The translations under genes and the position numbers were made by a program. 64,000 bases of DNA from Pseudomonadota bacterium (GTDB lineage: Bacteria > Pseudomonadota > Alphaproteobacteria > Rhodobacterales > Rhodobacteraceae), in assembly GCA_020161655.1 (NCBI GenBank), contig JAIUPC010000017.1, forward strand, positions 124,001 through 188,000, read 5' to 3'. Positions 1 through 64,000 of the stretch are shown here, piece by piece (the first letter of the stretch is position 1; each line of letters begins with the position of its first letter). Under the pieces are notes generated by a model that worked only from the letters and a program-made list of their open reading frames with translations, did not search any database and was not told the DNA's origin.

Positions 1-396
1 CTTCTTGCCCTTGGCGACGCCGATCTTCAGCTTCACCATGCCGCGATGGTTGAAATACATGACGAGGGGAACCAGCGTCATCCCCTCGCGCCCCGTCGCC
101 TGCCAGAGCCGCGACAACTCGCGCTTCGACACCAGAAGCTTGCGGCGCTGGCGTTCGTCATGGCCGAAGATGCCGGCCTGCTTGTAGGGCGCGATATAGC
201 CGTTGATGAGCCAAAGCTCGCTCCCCTCGACCGAGGCATAGCTGTCGGCGATGTTCGACTGACCGGTGCGAAGCGATTTCACCTCGGAGCCGGAAAGCAC
301 GATGCCGACCTCGAGATCGCTCTCGATGAAATAATCGAACCGCGCGCGGCGGTTCTCGGCGATCACCTTGTAGTTGGGGTTTTCTTTGTCGGCCAT
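1..396 (-). CDS. smpB: SsrA-binding protein SmpB (C-terminus beyond window)
   Basis: SmpB binds tmRNA and delivers it to stalled ribosomes for trans-translation. The visible 132 residues begin [20 protein letters not shown] and contain the family blocks [20 protein letters not shown] and the oligonucleotide-binding-fold core. They reach [11 protein letters not shown] at the left edge. SmpB is usually about 155-160 residues, so roughly 25 residues of the basic C-terminal tail lie outside the window. The start is the ATG complementary to 394-396. The neighbouring GNAT gene is on the same strand upstream, with a 49-bp gap. The identification is secure; only the end is missing. Confidence 0.95.
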
Positions 397-445
397 GATC
401 GGGTTGAGATAGGCGAGCGGCCCCGCCCTGTCCAGAGGATGCCGG

Positions 446-1126
446 TCAGACCGTGCCCGTCATCATGACGAGATCGTTCCAGATCGGCCCCTTCGGCCCC
501 GGACGCGAGCGGAGCGCCCTGACGGCGCGGCTGGTGGTGGTCAGACCCTGCCGAAGGTAGAAGGCTTCCGCCGTCTGGGTGCCAAGGTCGATCCGCTTGA
601 TGCCGCGCGCGGCAAGATCGGTGGCGAAGGCCTGCCAGAGCCGCGTGCCAGAGCCGGGTTCGGCATCGGGACGGACCACCATCACCGCAAGCCAGGCCGC
701 ATCTCCGGTGATCGCCGTGATCGTGCCGCCGACAAGCCCCGCCCCATCCTGCCAGAGGATGAGATGGGCCGGCGCGATCTTCGGGTCCTCTTCGTTGACG
801 ATCTCCAGATAGGTCAGCGGCCCTGCGTCACCCCGGCGGAAGATCGACGATCCATCCGGTCCGGCGGGCCAGGGGATCACCTCTTCGGTGAAACCCGACT
901 GCACCAGCGAAGGGCGCAGGTCGTCGGCCCATGTGGTCAGGATCACCGCGGCATCCGTCGGCAGGAACCTTGCCGGATCGGCTGCGAAATCCGCGAAAGC
1001 GGGGCTCAGCCGGCCGATGGCCGGGTTGAAGGTGAACTCCGCCTCGCGCCGGCCGAAAAGCATCGCGACGCTTTCGCAGCCGGCGGCGAATCCGGCGTCA
1101 TCGGGGGTCAAAATCTTGATCGTCAT
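446..1126 (-). CDS. GNAT-family N-acetyltransferase
   Basis: This 226-residue protein has the layout of a GCN5-related acetyltransferase. Its acetyl-CoA-fold part lies in the C-terminal half: [34 protein letters not shown] resembles strands 4-5 and the pyrophosphate loop (here PGSGTRLW), followed by a FYLRQGL segment like the usual end strand. The first 100 residues resemble no specific subfamily that I recognise. The substrate cannot be inferred. It lies between the amidohydrolase and smpB on the same strand. Confidence 0.7.
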
Positions 1127-1138
1127 GCGCGCAATTGC

Positions 1139-1174
1139 GCAGGAAACCGGGTGCGGGACAACCCGATTTCCTGC
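1139..1174. repeat. Intergenic hairpin, 14-bp arms
   Basis: Arms 1139-1152 (GCAGGAAACCGGGT) and 1161-1174 (ACCCGATTTCCTGC) pair with one mismatch around an 8-nt loop. On the plus strand the hairpin is followed by TTTT. It sits between the stop of the amidohydrolase and the start of the GNAT gene, both on the minus strand, and the minus-strand side has no T-run. It may be a palindromic repeat or a weak terminator. Confidence 0.5.
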
Positions 1175-1194
1175 TTTTCCGGGGCGGACAGTGA

Positions 1195-2847
1195 TCAGCC
1201 GCCGTAGGTCACCTTGCCGCCCGCGATGGTCAGCGCGATGCCCATGCCCGCCACATCCTCGGGCCGCGTCGCGTCGATGTCGCCTGACAGGACCACCACA
1301 TCGGCGGCCATGCCGGGACGGAGCGTGCCGGTCAGCCCTTCCATATGCGCGGCCCAGGCGCCGCCGGCGGTATAGGCGCGGAGAACATCGTCAAGCGGCA
1401 CCCTCTGGTCGCTGCCGCCTTCGTAAGTCGGGCGGGTCAGCGCGGCATGGATGCCCCGGATCACCGAGATATCCGTGACCGGCCAGTCGGAGGCGAAGGC
1501 AAGCGGCGCCCCGGCCTCAGCCAGCGAGCGGCAGAGATAGGCGTCGTTCCAGCGGTTCTTTCCGATCACGTCGAGCGTCGGGAAAAGCGGGAAATCCATC
1601 GCCCCCGGCGCATGGACCGGCTGGACCGAGGCGGTGATGCCAAGCGCGCCGAGGCGCGGCACATCGGCCTGGTCGATCAGCTCGATATGTTCGATCCGGT
1701 GGCGGCTGTCGCGCTTGCCATTGGCCTTCCGTGCGGCCTCGTAGCCGTCGATGGTGGTCCTGACGGCGGCATCGCCGATGGCATGGACGGCGATCTGCAT
1801 ACCGCGCCGGTCGATCTCGGTCGCGACCTCGTTGAAGCGCGGGCCGGGGAAGAGGGGTTCCGCCCGATGGCCGGGATGGCCGGGGTATTCGTTCACCATG
1901 TAGGCGGTGCGGCTGTCGACGACCCCGTCCATGAACATCTTGACGAAGTTGCAGCTCAGCCATTCATCGTTGAAATCGCGGGACATCTCTTCGGCGCGGT
2001 CAAGCTCCGACAGGTCCATGTGCGGCTTGAAATGGAAGGGCACCTTGACCCGCGCCGTCAGCCCGCCCGCCCGCTGCAACCCGCGCAGCAGTTCCAGCGT
2101 GTAGCGGTTGCCGTCCATGTTGATGATGGAGGTGATGCCATGCGCGGCGGCATGGGCCAGGCCCTTCGTCGCCTTGGTGCGGTGAATCGCCTGCTCTGCC
2201 TCTGTCGGCCAGGGGGAAGGCTCGCCACCGGTGGCGATGCCGAGGTAAAGCGCGTTTTCGCCGCCAAGGGCCACGACCGGGGCAAAGGCCTCGAACTCCA
2301 AGAGTTCGCCCGTCGCCTGACCATCCGCGCCCATGACGACCTCATGCCCCGGCGGGGTCTTGAGGCCGCCGAGGATACCCGCCTGTTTCAGTGCCAAGGT
2401 GTTGGCCCAGACCGTGTGATGGTCATGCGAGGTGATGGCGATGGGCCGGTCGGCGATGATCCGGTCCAGGTCATGGCGGGACAGGGGATGGTCAAGGAGC
2501 GTGTAATGGCCGCCCTGAGCCATCAGAAGCGGGCGATCAGGATTGGCGGCGGCGAAATCGCGGAAGGCTTTGGTCAGCGCGGCCTCGCCATCGGCCCCGT
2601 GCAGCTGGAGATGCGTGAGTTCCGTGCCGCCAAGCACGAGATGCAGGTGGCTTTCGACGAAGCCGGGCAGAAGCGTGCGGCCCTTGCAGTCGATGACCTT
2701 CGTTGCCAGCCCCGCCAGACGCTCGATTTCCGCGCGGCTGCCAAGGGCGGCGATGCGGTCGCCGGCCAGGGCAATCGCCTCGGCACGCGGGCGGGCGGGG
2801 TCCATCGTCAGGATACGGGCATTGGTCAGGATCATGTCGGGGGTCAC
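1195..2847 (-). CDS. YtcJ-like metal-dependent amidohydrolase
   Basis: A 550-residue amidohydrolase-superfamily protein of the YtcJ type, which are exoenzyme-like hydrolases with mostly unknown substrates. The N-terminal beta-sandwich strand (MILTNARILTMD) is followed by the metal-binding HxH in LLPGFVESHLHL. Later come a GITSIINMDG segment, VHAIGDAAV with a metal-ligand His, RIEHIELI with another His, and the terminal Asp motif FASDWPVTDISV. Together these complete the usual TIM-barrel metal site. The length fits the family (about 530-560). The start is GTG, chosen because GGAGGAAGG lies 6 nt upstream. The dapA gene lies 358 bp upstream, across a structured repeat, so a shared transcript is uncertain. 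Confidence 0.85.
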   Translation of the reverse strand: MTPDMILTNARILTMDPARPRAEAIALAGDRIAALGSRAEIERLAGLATKVIDCKGRTLLPGFVESHLHLVLGGTELTHLQLHGADGEAALTKAFRDFAAANPDRPLLMAQGGHYTLLDHPLSRHDLDRIIADRPIAITSHDHHTVWANTLALKQAGILGGLKTPPGHEVVMGADGQATGELLEFEAFAPVVALGGENALYLGIATGGEPSPWPTEAEQAIHRTKATKGLAHAAAHGITSIINMDGNRYTLELLRGLQRAGGLTARVKVPFHFKPHMDLSELDRAEEMSRDFNDEWLSCNFVKMFMDGVVDSRTAYMVNEYPGHPGHRAEPLFPGPRFNEVATEIDRRGMQIAVHAIGDAAVRTTIDGYEAARKANGKRDSRHRIEHIELIDQADVPRLGALGITASVQPVHAPGAMDFPLFPTLDVIGKNRWNDAYLCRSLAEAGAPLAFASDWPVTDISVIRGIHAALTRPTYEGGSDQRVPLDDVLRAYTAGGAWAAHMEGLTGTLRPGMAADVVVLSGDIDATRPEDVAGMGIALTIAGGKVTYGG

Positions 2848-2943
2848 GGGCGCCTTCCTCCTCCAAGGATATGATCAAATTTCTAGCCCGGAGTGGAGCG
2901 GTTGAAAAGCCCCCCTGGTGGGATTGCGCCTGATGCTCCCCCC

Positions 2944-3160
2944 GAAGCATCGGCAGGGGCCATCGCCCCTGCCGCGCGGAAACGGCGCCACCGGTACGAC
3001 CGGTGGCCCGAAGCCACCGGGCAGCGCCTGCCCTGCCCCCGGCAGGCGCTTCACGCCCACCGGGTCAGGCGCTGCCCTCCGTGGTCTCGGGCTGATCCGG
3101 TCGTGCTGAATCGTTTCCGCGTGAGCGGGGCGACGCCAGTGGCGCCGCTTATCCCGCTCA
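2944..3160. repeat. Structured intergenic element, copy 1
   Basis: This 217-bp element fills most of the 358-bp gap between dapA and the amidohydrolase, and it recurs at 48663-48881 with roughly four of five bases identical. Perfect stems are: 2952-2960/2965-2973; 2975-2983/3113-3121 (closing stem CGCGGAAAC/GTTTCCGCG); 3000-3007/3013-3020; and 3019-3029/3067-3077. An alternative stem, 3024-3032/3041-3049, excludes the last of these. A 3' hairpin pairs 3123-3129 with 3153-3159. No ORF in it looks coding. The coding strand of any RNA is not known. Confidence 0.8.
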
Positions 3161-3205
3161 GGTCGGGCGGTGGAAACATCGGGCCTTGTCCCGTTCGCCT
3201 CAGGC

Positions 3206-4081
3206 TCAGTTCACCAGCCCGGCATGCCGCATCGCCGCGTCGATCTTTGCCTTGGTTTCGGGCAGAAGCGTCGTCAGCGGCGAGCGTACCTCGTCCGAGC
3301 AAAGGCCAAGCTTCGAGAGGCCGTATTTCGCGCCCGCAAGACCCGGCTCGATGAAGATCGCCTCATGCAGCGGCATCAGCCGGTCCTGATAGGCAAGGGC
3401 CGTGGCGAAATCGCCGGCGAGGGTCGCCTCCTGGAACTCCGCGCAAAGCTTCGGCGCGACGTTGGCGGTGACCGAGATGCAGCCGACCCCGCCATGGGCA
3501 TTGAAGCCAAGCGCCGTCGCATCCTCGCCCGACAGTTGGATGAAATCCTTGCCGCAGGAGGCGCGCTGCTGGCTGACGCGCTCGATCTTGCCGGTCGCGT
3601 CCTTGACGCCGACGATGCGCGGCAGTTTCGCCAGTTCGCCCATCGTCTCGGGCATCATGTCGATGACCGAACGCGGCGGGATGTTGTAGATGATGATCGG
3701 CAGGGTCGAGGCGTCGTGCATCGCCTTGAAATGCACGTAAAGCCCGCGCTGGGTCGGCTTGTTGTAATAGGGCGTGACGACCAGCGCGCCATTGGCGCCA
3801 GCCTTTTCGGCATGCTGGATCAGGGCGATCCCTTCGGCAGTGTTGTTCGACCCGGCCCCGGCGATGACCGGCACGCGGCCGGCGGCGGCTTTCACCACCT
3901 CTTCGATCACGCGGCCATGTTCGGCGTGGCTCAGCGTCGGGCTTTCGCCGGTCGTCCCCACCGGGACGAGGCCGTGGGTGCCTTCGGCAATATGCCAGTC
4001 GACGAGTTTCTTCAGCGCGTCCAGATCCAGCGCGCCGTTCTTGAACGGCGTGACGAGGGCTACGAAGGACCCTTTGAACAT
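3206..4081 (-). CDS. dapA: 4-hydroxy-tetrahydrodipicolinate synthase
   Basis: DapA condenses pyruvate with aspartate semialdehyde in the first committed step of lysine and diaminopimelate synthesis. The 291-residue product has the whole (beta/alpha)8 lyase: [12 protein letters not shown] at the N-terminus, the [10 protein letters not shown] substrate loop, [22 protein letters not shown], the Tyr-bearing YNIPPRS segment, the Schiff-base Lys in GVKDATG, and the [10 protein letters not shown] block. The length matches the family. AAGGAG lies 6-11 nt before the ATG. The gene is divergent from the lytic transglycosylase gene. The Pro in YNIPPR, where many homologues have YNVPGR, is not at a catalytic position. 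N-acetylneuraminate lyase is a relative but fits less well. Confidence 0.95.
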
Positions 4082-4230
4082 GACACGCTCCTTCTGGTTC
4101 CGGGCGAGACTCGCCCCGTTGAAATCGGGCGGAACCTATAGGGCGACGCGGCGCTTGCCAAGTTTGTGTGTTGCAGGTGGCGGCAGGGAGGGTATCCTTG
4201 CGGAAAAAGAACCGAAAGCAGTTGCAGGCC

Positions 4231-6174
4231 ATGATCCGAACGACAACGCGCGCCGCCTCGCTGGCGCTAATTCTCCTTATGCCGATGACACCCGCCGCGC
4301 ATGCGGAGGACAGCGCCGGCCTGAAGGCAGCGCTGAGGCTCGCCGACAAGGGCGACTGGTCCGGTGCGGTGGCGCAGGCGCGGGCATCCGGCCCCCTCTC
4401 CGCGGCGATCATCGACTGGGAACGGTTGCGCGACGGCACCGGGTCCTTCGGCGAGTACCAAGCCTTCCTGACGAGCTATCCCGACTGGCCGGGCCTGTCG
4501 CTTCTGAGAAAGCAGGGCGAGGCCCAGATGGCCGGGGCGGGCACCGATCAGGTGCTGGCCTATTTCCGCAGCGGCCCGCCGCAGAGCGGCACCGGCAGCC
4601 TCGCGCTGATCCGGGCGCTTCAGGCCGCGGGGCAGGAGGATGCCGCCCGGAAAGAGGCGATCCGCGCCTGGCGCACCATGCCAATGACGACCAATGAGCA
4701 GGACGGCTTCCTCGCCTTCTATGCCCCGCTCCTGGCCGAGCATCACGACGGCCGAACGGCGGCGATGCTGCGCGAGGGCTATACCGAGGATGCGCGGCGG
4801 ATGCTGCCGTTCAACAGCTCCCTTACGCGCGCGATTGCCGCAGCACGGGTGGCGCTTCAGGCCGATGACAAGGGCGTTGACGGGCTTGTCGCCGCCGTGC
4901 CGGAAAAGGGCCTGACCTCCGGCGGCCTCGCCTATGACCGCTTCCGCTGGCGCATCCGCAAGGATATCTACGACGGCGCGGGCGATCTTCTTCTCGAACG
5001 GTCGACCAGCGCGCAGGCGCTCGGCGACCCCAAGCAATGGGCCGACTGGCGCCGGCGCCTTGCCCGCAAGGAAATGCGCGAGGGCGATCCCGCCCGGGCC
5101 TACAAGATGGCCGCGCGGCACTATCTCGAAAGCGGCAGCGATTATGCCGATCTCGAATGGCTCGCCGGTTACATCGCGCTTAGAAAGCTCGGCGATGCGC
5201 AGACAGCGCTCAACCACTTCCGCCGCGCCGAAAAGGCAGTGCGCGGACCGATCAGCCTTGCCCGCGCGAACTACTGGGAAGGCCGGGCACTTGAGGCGCT
5301 GGGCCAGACCGGCGAGGCGGGTGCCGCCTATGCCGAGGGCGCGCGGTTCCAGACCTCATTCTACGGCCTTCTGTCGGCGGAAAAGGTCGGGCTGCCTTTG
5401 TCGCCCGCCATGGTCGGCGGCGAGAGCTTCCCCGACTGGCGCCAAGGCAGCTTCACCGGATCGACCGTCTTCCTTGCCGCGCGCGAACTGATGGCGGCTG
5501 GGGATGAGACGCTGGCGGCACGGTTCCTCCTGCAACTGAGCGAAGGGCTCGACGGCAACGAGATCGGCCGCCTTGCCGGCATGGCGATGGAGGCGAAGGA
5601 GCCCTACGTGGCCCTGTCACTCGCCAAAGCCGCCGCCGAAAAGGGGGTCATCTGGCCTTCGGCCTATTTCCCGGTGCCGGCGCTGTCGGGCATGAAACTG
5701 CCCGTCGACCCCGAGCTTGCGCTGGCGATCGCCCGGCGGGAAAGCGAGTTCAACGCCGCCGTCATCTCGCCCGCCGGAGCGCGTGGGCTGATGCAGGTCA
5801 TGCCCGGCACCGCCAAGATGATGGCGGCGAAGATCGGCGTCAGCTACGAGCCGGGCAAGCTGACGACCGACTGGAAGTACAACGCCGCCCTCGGTTCGGC
5901 CTATCTCGAAGGACTGGTGGCGGAATTCGGCACATCGCCCCTGCTGGTCGCTGCCGGCTACAATGCCGGTCCGGGCCGGTCGCGGCAGTGGATCGAGCTT
6001 CTCGGCGACCCGCGCAGCGATGCCGTCGATCCCATCGACTGGATCGAGGCGATCCCCTTCCGAGAGACGCAGACCTACGTCATGCGCGTCGCCGAAAGCC
6101 TGCCGATCTACCGCGCCCGACTGACGGGTCAGGCCGGCGCGATCCGATTCACGGATGAGTTGAGGGGGCGGTAG
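4231..6174 (+). CDS. slt: Soluble lytic murein transglycosylase
   Basis: This 647-residue periplasmic enzyme cleaves the MurNAc-GlcNAc bond of peptidoglycan, forming 1,6-anhydro ends. It begins with a Sec signal (IRTTTRAASLALILLMP ... AAHA), followed by a long alpha-helical superhelix of TPR-like repeats. The C-terminal SLT domain is at about residues 490-620. Glu504 in ARRESEFN is the expected catalytic acid, followed by SPAGARGLMQVMPGTA, AAGYNAGPGR and the Glu-rich IPFRETQTYVMRV. An alternative start is the TTG at 4198, which has the better ribosome-binding site (GGGAGGG) and would add 11 basic residues before the signal. The gene stands alone, divergent from dapA. Confidence 0.92.
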   Translation: MIRTTTRAASLALILLMPMTPAAHAEDSAGLKAALRLADKGDWSGAVAQARASGPLSAAIIDWERLRDGTGSFGEYQAFLTSYPDWPGLSLLRKQGEAQMAGAGTDQVLAYFRSGPPQSGTGSLALIRALQAAGQEDAARKEAIRAWRTMPMTTNEQDGFLAFYAPLLAEHHDGRTAAMLREGYTEDARRMLPFNSSLTRAIAAARVALQADDKGVDGLVAAVPEKGLTSGGLAYDRFRWRIRKDIYDGAGDLLLERSTSAQALGDPKQWADWRRRLARKEMREGDPARAYKMAARHYLESGSDYADLEWLAGYIALRKLGDAQTALNHFRRAEKAVRGPISLARANYWEGRALEALGQTGEAGAAYAEGARFQTSFYGLLSAEKVGLPLSPAMVGGESFPDWRQGSFTGSTVFLAARELMAAGDETLAARFLLQLSEGLDGNEIGRLAGMAMEAKEPYVALSLAKAAAEKGVIWPSAYFPVPALSGMKLPVDPELALAIARRESEFNAAVISPAGARGLMQVMPGTAKMMAAKIGVSYEPGKLTTDWKYNAALGSAYLEGLVAEFGTSPLLVAAGYNAGPGRSRQWIELLGDPRSDAVDPIDWIEAIPFRETQTYVMRVAESLPIYRARLTGQAGAIRFTDELRGR

Positions 6175-6455
6175 GGGGCGACAGAGGGCCGGAAAGGAAA
6201 GGTCCAGAGGACCTTTCCCCGGTCCGATTGGCCGGAGCCGCAAGGTGAAGGCCAAGGGGATCTCCGCTTGCACCCTACGTCTGAAAATCGGGGCGCAGCT
6301 GCCTGGGCTGGCGCGGTAACGCGCCTGCCGGGGGGAGATGAGGGATTAGCAAAGGTCCGGTGGACCTTTGCCCCGAAGAACGCCGCGCCGGTGGCGCGAC
6401 CGGGTGGCAGGCGCGGCCCGATTTGTCGCGGGACAAATCGGGCAAGATCACAACC
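6175..6455. repeat. Non-coding gap with three strong hairpins
   Basis: This 281-bp gap lies between the convergent slt and DMT genes. Hairpin 1 is 6196-6205/6209-6218 (GGAAAGGTCC/GGACCTTTCC). Hairpin 2 is 6349-6358/6362-6371 (GCAAAGGTCC/GGACCTTTGC). Hairpin 3 is 6417-6427/6432-6442 (CCCGATTTGTC/GACAAATCGGG). The first two share the 8-bp arm AAAGGTCC with a 3-nt loop. All arms pair perfectly. None has a clean T-run, so simple terminators explain them poorly; REP-like units are more likely. No gene was found here. Confidence 0.7.
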
Positions 6456-7334
6456 CTACCGCCCCGCCTTCGCCCGGACTCTCTGCCGCCAGAGCGTGAA
6501 CAGACCGGCGGCGACGACAATGGCGGCGCCGATCGCGACGTTGGGCCTCAGCACCTCGTTGAAAAGCGTGAGGCCAAGCACCGCCACGAAAACCAGCTGG
6601 AAATAGGCGAAAGGCTGCACCGCGCTCGCCTCGGCGACTTCCAGTGAACGGATCATGAGCCAGTGCCCGGTCGCGGCCGTACAGCAGAGCACGGCCATCC
6701 AGCCCCAGTCGGCAAGGCTCATCGGTTGCCAGTAGTAGAGGCCGACCGGGGTCATCGCCACGGCCCCGGTGATCCCGGTCCAGAAGAAGCTGACCGAGGC
6801 CGAGTCACCCCGCGCCACGTAGCGCGTCAGGAGGCCGTAGAGCGCAAACATCGCCGCTGCGACAAGCGGGATCACCGCGGTGGGCGAAAAGACCCGGACC
6901 CCCGGCTCAAGGATGATGAGGACACCGATGAATCCGACACCGATGGCACTCCAGCGCCGCCAGCCGACCTTTTCGCCAAGGACCGGCCCGGAAAGTGCGG
7001 CGACGAGCAGGGGATAGCTGGTGAAGACGGCATGGCTTTCGACAAGGCCGAGAAGGGTAAAGGCCGTGACCATGACGCAGACCTCGGCGGCGAGAAGCAC
7101 GCCGCGCGTGATCTGCAACAGCGGAAAGCGGCTGCGCGTTGCGGCGCGGATGCCGCCCGGCTTGCGTGCCGCCAGCACCATCACGAAGGCGGCGAAGAAC
7201 CAGAAGCGGATCATCACCACCATGTAGACGTTGTAGCTGTCGGCCAGATGGCGCGAGATGCCGTCCTGCAGGGCAAAGACCAGGCTCGTTGCGATCATCA
7301 GCCATGCGCCGAGGCGGTTGTTCTGTTCGCTCAT
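6456..7334 (-). CDS. DMT-superfamily (EamA) transporter
   Basis: A 292-residue inner-membrane protein made of two EamA repeats, with about ten hydrophobic helices in all (for example AWLMIATSLVFALQDGISRHLAD and the closing VAIGAAIVVAAGLFTLW). EamA proteins export metabolites such as amino acids, or take up nucleotide-type substrates. The sequence does not show which. The arrangement DGISRHLADSYNVYMVVMIRFWFF at the start is typical of the RhaT/RarD-like group. The ATG overlaps the stop of mnmD by 4 nt (ATGA), so the two are translationally coupled and probably one operon. Confidence 0.88.
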   Translation of the reverse strand: MSEQNNRLGAWLMIATSLVFALQDGISRHLADSYNVYMVVMIRFWFFAAFVMVLAARKPGGIRAATRSRFPLLQITRGVLLAAEVCVMVTAFTLLGLVESHAVFTSYPLLVAALSGPVLGEKVGWRRWSAIGVGFIGVLIILEPGVRVFSPTAVIPLVAAAMFALYGLLTRYVARGDSASVSFFWTGITGAVAMTPVGLYYWQPMSLADWGWMAVLCCTAATGHWLMIRSLEVAEASAVQPFAYFQLVFVAVLGLTLFNEVLRPNVAIGAAIVVAAGLFTLWRQRVRAKAGR

Positions 7335-8017
7335 GCCGCGCTGTCCAGGAAGCCGCGGCTCATGTGCCGCTTGGTGCCGAAGCCTGCCACGCGCTCTACC
7401 CTAAAGCCAGCCGACTGCAAGCCCCGCCGGACAAAGCCCGCCGCCGTGTAGGTGGCAAAGGTGCCGCCCGGCGCGGTGTGGCGGGCAACCTCGGAGAGGA
7501 GTTCTTCGCCCCAAAGTTCGGGGTTTCGCGCCGGGGAAAAACCGTCAAGGAACCAGGCATCGGCCTGATCCTGCCAGCGGGGCAGGGTGTCGCGGGCATC
7601 GCCTTCGATGATGGTCACATCGACCGGGCCAAGCGCGAAGCGGCGCTCGCCCCGGGTCCAGGCATCGAGAAGGGGGCGGGCGCGGGCGTGAACCTCGGGG
7701 AAGGCGGCAAGCGCCCGGTCCATGTCGGTGGCGGGCATCGGGAAGGCTTCGAAACTGGTGAAGCGGAGCCTGCTGGGAATGCCGGCCCTTTCCCAGGCGA
7801 TGGCGGTAGCGATCAGGTTGAGGCCGGTGCCGAAGCCAAGCTCGGCAATGCGGAACCCGTCACGAAAGCGCCCGGGAAGGTCATTTCCGGCGAGAAAGAC
7901 TTGGCGTGTTTCGTCCAATCCATTGGCAAGCGAGAAATAGGGGTCGTCGAAAAGCGCCGAGACGGGCAGCGTCCCGTCGCGCCATGTCACCCGCTCACTC
8001 TGGTCCTTCACGCTCAT
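7331..8017 (-). CDS. mnmD: tRNA U34 methyltransferase MnmD (DUF752)
   Basis: MnmD methylates 5-aminomethyl-2-thiouridine at tRNA position 34 to mnm5s2U, using SAM. The 228-residue protein begins VKDQSERVTWRDGTLPVSALFDDPYFS, the characteristic MnmD opening. It contains the SAM site IAELGFGTGLNLIA, the EGDARDTLP strand and the DAWFLDGFSPARNPELW signature. The in-frame extension upstream of 8017 overlaps the divergent gene and is rejected as the N-terminus. In Gammaproteobacteria this domain is the N-terminal half of MnmC. Here it is free-standing, and a FAD oxidoreductase starts 44 bp away on the other strand. Confidence 0.9.
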   Translation of the reverse strand: MSVKDQSERVTWRDGTLPVSALFDDPYFSLANGLDETRQVFLAGNDLPGRFRDGFRIAELGFGTGLNLIATAIAWERAGIPSRLRFTSFEAFPMPATDMDRALAAFPEVHARARPLLDAWTRGERRFALGPVDVTIIEGDARDTLPRWQDQADAWFLDGFSPARNPELWGEELLSEVARHTAPGGTFATYTAAGFVRRGLQSAGFRVERVAGFGTKRHMSRGFLDSAA

Positions 8018-8060
8018 CTGCCCTAACCCTTGGCCTCGACTTATGCTGGAAGGGCGGGGA

Positions 8061-9110
8061 ATGGCAACGGCCGATGTCACGGTCATGGGCGCTGGCATCT
8101 TCGGCCTTGCCATCGCCTGGGAATGCACCCGGCGCGGGGCGCGGGTCAGCGTTCTGGAACGGGCGCGGATCGGGTCCGGATCTTCGGGCGGCATTGTCGG
8201 CGCGCTCGCCCCCCATGTGCCGGAACAATGGAATCCGAAGAAGCAGTTCCAGCTTGAAAGCCTGCTGATGGCGCAGGATTTCTGGGCCGGGGTCAGGGCG
8301 GCGGGTGGGGCCGATCCCGGCTATGCGCGCACGGGCCGGGTGCAGCCTGTCGCCGATGCGGCGGCGCTTGATCTCGCAAGGGCGCGGGGCCTCGGGGCGG
8401 CGGATCTCTGGCGCGGTGAGGCGGTGTGGGAAGTGGTTCCCGTTGCGGATGACGGCTGGCAGCCGGCCTCAGCCAGCGGCTTTCTGATCCGCGACACGCT
8501 CTCGGCACGGCTCCATCCCCGGCAGGCGGCAAGGGCTTTGGTGGCGGCAATCCGGGCGCGGGGTGGGTCGGTGACCGAAGGCGTGGAGGTGCCGACGGGC
8601 GCAGGGCCGGTGGTCTGGGCGACCGGGGCTGCGGGGCTTTCCGCGCTTGGAGCGGACCTCGGGCGCGATGTCGGCGGCGCGGTCAAGGGGCAGGCCGCGC
8701 TTTTCGCCTGTCCGGGGTTCGAAGCGCAGCCGCAGTTGTTCGTCGATGGCATCCATATCGTGCCGCATGGCGACGGGACGGTGGCGGTGGGCTCGACCTC
8801 GGAACGGAGCTTCGACGCGCCGGATACCGTCGACGCCCGGCTCGACCCAGTGATGGCGGCGGCCCGCGCGGCCTGCCCGGCGCTTCGCGAGGCAGCCGTT
8901 ATCGAACGATGGGCTGGCCTGCGGCCTCGAGCCAAAAGCCGGGCGCCGATGCTCGGGGGCTGGCCGGGTCGGCAGGCGCAGTTCATCGCCAACGGCGGCT
9001 TCAAGATCGGCTTCGGCATGGCGCCCAAGGTGGCGGCGGTCATGGCCGATCTGGTGCTGGAAGGCCGTGATACGATCCCGGCGGGATTCCGGGTCGAGGA
9101 CAGTCTCTGA
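8061..9110 (+). CDS. FAD-dependent oxidoreductase (DAO fold), candidate MnmC2-like
   Basis: A 349-residue DAO-superfamily flavoprotein. The FAD-binding start is ADVTVMGAGIFGLAIAW with Glu ending strand 2 (VSVLERARIGSGSSGG). Then come PHVPEQWNPKK and, near the end, the FAD-closing WAGLRPRAKSRAPMLGG and NGGFKIGFGMAP. The MnmC oxidase half has the same architecture and removes the carboxymethyl group from cmnm5U. The divergent mnmD neighbour makes that role plausible, but the protein could also be a glycine or D-amino-acid oxidase. The ATG at 8061 is preferred over 8043 because GGGCGGGGA directly precedes it. Confidence 0.78.
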   Translation: MATADVTVMGAGIFGLAIAWECTRRGARVSVLERARIGSGSSGGIVGALAPHVPEQWNPKKQFQLESLLMAQDFWAGVRAAGGADPGYARTGRVQPVADAAALDLARARGLGAADLWRGEAVWEVVPVADDGWQPASASGFLIRDTLSARLHPRQAARALVAAIRARGGSVTEGVEVPTGAGPVVWATGAAGLSALGADLGRDVGGAVKGQAALFACPGFEAQPQLFVDGIHIVPHGDGTVAVGSTSERSFDAPDTVDARLDPVMAAARAACPALREAAVIERWAGLRPRAKSRAPMLGGWPGRQAQFIANGGFKIGFGMAPKVAAVMADLVLEGRDTIPAGFRVEDSL

Positions 9111-9117
9111 CGACGCC

Positions 9118-10059
9118 TCAGCGTGGCGCGGCAGCTCGCCGCAGGCGGTCGTTGATGGCGCGGCCAAGGCCGTGGTCGGGGATCGGCGCGACCTCGATCA
9201 GGTCGTTGGCGATCCGGTCCGCCTCGCGCAGGGCGTGGAAGAGGTTGGCCGCCGCTTCGACCAGATCGGCGGTCTCCGACAGGTTCAGCGCCGCGCCAGC
9301 GCAATCGCGGCCGAAGCCGATCCAGACCGCGCCCGGTGTCGGTGTCGTGACGCCAAGGCGCACCGCAGCACCTGGCGCGTAATGCGAGGCAAGCTGGCCG
9401 GGGGCCACGGGCCGGGCCGGGTCCGCGCCGGTCGGAAGCGGTACGCCAAGGCATTCCTCCAGCACTTCCGCCGGAATGCCGCCGGGGCGCAGAAGCTGCG
9501 CCGCGCCCACCAACCCGAGGATCGTCGATTCCAGCCCGACCGCAGATGCCCCGCCATCAACCACCGCCGCGATGCGGCCCGAAAGCCCCTCCATCACGTG
9601 ATCGGCCCGTGTCGGGCTGACCCGCCCGGAGGGATTGGCCGAGGGCGCCGCGACCGGGCCGCCGAAGGCCCTCAGCAGACCCTGCGCCACCGGATGCGCT
9701 GGCACCCGGATCGCGACCGAAGTGAGTTCCGCCGTCACAAGCGCCGAAAGTCCGGCCTCCGCGCGAAGCGGCAGCACAAGGGTCAAGGGACCGGGCCAGA
9801 AGGCCGAGGCGACCCGTTCGGCGCGGTCATCGAAATGCGCCAGCGCCCGCGCCGCCGCAATATCCGGCACATGCACGATCAGCGGATTGAAGCGCGGCCG
9901 GCCCTTCGCCTCGAAGATCCGCGCGACCGCGATGTCGGAGCGGGCATCGCCGCCAAGGCCGTAGACCGTCTCGGTCGGGAAGGCGACAAGATCGCCCGCC
10001 CGGAGGAGGGCCGCTGCCCGGTCAAGCCCTGTCGCATCGGGGGAGAGGCGTTCAGTCAC
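9118..10059 (-). CDS. tsaC: Threonylcarbamoyl-AMP synthase, Sua5 type
   Basis: The protein makes threonylcarbamoyl-AMP from threonine, bicarbonate and ATP for the t6A37 modification of ANN-decoding tRNAs. The N-terminal YrdC domain (about residues 10-200) carries LVAFPTETVYGLGGDA, AKGRPRFNPLIVHV, FWPGPLTLVLP, the SVAIRVPAHPVA strand and APSANPSGRVSPT. The extra C-terminal Sua5 domain (about 210-313) has the linker RPGGIPAEVLEE and the conserved PGQLASHYAPGA. At 313 residues it is the long Sua5 form rather than the short TsaC form. The start is GTG. Its stop lies 7 bp from the convergent FAD oxidoreductase. Confidence 0.93.
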   Translation of the reverse strand: MTERLSPDATGLDRAAALLRAGDLVAFPTETVYGLGGDARSDIAVARIFEAKGRPRFNPLIVHVPDIAAARALAHFDDRAERVASAFWPGPLTLVLPLRAEAGLSALVTAELTSVAIRVPAHPVAQGLLRAFGGPVAAPSANPSGRVSPTRADHVMEGLSGRIAAVVDGGASAVGLESTILGLVGAAQLLRPGGIPAEVLEECLGVPLPTGADPARPVAPGQLASHYAPGAAVRLGVTTPTPGAVWIGFGRDCAGAALNLSETADLVEAAANLFHALREADRIANDLIEVAPIPDHGLGRAINDRLRRAAAPR

Positions 10060-10199
10060 GGAAGGTCACGTCCAGATGCGCCCGATCGTGACGCAGCGTT
10101 AAAGTTGCCGGGGGCCGCCCCGAGGCAGAGATTGCGAAGAACTTCTAGACAGTTTCATATGCGCGGGCATTCGGATTGCCAAGCCGCCGGGAGTTTCAG

Positions 10200-11891
10200 A
10201 TGACCTACCGTTCCCCCATCGACGACATTCGGTTCGTGCTTGATCACGTCGTCCCCTTCGCCCGCGTTGCCGAGACGGAGCGCTACGCCGAAGCCACGCC
10301 CGACATGGTCGAAGCGATCCTGACCGAGGCGGCGAAGCTGTGCGATACCGTCGTGGCACCGGTGAACATCAACGGCGACAAGGTGCCGGCGAAGCTCGAA
10401 AACGGCGTCGTCCGCACCTCGCCGGGCTTTGCCGAGGCGTTCCGCGCGATTGCCGAGGGCGGTTGGATCGGCGTGGCCGCGCCGCAGGAACATGGCGGCA
10501 TGGGCCTGCCGCAGACCGTCAACATGGCGATCAACGACATGCTGTCGGGCGCCTGCCTTGCGCTGCAACTGAACCCCTTGCTCACCCAGGGGCATATCGA
10601 GGCGCTGGAGCATCACGCCTCGGACGAGATCAAGGCGCTTTACATCCCGAAGCTCGTGTCCGGCGAATGGTCGGGCACGATGAACCTGACCGAACCGCAG
10701 GCCGGGTCCGATGTCGGCGCGCTCCGCACCAAGGCGGAACCGAAGGGTGACGGCAGCTATGCCATCACCGGGCAGAAGATCTTCATCACCTGGGGCGATT
10801 CCGATGTGGTGGAAAACATCTCCCACCTCGTCCTCGCGCGCCTGCCGGGGGCGGCGGCCGGGACGAGGGGCATCAGCCTTTTCATCGTGCCGAAGTTCCT
10901 GCCGGATGCGAATGGCAAGCCGGGCAAGGCCAACAGCCTGAAGGTCGTCAGCCTTGAGCACAAGCTCGGCATCCACGGCTCTCCGACCTGCGTGATGTCC
11001 TACGACGGTGCGACCGGCTGGCTCGTCGGTGAGGAGAACAAGGGCATGGCGGCGATGTTCACCATGATGAACAACGCAAGGCTCGGCGTCGGGATGCAGG
11101 GCGTCGGCGTGGCCGAGGCCGCCTGCCAGAAGGCCATCGAATATGCGCAGGAGCGCAACCAGATGGGTGTGATCGCCAACCACCCGGACGTGCGCAGGAT
11201 GCTCGCCACCATGCGGGCCGAAGTCTTTGCCGCCCGCGCCATCGGCCTTGCCTGCGCCGTGGCGACCGACATGCAGACCGCGACCGGGGCGGACGACTGG
11301 GCCGCGCGCGCGGCCTTTCTTACGCCCATCGCCAAGGCCTATGGCACCGATGTCGGCTGCATGGTCAGCGAGATGGCGGTGCAGGTCCATGGCGGCATGG
11401 GCTACATCGAGGAAACCGGCGTGGCGCAGTTCTACCGCGACGTGCGGATCACGCCGATCTACGAAGGCACCAACGGCATTCAGGCGATGGACCTCGTCGG
11501 CCGCAAGATGATGGACGGCGGCGAGATGGCCTACCGCATCCTCGAAGAGATCGAGGATGACGCCGAGGCGGCACGGGCGGCACTGCCCGATCTTGCCGGC
11601 GATGTCTGGTCGGCGGCGGAGACGCTGCGCGAGGCGACCGAATGGATGGTCGGGCAGGACATGACCGAACGCTTTGCCGGGGCCGCGCCCTATCTTCGCG
11701 CCTTCGCCCGCGTCCTTGGCGCGCATTACCACCTGCGCGCGGCTGTGGCCGAGGGCGGCAAGGGGCCGCGGAGTGCCTTGGCGCGGGTCTATATTCGCCG
11801 CCTTCTGCCGCTTTACGCCGCCCATCTCGCCGAAGCGCGGGATGGCAGCGACGGCATCATGTCGCTGTCGCCCGACGATCTGGCCTCCTGA
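10200..11891 (+). CDS. Acyl-CoA dehydrogenase, long form (DmdC/FadE-like)
   Basis: A 563-residue FAD enzyme that oxidises acyl-CoA to the 2-enoyl-CoA. It opens with TYRSPIDDIRFVLDHV, seen in the roughly 590-residue group that includes 3-methylmercaptopropionyl-CoA dehydrogenases. FAD and substrate elements are MNLTEPQAGSDVGAL, GQKIFITWGDSD, the hydride-side LEHKLGIHGSPTC and QVHGGMGYIEETGVAQFYRD. The catalytic Glu is expected in PIYEGTNGIQAMDL. The start is the ATG at 10200 after GGGAG. Its stop overlaps the start of the MBL gene (TGATG), so the two are coupled. The electrons would go through ETF to the ETF-QO encoded at 52.6 kb. The acyl substrate is unknown. Confidence 0.88.
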   Translation: MTYRSPIDDIRFVLDHVVPFARVAETERYAEATPDMVEAILTEAAKLCDTVVAPVNINGDKVPAKLENGVVRTSPGFAEAFRAIAEGGWIGVAAPQEHGGMGLPQTVNMAINDMLSGACLALQLNPLLTQGHIEALEHHASDEIKALYIPKLVSGEWSGTMNLTEPQAGSDVGALRTKAEPKGDGSYAITGQKIFITWGDSDVVENISHLVLARLPGAAAGTRGISLFIVPKFLPDANGKPGKANSLKVVSLEHKLGIHGSPTCVMSYDGATGWLVGEENKGMAAMFTMMNNARLGVGMQGVGVAEAACQKAIEYAQERNQMGVIANHPDVRRMLATMRAEVFAARAIGLACAVATDMQTATGADDWAARAAFLTPIAKAYGTDVGCMVSEMAVQVHGGMGYIEETGVAQFYRDVRITPIYEGTNGIQAMDLVGRKMMDGGEMAYRILEEIEDDAEAARAALPDLAGDVWSAAETLREATEWMVGQDMTERFAGAAPYLRAFARVLGAHYHLRAAVAEGGKGPRSALARVYIRRLLPLYAAHLAEARDGSDGIMSLSPDDLAS

Positions 11892-12952
11892 TGGACGGGC
11901 GCGGCGATCCTGGCCGGGATGGCATCCGCTATCCATGGGCCGAAGCGCCGCAAGGCGCCGAAGCGGTCGAGATTGCCGAGGGCATCCTCTGGCTGCGCCT
12001 GCCGCTGCCGATGGCGCTGGATCATGTGAACGTCTATGCGCTCGACGATGGCGACGGCTGGACGGTCATCGACACCGGTTTCGACAGCAGCCGCACCCGC
12101 GCGACCTGGGAAGCGATCCTTTCCGGGCCGCTGGGCGGCAGGTCGGTGCGGCGGGTTGTCGTCACCCATTACCACCCCGATCACGTCGGCCTTGCCGGCT
12201 GGTTCCAGGCCCGGGGGGCAGAGCTTGTCACCACGCGGACAAGCTGGATTCTGGCGCGGATGCTGATCCTTGACCTGCAATCGCTGCCGGTGCCCGAAAC
12301 CATCGACTTCTGGCGCGGCGCCGGCATGGACCCTGACCTTCTCGCCCGGCGCGCCACCGAGCGGCCCTTCAACTTCGCCGATGTCGTGGCGCCCTTGCCG
12401 CTTGGCTACAGCCGCATCGCCGAGGGCGACACGATCCGCATCGGCGGGCGCGACTGGCTGGTGCGCACGGGCGACGGCCACGCCCCCGAACACGCGACCT
12501 TCTGGGAGGTGGGCGGCGACCTCATCATCGGCGGCGACCAGCTTCTGCCCTCGATCTCGGCCAATCTCGGCGTCTATGCCTCCGAACCCGAGGCCGATCC
12601 GATTGCCGAATGGATGGCAAGTTGCCGGCGCTTCAAGCTCCATGCCCGCGATGGCCAGCTTGTTCTCCCCGGCCACAAGCTGCCCTTCACCGGCCTGCCG
12701 CTGAGGCTTGACCAGATGATCGACAACCATGTCGGCGCGCTAACCCGGCTGACAGAGCTGCTAGGGACGCCGAAAGTCGCCACCGAATGCTTCGACACGC
12801 TCTTCAAGCGTCCCGTGGGCGAGGCGGAATACGGCTTTGCGCTGGTTGAAGCGGTGGCGCATCTCAACCATCTATGGAAGACAGGCAAGGTCGCGCGTGA
12901 GCGGCGGGAGGATGGAGCCTGGCTGTGGCAGAGAAAGACCCCAACGACCTGA
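11891..12952 (+). CDS. MBL-fold metallo-hydrolase
   Basis: A 353-residue metallo-beta-lactamase-fold hydrolase. The metal motif is THYHPDHVGLAG (HxHxDH), with further ligand positions in TGDGHAPEHATFW (His), IIGGDQLLP (Asp) and VLPGHKLPF (His). The C-terminal part after the MBL core (about residues 260-353) is a helical extension found in glyoxalase-II-like and lactonase-like relatives. The start is the ATG at 11891, overlapping the acyl-CoA dehydrogenase stop by one base. That suggests a joint role, perhaps hydrolysis of a thioester or lactone, but this is inference. Confidence 0.85.
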   Translation: MDGRGDPGRDGIRYPWAEAPQGAEAVEIAEGILWLRLPLPMALDHVNVYALDDGDGWTVIDTGFDSSRTRATWEAILSGPLGGRSVRRVVVTHYHPDHVGLAGWFQARGAELVTTRTSWILARMLILDLQSLPVPETIDFWRGAGMDPDLLARRATERPFNFADVVAPLPLGYSRIAEGDTIRIGGRDWLVRTGDGHAPEHATFWEVGGDLIIGGDQLLPSISANLGVYASEPEADPIAEWMASCRRFKLHARDGQLVLPGHKLPFTGLPLRLDQMIDNHVGALTRLTELLGTPKVATECFDTLFKRPVGEAEYGFALVEAVAHLNHLWKTGKVARERREDGAWLWQRKTPTT

Positions 12953-13401
12953 TCCACACCTCGGCCGAGGTGCACGAAGCCTCGGCCATGCCAAGCGCAA
13001 GGGTGGCCCATGCCGGCAAGGACGCGCCCATGACGGCCGAGCTTGAGCCGATGCCGGAAAGCATGGCTGCGCAGCCCTACAGCGAGAAGAGTCCGGCGCA
13101 GTGGGCCTTCGAACGGCTGATCCTCTACATCCGCAACTTCGAAAGCCAGCTCGACAACCAGCACGAGGTGGCGATGGGCTTCACTGGCGGCGAAGCTGGC
13201 GTGCTGAGGATCGAGGGGATCGGCTATTACGACCCCGACATCCTGACCTTCTACGGCAGCGATGAGGAGGGGACGCGCACCCAGCTTATCAAGCACGTGA
13301 GCCAGCTCAACGTGATGCTCCGCGCGATGCCGAAGCCGGAAGAGGCTGATGAGCCGCGACGCATCGGCTTTCATCTTGCCGCCGATCTTGACCGCAAGTG
13401 A
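12925..13401 (+). CDS. Conserved hypothetical protein (DUF6173-like)
   Basis: This 158-residue soluble protein has no signal or membrane segment. Residues 1-50 are low complexity. The conserved-looking core is about 52-150: SPAQWAFERLILYIRNFESQLDNQHEVAMGF, LRIEGIGYYDPDILTFYGSDEEGTRTQLIKHVSQLNVML and RRIGFHLAADL. I associate this pattern with small alphaproteobacterial proteins of unknown function. It overlaps the MBL gene by 28 nt, so it is in the same operon. Confidence 0.8.
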   Translation: MAEKDPNDLIHTSAEVHEASAMPSARVAHAGKDAPMTAELEPMPESMAAQPYSEKSPAQWAFERLILYIRNFESQLDNQHEVAMGFTGGEAGVLRIEGIGYYDPDILTFYGSDEEGTRTQLIKHVSQLNVMLRAMPKPEEADEPRRIGFHLAADLDRK

Positions 13402-13473
13402 GGCGCGGCGGGTCGTGACAGGGCCGACTGAATCGGCTATGCGGAATCCAACAGGTTTTCTGAGGAGCAGAAC

Positions 13474-13608
13474 ATGGCCGACCATACCCCTGGCAAGATG
13501 GACATCCGCGAGCACGAAAAGACCTTCGACGGGTTCATCAAGGTCACGACATGGTCTGCAGTCGTCTGCATCGTCGTGCTGATCTTCCTTGCTTTGGCGA
13601 ACGCCTGA
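13474..13608 (+). CDS. aa3-type cytochrome c oxidase subunit IV, small
   Basis: This 44-residue protein starts MADHTPGKMDIREHEKTFDGF and ends in a single transmembrane helix (TWSAVVCIVVLIFLALA). The N-terminal MDxxxHEKTFxGF block followed by one helix is the signature of the bacterial aa3 oxidase subunit IV seen in Paracoccus and Rhodobacter. It packs against the core subunits in the inner membrane. GAGGAG lies 7 nt before the ATG. It is too short for normal ORF cutoffs. The core cox genes are not in this window, which is common for this subunit. Confidence 0.88.
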   Translation: MADHTPGKMDIREHEKTFDGFIKVTTWSAVVCIVVLIFLALANA

Positions 13609-13631
13609 GCGAAGCCACCGGATAAGCCGAT

Positions 13632-14246
13632 ATGATTTTCCGCAGGGCCGTCCTCTGCCTTCTCTTCCCGCTTGCGCTGGCCGCCTGCGGTGCCGACAAT
13701 GTCTGGGCAACCAACGAGGAAGTGGCGCGTGCGCGCCATGTCTCGGGCGAGGCGCCGTCGCTCACGCTTTACACCGTCATCAACAAGCGCAGCGGCAGCG
13801 GCGGCCACACCGCGCTGATGATCGACGCCAGCCAAAGGGTGCTGTTCGATCCTGCCGGGACGTTCAGCTATCCGAGCGTGCCGGTGCGCAATGACGTGCA
13901 TTACGGCATTACCGAGCAGATGCGCAGGCTCTACATCGATTACCACGCGCGCGAGACCTACGACGTGCTGGAACAGAAGATTCCTGTCAGCCCGGCCGTG
14001 GCCGAAGAGGCGCTGCGGCGGGCGCAGGAGTATGGCGCCGTGAACAAGGCCTTCTGCGGGAATTCTACCAGCGATATCCTGCGCGGCCTGCCAGGTTTCG
14101 AGAGTATGCCGCGGACGTTCTTCCCGATGAAGATCAGCCGCGCTTTCGGCGAAAATCCGGGCGTGCAGGCGCGGCTCTACCAGGATGGTGATCCCGACAT
14201 CTACACGGGCATAACCATGGTGAGGGGCAAGACGGCGGAACCCTGA
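13632..14246 (+). CDS. Conserved lipoprotein of unknown function
   Basis: A 204-residue predicted outer-membrane or periplasmic lipoprotein. The signal ends in the lipobox LAAC, with Cys19 as the lipidation site. The mature part has LTLYTVINKRSGSGGHTALMI (His59), a middle helical stretch, then NKAFCGNSTSDIL (Cys142) and a TFFPMKI segment. A conserved His before a later Cys-Gly-Asn could mean a papain-like or NlpC/P60-like fold in permuted order, but I cannot confirm catalysis. It lies 23 bp after the cytochrome oxidase subunit gene, on the same strand. Confidence 0.75.
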   Translation: MIFRRAVLCLLFPLALAACGADNVWATNEEVARARHVSGEAPSLTLYTVINKRSGSGGHTALMIDASQRVLFDPAGTFSYPSVPVRNDVHYGITEQMRRLYIDYHARETYDVLEQKIPVSPAVAEEALRRAQEYGAVNKAFCGNSTSDILRGLPGFESMPRTFFPMKISRAFGENPGVQARLYQDGDPDIYTGITMVRGKTAEP

Positions 14247-14263
14247 TCTCCGCCGCCACCCGC

Positions 14264-15079
14264 TCAGCCTAGCTTGGCGTGAACCTCGTCGAGGTCGACT
14301 TCTGACAGCGGCATCTTGTTCGCCGGATTATGGAAGTCGTAGCGGAACAGCTGGAAATCGCGGTGGTAGATTTCCCACATGAGATGCATCGACAGGTCGT
14401 CGAAGTAATCCTCGACCGGATGGGCGCGCTTGGGGCCATGCCCCTCGCTCTCGTTGAAGCGCGGGATCGTCTTCAGGTCGATCGGATGCGCGGTCGTCAC
14501 CTTGTCGAGCACCGCCTGCATCCCCTCGTCGAAGCGTTCGGTGAAGAAGATGCGGTCATAGCGCCCGCCATTCACGATGAAGGTCGAGATATGGCCGGAC
14601 ATGGCCGACCAGTGGATGTCAGGCTCCATCGGCTTCTTCCAGCGGATGGTGTCGCGGGCGAAAAGCAGGAAGCGCCGGAAGCTCTTGATCTGGTCGAAGG
14701 CGAAATCGTTGTCGGGGCTGCCGACCTCGACCCCGTATTTCTGGATCAGCATCGGCACGAGGTTGCCACGGTAGCGCTGGCCGTTGCGCTGGACGCCGGC
14801 GATCTTGTCGAAGAAGGACGACAGGATGCGGGTATAGGGGTTGCGGACGCAGGTGAAGGTCGGGGCCTTCCGCCCCTTGACCGCCGCCTCGATCAGTGGC
14901 TGACTTTGCTCCTGCGCCCATTTGTGCAGGCCGGTGGTGGCATCGTGGATGTCTCCTTCGAAGAAGCTGCCATGATCGGAAAAGAACATGATCTGGCCAA
15001 TGGTCGAGCAGGCGCATTTCGGCACCACGCGGTAGACCATGCTTTCCGTTTCGGTCATCCAGGTTCCGGGGAAACCCAT
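14264..15079 (-). CDS. Sulfotransferase family 2 (carbohydrate sulfotransferase-like)
   Basis: A 271-residue PAPS-dependent sulfotransferase. The 5'-phosphosulfate loop is VPKCACSTIGQIM (residues about 18-30). The 3'-phosphate motif is FTCVRNPYTRILSSFFDKI (about 75-93), with Arg and Ser in the expected places. The protein resembles the family that includes animal HNK-1, chondroitin and dermatan sulfotransferases. It has no signal peptide, so it would act in the cytoplasm, probably on a nucleotide- or lipid-linked glycan. It is divergent from a GT14-like glycosyltransferase across a 154-bp AT-richer gap. Confidence 0.85.
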   Translation of the reverse strand: MGFPGTWMTETESMVYRVVPKCACSTIGQIMFFSDHGSFFEGDIHDATTGLHKWAQEQSQPLIEAAVKGRKAPTFTCVRNPYTRILSSFFDKIAGVQRNGQRYRGNLVPMLIQKYGVEVGSPDNDFAFDQIKSFRRFLLFARDTIRWKKPMEPDIHWSAMSGHISTFIVNGGRYDRIFFTERFDEGMQAVLDKVTTAHPIDLKTIPRFNESEGHGPKRAHPVEDYFDDLSMHLMWEIYHRDFQLFRYDFHNPANKMPLSEVDLDEVHAKLG

Positions 15080-15233
15080 GAAAACTCATCCCTGAGGGGC
15101 TGCGCGCAATCGAACTCGTTGCGCATTACTCAACAATTGCGGCGTAAAGAGCAAAGAAACTCTGTCATTTCAACGGCGCTTCCAGCTATCTGACAGAAAT
15201 ATCCGGTGAAAGCGACGGTTTCAGGTTTAGTGA

Positions 15234-16811
15234 ATGGCAAAGATCGCCTTCATCTTGCTCTGCCACAAGGACCCCGAGGGGATCATCGCCCAGGCCGGCC
15301 GGCTGACGGCGGCGGGTGACTGCATTGCCATTCACTTCGACGCCCGCGCGCGGCAGGCCGACTATGCGAAGATCCGCGCCGCCCTTGCCGACAATCCCGG
15401 TGTGACCTTTGCGCGGCGCCGCGTCAAATGCGGCTGGGGCGAATGGAGCCTTGTGGCGGCGACGCTCCGCGCCGTCGAGGCGGCGGTGGCGGCCTTTCCG
15501 ACGGCCACCCATTTCTACATGCTGTCGGGTGACTGCATGCCGGTCAAGACGGCGGAACATGTCCACGATTTCCTTGACGCCGAGGATGCGGACTACATCG
15601 AAAGCTTCGATTTCTTCCGCTCCGACTGGATCAAGACCGGGATGCGCGAGGACCGGCTGATCTACCGGCATTTCTTCAACGAAAGGCAGCAGAAGAGGCT
15701 CTTCTACGCCGCCTACGAGTTGCAGAAACGCTTCGGATTCAGGCGCGACACCCCGGCGGACCTGAGGATCATGATCGGCAGCCAGTGGTGGTGCCTCAGG
15801 CGGCGGACGGTGGAATGGATCCTCGATCTGATCGCCAAGCGGCGCGACATCCTGCGCTTCTTCCGCACCACATGGATCCCCGACGAGACCTTCTTCCAGA
15901 CGCTGGTGCGCCATGTCGTGCCGGACAAGGAAATCCGCTGCCGGACGCTCACCTTCCTGATGTTCACCGACTACGGGATGCCAGTCACCTTCTACAACGA
16001 TCACTATGACCTGCTGATCGGCCAGGACGCACTCTTTGCCCGCAAGATCAGCGCCGAAGCGGCGGAGCTGAAGGCCCGGCTCGGCGATCTTTATGCGGCG
16101 AAGGGCGTCCGGTTCCGGGTGTCGGACGAGGGCCGCAAGCTCTTTCATTTCCTGACCGGGCGCGGCCGGATCGGCCGCCGTTTCGCCCGCCGCTTCTGGG
16201 AAACGGAATCGACCCTTGGCCGCGGGCGCGAGTTGCTGGTCGTCATCTGCAAGAAATGGCATGTGGCCAAGCGGCTGGTGGCGCGGATGTCGGCGGATAC
16301 CGGCATTCCGGCGATGGAGTATCTTTTCGATGAGGCCACATCGCCGGTGCCCGATCTCGGTGGTGTCCAGTCCTCGCTCGCCAAGCGCAACCGTCATCGC
16401 CGCGCGCTTCTGAGGATGCTCTATGACCGGCAGGGCAGCGACCGCCTTATCATCTGTCTCGATCCGGCGGGCGCGGAGGTCTTGAAGGACCTTGCCGCCG
16501 ACCGGGCGACGGTGCGGATGCTTGAGGTCGAATGCACCTTCAGCGATGACTACCTCGCCGGCCATGCACGGCGCGTGGGGCTGGCGGGCGATCACACCCA
16601 GGAGGAGACGATGGTGCGCCTCCTGCCGACCATCCGCCATGCGTTCCGCCACGAAAGCGACGTGATCCGCGATGCGAGCTTCTCCCATCTCTACCTATTG
16701 CGGGAATGTGCCGGTGCGGCGGAAAATGCCGTGCCTCTCTCGGCGTTCTTGGGTATCGCTGAAGAAACGGCGCGCGGCATCGCCGCGATGGATCACCTAT
16801 TCTCCGATTGA
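15234..16811 (+). CDS. GT14-like branching glycosyltransferase (core-2/I-branching family)
   Basis: A 525-residue protein. Residues 1-280 look like the core-2/I-branching beta-1,6-GlcNAc and xylosyltransferase fold: KIAFILLCHKDPEGI, IAIHFDARA, VKCGWGEWSLVAATLRAVEAA, HFYMLSGDCMPVKTAEHVHDFL, the basic IGSQWWCLRRRTVEWIL and WIPDETFFQTLVRH. Residues 300-525 form a separate C-terminal domain of unknown function with a P-loop-like start (LFHFLTGRGRIGRR). The donor and acceptor are not known. The divergent sulfotransferase suggests a sulfated surface glycan. Confidence 0.82.
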   Translation: MAKIAFILLCHKDPEGIIAQAGRLTAAGDCIAIHFDARARQADYAKIRAALADNPGVTFARRRVKCGWGEWSLVAATLRAVEAAVAAFPTATHFYMLSGDCMPVKTAEHVHDFLDAEDADYIESFDFFRSDWIKTGMREDRLIYRHFFNERQQKRLFYAAYELQKRFGFRRDTPADLRIMIGSQWWCLRRRTVEWILDLIAKRRDILRFFRTTWIPDETFFQTLVRHVVPDKEIRCRTLTFLMFTDYGMPVTFYNDHYDLLIGQDALFARKISAEAAELKARLGDLYAAKGVRFRVSDEGRKLFHFLTGRGRIGRRFARRFWETESTLGRGRELLVVICKKWHVAKRLVARMSADTGIPAMEYLFDEATSPVPDLGGVQSSLAKRNRHRRALLRMLYDRQGSDRLIICLDPAGAEVLKDLAADRATVRMLEVECTFSDDYLAGHARRVGLAGDHTQEETMVRLLPTIRHAFRHESDVIRDASFSHLYLLRECAGAAENAVPLSAFLGIAEETARGIAAMDHLFSD

Positions 16812-16818
16812 GGACGGC

Positions 16819-17202
16819 ATGGCCTACAGTTACGACGACACCAATGTCTTCGCCCGCATCCTGCGTGGCGAGATCCCGAACAAGACCGTGAAGGAGACGG
16901 CCCATACGCTGGCCTTCCACGACGTCGGCCCGCAGGCTCCGGTCCATGTTCTCGTGATCCCGAAGGGCAAATACGTGAACTTCGATCACTTCGCCGCCGA
17001 AGGGTCCGAGGCCGAGATCGTCGATTTCATGCGCACCTCTGCCGAGGTCTGCCGGATGCTCGGGGTCGAGCCGGGGCAGGGCGGTGAGGGCTACCGCGCC
17101 ATATCCAACGCCGGGGCGCATGGCGTGCAGGAAGTGCCGCATTACCACCTTCATATCCTCGGCGGCCGCGTCCTTGGCCGGATGCTGCCGCGGGCTGATT
17201 GA
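16819..17202 (+). CDS. Histidine triad (HIT) nucleotide-binding protein
   Basis: A 127-residue Hint-branch HIT protein, typically a purine nucleoside phosphoramidase. It begins with TNVFARILRGEIPNKTV and has HVLVIPKGKYVNF. The triad is PHYHLHILGG (His108, His110, His112), with His110 or His112 the expected nucleophile region. The length is standard. The start 7 bp after the glycosyltransferase stop suggests co-transcription, although a functional link is not obvious. Confidence 0.93.
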   Translation: MAYSYDDTNVFARILRGEIPNKTVKETAHTLAFHDVGPQAPVHVLVIPKGKYVNFDHFAAEGSEAEIVDFMRTSAEVCRMLGVEPGQGGEGYRAISNAGAHGVQEVPHYHLHILGGRVLGRMLPRAD

Positions 17203-17311
17203 CCCCGCCGACTGATCCCGGCGCTTGCCGGGCGCGCCCGCCGCGCTATGATGCCCGCCGCGGCGCGGCGAACCCTCGCGCCCATGACGCTGATTCTGAC
17301 GGAGCCTGACC

Positions 17312-17497
17312 ATGCCGATTGACGCGCCCGAGACCGAGGTTGTCACCCACTGGAAAGTGGCCTGTGACGGCGGCGAAGGCGCGCTTGGCCACCCGCGCGT
17401 CTGGCTGACGATCCCGGCCGACAGCGGCTTTGTCGAATGCGGCTATTGCGACAAGAAATACGTGATCGACCGCGAACACGCCCACGACGATCACTGA
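17312..17497 (+). CDS. CHCC zinc-finger protein, NDUFS6-like
   Basis: This 61-residue protein has the zf-CHCC arrangement Cys18, His27, Cys43, Cys46 ([23 protein letters not shown]). The same domain forms the C-terminus of the mitochondrial complex I subunit NDUFS6, and alphaproteobacterial homologues are found with NADH dehydrogenase. The His-rich tail (DREHAHDDH) is common in this group. It could contribute to complex I assembly. The nuo genes are not nearby. Confidence 0.88.
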
Positions 17498-17536
17498 GCG
17501 GCCTCCGGGCAGCACCCCAAACTCGCAAGTTCCCCG

Positions 17537-17872
17537 ATGCTGCGCGCCTACGCATTCCTTCTGATTGCCATCGTCGCCGAGGTCATCGCGACAACCGCGC
17601 TGGCGCGGTCGGACAGCTTTTCGCGGCTCTGGCCCAGCGTGGCGACCGTCATCGGCTACGCGGTGGCCTTCGCCTGCCTGTCCGTACCGCTGCGCGTGAT
17701 GCCGACGGGCGTGGTCTATGCGATCTGGTCGGGCGTCGGCATCGTCCTGATCGCGCTCGTCGCCTACTTCTGGTCGAAGCAAACGCTCGACCAGCCCGCG
17801 ATCACCGGCCTTGCCCTCATCATCGCGGGCGTGGCGGTGATAAACCTTTTCTCGAAATCGGTCGGCCACTGA
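17537..17872 (+). CDS. Small multidrug resistance (SMR) transporter
   Basis: A 111-residue, four-helix membrane protein of the EmrE/QacE type: AFLLIAIVAEVIATTALARSD carries the conserved helix-1 Glu that binds protons and cationic drugs. GYAVAFACLSVPLRVMPTGVVYAIWSGVG is the helix 2-3 signature with the WSG turn. It works as a dual-topology dimer. It could export quaternary ammonium compounds, or guanidinium if it is a Gdx relative. The usual Trp/Tyr set (YAIWSGVG) is present. Confidence 0.92.
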   Translation: MLRAYAFLLIAIVAEVIATTALARSDSFSRLWPSVATVIGYAVAFACLSVPLRVMPTGVVYAIWSGVGIVLIALVAYFWSKQTLDQPAITGLALIIAGVAVINLFSKSVGH

Positions 17873-17883
17873 CGGCGAAAGCG

Positions 17884-18042
17884 TCAGCCCTTCTTCGCCG
17901 CCGCTTCCTTCATGCGCTTCAATAGCTCCGCCTTCGGCGGCTGCTTGCCGAAGGGGTTCTTGTCGCTGCCCTTGGCGTTGTGTTCGGCATGCCGGGGGGT
18001 GTTCTTCCCCGATTTGGCATTGCCTGATTTGGCGTAGTCCAT
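17884..18042 (-). CDS. Small basic hypothetical protein
   Basis: A 52-residue Lys-rich protein (MDYAKSGNAKSGKNTPRHAE ... PPKAELLKRMKEAAAKKG). The ATG at 18042 has GGAG 10 nt upstream. The C-terminal NPFGKQPPKAELLKRMKEAAA has the regular charged helix of a conserved small protein, and composition differs from random antisense ORFs in this GC range. No function recognised. It ends 11 bp from the SMR stop (convergent). Confidence 0.6.
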   Translation of the reverse strand: MDYAKSGNAKSGKNTPRHAEHNAKGSDKNPFGKQPPKAELLKRMKEAAAKKG

Positions 18043-18162
18043 GACCTGCTCCAACTTTGCTTTGGCCCACTCTAAAGGCTTTGGCCGGGCGGGTACAGGC
18101 AGGGTGGAAGGCCCGGCCGGAACATGGCAATACTCCGTCCTGAACTTTGGGGGAGAGAGCGC

Positions 18163-20982
18163 ATGGCATTCGGCAAGGGCAGCCACCTGCATCTGATCGA
18201 CGGATCGGCCTATATCTTCCGCGCCTATCACGCGCTGCCGCCCCTGACCCGCAAGTCCGACGGATTGCCGATCGGCGCGGTGGCGGGGTTCAGCAACATG
18301 CTCTGGTCGCAGCTTTCAGCCAACAAGGGCGAGGACGCGCCGACCCATATCGCCGTCGTCTTCGACTATTCCTCGAAGACCTTCCGCGATGACATCTATG
18401 ACAAGTACAAGGCCAACCGCCCGGAATTGCCCGAAGACCTGCGCCCGCAGTTCCCCCTGACGCGCGAGGCGACGCGGGCCTTCGGCGTGGCCTGCCTTGA
18501 GATGGCGAATTACGAGGCCGACGACATCATCGCCACCCTGACCCGGCAGGCGGTGGAGGCAGGCGGCACCGTCACCATCATCTCCTCCGACAAGGACCTG
18601 ATGCAGCTTGTAGGCAATGGCGTCGAGATGTTCGACGCGATGAAGCTGAAGCGGATCGGCGTGGCCGAGGTCGAGGAAAAGTTCGGCGTTGCGCCCGACC
18701 GCGTGGTCGACGTGCAGGCGCTCGCCGGCGACAGCGTCGACAACGTGCCGGGCGCGCCGGGGATCGGCGTCAAGACGGCGGCGCTGCTCATCAACGAATA
18801 CGGTGATCTTGAAACGCTCCTCGCCCGCGCGGGCGAGATCAAGCAACCGAAGCGGCGCGAGGCCCTGACCGAGAATGTCGACCTGATCCGCATCTCGAAG
18901 CGACTGGTGACGCTCGACGCTCATGCGCCCGTCGAATGGACACTGGACGAATTGCAGGTCCGCGTGCCGGAACCCGGCCCGGTGATGGAGTTCCTGACCA
19001 CGATGGAGTTCCGCACGCTGACGAAGCGCGTCGCCGACAGCCTGAAGATCGCGGCGCCGGTCATCGCCGAGGCTCCCGCCGCCGCGCCGACCGAGGACGC
19101 GCCCGCAGAAGCACCCGCCGTTCCCTTCAAGCACGAGGCCTATGAACGGGTCAGCGACGCCGCCGCGCTCGACCGCTGGATCGCGCTGATCCGTGAGCGT
19201 GGCTATGTCGCTGTCGATACCGAGACGACGAGCCTTGACGAGATGCGGGCGGAGCTTGTCGGCATCTCGCTGTCGGTGGTGCCGGGCGAGGCTTGCTACA
19301 TCCCCCTTGGCCACCGGCAGGGCGGCGGCGATCTGTTCGGCTCGAACGATCTCTCAGAAGGCCAGATGCCGCTGGAGGCGGCGCTTGCCGCGCTGAAGCC
19401 GGTCCTGGAGGATGAGGCCATCCTCAAGATCGGCCAGAACATGAAATACGACTGGAAGATCTTTGCCCGCCACGGGATCAGGGTCGCGCCCATCGACGAC
19501 ACCATGCTCATGTCCTATGCGATGCATGCGGGGCTTCATAATAACGGCATGGATTTCCTCAGCGAAAAGTACCTCGACCACCGCCCGATCGAGATCAAGT
19601 CGCTTCTGGGGACCGGCAAGGCCCAAGTGACTTTCGACCGGGTGCCGGTGGCCGAGGCGGTCAGATATGCCGCCGAGGATGCCGATGTGACCCTGCGGCT
19701 TTGGCAAAGGTTCAAGCCCAACCTGCACCGGGTGAAGGTCACGACCGTCTATGAGACGCTGGAACGCCCGCTGGTGCCGGTTCTGGCGGATATGGAGATG
19801 GCAGGGATCAGGGTCGATCCGAATGCGCTCAGCCGCATGTCGAACGCCTTTGCCCAGAAGATGGCGGGGCTGGAGGCGGAGATTCAGGAGCTTGCGGGCG
19901 AACCCTTCAACGTCGGCAGCCCGAAGCAGTTGGGCGAGATCCTCTTTGACCGGATGCAGGTGCCGGGCGGCGAGAAGGGCAAGACCGGCGCCTATGCGAC
20001 GGGGGCCGATGTGCTTGAGGACATCGCCGGCAATGTCGAACTTGGGCGGCCCTCGGACCTTGCCGCGCGGGTGCTTGACTGGCGCCAGATCTCCAAGCTG
20101 AAATCGACCTATACCGATGCCTTGCAGACCCATGTCCATCCCGACACGGGTCGCGTCCACACCTCCTATTCCATTGCCGGCGCCAACACCGGACGGCTCG
20201 CCTCGACCGACCCGAACCTGCAGAACATTCCTGTGCGGACCGAGGAGGGTCGCCGCATCCGCGAGGCCTTCATCGCCGGGCCGGGGATGCGGCTCGTCTC
20301 GCTCGACTACAGCCAGATCGAGCTTCGCATCCTCGCCCATGTCGCCGATATTCCGCAGCTGAAGGAGGCCTTCCGCGACGGCATCGACATTCACGCCATG
20401 ACCGCGTCGGAGATGTTCGGCGTGCCCGTCGAGGGCATGGACCCGATGGTGCGGCGGCAGGCGAAGGCGATCAATTTCGGGGTCATCTACGGGATTTCCG
20501 GCTTTGGCCTCGCGCGGAACCTGCGTATCCCGCGGGCTGAGGCGCAGGGCTTCATCGACCGCTATTTCGAAAGGTTCCCGGGGATCAGGACCTATATGGA
20601 TGCGACCGTGGCCTTCGCGAAGGAGCATGGCTATGTCCAGACCCTCTTCGGCCGAAAGATCCATACGCCGGAGATCAACGCCCGTGGCCCGCATGCCGGC
20701 TTCGCCCGCCGCGCCGCGATCAACGCGCCGATCCAGGGCGCTGCGGCGGATGTGATCCGCCGGGCGATGATCCGGATGCCGGGCGCGATCAGGGGCCTGC
20801 CGGCGACGATGCTGCTGCAGGTCCATGACGAACTGTTGTTCGAGGTCGAGGAGGGATCGGTCGAGAAGCTCATCTCGGTTGCCCGCGACATCATGGAGGG
20901 GGCGGCGGAACCTGCGGTGACGCTCGACGTCCCCTTGGTCGTCGACGCCGGGCAGGGGGCGAACTGGGCTGAAGCGCATTGA
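18163..20982 (+). CDS. polA: DNA polymerase I
   Basis: A 939-residue family A polymerase for Okazaki-fragment maturation and gap repair. Residues 1-290 are the 5'-3' exonuclease (LIDGSAYIFRAYHALPPL, NYEADDIIATL, SSDKDLMQLV, ALAGDSVDNVPGAPGIGVKTA). Around 330-520 is the 3'-5' exonuclease with an intact first motif VAVDTETTSL, so proofreading is probably active. The rest is the polymerase: motif A VSLDYSQIELRILAHVAD, finger helix RRQAKAINFGVIYGISGFGL and motif C LLQVHDELLFEV. The ATG at 18163 follows GGGGGAGAGAG. The length is typical of alphaproteobacterial PolA. Confidence 0.97.
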   Translation: MAFGKGSHLHLIDGSAYIFRAYHALPPLTRKSDGLPIGAVAGFSNMLWSQLSANKGEDAPTHIAVVFDYSSKTFRDDIYDKYKANRPELPEDLRPQFPLTREATRAFGVACLEMANYEADDIIATLTRQAVEAGGTVTIISSDKDLMQLVGNGVEMFDAMKLKRIGVAEVEEKFGVAPDRVVDVQALAGDSVDNVPGAPGIGVKTAALLINEYGDLETLLARAGEIKQPKRREALTENVDLIRISKRLVTLDAHAPVEWTLDELQVRVPEPGPVMEFLTTMEFRTLTKRVADSLKIAAPVIAEAPAAAPTEDAPAEAPAVPFKHEAYERVSDAAALDRWIALIRERGYVAVDTETTSLDEMRAELVGISLSVVPGEACYIPLGHRQGGGDLFGSNDLSEGQMPLEAALAALKPVLEDEAILKIGQNMKYDWKIFARHGIRVAPIDDTMLMSYAMHAGLHNNGMDFLSEKYLDHRPIEIKSLLGTGKAQVTFDRVPVAEAVRYAAEDADVTLRLWQRFKPNLHRVKVTTVYETLERPLVPVLADMEMAGIRVDPNALSRMSNAFAQKMAGLEAEIQELAGEPFNVGSPKQLGEILFDRMQVPGGEKGKTGAYATGADVLEDIAGNVELGRPSDLAARVLDWRQISKLKSTYTDALQTHVHPDTGRVHTSYSIAGANTGRLASTDPNLQNIPVRTEEGRRIREAFIAGPGMRLVSLDYSQIELRILAHVADIPQLKEAFRDGIDIHAMTASEMFGVPVEGMDPMVRRQAKAINFGVIYGISGFGLARNLRIPRAEAQGFIDRYFERFPGIRTYMDATVAFAKEHGYVQTLFGRKIHTPEINARGPHAGFARRAAINAPIQGAAADVIRRAMIRMPGAIRGLPATMLLQVHDELLFEVEEGSVEKLISVARDIMEGAAEPAVTLDVPLVVDAGQGANWAEAH

Positions 20983-21060
20983 GGCCGTCCATTGAGGCTT
21001 CCGGCCTCGGGGGCATCGAGCCCCCAGAGGCCGGCGGGGGTTCCACCCCCGTAACCCCCG

Positions 21061-21085
21061 GGGGTATTTCAGCAACGAAGAAGCT
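21061..21085 (+). repeat. Dispersed 25-bp repeat, copy 1
   Basis: GGGGTATTTCAGCAACGAAG plus the next five bases (AAGCT) is identical to 27766-27790. Both copies are preceded by G/C-run palindromes (here CGGGGGCATCGAGCCCCC at 21008-21025 and a second at 21036-21050) and sit just past the end of genes. It touches the stop of the YafY gene. It looks like an intergenic repeat of this genome. Confidence 0.7.
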
Positions 21086-21786
21086 CAAGGGGCGGGATGG
21101 GCCTGGCCGTGATGCGGCTCGCTTCGGAAGAAGGCGGCGAGGCTTTTCTTCGGTTCGGGCCGGAACTGGCCGATGGGTTCCGCCGATGCGATCCGGTCGA
21201 TGCGGAACATGCGGAAGTCGTTCCTGAGGTCGCACCAGGCAATGAGGGTCCAGACCTTGCCCCAGAACCAGAGGCCGAGGGGTTTGACGGCGCGGTCGGT
21301 CGTGGCGCCGTCGGCATCGCGATAGCGGATGAAAAGCGCCTCATGGCTGGCGGTGGCGCGGTCGAGAAGGTCGATCATGGCGCGGTCGGCGTCGGTCAGC
21401 GCGCCGCCGTGATGGGCGAGGATCGCGACGGTATCGGCGCTGTCGCGTAGCGCCTCGGGCAGGACGGCGGCGATCTTCGTCAGCGCCTCTTCGGCGGAAA
21501 GCGCCATGTCGGCGCCGCCGAAGCTTCGCACCATGCGGGCGCCGGCGACGAGGGCCGCGACCTCACCCCTCGTGAACATCAGGGGCGGCAGGTCGTAGCC
21601 CGAGCGCATCAGGTAGCCGATCCCGGCCTCGCCGTCGATCGGCACGCCCGAACCGATGAGGTCGGCCACGTCGCGGTAGATGGTGCGCTCGCTGACCTCG
21701 AGCCGGTCAGCGAGCACCCGTGCCGTCAGGAGCCTTCCGCCGCGCAGATACTGGACGATCTGGAAGAGGCGGTCCGCCCGGCGCAT
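21085..21786 (-). CDS. YafY-type HTH/WYL transcriptional regulator
   Basis: A 233-residue regulator. Residues 1-60 form a DeoR-like winged helix (RADRLFQIVQYLRGGRLLTARVLADRLEVSERTIYRDVADL). The middle has an MFTRGEVAALVAGARMV linker, and residues 135-220 form a WYL ligand-sensing domain (EALFIRYRDADG ... VKPLGLWFWGKVWTLIAWCDLRNDFRMFRIDRI). The ATG overlaps the stop of the VOC gene (TGATG), so the two form one unit. A 12-bp palindrome upstream of the pair is a good candidate for its own operator. Confidence 0.9.
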   Translation of the reverse strand: MRRADRLFQIVQYLRGGRLLTARVLADRLEVSERTIYRDVADLIGSGVPIDGEAGIGYLMRSGYDLPPLMFTRGEVAALVAGARMVRSFGGADMALSAEEALTKIAAVLPEALRDSADTVAILAHHGGALTDADRAMIDLLDRATASHEALFIRYRDADGATTDRAVKPLGLWFWGKVWTLIAWCDLRNDFRMFRIDRIASAEPIGQFRPEPKKSLAAFFRSEPHHGQAHPAP

Positions 21787-22172
21787 CAGGCGGCCTTCGC
21801 CCGTTCGAAAAGGCCGATGGCGTTGCCGTCGAGGTCGGTCGCATAGACGAAGCGGCCTTCGGGGATCGGGATGATGTCGCTGGTGAGCGTGCCGCCGGCC
21901 TTGCGGCAGCGGATCACCGCATCCTCGAGCCGGTCGCGGAGCGTGATGTGCAGGATCGGCCCGCCGCCCTTTGCCGGTTCGCCGCGGCAAAGATGGCCGG
22001 AGCCGTTCGCCATCGAGCCGCCGAGAATGGCCACCGGGCCGGGGCCGCTGGTGTCGATCGTCATCTGCCAGTCGAAGACGGCATTGTAGAAGGCGATGGC
22101 CTTTTCGAGGTCGGCGACGGGGATCTCGGTCCAGGCGATGATGGTTTCGGATGTCATGGCGCACTCCTTCAT
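21786..22172 (-). CDS. VOC-family protein (glyoxalase/PhnB-like)
   Basis: A 128-residue vicinal-oxygen-chelate protein made of two beta-alpha-beta-beta-beta units. The start is IIAWTEIPVADLEKAIAFYNAVFDWQM, the middle GGGPILHITLRDRLEDAVIRCRKAGGTL and the end RFVYATDLDGNAIGLFER. The metal-ligand-type positions are partly preserved. The gene is first in the operon with the YafY regulator. Such pairs usually respond to reactive or toxic small molecules, but the substrate here is not visible. Confidence 0.88.
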   Translation of the reverse strand: MKECAMTSETIIAWTEIPVADLEKAIAFYNAVFDWQMTIDTSGPGPVAILGGSMANGSGHLCRGEPAKGGGPILHITLRDRLEDAVIRCRKAGGTLTSDIIPIPEGRFVYATDLDGNAIGLFERAKAA

Positions 22173-22200
22173 GTGATGTGGCCAGTCCCTTGTCGCATGG

Positions 22201-22228
22201 GCCTCCTGACAGCATCCTGTCAGGAGGC
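22201..22228. promoter_or_regulatory. 12-bp perfect palindrome, candidate YafY operator
   Basis: GCCTCCTGACAG (22201-22212) and CTGTCAGGAGGC (22217-22228) are perfect inverted repeats around CATC. The site is 29 bp upstream of the VOC ATG, in the divergent gap with the CDF gene. The CTGACAG/CTGTCAG core fits a dimeric regulator site. A hairpin is the alternative. Confidence 0.6.
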
Positions 22229-22313
22229 TTCGGCATCCGCCAGAGCGGTTTGCTTCACGCCCCGGCTAGGCTAGGATTCCCATACGGACGAATTCGCCGA
22301 GGACTTCCGGCCG

Positions 22314-23262
22314 ATGCCCAATGACCGCGACCATGGCAGTGGCGCCGGGCCGCGCCGGCATCATGGCCATTCGCATGGCCACGTCCATGCAGGGGAGCGC
22401 GGCCTCGGCCTTGCCGTGGTGGTCAATGTCCTTCTCACCGTAGCGCAGATCTCCGGCGGCATCCTCTTCGGTTCGGTCGCGCTCATTGCCGACGCGGTCC
22501 ACAATCTTTCGGATGCCGCGGCGCCGGTCATCGCCTTTGCCGCGCGGCGAATCGGCAGGCGGCCCGCCGACGCGCGCATGTCCTTCGGTTTTCGCCGGGC
22601 AGAGGTGGTGGCAGCGCTCATCAACTACACCGTGCTGATCGTCATTTCCTTGTGGCTCGGGTCTGAGGCGGTGATGCGGCTTCTCGATCCGCCCGAGGTG
22701 GCGGGCGGGATCGTGATGGTGCTCGCGGCCCTCGCCCTTGTCATCGACCTTGCCACCGCGCTTCTGACCTTTCGCCTCGCCAAGGAAAGTACCAACATCC
22801 GGGCGGCTTTCTTGCACAACCTCGCCGATGCCGTGTCGTCGGTCGCGGTGCTGGTCGGGGGCGCCGTGATCTGGGCCCGGGGGCTGGAGCTGGGCCGACC
22901 TGGCGATCACGCTTTTGATCTCGGCCTGGATCCTGTGGCATGCCCTCAGCGAGATCGGGCCGGTGATCCGCATCCTGATGCTCGCCGCGCCGCCGGAAGT
23001 GGGTGCAGCCGACCTCAGGCGGGCGATCAAGGCGGGGGAGGGCATCGAAGAGGTGCATCACCTCCACCTCTGGCAGATGGATGAGGAGCGGAGTTCCGTC
23101 GAGGCGCATCTGGTCCTGGCCGAGGGCGTGGATTTCACCGATGCAGTGCGCCGCGTGAAGCAGAGGGTCGAGACGGAATTCGGCATCCGCCACAGCACCT
23201 TCGAGATCGAGACGCTGGCCTCGGGCTGCGCCGGGACGGGCTGCCGGCCGGGCGAGGCGTGA
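22314..23262 (+). pseudogene. Cation diffusion facilitator transporter, frameshifted
   Basis: Two overlapping reading frames together encode a full-length CDF (zinc/cobalt/cadmium exporter) of about 315 residues. Frame 1 (from 22314) holds the His-rich N-terminus (HHGHSHGHVH), helix-2 metal site IADAVHNLSDA, FGFRRAEVVAALIN and HNLADAVSSVAVLVGG. Frame 2 holds WADLAITLLISAWILWHALSEIG, a cytosolic domain IEEVHHLHLWQMDEE and IRHSTFEIE, ending at 23262. Dropping one G from the five-G run at 22879-22883 restores one frame (WARGWSWADLAITLL). Either the gene is inactivated or the run is a sequence error. Everything else looks intact. Confidence 0.88.
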
Positions 23263-23512
23263 ACGGGTTCAGGTCAGACTCGGGCGTGAATATGGCGGCT
23301 TTGCCGGGGCGTTGGGGTGTGGGCGCATCAATTGCCGGGGTCGCTAAGCACGAATCCGAGATGCAACCCATGATTGTCCATCGCGGGAGATGCAATCGCC
23401 GCCCAGGGCGACTCAATGAAACCCACGAAATTCCCGGTCTCCGCCCAGATTCGGCCATGGGGCGCAGCCATTAATGATGATGAGGGGCAAGACGATAGAC
23501 AGGACGAACCAG

Positions 23513-23668
23513 ATGAAACTCTTCGCGACCATTCTCGCCAAGTTCTCCCGCAAGCAGGATGCTGAAGCGGATGCGTTCGAAAAACGTCTGGTCAACCTCG
23601 GCAAGCAGGCTTCGCGCCGCGGCCGCATCGCCACGCCGAACCTCTTCGTGCGCCACGGCCACGCCTGA
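23513..23668 (+). CDS. Small hypothetical protein
   Basis: A 51-residue basic protein (MKLFATILAKFSRKQDAEAD ... RRGRIATPNLFVRHGHA). The start is the ATG at 23513 with AGGACG 7-12 nt upstream. The amphipathic first half and the absence of membrane segments give no function. It lies 12 bp from the end of mipZ on the opposite strand. Codon use is consistent with the genome, but evidence for expression is thin. Confidence 0.5.
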   Translation: MKLFATILAKFSRKQDAEADAFEKRLVNLGKQASRRGRIATPNLFVRHGHA

Positions 23669-23680
23669 TCCCTGACGGGA

Positions 23681-24490
23681 TCAGAAGTTCACCGTCACGC
23701 CGGGAAGGTTCAGTTCCTTCATGAGATCGCGGACTTCCTGGCGCGCGGCGACGTTCGAGATGTTGAGGTTCTCAACGCCGACGTCGCGCAGATCGAGAAG
23801 GGTGAGGCCACGCGGGAAAAGCTCGCGGAAGATCACCCGCTCGGAAAACCCCGGTGCCACACGGAAGCCGATCCGCTTCGAAAGCTGCTCCAACGCCGCG
23901 CCCACTTTCCGCTTGTTGTGCATCTGCTGGGCGCCAAGACGATTGCGGAGCACGATCCAGTCGATGGGCCTGAGGCCGGCGCGGGCGCGAAGCTGGCGCG
24001 CATGCCAGACCATTTCCGAATAGATCGACGGGCCGATGACGCGGCTGGTGTCGGGATCGACCCGCGCCAGAAGGTCAAAGTCGATGAAGCTGTCGTTCAA
24101 GGGCGTGATGAGCGTATCGGCCAGCGAATGCGCGACCTGGCTCAGGCGCGTGTGTGAGCCGGGGCAGTCGATGACGATGAAATCCACCTCGCGCTCAAGC
24201 CCGGCGACGGCGGCGGAAAGCCTGTGGTCGAAGGCATTCTCACCCTCGGCCAGTGAGGCCTGATCGACCTCGGGAAGTTCGCGGTAATCGACCGTCGGCA
24301 AATCGACTCCTTCGCGGCGCATGAAGGCCTGGCGGTTCTCGACATAGCGGCCGAAGCTTTTCTGCCGGAGGTCGAGGTCGAGCGCGCCGACCTTGTGGCC
24401 CATCCGCGCCAGCGCCGTGGCCACATGCATGCAGGTCGTGGACTTGCCGGACCCGCCCTTTTCGTTCCCGACGACGATGATATGCGCCAC
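23681..24490 (-). CDS. mipZ: Division-plane positioning ATPase MipZ
   Basis: MipZ is a ParA/MinD-like ATPase that forms a gradient from the ParB-bound poles and inhibits FtsZ, placing division at midcell in Alphaproteobacteria without Min. The 269-residue protein begins AHIIVVGNEKGGSGKSTTCMHVA, a deviant Walker A with Lys11 and Lys16. It continues with VGALDLDLRQKSFGRYVENR, FIVIDCPGSHTRLSQ (Walker B) and the MipZ-specific WIVLRNRLGAQQMHNKRKV. The start is GTG. It is the last gene of the rpsP-to-mipZ run and has about 100 bp to rpmE. Confidence 0.95.
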   Translation of the reverse strand: MAHIIVVGNEKGGSGKSTTCMHVATALARMGHKVGALDLDLRQKSFGRYVENRQAFMRREGVDLPTVDYRELPEVDQASLAEGENAFDHRLSAAVAGLEREVDFIVIDCPGSHTRLSQVAHSLADTLITPLNDSFIDFDLLARVDPDTSRVIGPSIYSEMVWHARQLRARAGLRPIDWIVLRNRLGAQQMHNKRKVGAALEQLSKRIGFRVAPGFSERVIFRELFPRGLTLLDLRDVGVENLNISNVAARQEVRDLMKELNLPGVTVNF

Positions 24491-24594
24491 GTGACTGTCC
24501 CCGTGCTGTTCCGGTTTCCGGAATCAAAAGGCGCGCTGTCTCCAGCGCGCCTCTACTATATGTTGTGCGCCTTGTCTTGCAAAGCGCAATAGGC

Positions 24595-24816
24595 TCAGAA
24601 TCCGAGGCCTGCGTACTTGTTCTTGAACTTCGAGACGCGGCCGCCGGTGTCCAGGAGCTTGGCCGAACCGCCGGTCCAGGCCGGATGCACCGTCGGGTCG
24701 ATGTCGAGCGACAGCGTGTCGCCTTCCTTGCCCCAGGTCGAACGGGTCTGGTAGGTCGAGCCGTCGGTCATCTTCACGGTGATGAAGTGATATTCGGGGT
24801 GAGTACCTTGTTTCAT
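24595..24816 (-). CDS. rpmE: 50S ribosomal protein L31 (bL31)
   Basis: The 73-residue protein begins [21 protein letters not shown] and ends with [16 protein letters not shown], which is full bL31. It lacks the CxxC pairs of zinc-type L31, so it is the C-minus type usual in Alphaproteobacteria. TAAGGAG precedes the ATG. It lies 11 bp after rplS. Confidence 0.96.
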
Positions 24817-24827
24817 GGTCCCGCTCC

Positions 24828-25199
24828 TTATTCGGCTTTGGCTTTGTAGGTGGTGTCTTCCGCGATCCGGGCCGATTTGCCGCGACGGTCACGAAGATAG
24901 TAGAGCTTGGCGCGGCGGACACGGCCGCGGCGCACGACCTCGATCGACTCGATGTTGGTCGAATAGAGCGGGAAGACGCGCTCGACGCCCTCGCCGAAGG
25001 AAATCTTGCGGACGGTGAACGACGCCGAGATGCTGCCACCCTTGCGGGCAATGCAGACGCCTTCGTAGTTCTGGACGCGCGTGCGCGTGCCTTCCGTCAC
25101 CTTGTAGCCGACACGCACGGTGTCGCCCGCCTTGAAGTCCGGGATGGACTTGCCGAGAGCGGCGATCTGCTCGGCCTCCAGTTGCGCGATCAGGTTCAT
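24828..25199 (-). CDS. rplS: 50S ribosomal protein L19 (bL19)
   Basis: The 123-residue protein has the bL19 blocks [53 protein letters not shown] and [23 protein letters not shown]. bL19 sits at the subunit interface. It is separated from trmD by a 283-bp gap, with an intergenic hairpin repeat at 25460-25485, so it may have its own promoter. Confidence 0.97.
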
Positions 25200-25482
25200 C
25201 GCGGGATCCTTTCCTATGCTCGCGGTGGTTCCGCGATGGTGTTCGCGCCTCAGAGCTCCGTAGTCTTCACCGGGTCCGCATGAAGCGCCCGCAGGAGGTC
25301 AGGTCGTCATTTCCGTTCGGTGCCGCCACCGGCCACCCGGAGCCGAAGAAGGCGAAGGGTATCGGCCAATAGCAAGCGTGCCCGGACGACTCATGCGAGC
25401 CCCGGACGGGCGGGGTATAGGGGCAAGGGGTGGGTGGGTCAAGGCTTGGGTGGCGTGAGTAGGATGGGCAATATCACCCATC
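25200..25482. other. Non-coding gap trmD-rplS
   Basis: No gene seen in these 283 bp. It holds a hairpin at 25460-25485 (taggatggg/cccatccta) related to one at 27328-27348, and otherwise has no clear feature. It may carry an rplS promoter, but no -35/-10 pair was convincing. Confidence 0.6.
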
Positions 25483-25485
25483 CTA
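25460..25485. repeat. Dispersed hairpin repeat GGATGGGC, copy 1
   Basis: Perfect 9-bp arms TAGGATGGG (25460-25468) and CCCATCCTA (25477-25485) with loop CAATATCA. It shares GGCTTGGGTGG upstream and CCCATCCTACGG downstream with the hairpin at 27328-27348. Confidence 0.7.
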
Positions 25486-26283
25486 CGGCTTCGGGCGCCG
25501 CGCCCAGAGATCCGGGCGCCTTTCCCGCGTCAGCCGCTCCGCCTCGGCCCGCCGCCATTTCTCGACGGCGGCATGGTTGCCCGAGGTCAGGACAGCGGGG
25601 ATGTCGCGGCCTTCCCAGGTGGCGGGTCTTGTGTACTGCGGATGCTCCAGAAGCCCGTGGGAATGGCTTTCCTCCTCGGTCGAGGAGGCATTGCCGAGAA
25701 CGCCGGGCAGGAGCCGCACGGCGGCGTCGATCATCGCCTGGGCCGCGATCTCGCCGCCGGTCAGGACGAAATCGCCGAGGCTGACTTCCTCGACCGCGTA
25801 ATGATCCAGCACGCGCTGGTCCACGCCTTCGAAACGCCCGCAGAGCATCGTGATGCCATCCGCCCCGGCCCAGCGGCGGGCCGTGGCCTGATCGAAGGGT
25901 TTTCCGCGCGGCGAGAGGTAAACGACGGGCCAGAGCGCCCGGTCGGGCGGGGTGGCGATGGCGGCCTCGTCCAGCGCGGCAGCCACCACATCGGCGCGGA
26001 GCACCATGCCGGCGCCGCCGCCGGCGGGGCTGTCGTCGACATTCCGGTGCTTGCCGATGCCGAAGGGCCGGAGGTCGATGGTCTGAAGCGACCAGAGCCC
26101 TTCCGCCAGCGCCTTGCCGGTCAGGGAAAGGCCAAGCGTGCCGGGAAAGGCTTCAGGGAAAAGCGTGATGATGCGCGCGGCCCAGGCACCCTTGACGCGC
26201 TGCGGCGCCATGAGGTCGCGGGGCTGCACCGAGGCGGAAATGCTCAAGCGCCCGTGGGACTTGGGCTTGTCCCCTGCCGTCAC
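25483..26283 (-). CDS. trmD: tRNA (guanine-N1-)-methyltransferase
   Basis: TrmD makes m1G37 in tRNAs reading CNN codons, preventing frameshifts. The 266-residue SPOUT-fold enzyme has a 24-residue N-terminal extension (through [23 protein letters not shown]) and the knot region: [47 protein letters not shown], then the [26 protein letters not shown] domain. The extension is typical of Rhodobacterales. The start overlaps the rimM stop by 4 nt. Confidence 0.97.
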
Positions 26284-26789
26284 ACCTCGGACTCCTCGGG
26301 CGGGTCGGCGATGATGCGGCCGGCGGTCAGGTCGACGGTCGGCACGATGGCGCGGGTGAAGGGCAGGAGGAGCGTCGTCCTTCGGCCCGGCGCGAAGATT
26401 TCAAGGATGTCGCCCGCGCCGTGGTTGTGGACGGCGCGGACAGTGCCGAGTTGGGCGCCGCCGGTATCGAAGACCGCGAGGCCGATGAGGTCGGCATGGT
26501 AGAATTCATCGTCCGGCAGGTTGGGGAGCTTTGTGCGGTCGGCAAAAAGCTCGGTCCCGCGGAGGGCGTCGGCCTCTTCCTTGCTGGCGATGCCGGAGAG
26601 GCGGGCGGTGAAGCCGTTGTTGGTCGATCCGGTGAGGCGGACGGTGAAACTGCGCTTGCCGTCCTCGGTCCAAAGCGGCGCATAGGCGGCGATCGCCTCG
26701 GGCTGGGCGCAGTAGCTTTTCAGCCGCACCTCACCTCGAACGCCAAAGGCGCCGCCGATGGCGCCGACGCAGATGCGGTCATTGGCCAT
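26280..26789 (-). CDS. rimM: Ribosome maturation factor RimM
   Basis: RimM helps assemble the 30S head and binds uS19. The 169-residue protein starts [25 protein letters not shown], with a RimM N-terminal barrel. The C-terminal PRC-barrel has [17 protein letters not shown] and [40 protein letters not shown]. The length is standard. It overlaps the small ORF upstream by 11 nt and trmD downstream by 4 nt. Confidence 0.96.
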
Positions 26790-26931
26790 CGGCAGGCACC
26801 TCGCATTCGGCCGCCACGGGGGCGGCGGCCGGTTGGGCCGCGATCAGCCGGTCGGTCTTCATCCCGAGCCAGAACGAGCCGGCACAGAGCGTGACGGTGA
26901 CGATCCGGCGCAGGAAGAAGCCGATCAGCAT
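26779..26931 (-). CDS. Small membrane protein between rpsP and rimM
   Basis: A 50-residue ORF (start [20 protein letters not shown], end ECEVPADGQ) with one hydrophobic helix (about residues 4-23) and a polar tail. It starts 15 bp after rpsP and overlaps rimM by 11 nt, a translational-coupling arrangement that supports it being real. I do not recognise the family. It is too short to appear in most gene calls. Confidence 0.62.
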
Positions 26932-26945
26932 GTGTTTTCAGCGCC

Positions 26946-27299
26946 TTATTCGGAGGCCGGGGCGGCAGCCTTGGCGGCCTTCTCGGTGGCGCGCTTCTTG
27001 GCCTTGTCGCCCGGCTCGCCCTTCTTCAGGTTGGCGCGGACGGGCTTTTCGCGGACGCCGGCAGCTTCGAGCATGCGGGCGATGCGGTCGGTCGGCTGGG
27101 CGCCTTGCGAAATCCAGTACTGGACGCGCTCGACGTTCATCTTCACGCGATCTTCCGAGTCCTTGGCGAGCAAGGGATTGTAAGTGCCCAGCTTTTCGAT
27201 GAAGCGGCCGTCGCGCGGCATGCGGCTGTCGGCGGCGACGATCGAGTAATGCGGGCGCTTCTTGGAGCCCCCACGGGCGAGGCGGATCTTCATAGCCAT
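26946..27299 (-). CDS. rpsP: 30S ribosomal protein S16 (bS16)
   Basis: The 117-residue protein has the bS16 core ([41 protein letters not shown] and [28 protein letters not shown]). An Ala/Lys-rich C-terminal extension of about 35 residues follows, which is common in Alphaproteobacteria. AAAGGAGA precedes the start. Confidence 0.97.
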
Positions 27300-27327
27300 G
27301 TCAGTTTCTCCTTTGGATGGCTTGGGT

Positions 27328-27348
27328 GGATGGGCAGATTGCCCATCC
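27328..27348. repeat. Dispersed hairpin repeat GGATGGGC, copy 2
   Basis: Arms GGATGGGC (27328-27335) and GCCCATCC (27341-27348), loop AGATT. It lies between rpsP and the chorismate mutase gene and is flanked by the same GGCTTGGGTGG and CCTACGG sequences as the copy at 25460. Confidence 0.7.
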
Positions 27349-27356
27349 TACGGGTT

Positions 27357-27653
27357 TCATTTCTGCAGTTTCTCGTGGTGCCTGATCACTTCGCTGATGA
27401 CGAAGTTCAGGAATTTCCTGGCGAATTCGGGATCGAGGTCGGCTTCTTCGGCCAGCTTTTCGAGCCGGGCGATCTGTTCGGCCTCCCGCGAAGGGTCGGA
27501 GGGCGGCAGACCGTGTTCGGCCTTCATCCGGCCCACCGCCTGGGTGTGCTTGAAGCGTTCGGCGAGGGTGTAGACGATGATCGCGTCGAGCCGGTCGATC
27601 GAGTCGCGGTGCCCTTTGAGGAGGGCGGCGGCGCGGGCGGTGGGGTCGGTCAT
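27357..27653 (-). CDS. aroQ: Chorismate mutase, AroQ type
   Basis: A 98-residue all-helical chorismate mutase, converting chorismate to prephenate for Phe and Tyr synthesis. Key blocks are LLKGHRDSIDRLDAIIVYTLAERFKHTQAVGRMKAEHGLPPSDPSREAEQI, which contain the active-site Arg and Lys positions, and the final helix FLNFVISEVIRHHEKL. The length is that of the minimal AroQ dimer, with no prephenate dehydratase fused. GGGAGG precedes the ATG. Confidence 0.92.
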   Translation of the reverse strand: MTDPTARAAALLKGHRDSIDRLDAIIVYTLAERFKHTQAVGRMKAEHGLPPSDPSREAEQIARLEKLAEEADLDPEFARKFLNFVISEVIRHHEKLQK

Positions 27654-27765
27654 TCGGGCCTCCCTTGGCGGCTGGCATCCGTCGGGTTTGCGTCGGGCAT
27701 CCGTCCCGACAGCTGTACCGACACGGGGCCGAGTACGGAGGCCCCGGGGCGCTGCCCCGGACCCC

Positions 27766-27790
27766 GGGGTATTTCAGCAACGAAGAAGCT
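27766..27790 (+). repeat. Dispersed 25-bp repeat, copy 2
   Basis: Identical to 21061-21085 over 25 bp. It is preceded by a CCCCGGGGCGCTGCCCCGGACCCCGGGG-type palindromic run (27743-27769). It sits just past the stop of the GNAT gene. Confidence 0.7.
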
Positions 27791-27798
27791 GAAAGCGG

Positions 27799-28383
27799 TC
27801 ATGCCGGCGCCCTCAGGTCATGGAAGATCACCACGTCGCCTGGATCGACGCCGGGGCGGTTGGAATGGACGCCGCCGAGACGCCGTGCAAGCGCGATGGA
27901 GCGGTCGTTGCCCGGTGCGATGATGTTGATGATGTGATCCCAGCCGAAGCTGCGGTGCGCCCAGTCCATGACGGCGCGGGCGGCTTCGGCGGCATAGCCC
28001 TTGCCTTCGGCCTCGGGCAGCACGAACCAGCCAAGCTCCGGTTCCGGGAAGCCGACCGGGTGATAGATGCCGACCTCGCCGACATAGGCGCCGGTGGCGC
28101 GATCCTCGACCGAGAAGGGGCCGTAGCCGAGAAGCGGCCATTGGCCGACCTCGGAGGCCCAGATGCGCCAGGCGAGGACGCGGCCCACGGGGCCATCTTC
28201 ATGCACCGAGCGGGGCGAGGCGTAGAAGGCGGCGCGGTGTTCGAAATCCGGGAGGCGCGGCATCCTGAGGCGGAGGCGGTCGGTGAGCAGTTCGGGCGCA
28301 GTCCCGGTCATGCCTTCGGCGCCGGGGTCCTTCGGGGAAGGAGCCGGTCGCTGGCGGGAGGATCTGGACCAGAGGGGCAGCAT
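27799..28383 (-). CDS. GNAT-family N-acetyltransferase (RimJ/RimL-like)
   Basis: A 194-residue acetyltransferase. LLTDRLRLRMPRLPDFEHRAAFYAS is the RimJ/RimL-type opening, VEDRATGAYVGEVGIYHPVGFPEPELGWFVLPEAEGKGYAAEAARAVMDWA carries the acetyl-CoA site and NIIAPGNDRSIALARRLGG the closing helix. It could acetylate a ribosomal-protein or tRNA-related amine, though this is only by neighbourhood. The ATG at 28383 is 2 bp after the ffh stop; an internal ATG at 28311 is an alternative start. Confidence 0.85.
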   Translation of the reverse strand: MLPLWSRSSRQRPAPSPKDPGAEGMTGTAPELLTDRLRLRMPRLPDFEHRAAFYASPRSVHEDGPVGRVLAWRIWASEVGQWPLLGYGPFSVEDRATGAYVGEVGIYHPVGFPEPELGWFVLPEAEGKGYAAEAARAVMDWAHRSFGWDHIINIIAPGNDRSIALARRLGGVHSNRPGVDPGDVVIFHDLRAPA

Positions 28384-28385
28384 GG

Positions 28386-29924
28386 TTACTTCTTCTTGCC
28401 AAAGCCGCCGAGGCCGGAAAGGCCGCCCGGCAGGTTGAGGCCGCCAAGCCCGCCGCCACCGAGGCCGCCAAGACCGGCGGGCAGCTTGCCGCCGGCCATG
28501 CCTTCCTTGATACCCTTCTGCATCGCCTCAAGCTCTGCAGGGGCCATCTTCGACGGATCGGGCATGCCGCCTTTGCCGCCGAACATGCCGCGCATCGCCT
28601 GTTTCAGCATGCCGCCTTTGCCCATCTTGCCCATCTTCTTCATCATGTCCGCCATCTGGCGGTGCATCTTCAGAAGCTTGTTGAGATCGGCGACATCGAG
28701 GCCAGCCCCCGCCGCGATCCGCTTCTTGCGACTCGCCTGCAGAAGATCCGGATTGGCGCGTTCCTTCTTGGTCATCGACTGGATGAGCGCGATCTGGCGG
28801 CGGAGGACGCCATCGTCAAAGCCTGCCTCCTCGACCTGTTTCGACATCTTCGCCATGCCCGGCATCATGCCCATGATGCCCTGCATCCCGCCCATCTTCA
28901 GCATCTGCTCAAGCTGGCCGCGCAGGTCGTTCATGTTGAAGAGGCCCTTCTGGAACCGCTTCATCATGCGCTCGGCCTGCTCCATCTCCAGCGTTTCCTG
29001 GGCCTTTTCGACGAGCGCGACGATATCGCCCATGCCAAGGATTCGGCCGGCGACGCGGGAGGCCTCGAAGGTCTCAAGCGCGTCCATCTTTTCGCCGAGG
29101 CCCACGAAGCGGATCGGCTTGCCGGTGACCGCGCGCATGGACAAGGCGGCTCCGCCGCGGCCATCGCCGTCCATCCGGGTCAGGACGACGCCGGTGATGC
29201 CGACCTTGCCGTCAAACTCGGTCGCGACGTTGACCGCGTCCTGACCGGTGAGGCCATCGACGACCAGCAGCGTCTCGCGCGGTTTCGCGACATCGCGGAC
29301 CGCCTGCACCTCATCCATCAGGACTTCGTCGATATGGAGGCGCCCCGCGGTGTCGAGCATGTAGACATCGTAGCCGCCAAGGGTGGCCTGCTGCTTGGCG
29401 CGCTTGGCGATCTGCACCGCCGTCTCGCCCTTGACGATGGGCAGCGTGTCGACGCCGACCTGCGCGCCGAGAATGGCAAGCTGTTCCATTGCTGCCGGGC
29501 GGTTGGTGTCGAGCGAGGCCATGAGGACGCGCTTCTTCTCCCGCTCCTTCAGGCGGCGGGCGAGCTTGGCGGTGGTGGTGGTCTTGCCGGAGCCTTGCAG
29601 GCCGACCATCAGGATCGGCGCCGGCGGGTTGTCGATCTTCAGGGCTTCCGGGTCGCCGTCGCCAGCCAGAACCCGGACCAGTTCATCATGGACGATCTTG
29701 ACGACCTGCTGGCCGGGGGTGATCGACTTCGTCACCGACTGGCCGGTGGCCTTGCCCTCCACCGCCTTGATGAAGTCGCGGGCGACGGGCAGGGAAACGT
29801 CGGCCTCAAGCAGCGCCACGCGAACCTCGCGCAGGGCGACGCGCACATCCTCTTCGGAAAGCGCGCCCTGCTTCGTCAGCCGGTCGAAGACGCCGCCAAG
29901 GCGTTCTGACAGGGTTTCGAACAT
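28386..29924 (-). CDS. ffh: Signal recognition particle protein Ffh
   Basis: Ffh binds 4.5S RNA and nascent signal sequences and works with FtsY. The 512-residue protein has the N domain (FETLSERLGGVFDRLTKQGAL), the G domain (VGLQGSGKTTTTAKLA, DTNRPAAMEQL, DTAGRLHIDEVLM, GVVLTRMDGDGRGGAA, RFVGLGEKMDAL) and the Met-rich M domain (from about residue 330). The last 60 residues are Gly/Met-rich (GGLGGGGLGGLNLPGG). It heads the minus-strand cluster. Confidence 0.97.
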   Translation of the reverse strand: MFETLSERLGGVFDRLTKQGALSEEDVRVALREVRVALLEADVSLPVARDFIKAVEGKATGQSVTKSITPGQQVVKIVHDELVRVLAGDGDPEALKIDNPPAPILMVGLQGSGKTTTTAKLARRLKEREKKRVLMASLDTNRPAAMEQLAILGAQVGVDTLPIVKGETAVQIAKRAKQQATLGGYDVYMLDTAGRLHIDEVLMDEVQAVRDVAKPRETLLVVDGLTGQDAVNVATEFDGKVGITGVVLTRMDGDGRGGAALSMRAVTGKPIRFVGLGEKMDALETFEASRVAGRILGMGDIVALVEKAQETLEMEQAERMMKRFQKGLFNMNDLRGQLEQMLKMGGMQGIMGMMPGMAKMSKQVEEAGFDDGVLRRQIALIQSMTKKERANPDLLQASRKKRIAAGAGLDVADLNKLLKMHRQMADMMKKMGKMGKGGMLKQAMRGMFGGKGGMPDPSKMAPAELEAMQKGIKEGMAGGKLPAGLGGLGGGGLGGLNLPGGLSGLGGFGKKK

Positions 29925-30044
29925 CTCGCGGCCCTCCTTGGCCTGTTACCTCTGCCCGCCAAGATAGGTCGCGGGCGCCAAAACGACAAACGCGCCCGTG
30001 GGCGCAACGCGCTGACGGGCGGCGATCCCGGAACAGGTCCGGGA

Positions 30045-30066
30045 CCGGAAGCATCAGGACTTCCGG
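30045..30066. repeat. Short palindrome upstream of ffh
   Basis: CCGGAAG (30045-30051) and CTTCCGG (30060-30066), with an 8-nt loop. No T-run follows, so terminator function is doubtful. Confidence 0.35.
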
Positions 30067-30079
30067 AATCCGGTGTCGT

Positions 30080-30577
30080 TTAGGTGAGGAGGGGGGCCGA
30101 GTCAAGCATCGGCGCGGTTTCGGCGGCGGAGGCCGTCACCATCTGGCCCTTGAGCCAGCCATTCAGCCGGGTGGCACAAGCCTGAAGCCGGGCCGGGTCC
30201 TGATCGCGGCTGGCGAGGAGGAGGGGCACGTCGCGGATCGCGGTGGTGATGGCAAGGGCGTAGCCGGTGCCGGTTTCCACCACATCGGCGCGCATCAGGG
30301 CATCGACCGAGATGATCATGCTCTCATGGCCGAAGCGGATGTCGGCGGCGTTGATTTCCCGGTCGAGGATCAGCCAGGTCCGGTCGGCCGAGAAGAGAAG
30401 GTAGCCGGAGACGGCGAAGAAGAGCGCCGCCGCGATCATCTGCCAGCCGCCGCCCTGCGTCAGCGCTTCGGTCAGAAGGACCAGCGAGGCGATGGCGAAG
30501 AGTGCGAAGAGACCGCTCCAGTGCAGGGGCTTCTCTTCCGCGGCGAATTGGTTCTGGGTGTGTCTGATGATACGCAT
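30080..30577 (-). CDS. Hypothetical membrane protein
   Basis: A 165-residue protein with two transmembrane helices (LFALFAIASLVLLTEALTQGG and MIAAALFFAVSGYLLFSA). A soluble part of about 100 residues follows (TWLILDREINAADIRFGHESMIISVDALMRADVVET ... GWLKGQMV). The soluble part looks beta-rich, but I do not recognise a family. It lies between ffh and azoR on the same strand. Confidence 0.75.
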   Translation of the reverse strand: MRIIRHTQNQFAAEEKPLHWSGLFALFAIASLVLLTEALTQGGGWQMIAAALFFAVSGYLLFSADRTWLILDREINAADIRFGHESMIISVDALMRADVVETGTGYALAITTAIRDVPLLLASRDQDPARLQACATRLNGWLKGQMVTASAAETAPMLDSAPLLT

Positions 30578-30733
30578 GGCCCCAATTCAACTCCGGATTG
30601 TGGCGGGGTTGGGGCGGCATTCGGGCGTGGTGCGACCGCCGCGGGGAACTTTCGCGGCAGCGGCGGGCGGGGCAGGAAAGAAGGCCCCGGAATGGCTCCG
30701 GGGCCGACTGGACTTGATGGCAGTTTGGATGCC

Positions 30734-31324
30734 TCAGGCGGCGAGCGCATCAACCTGCGCTTCGGCGGCCTTCAGCGTGGCGTCGGGGTTGAAGATCATC
30801 TGGTCGGCGGCGATGAATTCGACATCGGTGATGCCGAAGAAGCCGAGCATGTGGCGGATGTAGCCCGAGGCGAAGTCGATCTCGGAACCGATCTTGGTGC
30901 CGTCGGAGGAAAGGGCCACGATGGCGCGCTTGCCCTTGAGAAGACCCTCGGGGCCGGCTTCGGTATAGGTGAAGGTCTCACCCTTGCGGGCCAGATGGTC
31001 GATCCAGGCCTTGAGCGGCGCGGGCACGCCGAAGTTGTAGACCGGCAGCGCGATGACGAGGATGTCGGCGGCGCGCACTTCAGCGAGAAGCGCGTCGGAA
31101 TAGGCGGCGATCTTGGCCTGGTCGGCGTTGCGCGCCTCGGCCGGGGTGAAGACCGCGCCGATCCAGGCGCCGTCGATCTGCGGCACGCCCGTGGAGAGGT
31201 CGCGGAGCGCCACGCTGGCGCCGGGATTGGCGGCCTCGAGGCGGGCGGTGATGCGGTCGGTCAGGCGGCGCGAGACGCTGGCCTCGCCCTTGATGGAGGA
31301 TTCGACGCGGAGGATGTTTGTCAT
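30734..31324 (-). CDS. azoR: FMN-dependent NADH-azoreductase
   Basis: A 196-residue flavodoxin-fold quinone/azo reductase. ILRVESSIKGEASVSRRLTDRI is the FMN phosphate loop. ALPVYNFGVPAPLKAWIDHLARKGETFTYTEAGPEGLLKGKRAIVALSSDG and DFASGYIRHMLGFFGITDVEFIAAD are family signatures. It reduces quinones and azo dyes with NAD(P)H. The LysR gene starts 106 bp away on the other strand, so it is the probable regulator. Confidence 0.94.
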   Translation of the reverse strand: MTNILRVESSIKGEASVSRRLTDRITARLEAANPGASVALRDLSTGVPQIDGAWIGAVFTPAEARNADQAKIAAYSDALLAEVRAADILVIALPVYNFGVPAPLKAWIDHLARKGETFTYTEAGPEGLLKGKRAIVALSSDGTKIGSEIDFASGYIRHMLGFFGITDVEFIAADQMIFNPDATLKAAEAQVDALAA

Positions 31325-31430
31325 GTCAGGCTGTCCCGATGAGTGTTGGCGTTGCCAGATGAATTAACCCTTGCCGGGATAAACACAACGCGGAATGATG
31401 CACCGAAGCTGTGAACAGGCGCACATAAGA

Positions 31431-32321
31431 ATGTCTTTCGAGAACTGGGATGAGGTCCGCACGGCCTATCAGGTCGCGCGGATCGGCACGGTCAGTGGCG
31501 CGGCCGAGGTGCTTGGCGTCCACCATGCCACGGTGATCCGCCATATCGACGCGCTCGAGGCGCGGCTCGGCACAAGGCTCTTCCAGCGACACCCGCGCGG
31601 CTATACCGCGACCGAGGCGGGGCAGGAGCTTCTGAAGGTCGCGCAGACGACGGAAGACCAGTTCGCCCATCTCGCCGCCCGCATCACCGGGGCGACGACC
31701 GATGTCTCGGGCGAGCTTGTCGTGACCTCGCTGCCGGGGCTGACCGACCTCGTGCTGCCGACGCTCGCGCGGCTCCAGTCCGAATATTCCGGCCTCAAGG
31801 TGCGCTATGTGTCGGATGCAAGGGTGTTCCGGCTGGAGTATGGCGAGGCGCATGTGGCGATCCGCGCCGGCGGACGGCCGCAGGAGCCCGACAACGTCGT
31901 GCAGCCGCTCACCACCTATTACATGGGGCTCTACGCCGCGCCGTCCTATGTCGAGCGCTACGGCCTGCCCAAGAACGAGACCGACCTTGCCGGGCACCGG
32001 TTCATCGGGTCGGCGGAACCCGACAGCCGCGCGCCCTTCATGCGCTGGCTGGCCGAGCGGGTGGCGGATGACGCGGTGGTGTTCCGCTCGAACGAGACTG
32101 AGGCGATGCAGGATGCGGTCACCGAGGGTGTGGGCCTCGGTTTCCTCTCGCTCCTTTCGGCACGCGGCGACCCCGGCCTCGTCGAGGCGCTGCCGCACCG
32201 GCCGGAATGGGACACGGCGCTCTGGCTCGTCACCCATGTCGACCTCCACCGTACGCCGCGCATCCAGACCTTCGTGAAGGCGCTCCGCGAGGCGGCGCGC
32301 AGCAGCTGTTCCCTGAACTGA
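31431..32321 (+). CDS. LysR-family transcriptional regulator
   Basis: A 296-residue LTTR. The HTH (about residues 8-65) is VRTAYQVARIGTVSGAAEVLGVHHATVIRHIDALEARLGTRLFQRHPRGYTAT, followed by a substrate-binding-type domain (VTSLPGLTDLVLPTLARLQSEYSGLKVRYV ... VAIRAGGRPQEPD ... AMQDAVTEGVGLGFLS). The start at 31431 begins at the conserved SFENWDEV opening; the upstream in-frame ATG lies in the azoR promoter gap. It probably controls azoR. Confidence 0.93.
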   Translation: MSFENWDEVRTAYQVARIGTVSGAAEVLGVHHATVIRHIDALEARLGTRLFQRHPRGYTATEAGQELLKVAQTTEDQFAHLAARITGATTDVSGELVVTSLPGLTDLVLPTLARLQSEYSGLKVRYVSDARVFRLEYGEAHVAIRAGGRPQEPDNVVQPLTTYYMGLYAAPSYVERYGLPKNETDLAGHRFIGSAEPDSRAPFMRWLAERVADDAVVFRSNETEAMQDAVTEGVGLGFLSLLSARGDPGLVEALPHRPEWDTALWLVTHVDLHRTPRIQTFVKALREAARSSCSLN

Positions 32322-32415
32322 AGCGATGCTGATCCGGCAATCCAGCGGCGGCGCCTTGCGGCGCAGAGACGATAGTGGGTCGCCGCGCAGGCGCGGCTCC
32401 ATTGCCTCCGGCGGG

Positions 32416-32474
32416 AGTATTTCGGGACAGAAAGTAAGGGAGATCTCCCTTCTCACTTTCTGTCTGAAAATACT
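32416..32474. repeat. Long imperfect palindrome, 59 bp
   Basis: Arms of about 29 bp starting AGTATTTCGGGACAGAAAGT and ending CTTTCTGTCTGAAAATACT pair with a few bulges and mismatches. It is flanked on each side by GC-rich CCGGCGGG/GCGGGGG units. It is the only feature seen in the 228-bp gap between the LysR and EamA genes. Confidence 0.65.
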
Positions 32475-32549
32475 CTGCGGGGGTCCGGGGGTGCAAAACC
32501 CCCGGCCCGGCCGGGGAAGAGCGATGGCGTCGCAGGAAAGGGGCCGCGC

Positions 32550-33431
32550 GTGACGGAGGCGATGCGCGGCCATCTGGCGATGCTGGCCTTTTCCGCCCTT
32601 GTCGCAGGGTCCTTCGCGCTTGGCGCGATGATGGCCAATATGGTCGATCCGGTGGCCTTCACCGCGCTGAGGTTCGCGCTGGCCTCGCTTCTCATCGGGA
32701 TCGGGGTTCTGGCTGGTGGCGGCGTGGTGCGGTCCGATGCGGCGGCGCCCTGGCGGTATCTTCTGATGGGCGGGCTTTTCGCCTTGTACTTCGTCCTGAT
32801 GTTCGAGGGGCTGAAGACGGCGCCGCCGGTTTCGGCGGCGGCGGTCTTCACCCTGACGCCGGTCCTTGCCGCGGGCTTCGGCTGGCTGCTTTTACGCCAG
32901 CGGATGACCGGGCGGATGGCGGCGGCGCTGGCCATTGGGGCGGCGGGGGCGCTCTGGGTGATCTTCCGGGGCGATCCGGCGGCGCTTCTCCGCTTAGACC
33001 TCGGGCGCGGCGAGGCGGTCTATTTCCTCGGCTGCATCGCCCATGCCGCCTATGTCCCGCTGGTCCGGCTTCTGAACCGGGGCGAGCGGGCGGCGGTTTT
33101 CACCTTCGGCACGCTTCTGGCCGGGGCGGGCATCCTTGTGCTGGCCGGCTGGGGCGCGATCCGGGCGACCGACTGGGCTTCGCTTCCGGCCATCGTCTGG
33201 GTGACGCTGGCCTACACATCGGCCTTCGCCACCGCCGCCTCCTTCGTGCTGACGCAGTATGCCGCCTTGAGGCTCCCTGCCGCCAAGGTGATGGCGTATA
33301 CCTATCTGACGCCGGCCTGGGTGATCCTCTGGCAGGTGGCGCTGGGTCATGGCATGCCGGCGGGCGGCGTGATCATCGGTGTCCTTGCCGTGGCGGGGGC
33401 GCTTTTCCTCTTGCTGAAGGACGAACACTGA
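32550..33431 (+). CDS. DMT-superfamily (EamA) transporter
   Basis: A 293-residue, ten-helix EamA protein (two repeats: LAMLAFSALVAGSFALGAMMANMVDPVAFTALRFALASLLI and MTGRMAAALAIGAAGALWVIF ... TYLTPAWVILWQVALGHGMPAGGVIIGVLAVAGALFLLL). The start is GTG at 32550; the in-frame ATG at 32562 is an alternative. It overlaps the VOC gene (TGATG), so one transcript is likely. The substrate is unknown. Confidence 0.88.
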   Translation: MTEAMRGHLAMLAFSALVAGSFALGAMMANMVDPVAFTALRFALASLLIGIGVLAGGGVVRSDAAAPWRYLLMGGLFALYFVLMFEGLKTAPPVSAAAVFTLTPVLAAGFGWLLLRQRMTGRMAAALAIGAAGALWVIFRGDPAALLRLDLGRGEAVYFLGCIAHAAYVPLVRLLNRGERAAVFTFGTLLAGAGILVLAGWGAIRATDWASLPAIVWVTLAYTSAFATAASFVLTQYAALRLPAAKVMAYTYLTPAWVILWQVALGHGMPAGGVIIGVLAVAGALFLLLKDEH

Positions 33432-33814
33432 TGTTGCAGCGCATCCACCATGTCGCGGTGATCGCCTCGGACTACGAACGCTCCAGGCGCTTCTATACCG
33501 ATGTGCTGGGGCTGCGAGCGGTGGCGGAGAACTACCGCGCGGCGCGGCAGAGCTGGAAGTTGGATCTCGCGCTGCCGGATGGTGGGCAGGTGGAGCTCTT
33601 CTCCTTCCCCTCGCCACCGCCGCGCCCTTCGACGCCCGAGGCCTGTGGCGCGCGGCATCTCTGCTTCGCTGTCGCCGATGTCGCGGCGGCGAAGGCGGCG
33701 CTGGAGGCCAGGGGGCAGGTGGTGGAGCCGATCCGGGTCGATGAATACACCGGCAAGCGCTTCACCTTCCTGCCGGACCCGGACGGGCTGCCGATCGAGC
33801 TTTACGAGGCCTGA
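33431..33814 (+). CDS. YaeR-like VOC metalloprotein
   Basis: A 127-residue vicinal-oxygen-chelate protein. [54 protein letters not shown] and FLPDPDGLPIELYE match the SMU1112c/YaeR branch, with His, Glu, His and Glu positions for a divalent metal. Function unknown. Its end overlaps the convergent ArsR gene by 13 nt. Confidence 0.9.
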   Translation: MLQRIHHVAVIASDYERSRRFYTDVLGLRAVAENYRAARQSWKLDLALPDGGQVELFSFPSPPPRPSTPEACGARHLCFAVADVAAAKAALEARGQVVEPIRVDEYTGKRFTFLPDPDGLPIELYEA

Positions 33815-34161
33815 GTGGGTTCGGTATCGCCGCCAAGTTCGCTGCCGAGGAACCGCTCGAAGGCGTCGAAATCCATCGGGTCGAACTGGCCGAAGCCCTG
33901 AATCCAGATCGTCGCCGCCCGCATCGCGTCGGGTTCGAGCTTGCACCATTTCACCCGCCCGCGTTTTTCCTGGCTGATGAGGCGGGCCTCGGCGAGAACG
34001 GCAAGGTGCTTGGAGATCGCGGCGAGCGACATCTCGAAAGGCTCGGCCACATCGGTCACCGCCATGTCATCTTCGAGAAGCATGGTCAGGATCGCCCGCC
34101 GGGTCGGGTCGGCGAGGGCGGCGAAGATCGTGTCGAGCGGGACGGGCGGGGCAGGGATCAT
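33802..34161 (-). CDS. ArsR-family transcriptional repressor
   Basis: A 119-residue winged-helix repressor: IFAALADPTRRAILTMLLEDDMAVTDVAEPFEMSLAAISKHLAVLAEARLISQEKRGRVKWCKL, the ArsR fold without the usual Cys metal motif. A FDPMDFDAFERFLG C-terminus follows, as in SRPBCC-linked ArsR regulators. The 34161 start is chosen because the upstream extension runs across the palindrome at 34193. No SRPBCC gene is next to it. Confidence 0.88.
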   Translation of the reverse strand: MIPAPPVPLDTIFAALADPTRRAILTMLLEDDMAVTDVAEPFEMSLAAISKHLAVLAEARLISQEKRGRVKWCKLEPDAMRAATIWIQGFGQFDPMDFDAFERFLGSELGGDTEPTQAS

Positions 34162-34192
34162 GGCCTTTCTCTGCGCCGGGGCGGGGCAATCG

Positions 34193-34208
34193 TCAACCGG
34201 AAGGTTGA
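34193..34208. promoter_or_regulatory. Candidate ArsR operator TCAACC-N4-GGTTGA
   Basis: TCAACCGGAAGGTTGA is a perfect inverted repeat of 6-bp arms with a 4-nt centre, 32 bp upstream of the repressor ATG. The arrangement fits autoregulation by this ArsR class. Confidence 0.65.
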
Positions 34209-34331
34209 ATATGCCGGAAGGCCTTAAAACCGGGTTGGGGCGGCTTCGCGCGCGCCGTGCCCCATCGAGCCTTGTCAGAAGTGTGTTTGTTTTCAGTAGC
34301 TTGCGCTGTCGTTTTCGCCCGTTCACGCGCA

Positions 34332-34360
34332 TTGACTCGCGGGCCAAGGGATTCTAGCTA
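34332..34360 (+). promoter_or_regulatory. Sigma-70-type promoter for the atp operon
   Basis: TTGACT (34332-34337) and TAGCTA (34355-34360) are separated by 17 bp, 40 bp upstream of the atpI ATG. It is the best -35/-10 pair seen in the window. Confidence 0.65.
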
Positions 34361-34400
34361 TCGCGCAGCTTTCCTCGCCGGGAAAAACGGGGCTGACGCG

Positions 34401-34733
34401 ATGCAGGAAGGGCCGGATCCGACACGCCTGCAAAGGCTGGACGAGAAGATCGCGGCCGCCAGGCGCGCCACCGACCCGAGGCCCCGGGTGGAGGACCATT
34501 ATTCTGCCGCGAGCCAAGGCTGGCGGATGGTGATCGAGCTGGTGGCGGGCCTCGCCCTCGGCTTCGGCATAGGATACGGGCTCGATACCCTCTTCGGGAC
34601 GATGCCCATCTTCCTGGTGCTGTTCATATTGCTGGGCTTCGTGGCCGGGGTGAAGACGATGCTTCGCACCGCCAGTGAAATCCAGGCCAAGAATGCGGCG
34701 GGAAGTTCCGCCAACAAGGACGAAGGGGAATAG
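34401..34733 (+). CDS. atpI: ATP synthase accessory protein AtpI
   Basis: A 110-residue AtpI with two transmembrane helices ([24 protein letters not shown] and [22 protein letters not shown]), typically needed for c-ring assembly. The basic N-terminal half ([19 protein letters not shown]) is cytoplasmic. The start at 34401 follows GGGCTGACGCG; the upstream in-frame ATG has no reason to be used. It is first of the F0 operon. Confidence 0.9.
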
Positions 34734-34735
34734 CC

Positions 34736-35506
34736 GTGGCGACGGAAGAGCAAAGCGAAGGTCTGGCGTTCCATCCGATGGAGCAGTTCAAGATCCAGCC
34801 GCTGTTCAACGATGGTCCGATCCACTGGTACACGATCACCAATGCCACGCTGTGGATGGCGGTCGTGCTGCTCTGCGTTCTGGCGCTCTTCGTGATCGGC
34901 ACAAGGGGGCGGGCGATCATCCCGTCGCGGATGCAGTCGGTGGCCGAGCTTGGCTACGGCTTCGTCCACAAGATGGTCGAGGACGTGACCGGCAAGGACG
35001 GGCTGAAGTTCTTCCCCTATGTCTTCACGCTCTTCTGCTTCATCGTCTTCTCGAACTTCCTCGGCCTCATCCCCGGCGCCTTCACCACGACGAGCCATAT
35101 TGCCGTGACCGGCATCCTCGCCGTCGCCGTGTTCCTGGCCGTGACCATCATCGGCTTCGTCAAGCACGGCACGCATTTTCTCGGGCTCTTCTGGGTCAAG
35201 TCGGCGCCCCTGGCGCTGCGCCCGATCCTCGCGGTGATCGAGATCATCTCCTACTTCGTGCGTCCGGTCAGCCACTCCATCCGACTTGCCGGCAACATGA
35301 TGGCGGGCCACGCGGTCATCAAGGTCTTCGCGGCCTTTGCGCCGCTGATCCTGATCTCGGGCATCGGCATCGCGGTGACGCCGCTGTCGATCCTCGCCAT
35401 CGTCGCGATGTATGCGCTCGAAATTCTGGTGGCCTTCATCCAGGCCTATGTCTTCACCATCCTGACCTGCGTCTACCTCCGCGATGCGCTGCATCCGGGG
35501 CACTGA
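34736..35506 (+). CDS. atpB: ATP synthase F0 subunit a
   Basis: A 256-residue, multi-helix subunit a, the proton half-channel. The stator Arg lies in the helix [23 protein letters not shown]. The N-terminus [12 protein letters not shown] and the [20 protein letters not shown] end are family blocks. The start is GTG, 2 bp after atpI. Confidence 0.96.
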
Positions 35507-35556
35507 GACCCAGGTCATCCACGAACTGCAACCTATCCAACCGTAAGGAGATCAAC

Positions 35557-35796
35557 ATGGAAATCGCAGCAGCAGCAGCTCTCGGCAAGTTCATCGGCGC
35601 CGGCCTCGCCTGCATCGGCATGGGCGGCTCGGCCATGGGGGTGGGCAATGTTGCCGGCAACTTCCTCGCCGGTGCGCTCCGCAACCCGTCGGCGGCTGCC
35701 GGCCAGACCGCGACCCTCTTCATCGGCATCGCCTTCGCCGAAGCGCTCGGGATCTTCTCGTTCCTCGTGGCACTTCTGCTGATGTTCGCCGTCTGA
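35557..35796 (+). CDS. atpE: ATP synthase F0 subunit c
   Basis: A 79-residue hairpin of two helices with the polar loop GALRNPSAA; Glu62 ([10 protein letters not shown]) is the proton carrier. TAAGGAG precedes the ATG. The N-terminal run of Ala/Gly is usual for Rhodobacter-type c subunits. Confidence 0.97.
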
Positions 35797-35876
35797 TCCT
35801 CGACTGACCATCCTTACGGCCGGATGGGTGCAAAGGCGCCCGTCCGGGTTGTAAACAAGGTTTCGAGGGGGCCGAG

Positions 35877-36452
35877 ATGGCAAACACGACTACAGAGGTC
35901 GCCGAGGCGGCTGGCGAGGCTGCCGGCCAGGCGGCGGATGCAGCAGGGCAGGCGACGCAGTCCGCAGGCATGCCGCAGCTCGACTTTTCCACCTTCCCGA
36001 ACCAGATGTTCTGGCTCGTGGTGGCGCTTGTCCTGATCTACCTGGTGCTGTCGAAGATCGCGCTGCCGCGCATTGCCGGCATCGTCGCCGACCGCCAGGG
36101 CACGATCACCAACGACATCGCGGCGGCGGAAGAACTTCGCGCCAAGGCGGTGGAGGCCGAGAAGGCCTATAACAAGGCGCTGGTCGATGCGCGCGAGGAG
36201 GCGAACAAGATCGTCGCCGAGGCGCGGGTCGATATCGGCAAGGACCTCGACAAGGCGACGGCCAAGGCCGATGCCGAGATCGCGGCGAAATCCGCCGAAT
36301 CCGTCAAGCGGATCGAGGAAATTCGCGCGAGTGCTGCCAAGAACGTCGAGGACGTGGCCAAGGAAACGGCCGAGGCCATCGTCTCTGCCCTCGGCGTGAC
36401 GGCGGATGCCAAGTCCGTCGCAAGCGCCGTTGCTGCGCGGCTGAAGGAGTGA
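35877..36452 (+). CDS. atpF2: ATP synthase F0 subunit b' (b2)
   Basis: A 191-residue peripheral-stalk subunit. The first 35 residues are Ala/Glu-rich and soluble (the b'-type extension). One transmembrane helix follows ([24 protein letters not shown]), then a long charged coiled coil to the end. This is the diverged b copy seen in Rhodobacterales and cyanobacteria, forming a b/b' heterodimer with the next gene. Confidence 0.93.
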
Positions 36453-36456
36453 GGCC

Positions 36457-37017
36457 ATGAACCGTATTCTCTTCGCCGCCGCCCTGACGCTGCTCTCCAG
36501 CCCGGCCTTCGCTGCGGGTGGGTCGTTCTTTTCGCTGCGCAACACCAACTTCGTGGTGCTGATCTCCTTCCTGATCTTCATCGGCGTGCTCCTCTACTTC
36601 AAGGTGCCGGCGCTGATCGGCGGCCTTCTCGACAAGCGCGCGGAGGGGATCAGGAAAGACCTCGCCGACGCGCGGGCGCTGCATGACGAGGCGCGGACGA
36701 TCCTTGCTTCCTATGAGCGCAAGCAGAAGGAAGTGCAGGAGCAGGCCGACCGCATCGTCGAGACCGCGAAGCGCGAGGCGGTGGCCGCGGCCGAACAGGC
36801 GAAAGCCGATCTCAAGGCCTCGATCGCGCGCCGTCTGGCCGCTGCCGAGGACCAGATCGCTTCGGCCGAGGCGTCTGCCGTGCGCGCCGTGCGCGACCGT
36901 GCCGTGAACGTGGCCGTGGCCGCGGCAAGCGAGCTGATCGCCGCCAAGATGTCGGCGGCCGACAAGAACGGCCTGATCGACAAGGCGATTGGCGAGGTCG
37001 AAGCCAAGCTGCACTGA
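36457..37017 (+). CDS. atpF: ATP synthase F0 subunit b
   Basis: A 186-residue b subunit: a signal-like N-terminus ([17 protein letters not shown]), a transmembrane helix ([23 protein letters not shown]) and a long coiled coil ([33 protein letters not shown]). The start is 4 bp after atpF2. It is followed at 24 bp by a strong terminator, so the F0 operon ends here; F1 genes are elsewhere, as is usual in this order. Confidence 0.95.
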
Positions 37018-37040
37018 GATGGTGCGGGGAATGCTGAAGG

Positions 37041-37070
37041 ACCCGGCCCCGGCGGCCGGGTTTTTCTTTT
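37041..37070 (+). terminator. Rho-independent terminator of the F0 operon
   Basis: ACCCGGCC (37041-37048) pairs with GGCCGGGT (37054-37061) around CCGGC, followed by TTTTTCTTTT. It is a textbook terminator 24 bp after atpF. Confidence 0.92.
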
Positions 37071-37196
37071 GCGCATCGCCCTCCGCGCGGGCAGGATCAG
37101 GCTTGGCGCCTTTTGCAACAAGAGTGGCGTCGTCTGCGACTGAAATGGCGGCGCCGGTGGCCTAGTTTCAGGGATAGATGAACAAGAGGCCCTGAA

Positions 37197-38024
37197 ATGA
37201 ACTCCAATTCCAAACCCACGGCACTCGTCACCGGCGCGTCGTCCGGCATAGGCAAGGCCATCGCCAAGCGACTGATCGAAGACGGCTACCACGTCTATGT
37301 CGCTGCCCGCAGCATCGACCGGATGCAGGATCTGGCCAGCCTTGGCGCCGTGCCGCTGCGCATGGACATCTCGAACGAGGATGAAATCACCGCCGCCGTC
37401 CGGACCATCACCGGACAATCGGGCGGTGTCGATGTTCTGGTGAACAACGCCGGCTTCGGCCTTTACGGCCCGGTCGAGGAAATCACCATCGATGAGGCGC
37501 GCTACCAGTTTGAGGTGAACCTTTTTGGCGCGGCGCGGTTGACCCAGCTGCTCTTGCCGGCGATGCGCGCGCGCCGCTCCGGCACCATCGTCAACATCAC
37601 CTCGATGGGCGGCAAGATCTACACCGTTCTCGGCGCCTGGTATCACGCCACCAAACATGCGCTGGAAGGCTGGTCCGACAGTTTGCGGCTGGAGCTTGAG
37701 CCCTTCGGCATCCGCGTCGTGGTGGTCGAACCGGGGCAGATCGAGACCGGCTTCGGCGATGCCGCATCGCGCGGTCTGGTCGAACGGTCGGGCGACGGCC
37801 CCTACGGCGCGCGGGCGCGGAAAGTGGCCAAGTCGATGGACGAAGCCTATGGTCATTGCAAGGGCAGCGATCCCAGGGTGATTGCGGATGTCGTGTCGAA
37901 GGCGGTGCGCTCAGCCAGGCCGATGACCCGCTATGCCGCCGGCAAATACGCCAAACCGATGATCTGGGTGCGCAAGTGGCTGGGCGACCGCATGTTCGAC
38001 CGGCTCATCAAGAGCCAGATGTGA
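37197..38024 (+). CDS. Short-chain dehydrogenase/reductase (SDR)
   Basis: A 275-residue classical SDR. NAD(P) site TALVTGASSGIGKAIAKRL, strand-2 region YHVYVAARSIDRM with Arg favouring NADP, LVNNAGFGLYGPVEE and the catalytic Tyr-Lys in GAWYHATKHALEGWSDS. Likely a keto-reductase of unknown substrate. It is followed 23 bp later by an AraC regulator on the same strand. Confidence 0.92.
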   Translation: MNSNSKPTALVTGASSGIGKAIAKRLIEDGYHVYVAARSIDRMQDLASLGAVPLRMDISNEDEITAAVRTITGQSGGVDVLVNNAGFGLYGPVEEITIDEARYQFEVNLFGAARLTQLLLPAMRARRSGTIVNITSMGGKIYTVLGAWYHATKHALEGWSDSLRLELEPFGIRVVVVEPGQIETGFGDAASRGLVERSGDGPYGARARKVAKSMDEAYGHCKGSDPRVIADVVSKAVRSARPMTRYAAGKYAKPMIWVRKWLGDRMFDRLIKSQM

Positions 38025-38046
38025 TCCGGTCGACGAAGGACGGACC

Positions 38047-39048
38047 ATGATGAGGAACCCGAGCGACAGGTGCCGGCTGCCCCAGGCCTTCTGGCGCGCG
38101 GCAGAACGCATGGGCCTGTCGGGCCCGGCATTGCTGCGGCAGGCGCGGCTACCGGCTACCTTGCACATCACCCCCGATGCCTGGTTGACCAGCGCCGACT
38201 ATTTCGCCCTATGGCGGGCGGTCGAAGCCTTGTCAAACGATCCCGCCATCGGCCTCAGGATGACGGTGGAGACCGACACCGCGGTCCACCCGCCGGCGAC
38301 CATGTCCGCCTTCTTCGCCCGCGACTACCGCGACGGATTGCAGCGGCTCGCCCGGTTCAAGCGTCTATGTACACCCGAGGAACTGACCATCACCGAAGCC
38401 GGGGGCGAATGCCGGGTCTTCCCGCGCTGGCTTTACGCGGATGAGAGCGAGCCGGACGCGGCGGCCGATGTCACCCTTGCCGCCATCCTTGAGCTTGGCC
38501 GCCGAGGGACGGGGCGACCGATCCGCCCGCTCAGGGTCGACATGACACGCGGCGGGCCGCTGACCGAGATGCACAGGGCCTACTTTGATGCGCCTGTCCG
38601 CACGGGCTGTACGCAGAACGCGATGATCCTCGATCGCCGAGATCTTGACCTGCCGTTCCCCGGCCACAACCCCGACCTCCTGACCATCCTCGACCCATCC
38701 CTCGCCGCCAACCTTGGCGAGATAGAGCCGCAGACCCCGCTTTCCGATCAGGTGAAGATCCTCATCAAGCGTCGCATCGCCAGCGGCAGGCCGGATGTTG
38801 CCGATGTGGCGCGCGAGTTGGGCATGAGCGAACGGACCCTGCAACGCCGGATCGCCGATCAGAGCGAAAGCTACCGCAGCCTTCTCGACCAGGCGCGACA
38901 GGAGCTTGGCCGCGAGCTTCTGTCGGATGCGCAGAACGGCATTGACGAGATCGCCTTCCTTCTGGGCTTTCAGGACTCGAGTTCCTTCTACCGGGCCTTC
39001 CGCGCCTGGGAAGGTGTGACGCCGGCAGAGTGGAAGGGGCTGCACTAG
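38047..39048 (+). CDS. AraC-family transcriptional regulator
   Basis: A 333-residue regulator. The N-terminal ligand/dimer region (about residues 15-200) is of the type found in virulence and OruR/ArgR-like AraC proteins (TSADYFALWRAVEALSNDPAIGLRM ... TEMHRAYFDAPVRTGCTQNAMILDRRDLDLPFPGHNPDL). The C-terminal HTH is IASGRPDVADVARELGMSERTLQRRI ... GIDEIAFLLGFQDSSSFYRAFRAWEGVTPAEWK. It probably controls the adjacent SDR. Confidence 0.93.
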   Translation: MMRNPSDRCRLPQAFWRAAERMGLSGPALLRQARLPATLHITPDAWLTSADYFALWRAVEALSNDPAIGLRMTVETDTAVHPPATMSAFFARDYRDGLQRLARFKRLCTPEELTITEAGGECRVFPRWLYADESEPDAAADVTLAAILELGRRGTGRPIRPLRVDMTRGGPLTEMHRAYFDAPVRTGCTQNAMILDRRDLDLPFPGHNPDLLTILDPSLAANLGEIEPQTPLSDQVKILIKRRIASGRPDVADVARELGMSERTLQRRIADQSESYRSLLDQARQELGRELLSDAQNGIDEIAFLLGFQDSSSFYRAFRAWEGVTPAEWKGLH

Positions 39049-39250
39049 ACCGCCGTCACCGCAAGACTGTTCCTTCAAACCGCTATGACCGGCGGTCAAA
39101 GCTGGCGTATGATGTGGGTGAGGGGGTGGCATCGCCGGGCATGCCCGGGCGGCCACCGGAAACGCGCGTTGAGTGTCAGAGTGCTTCTTTGTGCCTTTCG
39201 TGGCGTCGGGCCAGGGTGGACCGACCGGTCAAGGACATCCGAGGGAGCCG

Positions 39251-40996
39251 ATGGAACACAGGCTAGCCGCCGTGATCGCCGCCGACATGGCCGGCTACAG
39301 CCGCCTGATGGAGCTTGACGAGGTCGGCACGCTGGCGCGGCTCAGGACCCACCGGATCGAGCTGATCGACCCCGCCATCGCCAAGAACAACGGCCGCATC
39401 ATCAAGACCACGGGCGACGGAATGCTGGCCGAGTTCCAGAGCGTCGCCAGTGCGGTGCGCTGCGCGGTGGAGATTCAGAACAGGATGGCGCGCCGCAATC
39501 TCGACGTGCCGGAGGAGCGCCGCATCCAGTTCCGCATGGGCATCAACCTTGGCGACATCGTCTTCGAGGAGGGCGACATCTTCGGCGACGGCGTCAATGT
39601 CGCGGCTCGGCTTGAGCAACTGGCCGAGGTCGGCGGCATCTGCGTATCCGCCGCCGTACGCGATCAGGTTGCCGAGCGCATCGAGGTCGCCTTCGAGGAT
39701 CTGGGCGATAAGCTCTTGAAGAACATCAGCCGCCCGGTCAGGGTCTATCGCGTGGTGCTGGGCGAGGCGCCGCAGGCCGACGGGCCGCCGGCAAGCACCG
39801 CGGCCAGGAAACCTACCGTCGCGGTCCTGCCCTTCGCCAACATGAGTGCCGATGCGGAGCAGGGCCATTTCGTCGACGGGCTGACCGAGGACATCCTCAC
39901 CGAGCTTTCGCGCCACCACGAGCTTTTCGTGATCTCGCGCAACTCCACCTTCGTCTACAAGGGCCAGTCGGTGAACATCCGCGAGGTAGCACAGAAGCTT
40001 GGTGCGCAATACGTGGTCGAAGGCAGCGTGCGGCGGGCGGGCGACCGGCTGCGGATCTCTGTCCAGCTCATCGACACCGCGAATGACAGCCATGTCTGGG
40101 CGGAGAAGTACGACCGCAAGATCGAGGACATCTTCGACATCCAGGACGAGGTGACATCCGCCATCGTCGCGACCCTGCCGGGGCGGGTCGAGGCGTCGCA
40201 GCAGGAACGGGTGAAGCGCAAGCCGCCCGGCAGCATGGAGGCCTATGAGCTGGCGCTCGTCGCCAAAGTGCTGCATCACCGGAGCACGCCAGAGGACAAC
40301 AAAGAGGCCCGTGACCTGATCGACCGCGCCATCGCGCTTGACCCGAACTACGCCCATGCGCGGGCCTGGCGGGCCTGCATCCTCGGCCAGTGCTGGGTGC
40401 ATTCATGGTGCGAAAACCGCGATGCGCTCTGGGGCGAGATCACCGCGGAAGTGGACCGCGCGCTGGCGCTCGACGAGAATGATGCCGATGTCCATCGCCT
40501 GCTTTCGGCGGTCCAGATCTCGCGCAACGATCTGGCCCGCGCCCGGATGCATCAGGAACGGGCGCTGTCGCTCAATCCGAACTACGATCTTGTCGTCGTG
40601 CAGCAGGGCGAACTTCTGACCTGGCTTGGCGAGGGGGCAGAGGGGACGCTCTGGATCCTGAAGGCGATGCAGCTCAATCCGCATCACCCCGAACGGTTCT
40701 GGAGCCATCTTGGCAAGGCGCATTTCACCGCCCGCCAGTATCACGAGGCGATCGGCGCCTTCATGCACCTCTCCGCCCCCGATTACAGCCACCACGCCTT
40801 CCTTGCCGCCGCCTATGCCTGGCTTGGCGACGGCACCGCCGCCGCCGCCCATGCCGCGCGGGTCGGGGCGCTGGCCCCCGGTTTCACGACATCGGGGTTT
40901 CTCGACACCCTGCACTATGTCCGCGCCGAGGATATCGCGCATCTTCGCGAGGGGCTAACCCACGCCGGCCTCGGATACGAAAAACCCGGCCCCTGA
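39251..40996 (+). CDS. Class III adenylate/guanylate cyclase with TPR region
   Basis: A 581-residue protein. Residues 1-170 are a class III cyclase: RLAAVIAADMAGYSRLMELDE (first metal Asp), GRIIKTTGDGMLAEFQSVASAVRCA (second metal Asp) and FRMGINLGDIVFEEGDIFGDGVNVAARLE. Around 195-320 is a TolB/FlgO-like segment (PTVAVLPFANMSADAEQGHFVDGLTEDILTELSR ... YVVEGSVRRAGDRLRISVQLID). The rest is TPR helices (YELALVAKVLHHRSTPEDNKEARDLIDRAIALDPNYAHARAW). The start at 39251 follows GAGGGAG. It would make cAMP; the input it senses is unknown. Confidence 0.9.
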   Translation: MEHRLAAVIAADMAGYSRLMELDEVGTLARLRTHRIELIDPAIAKNNGRIIKTTGDGMLAEFQSVASAVRCAVEIQNRMARRNLDVPEERRIQFRMGINLGDIVFEEGDIFGDGVNVAARLEQLAEVGGICVSAAVRDQVAERIEVAFEDLGDKLLKNISRPVRVYRVVLGEAPQADGPPASTAARKPTVAVLPFANMSADAEQGHFVDGLTEDILTELSRHHELFVISRNSTFVYKGQSVNIREVAQKLGAQYVVEGSVRRAGDRLRISVQLIDTANDSHVWAEKYDRKIEDIFDIQDEVTSAIVATLPGRVEASQQERVKRKPPGSMEAYELALVAKVLHHRSTPEDNKEARDLIDRAIALDPNYAHARAWRACILGQCWVHSWCENRDALWGEITAEVDRALALDENDADVHRLLSAVQISRNDLARARMHQERALSLNPNYDLVVVQQGELLTWLGEGAEGTLWILKAMQLNPHHPERFWSHLGKAHFTARQYHEAIGAFMHLSAPDYSHHAFLAAAYAWLGDGTAAAAHAARVGALAPGFTTSGFLDTLHYVRAEDIAHLREGLTHAGLGYEKPGP

Positions 40997-41006
40997 CAGG
41001 GCCGGG
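40985..41006 (+). terminator. Terminator-like hairpin after the cyclase gene
   Basis: CCCGGCCC (40985-40992) and GGGCCGGG (40999-41006) with loop CTGACA. It overlaps the stop codon. Only CTTC follows, so termination may be partial. Confidence 0.55.
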
Positions 41007-41051
41007 CTTCAGCGTTCGCTGCGGACGCCTTCGCGTCCGGTCCTGCCGGCT

Positions 41052-41318
41052 TCAGGCGCCGCGCACCTTCTTCAGGATGAGGCCGACGACGACCTGCACC
41101 ACGAGGCCGGCGACGCCGCCGCCGACAAGATTGCCGGCCATGGCCGCGATGTCGGTCCCGCTGCTCAGCATGCCGCCCAGAAGCTGGCCGCCGATGCCGC
41201 CGCCGAGCGCCCCGGCGATGAGGTTGCCGATGTTGCCCATGTCAGCGCCCTTGACGGCCTTGCCGCCGCCGACGCCGCCAAGCGCGCCACCGATCACCTG
41301 TGCGATGATCTGTTCCAT
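41052..41318 (-). CDS. Gly-rich small hypothetical protein
   Basis: An 88-residue protein, almost entirely Gly/Ala/Val/Leu (EQIIAQVIGGALGGVGGGKAV ... GGGIGGQLLGGMLSS ... VGGGVAGLVVQVVVGLILKKVR). It is probably a membrane-associated hairpin with a basic end. The start at 41318 is chosen for the AGGA just ahead; an in-frame ATG at 41354 is an alternative. Family not recognised. Confidence 0.7.
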   Translation of the reverse strand: MEQIIAQVIGGALGGVGGGKAVKGADMGNIGNLIAGALGGGIGGQLLGGMLSSGTDIAAMAGNLVGGGVAGLVVQVVVGLILKKVRGA

Positions 41319-41468
41319 TCCTGCTGTCCCCACTCTTGCATGGCTCAGTGCCATGGGTCGAAAGGTCGCGCCCGGCTTTGCGATCTGTCAAGCACGCCGG
41401 GGGAAAGGGGGTGCGGCATTTGCCGGCTGTGGCGGCGCATCGACAGTTGGCATGGGCCTGCCGTTACG

Positions 41469-42242
41469 TCACCCGCGCTCTGCCTCATGGGCAAGGCGCA
41501 GGCGCGCGACCTCTTCGTTCTGGCGCGCGCGGCGGTCTTCGGTCAGGGCGGCGCGGACGAAGGACATATGCGCCTCGACCGCCCGGCGCGCGGCTTCGGG
41601 GGCGCGGGCCTGGATCGCGGCGTTGATCTCGCGGTGCTGGTCGAGAAGGAGGCTCCGGGTGTTCTTCTGCCGGAACATGATCTGGCGGTTGTAGAACACG
41701 CCCTCGCGCAGAAGCTCGAACATCGAGCGCATCATGTGCAGCATGATGACGTTATGGCTCGCCTCGACGATCGCCATGTGGAACTCTACGTCGAGCGCGG
41801 CCTCATCCTCGGGGTTGCGCTTCTGGTGGGCGGTTTCCATCCGCGCGAGGATCGCGGCGATCACCGCAAGGTCGGTGTCGCTGCCAAGCCGCGCCGCGCG
41901 TTCGGCGGCAAGCCCTTCCATGTCGCGGCGGAAGTCGAGGTAGTCGAAGACCGCCTCGTCATGGGCGCCGAAAAGCCGGATCAGCGCGGGCGAAAAGGCC
42001 GATCCCAGCACCTCTGCGACGAAGACCCCTGCGCCCGCCTTTGCCGTCAGAAGTCCGCTCTCCTGCAACTCCGCCACGGCTTCGCGGAGCGAGGGGCGCG
42101 AGACGCCGAGCCGTTCGGAAAGCTCGCGTTCGGAGGGAAGCCTTTCGCCGGGGCGGAGCACGCCCTGCAGTATCAGCCGCTCGATCTGGCGGACGACGGC
42201 GTGGGAGAGTTTTTCCGGGGCGATTTCCTGAAACGGCATCAT
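41469..42242 (-). CDS. GntR/FCD-family (FadR-like) regulator
   Basis: A 257-residue regulator. The GntR HTH (LSHAVVRQIERLILQGVLRPGERLPSERELSERLGVSRPSLREAVAELQESGLL) is followed by an all-helical FCD domain with metal-type His positions (ALDVEFHMAIVEASHNVIMLHMMRSM ... LDQHREINAAIQA). It resembles PdhR/LldR. No catabolic partner is adjacent, so its target is unknown. Confidence 0.92.
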   Translation of the reverse strand: MMPFQEIAPEKLSHAVVRQIERLILQGVLRPGERLPSERELSERLGVSRPSLREAVAELQESGLLTAKAGAGVFVAEVLGSAFSPALIRLFGAHDEAVFDYLDFRRDMEGLAAERAARLGSDTDLAVIAAILARMETAHQKRNPEDEAALDVEFHMAIVEASHNVIMLHMMRSMFELLREGVFYNRQIMFRQKNTRSLLLDQHREINAAIQARAPEAARRAVEAHMSFVRAALTEDRRARQNEEVARLRLAHEAERG

Positions 42243-42415
42243 GGCTTCCGCGAATTGGTCAAGTCATATGACCGCCATGCGGCAAGCACAATGAAAAAGC
42301 CGTGTGTTCAAGTGGCAGCGACCCGCAGTGCGGGATGGAGCTGCCGTAGGGCGATACGCCCTTCCGACCTGCACCGCTCATGCACCGGGAGCCGGCGCAT
42401 GTTTGCCTATCGGCC

Positions 42416-43327
42416 TTAGGCGGAGGCTTGTCGTTGCATCCAGCGAAGCAGGGCTTCCAGGGCCCCGCGCCTCGGGTGCTCAGCCCGATAGACAAAGTAG
42501 AAGCCGTAGCCGGGCAGAACGATGTCGCTGACGCGCAGAAGGCGGCCATCGCGAAGCTCCCGTGCAATGAAAACGTCACTACATAGTCCAAGGCCCTGTC
42601 CGGCCACGATCGCTTCGATCCCGTGGTGCTCTTCGTGGAACTTCAGCTGCGGTGGCCGGACGGTCCCGCTGATCCGGTGGCCGGCCGCGCGGGCCGCAGT
42701 CTCCCAGTAACGCCAGGTGGGCGCATCGACGTCGGTCAGGGGCCAGCCGACCTCGACACGTGGCAGATCGAGGATCGCCCGAGGCTCGATCATCCCGACG
42801 CCTCCCTGAAGCATCGACGGCGCGGCAACGACGTGGAAGGTATCGCGAAGCAGCTCCACCGCGACTCCGTCCGTCGGTGGCTGTCGGGTATAGCGGATCG
42901 CAACGTCAACTTCGCCGGTGCGAAGGTTCAGCACCGTATCCGTACCCACAAGGTCAAGCGTCGATCCTGGCGCTTCCGCGCGCCAGCTTTCCAGACGCGG
43001 CAGCAGCCAGCGCGCGGCGAAGGCGCTGGTCGTCGTCACCCGAAGATGGCCGATCCGGCTGCCAGGGGTAAGGCGGGCAAGCTCGTCCGAGATCGACAGG
43101 AAAGCGTCCCGGACAACCGGCATCAGCTGTGCGCCCGCAGGGGTGAGCTGCAGGGGCCTCGGCTGGCGCTGGAAAAGGGGCTGGCCGCAATAGCGTTCCA
43201 GAAGCCGTATCTGGTGGCTGATGGCCGTGGGCGTGACGGACAGTTCCTCGGCCGCCTTCCGGAAGCTCAGATGGCGGGCTGCGGATTCGAAGGCCTGAAG
43301 CTCTCGAAGAGGTGGAAGGCGGTGCAT
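42416..43327 (-). CDS. LysR-family regulator (GcvA-like)
   Basis: A 303-residue LTTR of the GcvA branch: PPLRELQAFESAARHLSFRKAAEELSVTPTAISHQIRLLERYCGQPLFQRQPRPLQLT, then an effector domain (LRVTTTSAFAARWLLPRLESW ... VDVAIRYTRQPPTDG ... EAIVAGQGLGLCSDVFIARELRDGRL). It is divergent from the oxygenase gene at 43432 with about 100 bp between, the classic LysR-target layout. Confidence 0.93.
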   Translation of the reverse strand: MHRLPPLRELQAFESAARHLSFRKAAEELSVTPTAISHQIRLLERYCGQPLFQRQPRPLQLTPAGAQLMPVVRDAFLSISDELARLTPGSRIGHLRVTTTSAFAARWLLPRLESWRAEAPGSTLDLVGTDTVLNLRTGEVDVAIRYTRQPPTDGVAVELLRDTFHVVAAPSMLQGGVGMIEPRAILDLPRVEVGWPLTDVDAPTWRYWETAARAAGHRISGTVRPPQLKFHEEHHGIEAIVAGQGLGLCSDVFIARELRDGRLLRVSDIVLPGYGFYFVYRAEHPRRGALEALLRWMQRQASA

Positions 43328-43431
43328 GGGGCGAATTCTAGATGAATTGTAGTCACCTTGCCCCGAATTCTTTGCTGTTGCCCCGCATATTATCGAGTCC
43401 GATCATTCCGGCATTCTGGAAGGAGATCATC

Positions 43432-44592
43432 ATGCTGGACGGACAATCGGCATCGACCGCTGCAAAGATGATCGAAAGGTTCGAACAGATCCGCCCTTTG
43501 CTGGCAGAGCAATCCGGGCGCTTTGACGCGGATCGAAGACTGTCGGACGAGGTATTCGGTGCCTTGAGCGAAGCGGGGTTCTTCCGCCTTCTGCTGCCAG
43601 CTCAACTGGGCGGATGCGGGCTTCCGCCCCTCGACTTCATGACGGTGGTCGAACATGCCGCAGCATTCGACGGGACAATCGGCTGGCTCGTCGGAAACGG
43701 AGGCGGCATGTCGCGCGCCGGCGGCTATCTGCCGCTGGAAGCCGCACGACAGGTGTTCGGGAAACCGCCGGCCTTCGTCGCCTCAAGCACAGGCGCGATT
43801 GGCAAGGCGGTCCCTGCCAGGTCCGGATACCACATCACCGGCCGATGGCCCTTTGCCAGCGGCGCGCCCCACGCCACGAGTTTTGCCGCGCTTTGCGAGG
43901 TGGACGAAGGGGAGGGGCAGGGAAACGGGCGGATCGTTCTGGCGTTCCTGCCGCGTCAGGCGGTCAATCTGGTCGACAACTGGCATGTGTCAGGGATGAG
44001 AGGCACCGGAAGCTGGGACTTCGTGGCAGACAACGCGTTCGTGCCTGCGGAATTCCTTTGCGACTTTCAGCCGAAACCTACCCAGGCCGGTGTCGTCTAT
44101 CGCCTTCCGGGCATTTCCGCCTTTGTCTGGACCGTTGCCACCGTGCCGTTGGGGATCGCGAAGGGCGCGATTGACGCGCTCATCTCGGTCAGCTCCGGCC
44201 ACCGTCGTCTGGGCATCACCGTCCCCATTGCCGAACGCGAACTGGTTCAGGCAGAGATTGGGCGCTGCCTTGCGAAATGCAGGGCGGCCGGCGCCTACAT
44301 GCGGTCAGCCATGTCGGACTTGTGCGCGTCCGTCGAAAACGAGGGCTCCGATCTGGTTGCGGCCCGGATCAACTACCGGCTTGCCTGTTCTCACGCCGCC
44401 GAAGTCGCTGTGGGCGTCGTGCTCAGGGTGAACGATCTGATCGGAGCCCGGGCCCTTGCCGAGTCCCAGCCCTTCGAGAGGCGCGAACGCGATGTTCGAG
44501 CAGCGGCCAAGCACATCGCCATGAGTGCCGAGCAGTTTGTGATCGGTGGCCGCTACGCTCTTGGCGGCGATATCAGCGGCGCGAGCTTCTAA
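43432..44592 (+). CDS. Flavin-dependent oxygenase-like acyl-CoA dehydrogenase fold protein
   Basis: A 386-residue protein of the group with HsaA/HpaB-type monooxygenases and DszC, in which a reduced flavin from a partner reductase attacks a substrate. Blocks: FDADRRLSDEVFGALSEAGFFRLLLPAQLGG, YHITGRWPFASGAPHATSF, VDNWHVSGMRGTGSWDFVADNAFVPAE and the C-terminal domain with AEQFVIGGRYALGGDIS. AAGGAG precedes the ATG. No reductase partner is in the window. Codon use looks slightly less G/C-biased than its neighbours. The substrate is unknown; the divergent LysR probably regulates it. Confidence 0.85.
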   Translation: MLDGQSASTAAKMIERFEQIRPLLAEQSGRFDADRRLSDEVFGALSEAGFFRLLLPAQLGGCGLPPLDFMTVVEHAAAFDGTIGWLVGNGGGMSRAGGYLPLEAARQVFGKPPAFVASSTGAIGKAVPARSGYHITGRWPFASGAPHATSFAALCEVDEGEGQGNGRIVLAFLPRQAVNLVDNWHVSGMRGTGSWDFVADNAFVPAEFLCDFQPKPTQAGVVYRLPGISAFVWTVATVPLGIAKGAIDALISVSSGHRRLGITVPIAERELVQAEIGRCLAKCRAAGAYMRSAMSDLCASVENEGSDLVAARINYRLACSHAAEVAVGVVLRVNDLIGARALAESQPFERRERDVRAAAKHIAMSAEQFVIGGRYALGGDISGASF

Positions 44593-44687
44593 CGATCGGC
44601 GGGCGCCGGTCCCGACGCAGTCCCGCCAGGTCGGTTCGGTGTAGAGTTGCCGGGGCCGGTCGATACCGTTTCGCGACATTGCCAACG

Positions 44688-44715
44688 AAAAAGGCCGGAC
44701 CCGAAGGCCCGGCCT
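44688..44715 (-). terminator. Rho-independent terminator with UUCG loop (OmpA gene)
   Basis: On the minus strand, AGGCCGGGCC (44715-44706) pairs with GGTCCGGCCT (44701-44692), with one G-U pair, around loop TTCG. It is followed by a T-run (44692-44688). It lies 22 bp after the OmpA stop. Confidence 0.88.
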
Positions 44716-44736
44716 CATTCGACAATCTGACCGCAG

Positions 44737-45399
44737 TTACTGCGTCGGGATGATCAGGATCTCGACCCGGCGGTTCTGCGCCTTGCCTTCCGGCGTCAGG
44801 TTCGACGCGACCGGCATGGATTCGCCGCGGCCATAGGCCACGATCCGCGCGCCCGAGACGCCGGCGCCGCGCAGGATCGCCGCCACCGCGCCGGCGCGGC
44901 GGTCGGAGAGGTCCTGGTTATAGGCCGCGGCACCGGTGTTGTCGGTATGGCCGATGACCTCCACCCGCGTGTTCGGGTAGCGGTTGAGGTTGTCGGCGAC
45001 GGCATAGAGGTCGTTCTGGATCGAGCCCTGCACCGTCGCGCTGTCGGTGGCGAAGAGGATACCCTCCGGCATGACGACGCGAAGCTGGTTGCCTTCGTTG
45101 ACGATCCTGATCCGGCCGTCGCTGATCTCGGCCTGAAGCTCGGCCGCCTGGCGGTCAAGCTGGTTGCCGATGATGCCGCCGCCCGCCGCGCCGACGAGGC
45201 CGCCGACAACCGCGCGGTCGAGTTTATCCTTGCCGCCGTCGCCGGTGAGGATACCGAGGCCCGCGCCGATAGCCGCGCCGGTCAGGGCGCCCTGCTTGGC
45301 GCGCTGGTTCGGATCGGCCGAATACTGGTCGACCGGGGTACAGGCCGACAGGCCAATCATCGCGGCTGTGCCGGCGATCAGAAGGGCTTTGAATTGCAT
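44737..45399 (-). CDS. OmpA-family outer membrane lipoprotein (YiaD-like)
   Basis: A 220-residue lipoprotein with signal plus lipobox LSAC (Cys20). A Gly-rich region (LTGAAIGAGLGILTGDGGKDKLDRAVVGGLVGAAGGGIIGNQL) resembles glycine-zipper domains. The C-terminal OmpA domain (about 115-215) has LFATDSATVQ, VEVIGHTDNTGAAAYNQDLSDRRAGAVAAIL and NRRVEILI, which bind peptidoglycan. Its own terminator follows. Confidence 0.94.
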   Translation of the reverse strand: MQFKALLIAGTAAMIGLSACTPVDQYSADPNQRAKQGALTGAAIGAGLGILTGDGGKDKLDRAVVGGLVGAAGGGIIGNQLDRQAAELQAEISDGRIRIVNEGNQLRVVMPEGILFATDSATVQGSIQNDLYAVADNLNRYPNTRVEVIGHTDNTGAAAYNQDLSDRRAGAVAAILRGAGVSGARIVAYGRGESMPVASNLTPEGKAQNRRVEILIIPTQ

Positions 45400-45514
45400 G
45401 ATTTGCTGCTCCGCATGGTTTTCTTTGGCCGTTACCTCGGATTTCGGCCAGTGTTAAGCAATAACACTGCGGCAGGCAGCAGGTTCCGGCGACTATCCGC
45501 CCATCGGGGGCCGG

Positions 45515-46372
45515 TCAGGCGGCGCCGGAGGCGTCGTCGCGCGCCGCTTCCCATGCCAGAAGCGCGCGCTTGACCGGCAGGCCCCAGTGATAGCCGCCAA
45601 GTTCGCCGGTCTTGCGGAGCGCCCGGTGGCAGGGGATGAGCCAGCTGACCGGGTTGCGCCCGACGGCGGTGCCGACGGCGCGGACGGCGCGCGGATAGCC
45701 GATGGCGGTGGCGATGTCGGTATAGGTCGTGACATGGCCGGAGGGGATCGAGAGAAGCGCCTCCCACACCTTGATCTGGAACGGCGCGCCGATGCCGAAG
45801 ACCGGCACCTCGGCATTGCCGGCGCCGAAGGCCGAAAGGGACCAGTCCTTCAGCATCGCCGCATCCTCGACGAAATCCGCCTTGGGCCAGCGCGCGCGGA
45901 GGTCGGCCATCGTCGCCTCCGCCCCGGTTTCCGCCGCAAAGCCGATGCCGCAGATGCCGCGATCCGTGCCCATGACGAGGGCGGGGCCAAAGGGGCTGTC
46001 CTGCCAGCCCCAGCGGATCACCAGCCCTTCGCCGGCGCGGGCATATTCGCCGGGCGACATCGCCTCCCATCGGATGAAGAGGTCATGGAGCCTGCCGGTG
46101 CCCGAAAGGCCCGCTGCATCGGCCGCGTCCAGCATGGTGTGCTTGCGGGCCAGCAGTTGCTTGGCGTGGTCGAGGGTCAGGTATTGCTGGTAGCGCTTCG
46201 GGCTGACCCCGACCCAACGGGTGAAGACGCGCTGGAAATGCGCCGGGCTCATCTGCAATTCGCGGGCGAGGTCGTCGAGCGGCATGGCGGTGCCGCCGGT
46301 CCGGTCGATGACGCCCAGCGCGCGGGCGATGACGCCGAAATGATAGCCGGGGTCGCTGCTGTGGTCGTTCAT
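45515..46372 (-). CDS. AraC domain fused to O6-methylguanine-DNA methyltransferase (Ada-like)
   Basis: A 285-residue fusion. Residues 10-110 are an AraC-type HTH (MPLDDLARELQMSPAHFQRVFTRWVGVSPKRYQQYL). Residues 115-280 are MGMT: DLRARWP, ALLSIPSGHVTTYTDIATAIGYPRAVRAVGTAVGRNPVSWLIPCHRAL, with Cys248 in PCHR as the alkyl acceptor. The AdaA Zn-Cys domain is absent, so phosphotriester sensing is not expected. It repairs O6-alkylguanine and may regulate its own gene. Confidence 0.92.
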   Translation of the reverse strand: MNDHSSDPGYHFGVIARALGVIDRTGGTAMPLDDLARELQMSPAHFQRVFTRWVGVSPKRYQQYLTLDHAKQLLARKHTMLDAADAAGLSGTGRLHDLFIRWEAMSPGEYARAGEGLVIRWGWQDSPFGPALVMGTDRGICGIGFAAETGAEATMADLRARWPKADFVEDAAMLKDWSLSAFGAGNAEVPVFGIGAPFQIKVWEALLSIPSGHVTTYTDIATAIGYPRAVRAVGTAVGRNPVSWLIPCHRALRKTGELGGYHWGLPVKRALLAWEAARDDASGAA

Positions 46373-46396
46373 GTCTCGTCTCCTTTGCCAAGGAGA

Positions 46397-46900
46397 TTAG
46401 GCGCGGTGGCCGCCTCCTGCGACCCGGAAATTGCGCATATCGTCCGCTTCAGGCATTGCCGCGCGGGGCCGGGCAGGGGGGCCGGAAAGGCCGGGCGCGC
46501 TTTCGATCCATTGGCCTTCGGCAAGGATCACCTCATGCCGGTCGAGCGCGATGGAAAGGACGAGATGCCGCGTGAAGCCTGGCCGACCGCGGGGAAGCAG
46601 CCGCCGTACCGGGATCAGGACCTCCGCCCCCGCCGCATCTCGTCCGAGGATGCCGTGATCGGGCCGGAGCCAGAGCATCGCGCCCGGCGCCACCCCGCAG
46701 GGCAGCAGACCGAGCGGCGTGACCTCCCGGACCGGGCGATAGCCGCTGTCACGGGTGAGGACGCTGTCGCCGGCTGAGAGGTCGCCCGCCGCGACGAGCC
46801 CCGCCTTCGTCGCGATCCGCACCGAGGCGGCGATGCCGGTGGCCCGCAGGGTTTCCGCCGACCGAAGCCTCGCCTCCATGTTGAGAAAGTGCTGGCCCAC
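46397..46900 (-). CDS. Hint-domain protein
   Basis: A 167-residue protein whose middle resembles the Hedgehog/intein (Hint) module of bacterial surface proteins: VRIATKAGLVAAGDLSAGDSVLTRDSGYRPVREVTPLG, LWLRPDHGILG, VPVRRLLP-like (IPVRRLLPRG) and HEVILAEGQWIES. There is no catalytic Cys/Ser at the first Hint position that I can place (VRIAT), so self-splicing is unlikely. The GTG at 46900 is chosen because AGGGGAA lies 7 nt upstream. It has no export signal. Confidence 0.7.
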   Translation of the reverse strand: MGQHFLNMEARLRSAETLRATGIAASVRIATKAGLVAAGDLSAGDSVLTRDSGYRPVREVTPLGLLPCGVAPGAMLWLRPDHGILGRDAAGAEVLIPVRRLLPRGRPGFTRHLVLSIALDRHEVILAEGQWIESAPGLSGPPARPRAAMPEADDMRNFRVAGGGHRA

Positions 46901-47022
46901 GCCGGTTCCCCTGTCCGTCCCGGCTCCGACACTGCGGCAAAGGCGCAAAATCCCGGTTAACGTGAAAGCGTCGGGGCCAGAGAGGTCTTGCCGGATCGGG
47001 GCGCGGGCGCTACGCCCGTCGC

Positions 47023-47667
47023 ATGGCCAGGCAGCTCGATTACCTCACCATCAAGGAAATCTTCCGGCGCTTCCATGAGGCGGAGCCGGAGCCGAAGGGC
47101 GAGCTTGAGCATGTGAATGCCTATACGCTCGTCGTGGCCGTGGCGCTGTCGGCACAGGCGACGGATGCCGGGGTGAACAAGGCCACGCGGGCGCTGTTCC
47201 AGATCGCCGACACGCCCGAGAAGATGCTGGCGCTGGGCGAGGAAGGGCTGACCGGGCACATCAAGACCATCGGCCTCTTCCGGCAGAAGGCGAAGAACGT
47301 CATTCGCCTCAGCCAGATCCTTGTGGATCAGTTCGGCGGTGAGGTGCCATCCTCGCGCGCCGCCCTGCAATCCTTGCCCGGCGTGGGGCGCAAGACCGCG
47401 AATGTCGTCCTCAACATGTGGTTCCACCAGCCGGCGCAGGCGGTCGATACCCATATCTTCCGCGTCGGCAACCGCACGGGCATCGCGCCCGGCAAGGATG
47501 TGGACGTGGTCGAACGCGCCATCGAGGATCAGGTGCCGGCCGAATACCAGCAGCATGCGCACCACTGGCTGATCCTGCATGGCCGGTATATCTGCGTCGC
47601 GCGGAAACCCAAATGCGGCGCCTGCCTGATCCGCGATCTTTGCGAATACGAGGAGAAGACATTTTGA
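47023..47667 (+). CDS. nth: Endonuclease III
   Basis: A base-excision DNA glycosylase/AP lyase for oxidised pyrimidines. The 214-residue protein has Lys124 in the HhH SLPGVGRKTANVV, Asp142 in AVDTHIFRV, and the [4Fe-4S] Cys set C191-X6-C198-X2-C201-X5-C207. The length is normal. Its stop overlaps the start of adenosine kinase. Confidence 0.97.
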   Translation: MARQLDYLTIKEIFRRFHEAEPEPKGELEHVNAYTLVVAVALSAQATDAGVNKATRALFQIADTPEKMLALGEEGLTGHIKTIGLFRQKAKNVIRLSQILVDQFGGEVPSSRAALQSLPGVGRKTANVVLNMWFHQPAQAVDTHIFRVGNRTGIAPGKDVDVVERAIEDQVPAEYQQHAHHWLILHGRYICVARKPKCGACLIRDLCEYEEKTF

Positions 47668-48650
47668 GAAGCTATCAGGTTGTCGGCATCGGCAATGCCA
47701 TGGTCGATGTGCTGACCCAGTGCGACGACAAGTTCCTCGACTTCATGGGGATCGAGAAGGGCATCATGCAGCTTGTCGACCGCGAGCGGGGCGAGATGCT
47801 TTATGCCGCGATGAAGGAACGCACCGAAGCGCCGGGCGGGTCGGTCGGCAACACCATGGCCGGGCTTGGCAACATGGGGCTGAAGACCGCCTTCATCGGC
47901 CGGGTGAAGGACGATGCGCTGGGCCGGTTCTACGCCAAGTCGCTTGAGCTTGAGGGGACGGATTTCCCCAATCCTCCGGTCGCGGCGGCGGAACTGCCGA
48001 CCTCGCGCTCGATGATCTTCGTGACGTCGGATGGCGAGCGGTCGATGAACACCTATCTTGGCGCCGGGGCGGATTTCGGCCCGGTGGATCTGGACGAGGA
48101 TGTGGTGAGGAACAGCGGCTACCTCTTCCTTGAGGGCTACCTCTTCGACAAGGATCACGGCAAGGCGGCCTTCCGCAAGGCGGCGGCGGCCTGCCATCAG
48201 GGCGGCGGCAAGGCCGGGATCGCGCTTTCCGATCCCTTCTGCGTCGACCGCCACCGCGCCGATTTCCGCGGGCTGGTGAAGGATGAGATGGATTACGTGA
48301 TCGGCAACCAGCACGAATGGGAATCGCTCTACCAGACCGATCTGGAAAGCGCGCTAAGCCAAGCGCGGGCCGATTGCGGGCTGGTGGTCTGCACCCGTTC
48401 GGGGGCCGATGTGGTGATTCTGCGCGGCGAAGAGCGGGTGGAAGTACCTGTGCGCCGCGTGGTGCCGGTCGATGCCACCGGGGCGGGCGATCAGTTCGCG
48501 GCGGGCTTCCTTTACGGTCTGGCCTCGGGCCAGACGCTCGCCACGGCGGGCCGCATGGGCTGCGTCGCGGCAGCGGAGGTCATCAGCCATTTCGGCGCGC
48601 GGCCCGAGACGGATGTGAAGGCGCTCTTCCGGGCCGAAGGGCTGATCTGA
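47664..48650 (+). CDS. Adenosine kinase, PfkB family
   Basis: A 328-residue PfkB-type kinase: VVGIGNAMVDVLTQCDDKFL, GGSVGNTMAGLGNMGLKTAFIGRVKDD and the C-terminal signature VVPVDATGAGDQFAAGFLYG, with the catalytic Asp in GAGD. The start is a TTG that overlaps the nth stop (TTGA), with GGAG 10 nt before. The next in-frame ATG would remove RSYQVVGIGNA, a conserved strand. Adenosine is the usual substrate of this branch; other nucleosides or sugars are possible. Confidence 0.9.
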   Translation: MRSYQVVGIGNAMVDVLTQCDDKFLDFMGIEKGIMQLVDRERGEMLYAAMKERTEAPGGSVGNTMAGLGNMGLKTAFIGRVKDDALGRFYAKSLELEGTDFPNPPVAAAELPTSRSMIFVTSDGERSMNTYLGAGADFGPVDLDEDVVRNSGYLFLEGYLFDKDHGKAAFRKAAAACHQGGGKAGIALSDPFCVDRHRADFRGLVKDEMDYVIGNQHEWESLYQTDLESALSQARADCGLVVCTRSGADVVILRGEERVEVPVRRVVPVDATGAGDQFAAGFLYGLASGQTLATAGRMGCVAAAEVISHFGARPETDVKALFRAEGLI

Positions 48651-48662
48651 GGGGTTGGGGCG

Positions 48663-48881
48663 GAAGCCTCGGCAGGGGCTATCGCCCCTGCCGCGCGGAA
48701 ACATCTCCACCCGGACACCCGGTGGCCCAAAGCCACCGGGTAGCGCCCGCCCCGCCCACGGCGGGCGCTTCTCGCCCGCCAGGTCGGGCGCTACCCTCCG
48801 TCGTCTTGGGCTGATGCTGTCTTGTTGAACTGTTTCTGCGTGAGCGGGGCCGACGCCAGTGGCGTCGACTGGTCCCGCTCA
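48663..48881. repeat. Structured intergenic element, copy 2
   Basis: This 219-bp relative of the element at 2944-3160 lies between convergent adenosine kinase and PAP2 genes. Stems: 48671-48679/48684-48692; 48694-48702/48832-48840 (one G-U); 48719-48726/48732-48739; 48738-48748/48786-48796. The alternative stem is 48743-48751/48760-48768. It is the 254-bp gap here; no gene was seen. Confidence 0.8.
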
Positions 48882-48904
48882 ATGCCAGCCGGTTCTCGAT
48901 CCGC

Positions 48905-49624
48905 TTACCCCTCGCCCTCTTCGATCGCGCCCCTTTGCGACAGGTAGCGCGCCAGCGCTGCGCAGCCGAGCGCCCATGCCGCGCCGGCGGCCCATCCTGC
49001 GGCAACATCGGTCGGCCAGTGGACGCCGAGGTAGACCCGGCTGACCCCGACGGCGAGGGTGACGAAGACGGCAAGCCCGATGACATAGGCCTTGAGCCGC
49101 GCCTCGGCGAAGCCCCGCGCCAGAAGGACGGCGAGCGTCAGGTAGGTGACGGCGGCCATCAGCGAATGGCCCGAGGGGAAGGACGCAGTGTAGACATAGG
49201 AGCCGTGCGGCACGAGGTCGGGCCGGGGCCGGTCGAAAAGCAGCTTCGCGGTGCTGCTGAGGATCATGCCGCTCCCCACCGAGGCGAGGACGAACAGCGC
49301 GGTGCCATGCCGGCGTTGCAGCCAGAGAAAGCCGACGGCGGCGATGGTCAGGAAGGTGAGGAACCCGGTGCCGCCAAGGGCGGTCACGTCGCGGGCCAGT
49401 TCCTCGACCCAAGGCGGGCCAAGCGGGTCGGCCGGATTGCCGGGCGCACGCAGGGCGAGGAGGAGATTTTCGTCGAAGGCATGGGTTTCGCCCTCCACCA
49501 TCTCTTCGGCGATGGCGGCGAAGATCCAGACCCCCGATGCCACAAGGGCGAGGAGACCGGCGAGGCCAAGCTCGATATGGCCCGAAAGCCAGCGGAGGAA
49601 GCGGGAAATCGGTGCGGTCACCAT
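48905..49624 (-). CDS. PAP2-family phosphatase
   Basis: A 239-residue membrane phosphatase with five or six helices and the three acid-phosphatase motifs: KLLFDRPRPDL, FPSGHSL (catalytic His) and SRVYLGVHWPTDV. It may recycle undecaprenyl pyrophosphate or dephosphorylate phosphatidic acid or lipid A. It is convergent with adenosine kinase across the repeat. Confidence 0.93.
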   Translation of the reverse strand: MVTAPISRFLRWLSGHIELGLAGLLALVASGVWIFAAIAEEMVEGETHAFDENLLLALRAPGNPADPLGPPWVEELARDVTALGGTGFLTFLTIAAVGFLWLQRRHGTALFVLASVGSGMILSSTAKLLFDRPRPDLVPHGSYVYTASFPSGHSLMAAVTYLTLAVLLARGFAEARLKAYVIGLAVFVTLAVGVSRVYLGVHWPTDVAAGWAAGAAWALGCAALARYLSQRGAIEEGEG

Positions 49625-49685
49625 CTATCTCCACCTCCGGGCCGGTTCGGCGCAGTTCTAGCCGCGCCGCACCTGCCCGGCAAGG

Positions 49686-50693
49686 TCAGGCCGCCGGCGC
49701 CTTCCGCCCGATCGCGTCCATCGCCTCGGCGGCGATCTCGAAGGACCGCAGGCGTTTCCCATGGTCGTGGATCTGGCCGGTCAGGATCACCTCGTCGGGG
49801 CGGTAGGCCTCGATGAATGCCGAAAGCTCCCGCCGCACCGTTGCGGGCGAGCCTATGGCCGAGACGGCGAGGGCCTGCGCCACGCCCCTGAGCAGCGCCG
49901 GGTCGACGTGATCCTCGATCCGTTCGACCGGCTTCGGGATCGGCATTGGCATGCCGCGATGCAGGTTGGCGAAGGCCTGCTGCATCGAGGTCATGAGGTA
50001 GCGCCCTTCCTCGTCGCTTTCGCCGGCGAAGACGTTGATCGCCATCATCGCATGGGGCCGGGAAAGCTGGGCCGAGGGCCGGAACCCGGCGCGGTAGGTG
50101 TCAAGCGCCTCGCCAAGGGCGGCGGGCGCGAAATGCGAGGCGAAGGCATAGGGCAGGCCGAAATGCGCGGCAAACTGCGCGCCGTAAAGGCTCGAACCCA
50201 GGATCCAAAGGGGCACATGGGTGCCCTGGCCGGGAATGGCGCGGACACCGCTTTCAGGCGTCTCGTCGGCGAAGTAGCCCTGAAGCTCTGCCACGTCCTG
50301 CGGGAAACTGTCGCCGCTCGCCATCGAACGCCGGAGCGCCCGCATCGTCAGCCCGTCGGTTCCCGGCGCGCGGCCAAGGCCAAGGTCGATCCGGCCCGGA
50401 AAGAGCGTGGCGAGGGTGCCGAACTGTTCGGCCACGACCAGCGGCGCGTGATTGGGCAGCATGATCCCGCCCGCGCCGACGCGGATGGTCTTGGTCGCGG
50501 CCGCGACCTGCCCGATCAGCACCGAGGTCGCGGCACTGGCGACGCTGGCGATGTTGTGATGCTCGGCCAGCCAGAGCCGGTGGTAGCCCCAGGTTTCGGC
50601 GTGGCGGGCAAGGTCGATGGTATTGTGGAGCGCGTCGGCGACGGTCTTGCCTTCGGGCACCGGCGCGAGGTCGAGAACGGAATAGGGCAGCAT
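49686..50693 (-). CDS. LLM-class flavin-dependent oxidoreductase
   Basis: A 335-residue luciferase-like monooxygenase of the LuxA/MsnO type: [87 protein letters not shown] and [31 protein letters not shown]. It uses reduced FMN; the substrate is unknown. The start is the ATG at 50693, where homology begins. Confidence 0.92.
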
Positions 50694-50807
50694 GGCGAAT
50701 GGGTCCGGGGTCGTTCCTGTCCCAGAGGATATAGGGCGCCCGCGGCGATCGAAAAGCCGGGGGCCTGCTGACCGCACGTCATCCAGCGTGGCGCGCCCCG
50801 GTGGGCG

Positions 50808-51842
50808 TCAGTCGAAGATGCCGTTGACGCGGCCGAGAAGCATGAAGGCTCGCGCGGTGCGGGTTTCGGAGAGGGCGGCGATTTCCTGATCGCTGGCGTT
50901 CTTTTCGAACTCCTGGAAGGTCTTGTCGAACTGCCGGAGGAAATGGTGCGAGGTGTCGCGGAAGATGGTGTCCTGCTTCATCCGGCCAGACGTCAGCGCA
51001 AGGCTCGACCGGTCGCGGACGCCGCCGAGCGCGGCGACGGGGCGCCCACGTTCGCCTTGGGCGAAGCGGCGCCAGATCTCGGGCTTGGCGCGCTCTGGCC
51101 GGAGGTCATCCATGTAGATGCCGTCCTGGCTGAGAAGCGTCAGCGCGTCCTGGGCAGCACGCACCAGCTTCGAGGTGGTGTGATCCTCAAGCGCGCGGCG
51201 GAGCGCCCGGAAGCCGTCCTTGTCGTTCTGGCTGTCGGGGAAGTTCATCGCCTTGAGGAAATCGCTGACCGAAATCGGATCGCGCCCTTCCTCGCCGGTG
51301 CTGCCGAGGGCGAGGGCGGGCTGTTCCTCTGCCGTCGGCGCCGGCTTCGGCCCGACGAGGGCGGCCTTGTGGTCAGCGGAGGGCGGCACCCGTTCGGTCG
51401 GACGGCGGGCGGCCATGTGGGTGAGGGCGGTTTCGGTGTGCTTCGCCGCCGCCGCAATCTCATCCAGCCGCTTTTCCACCGCGCTCCGGTTCAGGCCGGC
51501 CTGGGTCTGGTTGATATAGGCGTGGCGCATGGCGTCGATGGTGGCTTGCAGGCGCCGGGTCTCTTCCCGGACCTCGCGCGACATCCTGAGGGTGATCGCC
51601 GCGATCCAGATCAGCGCGAGGGGCGCGAAGATCGCCACCAGAATCATGATCGAGCCAAGCGCGCCGCCGCCCTCGCCGGTATCGGCAAAGAGAAAGAAGC
51701 CACCGACAAGCGCCAGCCAGATCAGGCTGACGACCACCGCCACGACATCGCCGGGCTGCAACCCACCCTCGGGTGCCACCCGCGAGAAAAGACCGAGAGC
51801 GGCCTCTTCCTTCGCTGCGGGATCGGTGTGTTCCTCGGACAT
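50808..51842 (-). CDS. Conserved hypothetical membrane protein
   Basis: A 344-residue protein with two N-terminal transmembrane helices (VVAVVVSLIWLALVGGFFLF and MILVAIFAPLALIWIAAITLRM). A predicted coiled coil follows (REVREETRRLQATIDAMRHAY), then a variable linker (140-190). The conserved helical C-terminus (220-344) includes FRALRRALEDHTTSKLVRAAQDALTLLSQDGIYMDDL and FDKTFQEFEKNASDQEIAALSETRTARAFMLLGRVNG. I associate it with Rhodobacterales but have no function. It follows greA by 20 bp. Confidence 0.82.
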   Translation of the reverse strand: MSEEHTDPAAKEEAALGLFSRVAPEGGLQPGDVVAVVVSLIWLALVGGFFLFADTGEGGGALGSIMILVAIFAPLALIWIAAITLRMSREVREETRRLQATIDAMRHAYINQTQAGLNRSAVEKRLDEIAAAAKHTETALTHMAARRPTERVPPSADHKAALVGPKPAPTAEEQPALALGSTGEEGRDPISVSDFLKAMNFPDSQNDKDGFRALRRALEDHTTSKLVRAAQDALTLLSQDGIYMDDLRPERAKPEIWRRFAQGERGRPVAALGGVRDRSSLALTSGRMKQDTIFRDTSHHFLRQFDKTFQEFEKNASDQEIAALSETRTARAFMLLGRVNGIFD

Positions 51843-51862
51843 GGCGGTTCTTTCCGAAGGGG

Positions 51863-52333
51863 TCAGAGGTAGCGGATGGTCAGGATCTCGTAGCTCTTCT
51901 CGCCGCCGGGGGTGCGGACCTCGACGCTTTCGCCTTCATCCTTGCCGATGAGGGCGCGGGCGAGGGGCGAGCGGATGTTAAGAAGCCCACGCTCGATATC
52001 GGCCTCGGCCTCGCCGACGATCTGATAGGTCCGCTCTTCCTCGCTGTCCTCATCGACGAGGGTGACGGTGGCGCCGAACTTGACCGCGCCGGTCAGGCGC
52101 GAGGTGTCGATGACATCGGCGCGCGAGATGATCGATTCAAGCTCCTTGATGCGGCCCTCGACAAAGCTCTGGCGTTCGCGCGCGGCGTGATACTCGGCAT
52201 TCTCCGACAGGTCGCCATGCTCGCGCGCTTCGGCGATCGCCTTGATCACGGCAGGCCGCTCGACTGACTTGAGCGCCTTCAGTTCCTGTTCGAGCACGGC
52301 GAAGCCGGCGCGGGTCATCGGTATCTTTTCCAT
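51863..52333 (-). CDS. greA: Transcription elongation factor GreA
   Basis: GreA rescues backtracked RNA polymerase. The 156-residue protein has the coiled-coil tip with acidic residues ([31 protein letters not shown]), then [26 protein letters not shown] and [32 protein letters not shown]. The start at 52333 is MEKIPMT, as in other GreA. It probably shares a transcript with the hypothetical gene downstream. Confidence 0.97.
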
Positions 52334-52641
52334 GTCGGTCCGTTCGGGAGCGGCGGCCTGCAATTGCCGGGATCGTACGCATTAACCCGTGTAAACCCGG
52401 TTCAATGCTTCAAAGTCAAGTAGTTCGGGAGTGCCGGGGCGCTTCATCCTCGGCGGATTGCCGCCTTCTGGCGCCGAAGGCCGTGATGCCGGCGGAGGTG
52501 GCGGGATGCCAGCCGGAAAGGCTTGCCGCAGGGCTTCGCCCGCGGCCACGACGCAGTGTTACCGTTGCGTCGCAGCTTCCGCTGGGCTAACGATCTTGCG
52601 CGACGGAAAAGACGCAGCTGAGGCCGCGAAGAGGAGAGGGC
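52334..52641. other. Non-coding gap greA/ETF-QO
   Basis: A 308-bp divergent gap. The greA-proximal third is AT-richer and probably holds the divergent promoters; I could not assign a reliable -35/-10 pair. Small ORFs inside show no conserved features. AGGAGAG marks the ribosome-binding site for ETF-QO. Confidence 0.5.
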
Positions 52642-54291
52642 ATGAGCCAGGTCGAACGGGAATCGATGGAATATGATGTCGTGATCGTGGGGGCGGGGCC
52701 TGCGGGTCTGTCGGCTGCGATCCGGCTGAAGCAACTCGACCCCGATCTGGGCGTGGTGGTCCTTGAAAAGGGCTCCGAAGTTGGCGCGCATATCCTGTCG
52801 GGCGCCGTTCTCGACCCGTCGGGCCTGACAGCGCTGATCCCCGACTGGAAGGAAAAGGGCGCCCCGATCAAGGTCGAGGTGAAGGAGGACAACTTCTACA
52901 TCCTCGGCGAGGCCGGGCAGATGCGCATCCCGAATTTCCCAATGCCGCCGCTGATGTCGAACCACGGCAATTACATCGTCTCGATGGCCAATGTCTGCCG
53001 CTGGATGGCGGAACAGGCCGAGGGCCTTGGCGTCGAGATCTTCCCCGGCATGGCCTGTTCGCAGCTTGTCCATGGCGACAACGGCGAGGTTCGCGGCGTC
53101 GTCGCCGGCGAGATGGGGCTTGAGGCCGATGGCACGCCGGGGCCGAACTACGAGCCGGGGATGGAGCTTCTGGGCAAGTACGTCTTCCTCTCGGAAGGCG
53201 TGCGCGGCTCGCTCGCCAAGGAAGTCATCGCGAAATACGAGCTGTCGAAGGGCCATTGCCCACAGAAGTTCGGCCTCGGCATGAAGGAAATCTGGGAGAT
53301 TGACCCCGCGAAGCACCGCGAGGGCACGGTCACCCATACGATGGGCTGGCCGCTTGGCAAGAACGCGGGCGGCGGGTCATTCATCTATCATCTTGAGAAC
53401 AATCAGGTCTATGTCGGCTTCGTGGTTCACCTGAACTACCAGAACCCGCATCTCTACCCCTACATGGAATTCCAGCGCTTCAAGCATCACCCGGTGGTGG
53501 CCGAGCTTCTGAAGGGCGGCAAGCGGGTGGCTTACGGCGCGCGGGCGATCTCCGAGGGCGGCTGGCAGTCGATCCCGAAGATGGTCGCGCCGGGCGTGGC
53601 GCTTCTTGGCTGTTCCGCCGGTCTGGTGAACGTCCCGCGGATCAAGGGCAACCACAACGCCATGCTTTCGGGCAAGGCGGCGGCGGAAGCGGCGTTCGAG
53701 GCGATCAAGGCTGGCCGTCAGGGCGACGAGCTTGCGGCCTATGAGGCCGAGGTTCGTTCGGGGCCGATCGCCAAGGACCTGAAGCGCGTCAGGAACGTCA
53801 AGCCGATGTGGTCGAAATGGGGTCTCTGGGCCTCGCTCGCCTTCGGCGGCTTCGACATGTGGACCAACAACCTTTTCGGCCTCTCGCTCTTCGGCACGCT
53901 GAAGCACGGCAAGTCCGATGCGGCGGCGACCGGCGAGGCCAAGGACTTCCCGAAGATCGACTACCCCCGGCCCGACGGCAAGCTGAGCTTCGACCGCCTG
54001 ACCAACGTCAGCTTTTCCTTCACCAACCATGAGGAAAGCCAGCCGGCGCATCTGAAGCTGAAGGACGCCTCGATCCCGATCAAGGTGAACCTGCCGAAAT
54101 ACGACGAACCGGCGCAGCGCTACTGTCCGGCCGGCGTCTACGAGGTGCTTGGCGAGGGCGCGGATGCCAGCTTCCGCATCAACTTCCAGAACTGCGTCCA
54201 CTGCAAGACCTGCGACATCAAGGACCCGAGCCAGAACATCAACTGGACGACCCCGCAGGGCGGCGACGGCCCGAACTATCCGAACATGTAA
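52642..54291 (+). CDS. Electron transfer flavoprotein-ubiquinone oxidoreductase
   Basis: ETF-QO passes electrons from ETF to ubiquinone, linking acyl-CoA and amino-acid dehydrogenases to the respiratory chain. The 549-residue protein has FAD site DVVIVGAGPAGLSAAIRL, VVLEKGSEVGAHILSG, the membrane-contact and ubiquinone part (about 100-450) and the C-terminal [4Fe-4S] site (YCPAGVYE, NFQNCVHCKTCDIKDPSQNI). It is monotopic on the membrane. The GAGGAGAGG upstream decides the start. Confidence 0.97.
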   Translation: MSQVERESMEYDVVIVGAGPAGLSAAIRLKQLDPDLGVVVLEKGSEVGAHILSGAVLDPSGLTALIPDWKEKGAPIKVEVKEDNFYILGEAGQMRIPNFPMPPLMSNHGNYIVSMANVCRWMAEQAEGLGVEIFPGMACSQLVHGDNGEVRGVVAGEMGLEADGTPGPNYEPGMELLGKYVFLSEGVRGSLAKEVIAKYELSKGHCPQKFGLGMKEIWEIDPAKHREGTVTHTMGWPLGKNAGGGSFIYHLENNQVYVGFVVHLNYQNPHLYPYMEFQRFKHHPVVAELLKGGKRVAYGARAISEGGWQSIPKMVAPGVALLGCSAGLVNVPRIKGNHNAMLSGKAAAEAAFEAIKAGRQGDELAAYEAEVRSGPIAKDLKRVRNVKPMWSKWGLWASLAFGGFDMWTNNLFGLSLFGTLKHGKSDAAATGEAKDFPKIDYPRPDGKLSFDRLTNVSFSFTNHEESQPAHLKLKDASIPIKVNLPKYDEPAQRYCPAGVYEVLGEGADASFRINFQNCVHCKTCDIKDPSQNINWTTPQGGDGPNYPNM

Positions 54292-54400
54292 CATCTTCGG
54301 CAGAATCCCGTGTGCGGCGCCATCGCGCCGCCACGCCGCATTGCCTTGGCCCTGCCGCCGCACTAGGGTTTTGCCGACCCCGAGAAGGAAGGTGCCCGAC

Positions 54401-56116
54401 GTGCTGAAGCTGCGACATGTCCCGTTGGTTCTGGCCGCCGGCCTCGCGTTCTGGTCCGCGTCGCCCGCCGTTGCGCGCGAAGGCGGCGCCGGTGCCTACC
54501 TCGCGGCGCGGCTTGCGGGCGCGCAATCCGATTATGTCATCGCCTCGGAGTACTTCGCCCGTGCGCTGGCTGCGGACCCGGAAAACACCACGCTGATGGA
54601 GGATGCCGCGATATCCGAGGTCGGGCGCGGCGAGATCGGCAATGCCCTGCCCATCGCCCTGGCCTATGACAGGACCGGCGCGAAAAGCCAGGTCGCCGAT
54701 CTCCTGATCCTGACCTCCCTTGCGCAGAAAGAAGATTTCAAGACTGCCATCGCCGATCTCGACAAGGGCCGGTCGGCGGGCCAGCTTGTCGACGGGCTTT
54801 ACCGCGCCTGGGCCTTTCTCGGCCTCGGCCAGATGTCCGAGGCGACGGGGGCCTTCGACGAGGTGACGAAGATCAGCGGCCTGAAATCCTTCGGGCTTTA
54901 CCACAAGGCGCTGGCACTGGCCTCCGTTGGCGATTTCGAAGGCGCGGACGCGATCTTTTCCGGGCCGGAGGGCGGGCCTCTGAGATCGACCCGGCGCGGC
55001 GTGATGGCCCATGCCCAGATCCTGAGCCAGCTTGAGCGTGACCCCGATGCGGTAAAGCTGATCGACGAGAGCTTCGGTACGGGCGGCGATCCGGTGATCG
55101 CGGCGCTTCGGGCCGAGCTTGAGGCCGGCAAGACCGTGCCCTTCACCATGGTCGAGGGTGCCAAAGACGGCGTGGCCGAGGTCTATTACACGGTGGCCAG
55201 CGCCCTCGGCAGCGAAAACACCGACATCAACACGCTGGCCTATGCGCGGATGGCCGAATTCCTCGCCCCCGACGATGCCGACACCGTTCTTCTGGTGGCG
55301 AGCATCCTTGAGGGCCAAGGGCAGCATGCGCTTGCCAGCACCGAATTCGACAAGATCGGGCGCGACAATCCGGCCTATCTCCAGGCCGAGCTTGGCCGCG
55401 CCGGTGCGCTGATCGAATCGGGCCGCGTCGATGCGGCGCTCGAGGCCTTGCAGCGCGTCGCCAAGGAAAACCCGGCGCGGGCCGATATCTGGAACATGCT
55501 CGGCGACACCTACCGGCGCGAGGAGCGTTTCGGCGAGGCGGCGGATGCCTATGACAAGGCGATCGCCAATATCGACGCCAAGACCGACATTTTCTGGGGC
55601 CTCTACTTCGCGCGCGGCATCTGCAACGAGCGGCTGAAGAAATGGCCGGAGGCCGAGGCGGATTTCCTCAAGGCGCTGGAACTCCAGCCCGACCAGCCTT
55701 CGGTGCTGAACTACCTTGGCTATTCCTACATCGAGCGGAAGGAAAAGCTCGATGAGGCGCTGAAGATGATCGAGAAGGCGGTTGCCGAACGTCCCGATGA
55801 CGGCGCTTTCGTCGACAGCCTTGGCTGGGGTCTCTACCGGCTTGGCCGCTACGAAGAGGCGGTGACGCAGATGGAGCGGGCGGTCGAGTTGATGCCGGTC
55901 GATGCCGTGCTGAACGACCACCTTGGCGATGTCTACTGGGCCGTGGGCCGCACCCGCGAGGCCGATTTCCAGTGGCGCCGGGCCTTGTCCTTCGCCGAGG
56001 ATGGCAATGCCGACGCCGACCCTGAGCGCATCCGCCGCAAGCTTGAGCATGGGCTGGACAAGGTGCTGGCCGACGAAGGCGCGCCGCCGCTTGCCGTCAG
56101 CAAGAATGGCAATTGA
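54401..56116 (+). CDS. Periplasmic TPR-repeat protein
   Basis: A 571-residue protein with a signal peptide ([24 protein letters not shown]) and about ten TPR-like repeats. The last part ([94 protein letters not shown]) is canonical. It is likely a scaffold for envelope assembly. The start is GTG; the in-frame GTG at 54392 is possible. Its end overlaps ispE by 11 nt. Confidence 0.88.
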
Positions 56117-56948
56117 GGTCACGGCGCCGGCCAAGGTCAACCTTGCGCTGCACGTCACCGGGCGGCGGCCCGATGGCTATCATCTGCTCGACAGTCTCGT
56201 GGTCTTTGCCGATCTGGGCGACCGGCTGCGGTTTGAACCCGCCCCGGCGTTGTCGCTGGCGGTGACCGGCCCATTCGCGGCGGGGGTGCCGGTCGATGGT
56301 TCCAATCTCGTCCTGAAGGCGGCGGCGCTGATGGCCGGGCCGGGCGCGCGGATCACGCTTGAAAAGCACCTGCCCCATGGCGGCGGCATCGGCGGCGGAT
56401 CGTCGGACGCTGCGGCGACGCTTCGCGCCCTGTCGCGGCTTTGGGAGGTTCCCCTGCCCGATGCGGCGGCGGTCCTCTCGCTCGGCGCCGACGTGCCGGT
56501 CTGCCTGAAGGCGCCCGCGCCGCAGCGGATGTGCGGGATCGGCGAGGATCTGGCGCCGGTTCCGGCTTTGCCTCAGGCGCATCTCCTCCTCGTCAATCCC
56601 GGCATCCCGGTGCCGACGCGCGCGGTCTTCGCCCGGCTTGCGGCGGGGGCGGGGACCGACAATCCCGGCCTGTCGCCGATGCCCGACGCGCCCGACTTCG
56701 ACGCCTTCGCCGGCTGGCTGGCTGAGCAAAGGAACGACCTTGAGGCGCCGGCCATCGCAATTGCCCCGGTGATCGCCGAGGCTCTGGCGGTGCTGCGGAA
56801 GGCCCAAGGCTGCGCGCTCGCCCGGATGTCAGGCTCCGGCAGTACGGTCTTTGGCCTGTTCCGTGATACACACGCAACCGCGAAGGCGGTGGCCCGGATC
56901 GGGGCCGAAGCCCCGGGATGGTGGGTCCGCGCCGCCCGCATCCTCTGA
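56106..56948 (+). CDS. ispE: 4-diphosphocytidyl-2-C-methyl-D-erythritol kinase
   Basis: IspE phosphorylates CDP-ME in the MEP isoprenoid pathway. The 280-residue GHMP kinase has [20 protein letters not shown], the ATP loop [18 protein letters not shown] and [12 protein letters not shown]. It overlaps the TPR gene by 11 nt, so translation is coupled. Confidence 0.96.
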
Positions 56949-57000
56949 GGCTTGCCCTTCCCGTCGCACGGCAACAGAATGCCGCGAAAAGGGGACAGAC

Positions 57001-57789
57001 ATGCATATGCTCGACCTTGGCGATGTCACGCTGCACTGGCGCGAGGATGGCGACCCTGCCGGCCAGCCGGTGGTCTTTGCCAATGCGCTGGGCACCGATT
57101 TCCGGCTTTGGGACAAGGTGATCCCGCTTCTGCCGAAAGGCCTGCGGCTGCTCCGCTTCGACATGCGCGGCCATGGGCTGTCCTCCTGCCCGGAGGGGCC
57201 CTACGGCATGGGCGCGCTGATCCGCGATGCGGAGCGCCTCCTTGATGCGGCGGGCGTTCGCGATTGCGTCTTTGTCGGCCTCTCCATCGGCGGGCTGATC
57301 GCCCAAGGCCTTGCGGTGAAGCGGCTCGACCAGATCCGCGCGCTGGTGCTCTCGAACACCGCCGCCAAGATCGGCACGCCGCAGCTTTGGGCGGACCGGA
57401 TCGCGGCGATCCGCGCGGGTGGAATCGAGGTGATCGCCGATGCGACGATGGAGCGCTGGTTCTCCGCGCCCTTCCGCGCCGGGAGTGAAGTGACGGCCTG
57501 GCGCAACATGCTGACCCGCCAGCCCGTCGAGGGTTACACCGGCTCAGCCAATGCCATCGCAGGGGCGGATTTCATCACGCCGACCTCCGGCCTGACGCTG
57601 CCGACGCTGGTCATCGCCGGAAGCGAGGATGGATCGACTCCGCCCGACATGGTGCGCGAGATGGCCGACCTCATCAAAGGCTCCCGGTTCGATCTGATCC
57701 GGGGCGCAGGGCACCTGCCGCCGGTGGAGAAGCCGGCCGAATATGCGCAGGCGCTCCGGTCGTTCCTGTCGTCCATCGGCCACGGTTAG
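57001..57789 (+). CDS. pcaD: 3-oxoadipate enol-lactonase
   Basis: A 262-residue alpha/beta hydrolase: VVFANALGTDFRLWDKVIPLLP, RFDMRGHGLSS, the nucleophile elbow FVGLSIGGLIAQGL (Ser), LVIAGSEDGSTPP (Asp) and GAGHLPPVE (His). The pattern and size fit PcaD, which opens the lactone in the beta-ketoadipate pathway. No other pca gene is adjacent, so related esterase roles remain possible. AGGGGAC precedes the ATG. Confidence 0.8.
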   Translation: MHMLDLGDVTLHWREDGDPAGQPVVFANALGTDFRLWDKVIPLLPKGLRLLRFDMRGHGLSSCPEGPYGMGALIRDAERLLDAAGVRDCVFVGLSIGGLIAQGLAVKRLDQIRALVLSNTAAKIGTPQLWADRIAAIRAGGIEVIADATMERWFSAPFRAGSEVTAWRNMLTRQPVEGYTGSANAIAGADFITPTSGLTLPTLVIAGSEDGSTPPDMVREMADLIKGSRFDLIRGAGHLPPVEKPAEYAQALRSFLSSIGHG

Positions 57790-57792
57790 AGC

Positions 57793-58662
57793 GTGGCGGC
57801 GTTCCTTCTGATCCACGGCTCCTGCCACGGAGCGTGGTGCTGGCGCGACCTCATTCCGGCGCTTCAAGCCCTCGGCCACGAGGCCAAGGCCATCGACCTG
57901 CCGGCGCATGGCGAGGACCGGACGCCGGCGGCCGAGGCGACGCTTGACCTTTACGCCGACCGCATCCTCGCCGCGATCGAGGCGCCGGTGACTCTGGTCG
58001 GCCATTCGGCGGCGGGCTATCCGATCACCCTTGCCGCCGAACGCGCGCCGGAAAAGATCGCCCGGTTGGTCTATCTCTGCGCTTATGTGCCGCGCCCCGG
58101 CATGTCGATGATCGACATGCGCCGGGCTGGGCCGCGCCAGACGTTGCAGGGCGTCGCCCGTGCCGCTCCGGACGGCCTCACCTACAGCGTCGATCCCGCC
58201 CGCGCCCGTGACCGCTTCTATCAGGATTGCAGCGACAGGGCGGTGGCCCATGCCATTCCCCGCCTCTGCCCCGAGCCGATCCTGCCGCAGTCGACCGTGC
58301 TGCCGCCGCTGGCGCGCTGGCCGGGAGTAGAAAAGCACTACATCCTCTGCGAGAGGGACGAAACCATCCCGCCGGAGTATCAGACGACCATGGCGGCAGA
58401 GTTTCCGCCCGGCTGCGTGACACGGCTGCCGACCTCGCACAGCCCCTTCCTCGCGGTACCGGAGCTGCTGGTGCGGCGTCTTGCCGCCATCGCCGACGCC
58501 CGATATTGCGGGTGCCCCGCGCCAGGGCTGGCGCAGGCGGAGGAAAGGGAGGGGCCTGAGAATGCACAACCGACTGGCCCTTGGCTTCATCCTCGTGACG
58601 GTGCTGATCGACCATATCGGCATCGCCATCATCTATCCGATCATGCCCGACCTGATGCGTGA
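57793..58662 (+). CDS. Alpha/beta hydrolase (MenH/esterase-like), extended C-terminus
   Basis: A 289-residue ORF. The first about 240 residues are a hydrolase: FLLIHGSCHGAWCWRDLIPAL, VTLVGHSAAGYPITLAAE (nucleophile Ser), ILCERDETIPPEYQ (Asp) and LPTSHSPFLAVPELLV (His). The fold should end near LAAIADA. The last 45 residues run on in a frame that overlaps the MFS gene by 101 nt and look non-coding, suggesting a lost stop or late frameshift. The start is GTG, 3 bp after pcaD. Confidence 0.8.
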   Translation: MAAFLLIHGSCHGAWCWRDLIPALQALGHEAKAIDLPAHGEDRTPAAEATLDLYADRILAAIEAPVTLVGHSAAGYPITLAAERAPEKIARLVYLCAYVPRPGMSMIDMRRAGPRQTLQGVARAAPDGLTYSVDPARARDRFYQDCSDRAVAHAIPRLCPEPILPQSTVLPPLARWPGVEKHYILCERDETIPPEYQTTMAAEFPPGCVTRLPTSHSPFLAVPELLVRRLAAIADARYCGCPAPGLAQAEEREGPENAQPTGPWLHPRDGADRPYRHRHHLSDHARPDA

Positions 58663-59791
58663 GCTGACGGATACCGACCTTGCCGCCGCCTCGCTCTGGG
58701 GCGGGGTGCTGGCCACCTCCTTCGCGGTGATGCAGTTCCTTTGCGGCCCCTTGGTCGGCAATCTCTCGGACCGCTATGGGCGGCGCCCGGTGATGCTGGT
58801 GGCGCTTGCGGTGATGGCGCTCGACTACCTCGTCATGGCGCTGGCACAGTCGATCTGGCTGCTGGTCATCGGCCGCATCGTCGCAGGCGCAACGGCGGCG
58901 ACCTTTGCCACGGCGAGCGCCTATGTCGCCGACATCTCGCCGCCCGAGGCAAGGGCGCGGAACTTCGGGCTGATCTATGCCGCCGCCGGGGTGGGCTTTG
59001 TCGCCGGGCCGGTGATCGGCGGGCTGGCCGCCGGGATCGACACCCGCGCGCCCTTCTGGATTGCCGCCGCCATCGCGGCGGGCAACGCCGCCTTCGGCTG
59101 GTTCGTCCTGCCCGAAAGCCTGCCCGAGGACAAGCGCCGCGCCTTCACCCTTGCCCGCGCCAATCCCTTCGGCGCCTTCCGCGCCATCGGCCGCACGCCG
59201 GGGCTGAACCGCTTCCTTCTGGTGATGTTCATCTACACGACCTGCCACCAGTCCTATTCCGCCGTCTGGACCTTCTACGGCGCCGAGCGTTTCGGCTGGG
59301 ACGCGCGCTGGATCGGCCTGTCGCTTGCCGTCTTCGGCCTCTGCATGGCGCTGGCGCAGGTGGTGGCGGTCGGGCCTTCGACGCGGATCCTCGGCGAACG
59401 GCGCACCGTGCTGCTGGGCTTCTGCCTCGACCTCGTGGCCTTCGGCTTTTACGGCTTCATCACCTCGGAATTCATGGCGCTCCTCCTTCTGCCGGTGACG
59501 GGGCTTGCCAGCATCGCCGGCCCGGCCTTGAACGGGATCATGTCGAACGCCACGCCCGACGACCAGCAGGGCGAATTGCAGGGCGTCATCGCGGCGGTGG
59601 GCGCGGTGGCCATGGGGCTGGCGCCGATGGCAATGACCGGCGTCTTCTGGGCCTTCACCCACGAAGGCGCGGCGATCTACCTGCCGGGCGCGCCCTTCCT
59701 TCTGTCGGCGGTACTCATGATTCTGAGCATCGCCATGCTGACCATGCGGGGCCGCGCGCCGGCTGCGGCCGCCAACCCCGCGCCGGAATGA
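58562..59791 (+). CDS. MFS transporter, TetA-like
   Basis: A 409-residue, twelve-helix major facilitator. LGFILVTVLIDHIGIAIIYPIMPDLMREL, the loop-2 motif A (GPLVGNLSDRYGRRPVMLV), RIVAGATAATFATASAYVADISPPEARARNFGL and GPVIGGLAAG are family marks of the TetA/Bcr drug antiporters. The start is chosen for GGAGGGG 6-12 nt before. It probably exports small drugs or metabolites; the substrate is unclear. Confidence 0.92.
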   Translation: MHNRLALGFILVTVLIDHIGIAIIYPIMPDLMRELTDTDLAAASLWGGVLATSFAVMQFLCGPLVGNLSDRYGRRPVMLVALAVMALDYLVMALAQSIWLLVIGRIVAGATAATFATASAYVADISPPEARARNFGLIYAAAGVGFVAGPVIGGLAAGIDTRAPFWIAAAIAAGNAAFGWFVLPESLPEDKRRAFTLARANPFGAFRAIGRTPGLNRFLLVMFIYTTCHQSYSAVWTFYGAERFGWDARWIGLSLAVFGLCMALAQVVAVGPSTRILGERRTVLLGFCLDLVAFGFYGFITSEFMALLLLPVTGLASIAGPALNGIMSNATPDDQQGELQGVIAAVGAVAMGLAPMAMTGVFWAFTHEGAAIYLPGAPFLLSAVLMILSIAMLTMRGRAPAAAANPAPE

Positions 59792-59890
59792 TCCGTCTGC
59801 GGCAGATCCTGTCGCATACTGTCATGCCTTTCCACCGTTTCCGCTGAACCTTTCATCAGGCCAGCGCCATGCGGACGGGGAGGATGCGCC

Positions 59891-61144
59891 ATGAAACTCA
59901 AGGACCTCGAGATCTTTACCGTCGCCCCGCCGGTCCCCGGCTGGGGCGGGCGCTACTGGACCATCGTCAAGCTCACCACCGATGACGGCATCACGGGCTA
60001 CGGCGAGTGCTATGCCTCTACCGTCGGGCCGAAGGCGATGAATGCGGTGATCGAGGATGTGTTCTCGCGCCACATGGCAGGCACCAGCCCGGAAGAGATC
60101 GAACTGATGTTCCGCCGCGCCTATTCGGCGGGCTTCACCCAACGCCCCGACCCTACGGTCATGGGCGCCTTTTCCGGGCTTGAGATCGCCTGTTGGGATA
60201 TTCTCGGCAAGGCGCGGAACCGTCCGGTCTGGGCGCTGCTCGGCGGCAGGATCAACGAAAGGCTGAGGTCCTACACCTACCTCTATCCCCGCCCCGGCGA
60301 GGAGAACCCGGAATTCTGGACCAGCCCGGACATGGCGGCGGAAGCGGCGCTGCGCTTCGTCGACTTGGGCTTTACTGCCGTGAAGTTCGACCCCGCCGGC
60401 CCCTATACGATCCGGGGCGGGCATGATCCCTCGGGGTCCGACATCTCCCGCTCCGTCGCCTTCTGCAAGGCGATCCGCGAGGCGGTGGGCGACCGGGCCG
60501 ATCTGCTTTTCGGCACCCATGGACAGTTCAACATCGCTGGTGCGGTGCGGCTGGGCCAGGCTCTCGAACCCTATGGCCCCTTGTGGTACGAAGAGCCGAT
60601 CCCGCCGGACAATCTTCTCGACTTCGCCGAGGTGCAGAAGGCGGTGCGCATCCCGGTGGCGACCGGAGAGCGCTTCACGACGAAGGCCGAGTTCGCCACC
60701 GTCCTCAGGACCGGCGGCGCGCGCATCCTGCAACCGGCGCTCGGCCGCGCCGGCGGCATCTGGGAGGCGAAGAAGATCGCCGCCGTCGCCGAGGTCTTCA
60801 CCGCGCAAATGGCGCCGCATCTGTATGCCGGCCCCGTCGAATGGGCCGCGAACGTCCAGCTTGGCGCCTCGATCCCCAATCTTCTGATGGTCGAGACGAT
60901 CGAGACGGGGGGTGCCTTCCACCTGAAGCTCATCAAGAATTCGATCCGCTGGGAGGATGGCTATGTGACTGTCCCCGATGCGCCCGGCCTTGGCATCGAG
61001 TTCGACGAAGACCTCGCCCGCGCCCATCCCTATACCGGCGACCGGCTGCATCTGGAGATGCAGGAAGCGCCCTGCGACTACCGCCGCCCCAATGCTTTCG
61101 AGGGCGGCGCACCATCCAGCCTTCCCCACCGGAAAGGGAATTGA
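59891..61144 (+). CDS. Enolase-superfamily dehydratase/racemase (MR/MLE family)
   Basis: A 417-residue enolase-superfamily enzyme, with capping domain (1-130) and TIM barrel (131-400). Aligned to DgoD-like sequences, the strand-3 metal Asp is Gly208 (LLFGTHGQF, His210 kept), while Glu234/235 (LWYEEPI), Glu260 (ATGERF) and His310 (MAPHLYAGP) are present. The Lys of KFDPAG at 165 is in the acid/base strand. This odd metal site may mark a specific clade. A sugar-acid dehydratase or cycloisomerase is likely but not certain. The LacI regulator follows. Confidence 0.85.
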   Translation: MKLKDLEIFTVAPPVPGWGGRYWTIVKLTTDDGITGYGECYASTVGPKAMNAVIEDVFSRHMAGTSPEEIELMFRRAYSAGFTQRPDPTVMGAFSGLEIACWDILGKARNRPVWALLGGRINERLRSYTYLYPRPGEENPEFWTSPDMAAEAALRFVDLGFTAVKFDPAGPYTIRGGHDPSGSDISRSVAFCKAIREAVGDRADLLFGTHGQFNIAGAVRLGQALEPYGPLWYEEPIPPDNLLDFAEVQKAVRIPVATGERFTTKAEFATVLRTGGARILQPALGRAGGIWEAKKIAAVAEVFTAQMAPHLYAGPVEWAANVQLGASIPNLLMVETIETGGAFHLKLIKNSIRWEDGYVTVPDAPGLGIEFDEDLARAHPYTGDRLHLEMQEAPCDYRRPNAFEGGAPSSLPHRKGN

Positions 61145-61150
61145 GCCGAC

Positions 61151-61164
61151 CGCAAGCGCTTGCG
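61151..61164. promoter_or_regulatory. Candidate LacI-family operator
   Basis: CGCAAGCGCTTGCG is a perfect 14-bp palindrome with the central CpG typical of LacI-family operators. It lies in the 93-bp gap between the dehydratase and its LacI gene, 74 bp before the latter's start. Confidence 0.7.
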
Positions 61165-61237
61165 AAACTTTCGTGCTTGGACAAGCCCCGGCTTTGGGTC
61201 TAAGCACGGAGGCAAGCCCATTTGCGGAGACGAGAGC

Positions 61238-62272
61238 GTGACGACTGACGGACCTTCCGACCCGAAACGCGCCCTCACGTTGCGCGATGTCTCCGAAGCA
61301 TCGGGCGTGTCGGAGATGACGGTCAGCCGGGTGCTGCGCAACCGGGGCGACGTGTCCGAGGCGACGCGCGAAAGGGTGCTGAAGGCCGCGAAGGCGCTTG
61401 GCTACGTGCCGAACAAGATCGCCGGGGCGCTGGCGTCGCAGCGCGTGAACCTTGTGGCCGTGATCGTGCCGTCGCTCTCGAACCTCGTCTTTCCCGAAGT
61501 GCTGGGCGGCATTTCCGAGGAACTTGAGGATTCCGGCCTGCAACCGGTCTTCGGCGTCACCAACTATTCCGCCGAGCGCGAAGAGGCGGTGCTTTACGAG
61601 ATGCTGTCCTGGCGCCCCTCGGGCGTGATCGTCGCGGGGCTGGAACATACCCCGGCGGCGCGGGCGATGCTGGAGAATGCGGGCATCCCGATTGTCGAGA
61701 TCATGGATGTGGACGGCGAGCCGGTGGATTCCGTCGTCGGCATCTCGCACAAGCGGGCGGGGCTTGAGATGGCGCGGGCCATCGTCAAGGCCGGCTACCG
61801 CAGGATCGGTTTTCTCGGCACCAAGATGCCGGACGACCACCGGGCGCGGAAGCGGCTTGAGGGGTTCGAGGCGGGTCTGGCCGAGGCCGGGATCGAACTT
61901 GCGGATCGGGAGTTCTATTCCGGCGGCTCCGCGCTCCTGAAGGGGCGCGAGATGACCGAAGCCATCCTGCAGCGCAACCCGGACCTCGATTTCCTTTATT
62001 ATTCCAACGACATGATCGGGGCAGGCGGGCTTCTCTACTGCCTTGCGAACAATATCGACGTGCCGGGGAAGATGGGCCTTGCCGGGTTCAATGGTGTCGA
62101 ACTTCTCGACGGACTGCCGCGCCGCCTTGCCACAATGGACGCCCACCGGCGCGAGATTGGCCGCCGCGCGGCGGAGATCATCTCGGGCCACAGCCATTCC
62201 GGCGTGATCGGCGGCGAGCGGATCGAGCTGATGCCGACGATCCAGCCGGGCGATACGATCCGGCGGGTCTGA
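61238..62272 (+). CDS. LacI-family transcriptional regulator (GntR-like)
   Basis: A 344-residue repressor. The LacI HTH with hinge (LTLRDVSEASGVSEMTVSRVLRNRGDVSEATRERVLKAAKALGYVPNKIAGALASQRVNLVAVIVPSL) is followed by a periplasmic-binding-type core (SWRPSGVIVAGLEHTPAARAML, DVDGEPVDSVVGISHKRAG, DLDFLYYSNDMIGAGGL) resembling gluconate-type GntR. The GTG start at 61238 follows GGAG. It probably controls itself and the dehydratase. Confidence 0.93.
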   Translation: MTTDGPSDPKRALTLRDVSEASGVSEMTVSRVLRNRGDVSEATRERVLKAAKALGYVPNKIAGALASQRVNLVAVIVPSLSNLVFPEVLGGISEELEDSGLQPVFGVTNYSAEREEAVLYEMLSWRPSGVIVAGLEHTPAARAMLENAGIPIVEIMDVDGEPVDSVVGISHKRAGLEMARAIVKAGYRRIGFLGTKMPDDHRARKRLEGFEAGLAEAGIELADREFYSGGSALLKGREMTEAILQRNPDLDFLYYSNDMIGAGGLLYCLANNIDVPGKMGLAGFNGVELLDGLPRRLATMDAHRREIGRRAAEIISGHSHSGVIGGERIELMPTIQPGDTIRRV

Positions 62273-62318
62273 CAGGGCTATTCCTCCATCGACGGCGCTT
62301 CGCCAGAGGTGAGGCGCT

Positions 62319-62413
62319 TCCCCTCCCCTCCGTGGGAGGGGCTAGGGGAGGGGGCTGGCCGGGGCGCCCCCCACCCCATCCCTCCCCCACGGAGGGGGGA
62401 GGGAGCCGCTTGG
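62319..62413. repeat. Palindromic GC-rich repeat
   Basis: CCCCTCCCCTCCGTGGGAGGGG-like unit (62319-62341) and a CCCTCCCCCACGGAGGGGG-like unit (62380-62402) form inverted arms. Such CCTCCC/GGGAGG units are common REP-like sequences in Alphaproteobacteria. It occupies the gap between the LacI gene and the cobF stop, where a terminator could also act. Confidence 0.7.
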
Positions 62414-62421
62414 AGCTCCGT

Positions 62422-63195
62422 TCAGTCCGATCCGTTTGCGTCCTGGCCGCGCCTGAGAACATAGATATCCATGATCCAGCCATGGTCGGCGCGCGCCTTG
62501 GCGCGGGTCTCCACGATCCTGTCGGACATTTCGGCAAGCGGCCCGGCGAGGGTGATCTCCTCCTCCATGCCGACATAGGCGCCCCACCAGATCGTCACGC
62601 CCTCCGGCGGAAGGGCGCGGAAGGAGCATTCCCCATCCAGCATCACCGCGACAGTATCGGCACCCTCGGGCCAGCCCTCGTCGCGCAGGCGTCGCCCCGT
62701 CGTCACCACGAAGGGCGCGCCGAGATCGTTGATCGGGATCGCATGGGCCGCCGTCAGCGCCTGCAGCGAGGTGATGCCGGGGATCACTGTCACCGTCACC
62801 GGCAGGTCGCGCGCCACCCGTTCGGCGATGCGCAGCGTGCTGTCGTAAAGCGACGGATCGCCCCAGACGAGAAGCGCCACCCGCCCCTCGCGGCCAAGAT
62901 GGTCGAGGATCGCCTGCCGCCAGACCCCGGCGATGGCGTCGTGCCAGTCATTGACCCGCTCGATATAGCCGGGCGTTCCGGGGTCGCGGACCGGCAGGTC
63001 GAACTCGGCAATCCGCGTGGCCGGATTGGTCAGCACATCGGCGCAGATCGACCGACGAAGTTCGGCGAGATCCGCCTTCGTTTCACCTTTGCGAGGGATA
63101 AGGATCAGGTCGGCTGAATTCAGCGCCTTCACCGCCTGAAGCGTCAGGTGGTCGGGGTTGCCGGTGCCGATGCCGACAAGCAGAAGTTCGATCAT
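62422..63195 (-). CDS. cobF: Precorrin-6A synthase (deacetylating)
   Basis: CobF methylates C1 of precorrin-5 with loss of acetate, in the aerobic cobalamin route. The 257-residue SAM methyltransferase has the start IELLLVGIGTGNPDHLTLQAVKAL, ADLILIPRKGETKADLAELR, LLVWGDPSLYDSTLRIAERV and VIPGITSLQALTAAHAIPIND. GGAGG lies upstream of the ATG. With cbtA it marks a cobalamin locus that continues beyond the window. Confidence 0.95.
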   Translation of the reverse strand: MIELLLVGIGTGNPDHLTLQAVKALNSADLILIPRKGETKADLAELRRSICADVLTNPATRIAEFDLPVRDPGTPGYIERVNDWHDAIAGVWRQAILDHLGREGRVALLVWGDPSLYDSTLRIAERVARDLPVTVTVIPGITSLQALTAAHAIPINDLGAPFVVTTGRRLRDEGWPEGADTVAVMLDGECSFRALPPEGVTIWWGAYVGMEEEITLAGPLAEMSDRIVETRAKARADHGWIMDIYVLRRGQDANGSD

Positions 63196-63222
63196 ATGCG
63201 CCTCCGGCCCCTTCCATAAGGC

Positions 63223-63254
63223 AAGGCCGCGCGCAATGGAATGCGCGCGGCCTT
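63223..63254. terminator. Strong hairpin between cobF and cbtA
   Basis: AAGGCCGCGCGCA (63223-63235) pairs perfectly with TGCGCGCGGCCTT (63242-63254) around ATGGAA. T-runs are short on both strands. It is probably a terminator or attenuator after cbtA. Confidence 0.65.
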
Positions 63255-63269
63255 CTTCGTCAGGACCGA

Positions 63270-63995
63270 TCAGGTCGCGCTGCTGGACCAGAGCCGCCCG
63301 GCGAGCCAGCCGAGGACCGCCCAGGCGATGAAGCCGACACCCAGGACATTCGCCGAAAAGGCAGCCGCAACCTCTGGCGGCGCCACGCCATAGAACTGGT
63401 CGAGTTGCGGCGCGCCGATCACATGCGGCGCGGCCAGGAGCGCCCCGCCAAGGACTGCCGGCACAAGGCTGCGCCCATAGGCCAGACAGGCAATGCCGGT
63501 CGCTGTTGCCAGGACCGTGCCGAACCACCAGACCTGCCGCACGCCTATATCCGGTGACACCGTGCCCGGCAGTCCCGGGGGCAGACCCATCGCCGGAGCA
63601 AGCTGAAAGACGGCGAAACCCGCCAGCCCCCAGAGCATGCCCTCGCGCGCCGTCACCGTCCTGCCGAAGTGTTCGGCCAGGGCAAAGCCCGCAACAATAA
63701 GTATGCCGAATGACGTGTAGGTGAGTGCGGCAAAAAGCACCGTCAGCGCGTTGCGCTTGAAAGGACTTTCGCCATCGGGGGCGGCATCGCCTTCGGCATG
63801 GCCGGTCTCGCTCTCGCCATGGCTGCTTGCGGCAGGTGCCTGGGTATCGCTCGTTTCGAAGTGCACAAGCGCACCGGTTTCATACTGCTCGCCCAGAAGG
63901 ATCAGCTTCTGGACGAACGCGAAATGCAGCAGGGCCGCGAACAGCCCCGCTGCAAAGCCGGCGAGAACGCCGCCGGCGAGCATACGTGTGATCAT
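63270..63995 (-). CDS. cbtA: Cobalt transporter subunit CbtA
   Basis: A 241-residue protein with about six transmembrane helices, cytoplasmic and periplasmic His-rich segment (HFETSDTQAPAASSHGESETGHAEGDAA) and CbtA blocks (LALTYTSFGILIVAGFAL-like, GLAGFAVFQLAPAMGLPPGLPG, HVIGAPQLDQFYGVAPPEVAAAF). CbtA works with the small His-rich CbtB, which would be expected upstream, outside the window. The start is within 5 bp of the right edge, so a slightly longer N-terminus cannot be excluded. Confidence 0.93.
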   Translation of the reverse strand: MITRMLAGGVLAGFAAGLFAALLHFAFVQKLILLGEQYETGALVHFETSDTQAPAASSHGESETGHAEGDAAPDGESPFKRNALTVLFAALTYTSFGILIVAGFALAEHFGRTVTAREGMLWGLAGFAVFQLAPAMGLPPGLPGTVSPDIGVRQVWWFGTVLATATGIACLAYGRSLVPAVLGGALLAAPHVIGAPQLDQFYGVAPPEVAAAFSANVLGVGFIAWAVLGWLAGRLWSSSAT

Positions 63996-64000
63996 TGGTT

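Follow-up and report, generated by a model that had tools for sequence, protein, structure and literature searches.

A dispersed, probably REP/BIME-like palindromic element with a covarying fold in Rhodobacteraceae

Two intergenic sequences in a 64,000-nucleotide stretch of a Rhodobacteraceae genome (the window) are able to form the same stems, as rereading of both sites confirms. The question that they raise is whether this fold belongs to a structured RNA, as the original prediction suggested, or to a palindromic repeat that is dispersed as DNA.

Two copies in the window and their fold

Copies 1 and 2 can be aligned across the entire element, and their sequences diverge beyond its borders. 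The extents first proposed for them, 2944-3160 and 48663-48881, are right at their ends but begin about 5 bases too far upstream, since in the family model the copies span 2949-3160 and 48668-48881. The features of both copies are as follows.

2949-3160, + strand: long element, copy 1 (212 bp; covariance model R2, 191.6 bits, E 1.6e-35)
48668-48881, + strand: long element, copy 2 (214 bp; covariance model R2, 205.4 bits, E 3.5e-38)
2951-2974, + strand: H1, 5' hairpin of copy 1, a 10-bp stem with loop CATC (alignment-free pairing count)
48670-48693, + strand: H1 of copy 2, a 10-bp stem with loop TATC
2975-2984, + strand: 5' arm of the closing stem H2 (weak), copy 1 (partner 3112-3121; self-pairing test)
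3112-3121, + strand: 3' arm of H2, copy 1
48694-48703, + strand: 5' arm of H2, copy 2 (partner 48831-48840)
48831-48840, + strand: 3' arm of H2, copy 2
3000-3020, + strand: H3, hairpin with an A-rich loop, copy 1 (94.9% of cells paired in 65 copies)
48719-48739, + strand: H3, copy 2
3023-3050, + strand: H5, copy 1, AGCGCCTGCC (3023-3032) with GGCAGGCGCT (3041-3050), the best conserved core helix
48742-48769, + strand: H5, copy 2, AGCGCCCGCC (48742-48751) with GGCGGGCGCT (48760-48769)
3067-3077, + strand: H4, alternative 3' arm (11-bp stem) of copy 1, pairing with 3019-3029
48786-48796, + strand: H4, alternative 3' arm of copy 2, pairing with 48738-48748
3122-3160, + strand: H7, 3' hairpin of copy 1 (both helices highly paired in 65 copies)
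48841-48881, + strand: H7, copy 2

The site of copy 1 lies 45 nt beyond the stop codon of a gene of dapA type (3206-4081, - strand). It is also about 100 nt upstream of an amidohydrolase gene (1195-2847, - strand), counted from the predicted start of that gene; the flanking proteins match Pfam DHDPS and Amidohydro_3. Copy 2 starts 17 nt past the stop codon TGA (48648-48650) of a kinase gene of the PfkB family (Pfam PfkB) and sits between convergent genes. Folding of 2935-3185 around copy 1 gives z = -7.0 and folding of 48655-48900 around copy 2 gives z = -6.6; in neither case is any of 200 dinucleotide shuffles equally stable. The original prediction recognised no described RNA here, and neither copy reaches the gathering score of any Rfam 15 family; relaxed scans return four and six sub-threshold hits, with a best E of 0.023. 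The only Rfam match above threshold in the window is an ffh sRNA (RF01793, 66.8 bits) at 29985-30036 on the - strand. Three weak matches to the family model within the window (6185-6332, - strand; 17769-17904, + strand; 36365-36433, + strand; E 0.03 to 0.06) are perhaps decayed or short forms, or chance.

The element, about 212 bp long, runs from H1 to H7; between them lies a core formed by H3 and H5 together with an alternative partner arm. CATC is found in the H1 loop region of 152 of 185 copies, and H1 pairing ends at the eleventh position (12/52). H7 is made up of an outer stem and an inner stem with a 3-nt loop, with unpaired bases on the 3' side between the stems. The mismatch predicted for copy 1 in its 3' hairpin, at a place where copy 2 is paired, is present and is an A.C mismatch; the G-U predicted within the closing stem of copy 2 is there as well.

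Two core stems had been offered as separate cases of paired change. The 11-bp stem is formed by GGGCAGCGCCT (3019-3029) with AGGCGCTGCCC (3067-3077) in copy 1 and by GGGTAGCGCCC (48738-48748) with GGGCGCTACCC (48786-48796) in copy 2, and two of its pairs are indeed altered on both sides (C-G to T-A and T-A to C-G). The shorter stem pairs in both copies too, but it uses the same 5' arm (3023-3032 in copy 1; 48742-48751 in copy 2), so that a single T-to-C change in the shared arm counts in both stems; since the 5' arm is common to both, the two stems are alternatives. The register of the shorter stem, H5, was found by RNAalifold, with the consensus AGCGCCyGCC pairing with GGCrGGCGCT; a third core segment, which lies further 3' and largely repeats the second, is able to pair with the same 5' arm, giving the 11-bp stem.

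The 11-bp stem was considered as the main helix and was replaced by H5, which follows changes in the shared arm better across the family. At the variable column of the shared arm, pairing is seen in 61/61 copies with the near arm (H5) vs 44/60 with the far arm (H4), and over all columns 607/616 cells are paired for H5 vs 676/727 for H4. In 11 copies the shared arm is altered in its six core bases (a count that omits rows with gaps); among these, the near arm matches in nine and the far arm matches fully in two (L241 and L242) and partly in one (L238); in L010 and L237 neither arm fits the changed shared arm. The far arm is sufficiently conserved that it could be an alternative partner, but it may be a degenerate copy of the near arm. 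Copy L010 of the same genome as the window (1503-1756) carries about 40 additional bases inside the core.

Copies and covariation across the family

A search of the 4.08-Mb genome with copy 1 returns 25 matches: ten long copies with sharp edges (one of them, on contig C2, split in two) and 14 that match just the central part and belong to a related element of about 90 bp. This core relative is found in the same genome at L011-L018, L020-L025, and L142, and in several of these the fold is H3 and a long hairpin with GCGATGGC at its end; when the genus and family are searched, the matches that lie outside this genome (G000) and the same-genus genome G008 are likewise mostly confined to the central part. 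The original prediction had proposed a covariance-model search of the genome and of related Rhodobacteraceae, and that search finds further covarying copies. When the best eight candidates per genome are considered, a model built from 12 copies, which came from the two same-genus genomes and were found by BLAST (sequence alone), has matches in 45 of 295 genomes of the family, with strong full-length matches in G291, G249, G318, G210, G070, G222, G286, G078, and G032. Full-length relatives are thus present in G008 and in nine further genera. Among the matches listed for a 65-copy model at E <= 1e-3, which include partial and short forms, G318 has at least 150, G291 82, G249 49, G286 45, and the home genome 32.

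Under stricter filters and at E <= 1e-4, a sample of 288 other genomes from the class, of which three or more belong to the same family, gives no match; the element is not met outside one family in the sample searched. In G318 it forms head-to-tail arrays with a period of about 239 bp (measured in L221); array loci are L220-L223, L305, L307, L358, L366, and L368, several contigs end in copies, and many of the G318 matches lie at contig ends. The core is present as well on plasmids recorded for Phaeobacter inhibens (7), Leisingera aquaemixtae (4), and Tritonibacter mobilis (1); searching plasmids with a G318 copy gives no match, and searches with G291 and G249 copies give Leisingera only. Six G249 copies are 281-288 bp long (L323, L324, L328, L329, L330, and L332) and others are about 190 bp (L326, L327, L331, and L333). 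Model R2 has no match at 80 dapA loci of relatives; the nearest dapA relatives of the host are from Defluviimonas and other Rhodobacteraceae, and the host genus would accordingly be placed near Defluviimonas.

The fold is maintained throughout this set. In the 12-row alignment 14 of 60 pairs show double changes and 93.9% of cells are paired. With 65 copies from 11 genomes double changes occur in 43 of 54 pairs, and 90.8% of cells are paired vs 34-45% with slid partners; none of 500 shuffles attains any of five pairing measures. Seven of the ten H3 pairs show double changes, as do all 14 H7 pairs, and in the two H7 helices 96.2% and 95.9% of cells are paired. Alignments A3-A5, the 65-copy alignment among them, were fitted to a model, which leans towards pairing, and copies from beyond the genus were found by a model that takes structure into account, which favours folding copies. 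H1 was also scored free of any alignment, with the best-pairing register chosen for each of 58 copies (52 distinct) from 11 genomes; 513/572 cells are paired vs at most 205/520 with slid partners, and 0/1000 shuffles do as well.

A further comparison, on 59 of the 65 rows of A3 (truncated or poor copies dropped; the alignment is again fitted to structure), sets the 3' arm of each copy against those of other copies in the same genome. On average the own arm fits better in 6/6 helices (own vs same-genome pairing: H1, 0.980 vs 0.909; H2, 0.652 vs 0.544; H3, 0.949 vs 0.882; H5, 0.988 vs 0.967; H7 outer, 0.964 vs 0.950; H7 inner, 0.959 vs 0.907), and for each helix 0/1000 within-genome shuffles equal this advantage. 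Changes were therefore matched within copies after the copies had spread. The shape is kept while the sequence drifts, and single copies are not conserved in place; strong covariation among copies alone is no proof of a new RNA.

Sites, gene context, and mobility

All three of the ten long-copy loci that were compared with G008 are empty there: that of copy 2 (the kinase gene is 92% identical), L003 (flanks 87-88% identical, separated by 79 unrelated bases), and L007 (flanks 95% and 84% identical). Copy 1 is absent from the corresponding gaps between the dapA and amidohydrolase genes in L058 and L059. At L064, right after dapA, a different palindromic insertion is seen by eye at the junction that copy 1 occupies. 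The empty sites are not clean, in that tens of flanking bases differ as well; loss in G008 is therefore compatible with them as well as gain in the other genome, and the ends of the element are approximate. One junction with both flanks homologous (L285/L350) carries a copy in two genera, and three more pairs of copies from different genera lie beside homologous genes (L007/L206, L218/L280, and L212/L235). Relative to the genes, the two copies are oriented alike in L285/L350 and L007/L206 and oppositely in L218/L280 and L212/L235. The shared junction and the homologous-neighbour pairs are explained less well by random spread.

The copies favour gene 3' ends and convergent junctions. Of the classified blocks of copies, 48 are convergent, 60 co-directional, and 15 divergent, vs 28, 90, and 39 in the background (p = 1.3e-4, a rough value because the background pairs, which are other gene pairs at the same loci, are not independent of the junctions); genes were called with a simple caller of our own with the copies masked, and 123 of 158 blocks were classified, 26 having no neighbour and 9 lying more than 600 bp away. 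The home genome has eight convergent, two co-directional, and no divergent sites; G249 lacks the convergent bias (6, 19, and 8). The median distance from stop codon to element is 59.5 bp (156 gene ends).

No mobiliser was found among the transposase families searched or among the identified recurrent neighbours. The Y1 (PF01797) REP transposase is missing from the home genome and has one marginal match among 11 carriers, in a search whose control was positive in 5/14 genomes. Y2 transposase is absent from 10/11 carriers, a weaker negative because Y2 was found in 0/14 control genomes. Two of the 11 carriers are incomplete assemblies (84% and 71%).

Explanations and nearest precedents

The element is multi-copy, covarying, absent at matching sites of close genomes, arrayed in one genome, biased to gene 3' ends, and confined in the sample to one family, and it is therefore probably dispersed and non-autonomous, a palindromic element of REP/BIME type that forms structured 3' tails where it is transcribed. 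A structured RNA family under selection for its RNA fold (a 3'-UTR element, bidirectional terminator, or small RNA), with dispersal secondary, is rather improbable. Strong covariation would suit it, as would placement shortly after stop codons and between convergent genes; the three empty loci in a close relative, and the occurrence of both orientations between co-directional genes (23 same, 37 opposite), would not, and TTTT is not found within 8 nt past the last hairpin on the + strand in any of 185 copies. Selection on the RNA of one strand is expected to leave more G.U than A.C pairs. In alignment A4 (103 of 111 rows, truncated or poor copies dropped) the unique G.U and A.C events number 15 and 3 in H1, 14 and 1 in H3, 5 and 4 in H5, and 5 and 12 in H7. 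Scored free of alignment, a first set (108 of 111 rows) gives 25 and 5 for H1 and H3 together, as expected for an RNA, and 5 and 11 for H7 (Fisher 8e-4); in a second set of 77 new copies (of 82 rows) the excess is gone, with 19 and 15 for H1 and H3 and 8 and 7 for H7 (Fisher 1). In both sets rows were dropped for length or duplication, with fewer available per helix. The first set leans to G.U because it consists mostly of the highest-scoring matches, and no strand is claimed for the fold. The fold is kept, whether on RNA or on DNA, and compensatory change here does not separate the two.

Matching changes in both arms could also arise if template switching or hairpin-templated repair kept the palindromes perfect, with no selection on the fold and the repeat spread by other means, and the near symmetric wobble counts of the second set fit such a strand-blind process. 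This is quite unlikely; the one-sided shape of H7 is kept even where the inner stem differs strongly between genera, and repair would be expected to remove unpaired bases that stand on one side. Still less credible, to the point of being nearly dismissed, are MITE remnants of a conventional insertion sequence, for which size, copy number, and dispersal are suitable. In the 180 of 193 copies used for tests of edges, duplications, and tags, there are no terminal inverted repeats (the best match of the ends averages 7/15 bases, with a maximum of 10) and no clear target duplications, direct duplications being near the shuffled expectation (e.g., 4 vs 2.5 for 3 bases); the three recurrent groups of neighbouring genes that were identified are all metabolic (PfkB kinase, beta-eliminating lyase, and mandelate racemase type). 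The original prediction had named a match to an ordinary REP or MITE as counting against an RNA, and its idea of a structured RNA rather than a palindromic repeat is not supported on that count: the copies behave as a dispersed REP/BIME-like repeat, given ten long copies, at least 150 matches in one genome, arrays, empty sites, and placement at gene 3' ends. Its other half, a fold kept with compensatory change, extends far beyond the two copies.

For the REP/BIME-type element, spread might proceed as follows. Hairpins would form in single-stranded element DNA during replication or repair, and an enzyme that recognises them largely by shape would copy the element to new sites. Insertions would survive mainly behind stop codons, where no promoter gets broken, and there the hairpins would be transcribed as structured 3' tails that probably protect or terminate messages from one side or both. 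Compensatory change would come from selection on copies that can still fold, possibly together with hairpin-templated repair. A more specific version, which is conceivable though doubtful, is a mobile DNA element recognised by shape and spread by machinery other than Y1 or Y2, in which the one core arm with two partners could switch in a transcribed 3' tail; recognition by shape is suggested because H7 keeps its two stems and one-sided unpaired bases while the inner stem differs strongly between genera.

The element is REP-like in the wide sense, with many dispersed intergenic palindrome copies that are mostly behind genes. Like GTAG REPs and BIMEs with their RAYT (TnpA-REP) transposases, it is a high-copy, non-autonomous intergenic palindrome found behind genes and built into larger units. 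REPs are units of 20-50 nt with GTAG recognition, going by the accessible part of the source (PMC8266576), whereas the element here has about 212 bp and a fixed hairpin order, no Y1 transposase is found in 10/11 carriers, and GTAG or CTAC stands at either edge of H1 or at the 3' edge of H7 in 0/180 copies. Elsewhere in the elements GTAG occurs in 7/180 and CTAC in 51/180, 39 of the latter in the spacer region of G318. The regular spacing of units in G318 resembles BIME tandem arrays; units of BIMEs alternate, according to the available text (PMC2817692), whereas those of G318 are whole elements, head to tail and in one orientation.

The nearest precedents are the CGTC-tagged alphaproteobacterial REPs (Di Nocera 2013, PMC3733652), which, in the accessible part of that account, are high-copy repeats behind genes, between convergent or unidirectional ORFs, with no dedicated transposase found. 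Their stems are described there as 8-9 bp long, nearly always starting with A-T pairs, with a CGTC-type tag; H1 is a 10-bp stem with another start, and the tags CGTC, TGTC, and CCTC are each found in at most 1/180 copies per edge (H1 edges and H7 3' edge). On the other strand at H7, GACG occurs in 9, GAGG in 5, and GACA in 2 of 180 copies, mostly in G318. The word Rhodobacter is absent from the main text on CGTC REPs (PMC3733652). The element is REP-like and outside both tagged families, GTAG and CGTC, and the repeat is undescribed in the literature searched, which comprised mainly titles and abstracts, with subscription papers largely outside its scope.

The element adds to the REP-like repeats a large composite palindromic form, present in ten genera of one family, in which the known tags are missing at the tested edges and two transposase families are missing in most carriers. 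How REPs spread without a transposase of their own is a question already raised for CGTC REPs, in the available text (PMC3733652). The arrays and at least 150 matches of G318, together with the differing sites of the G000/G008 pair, make mobility of the element testable.
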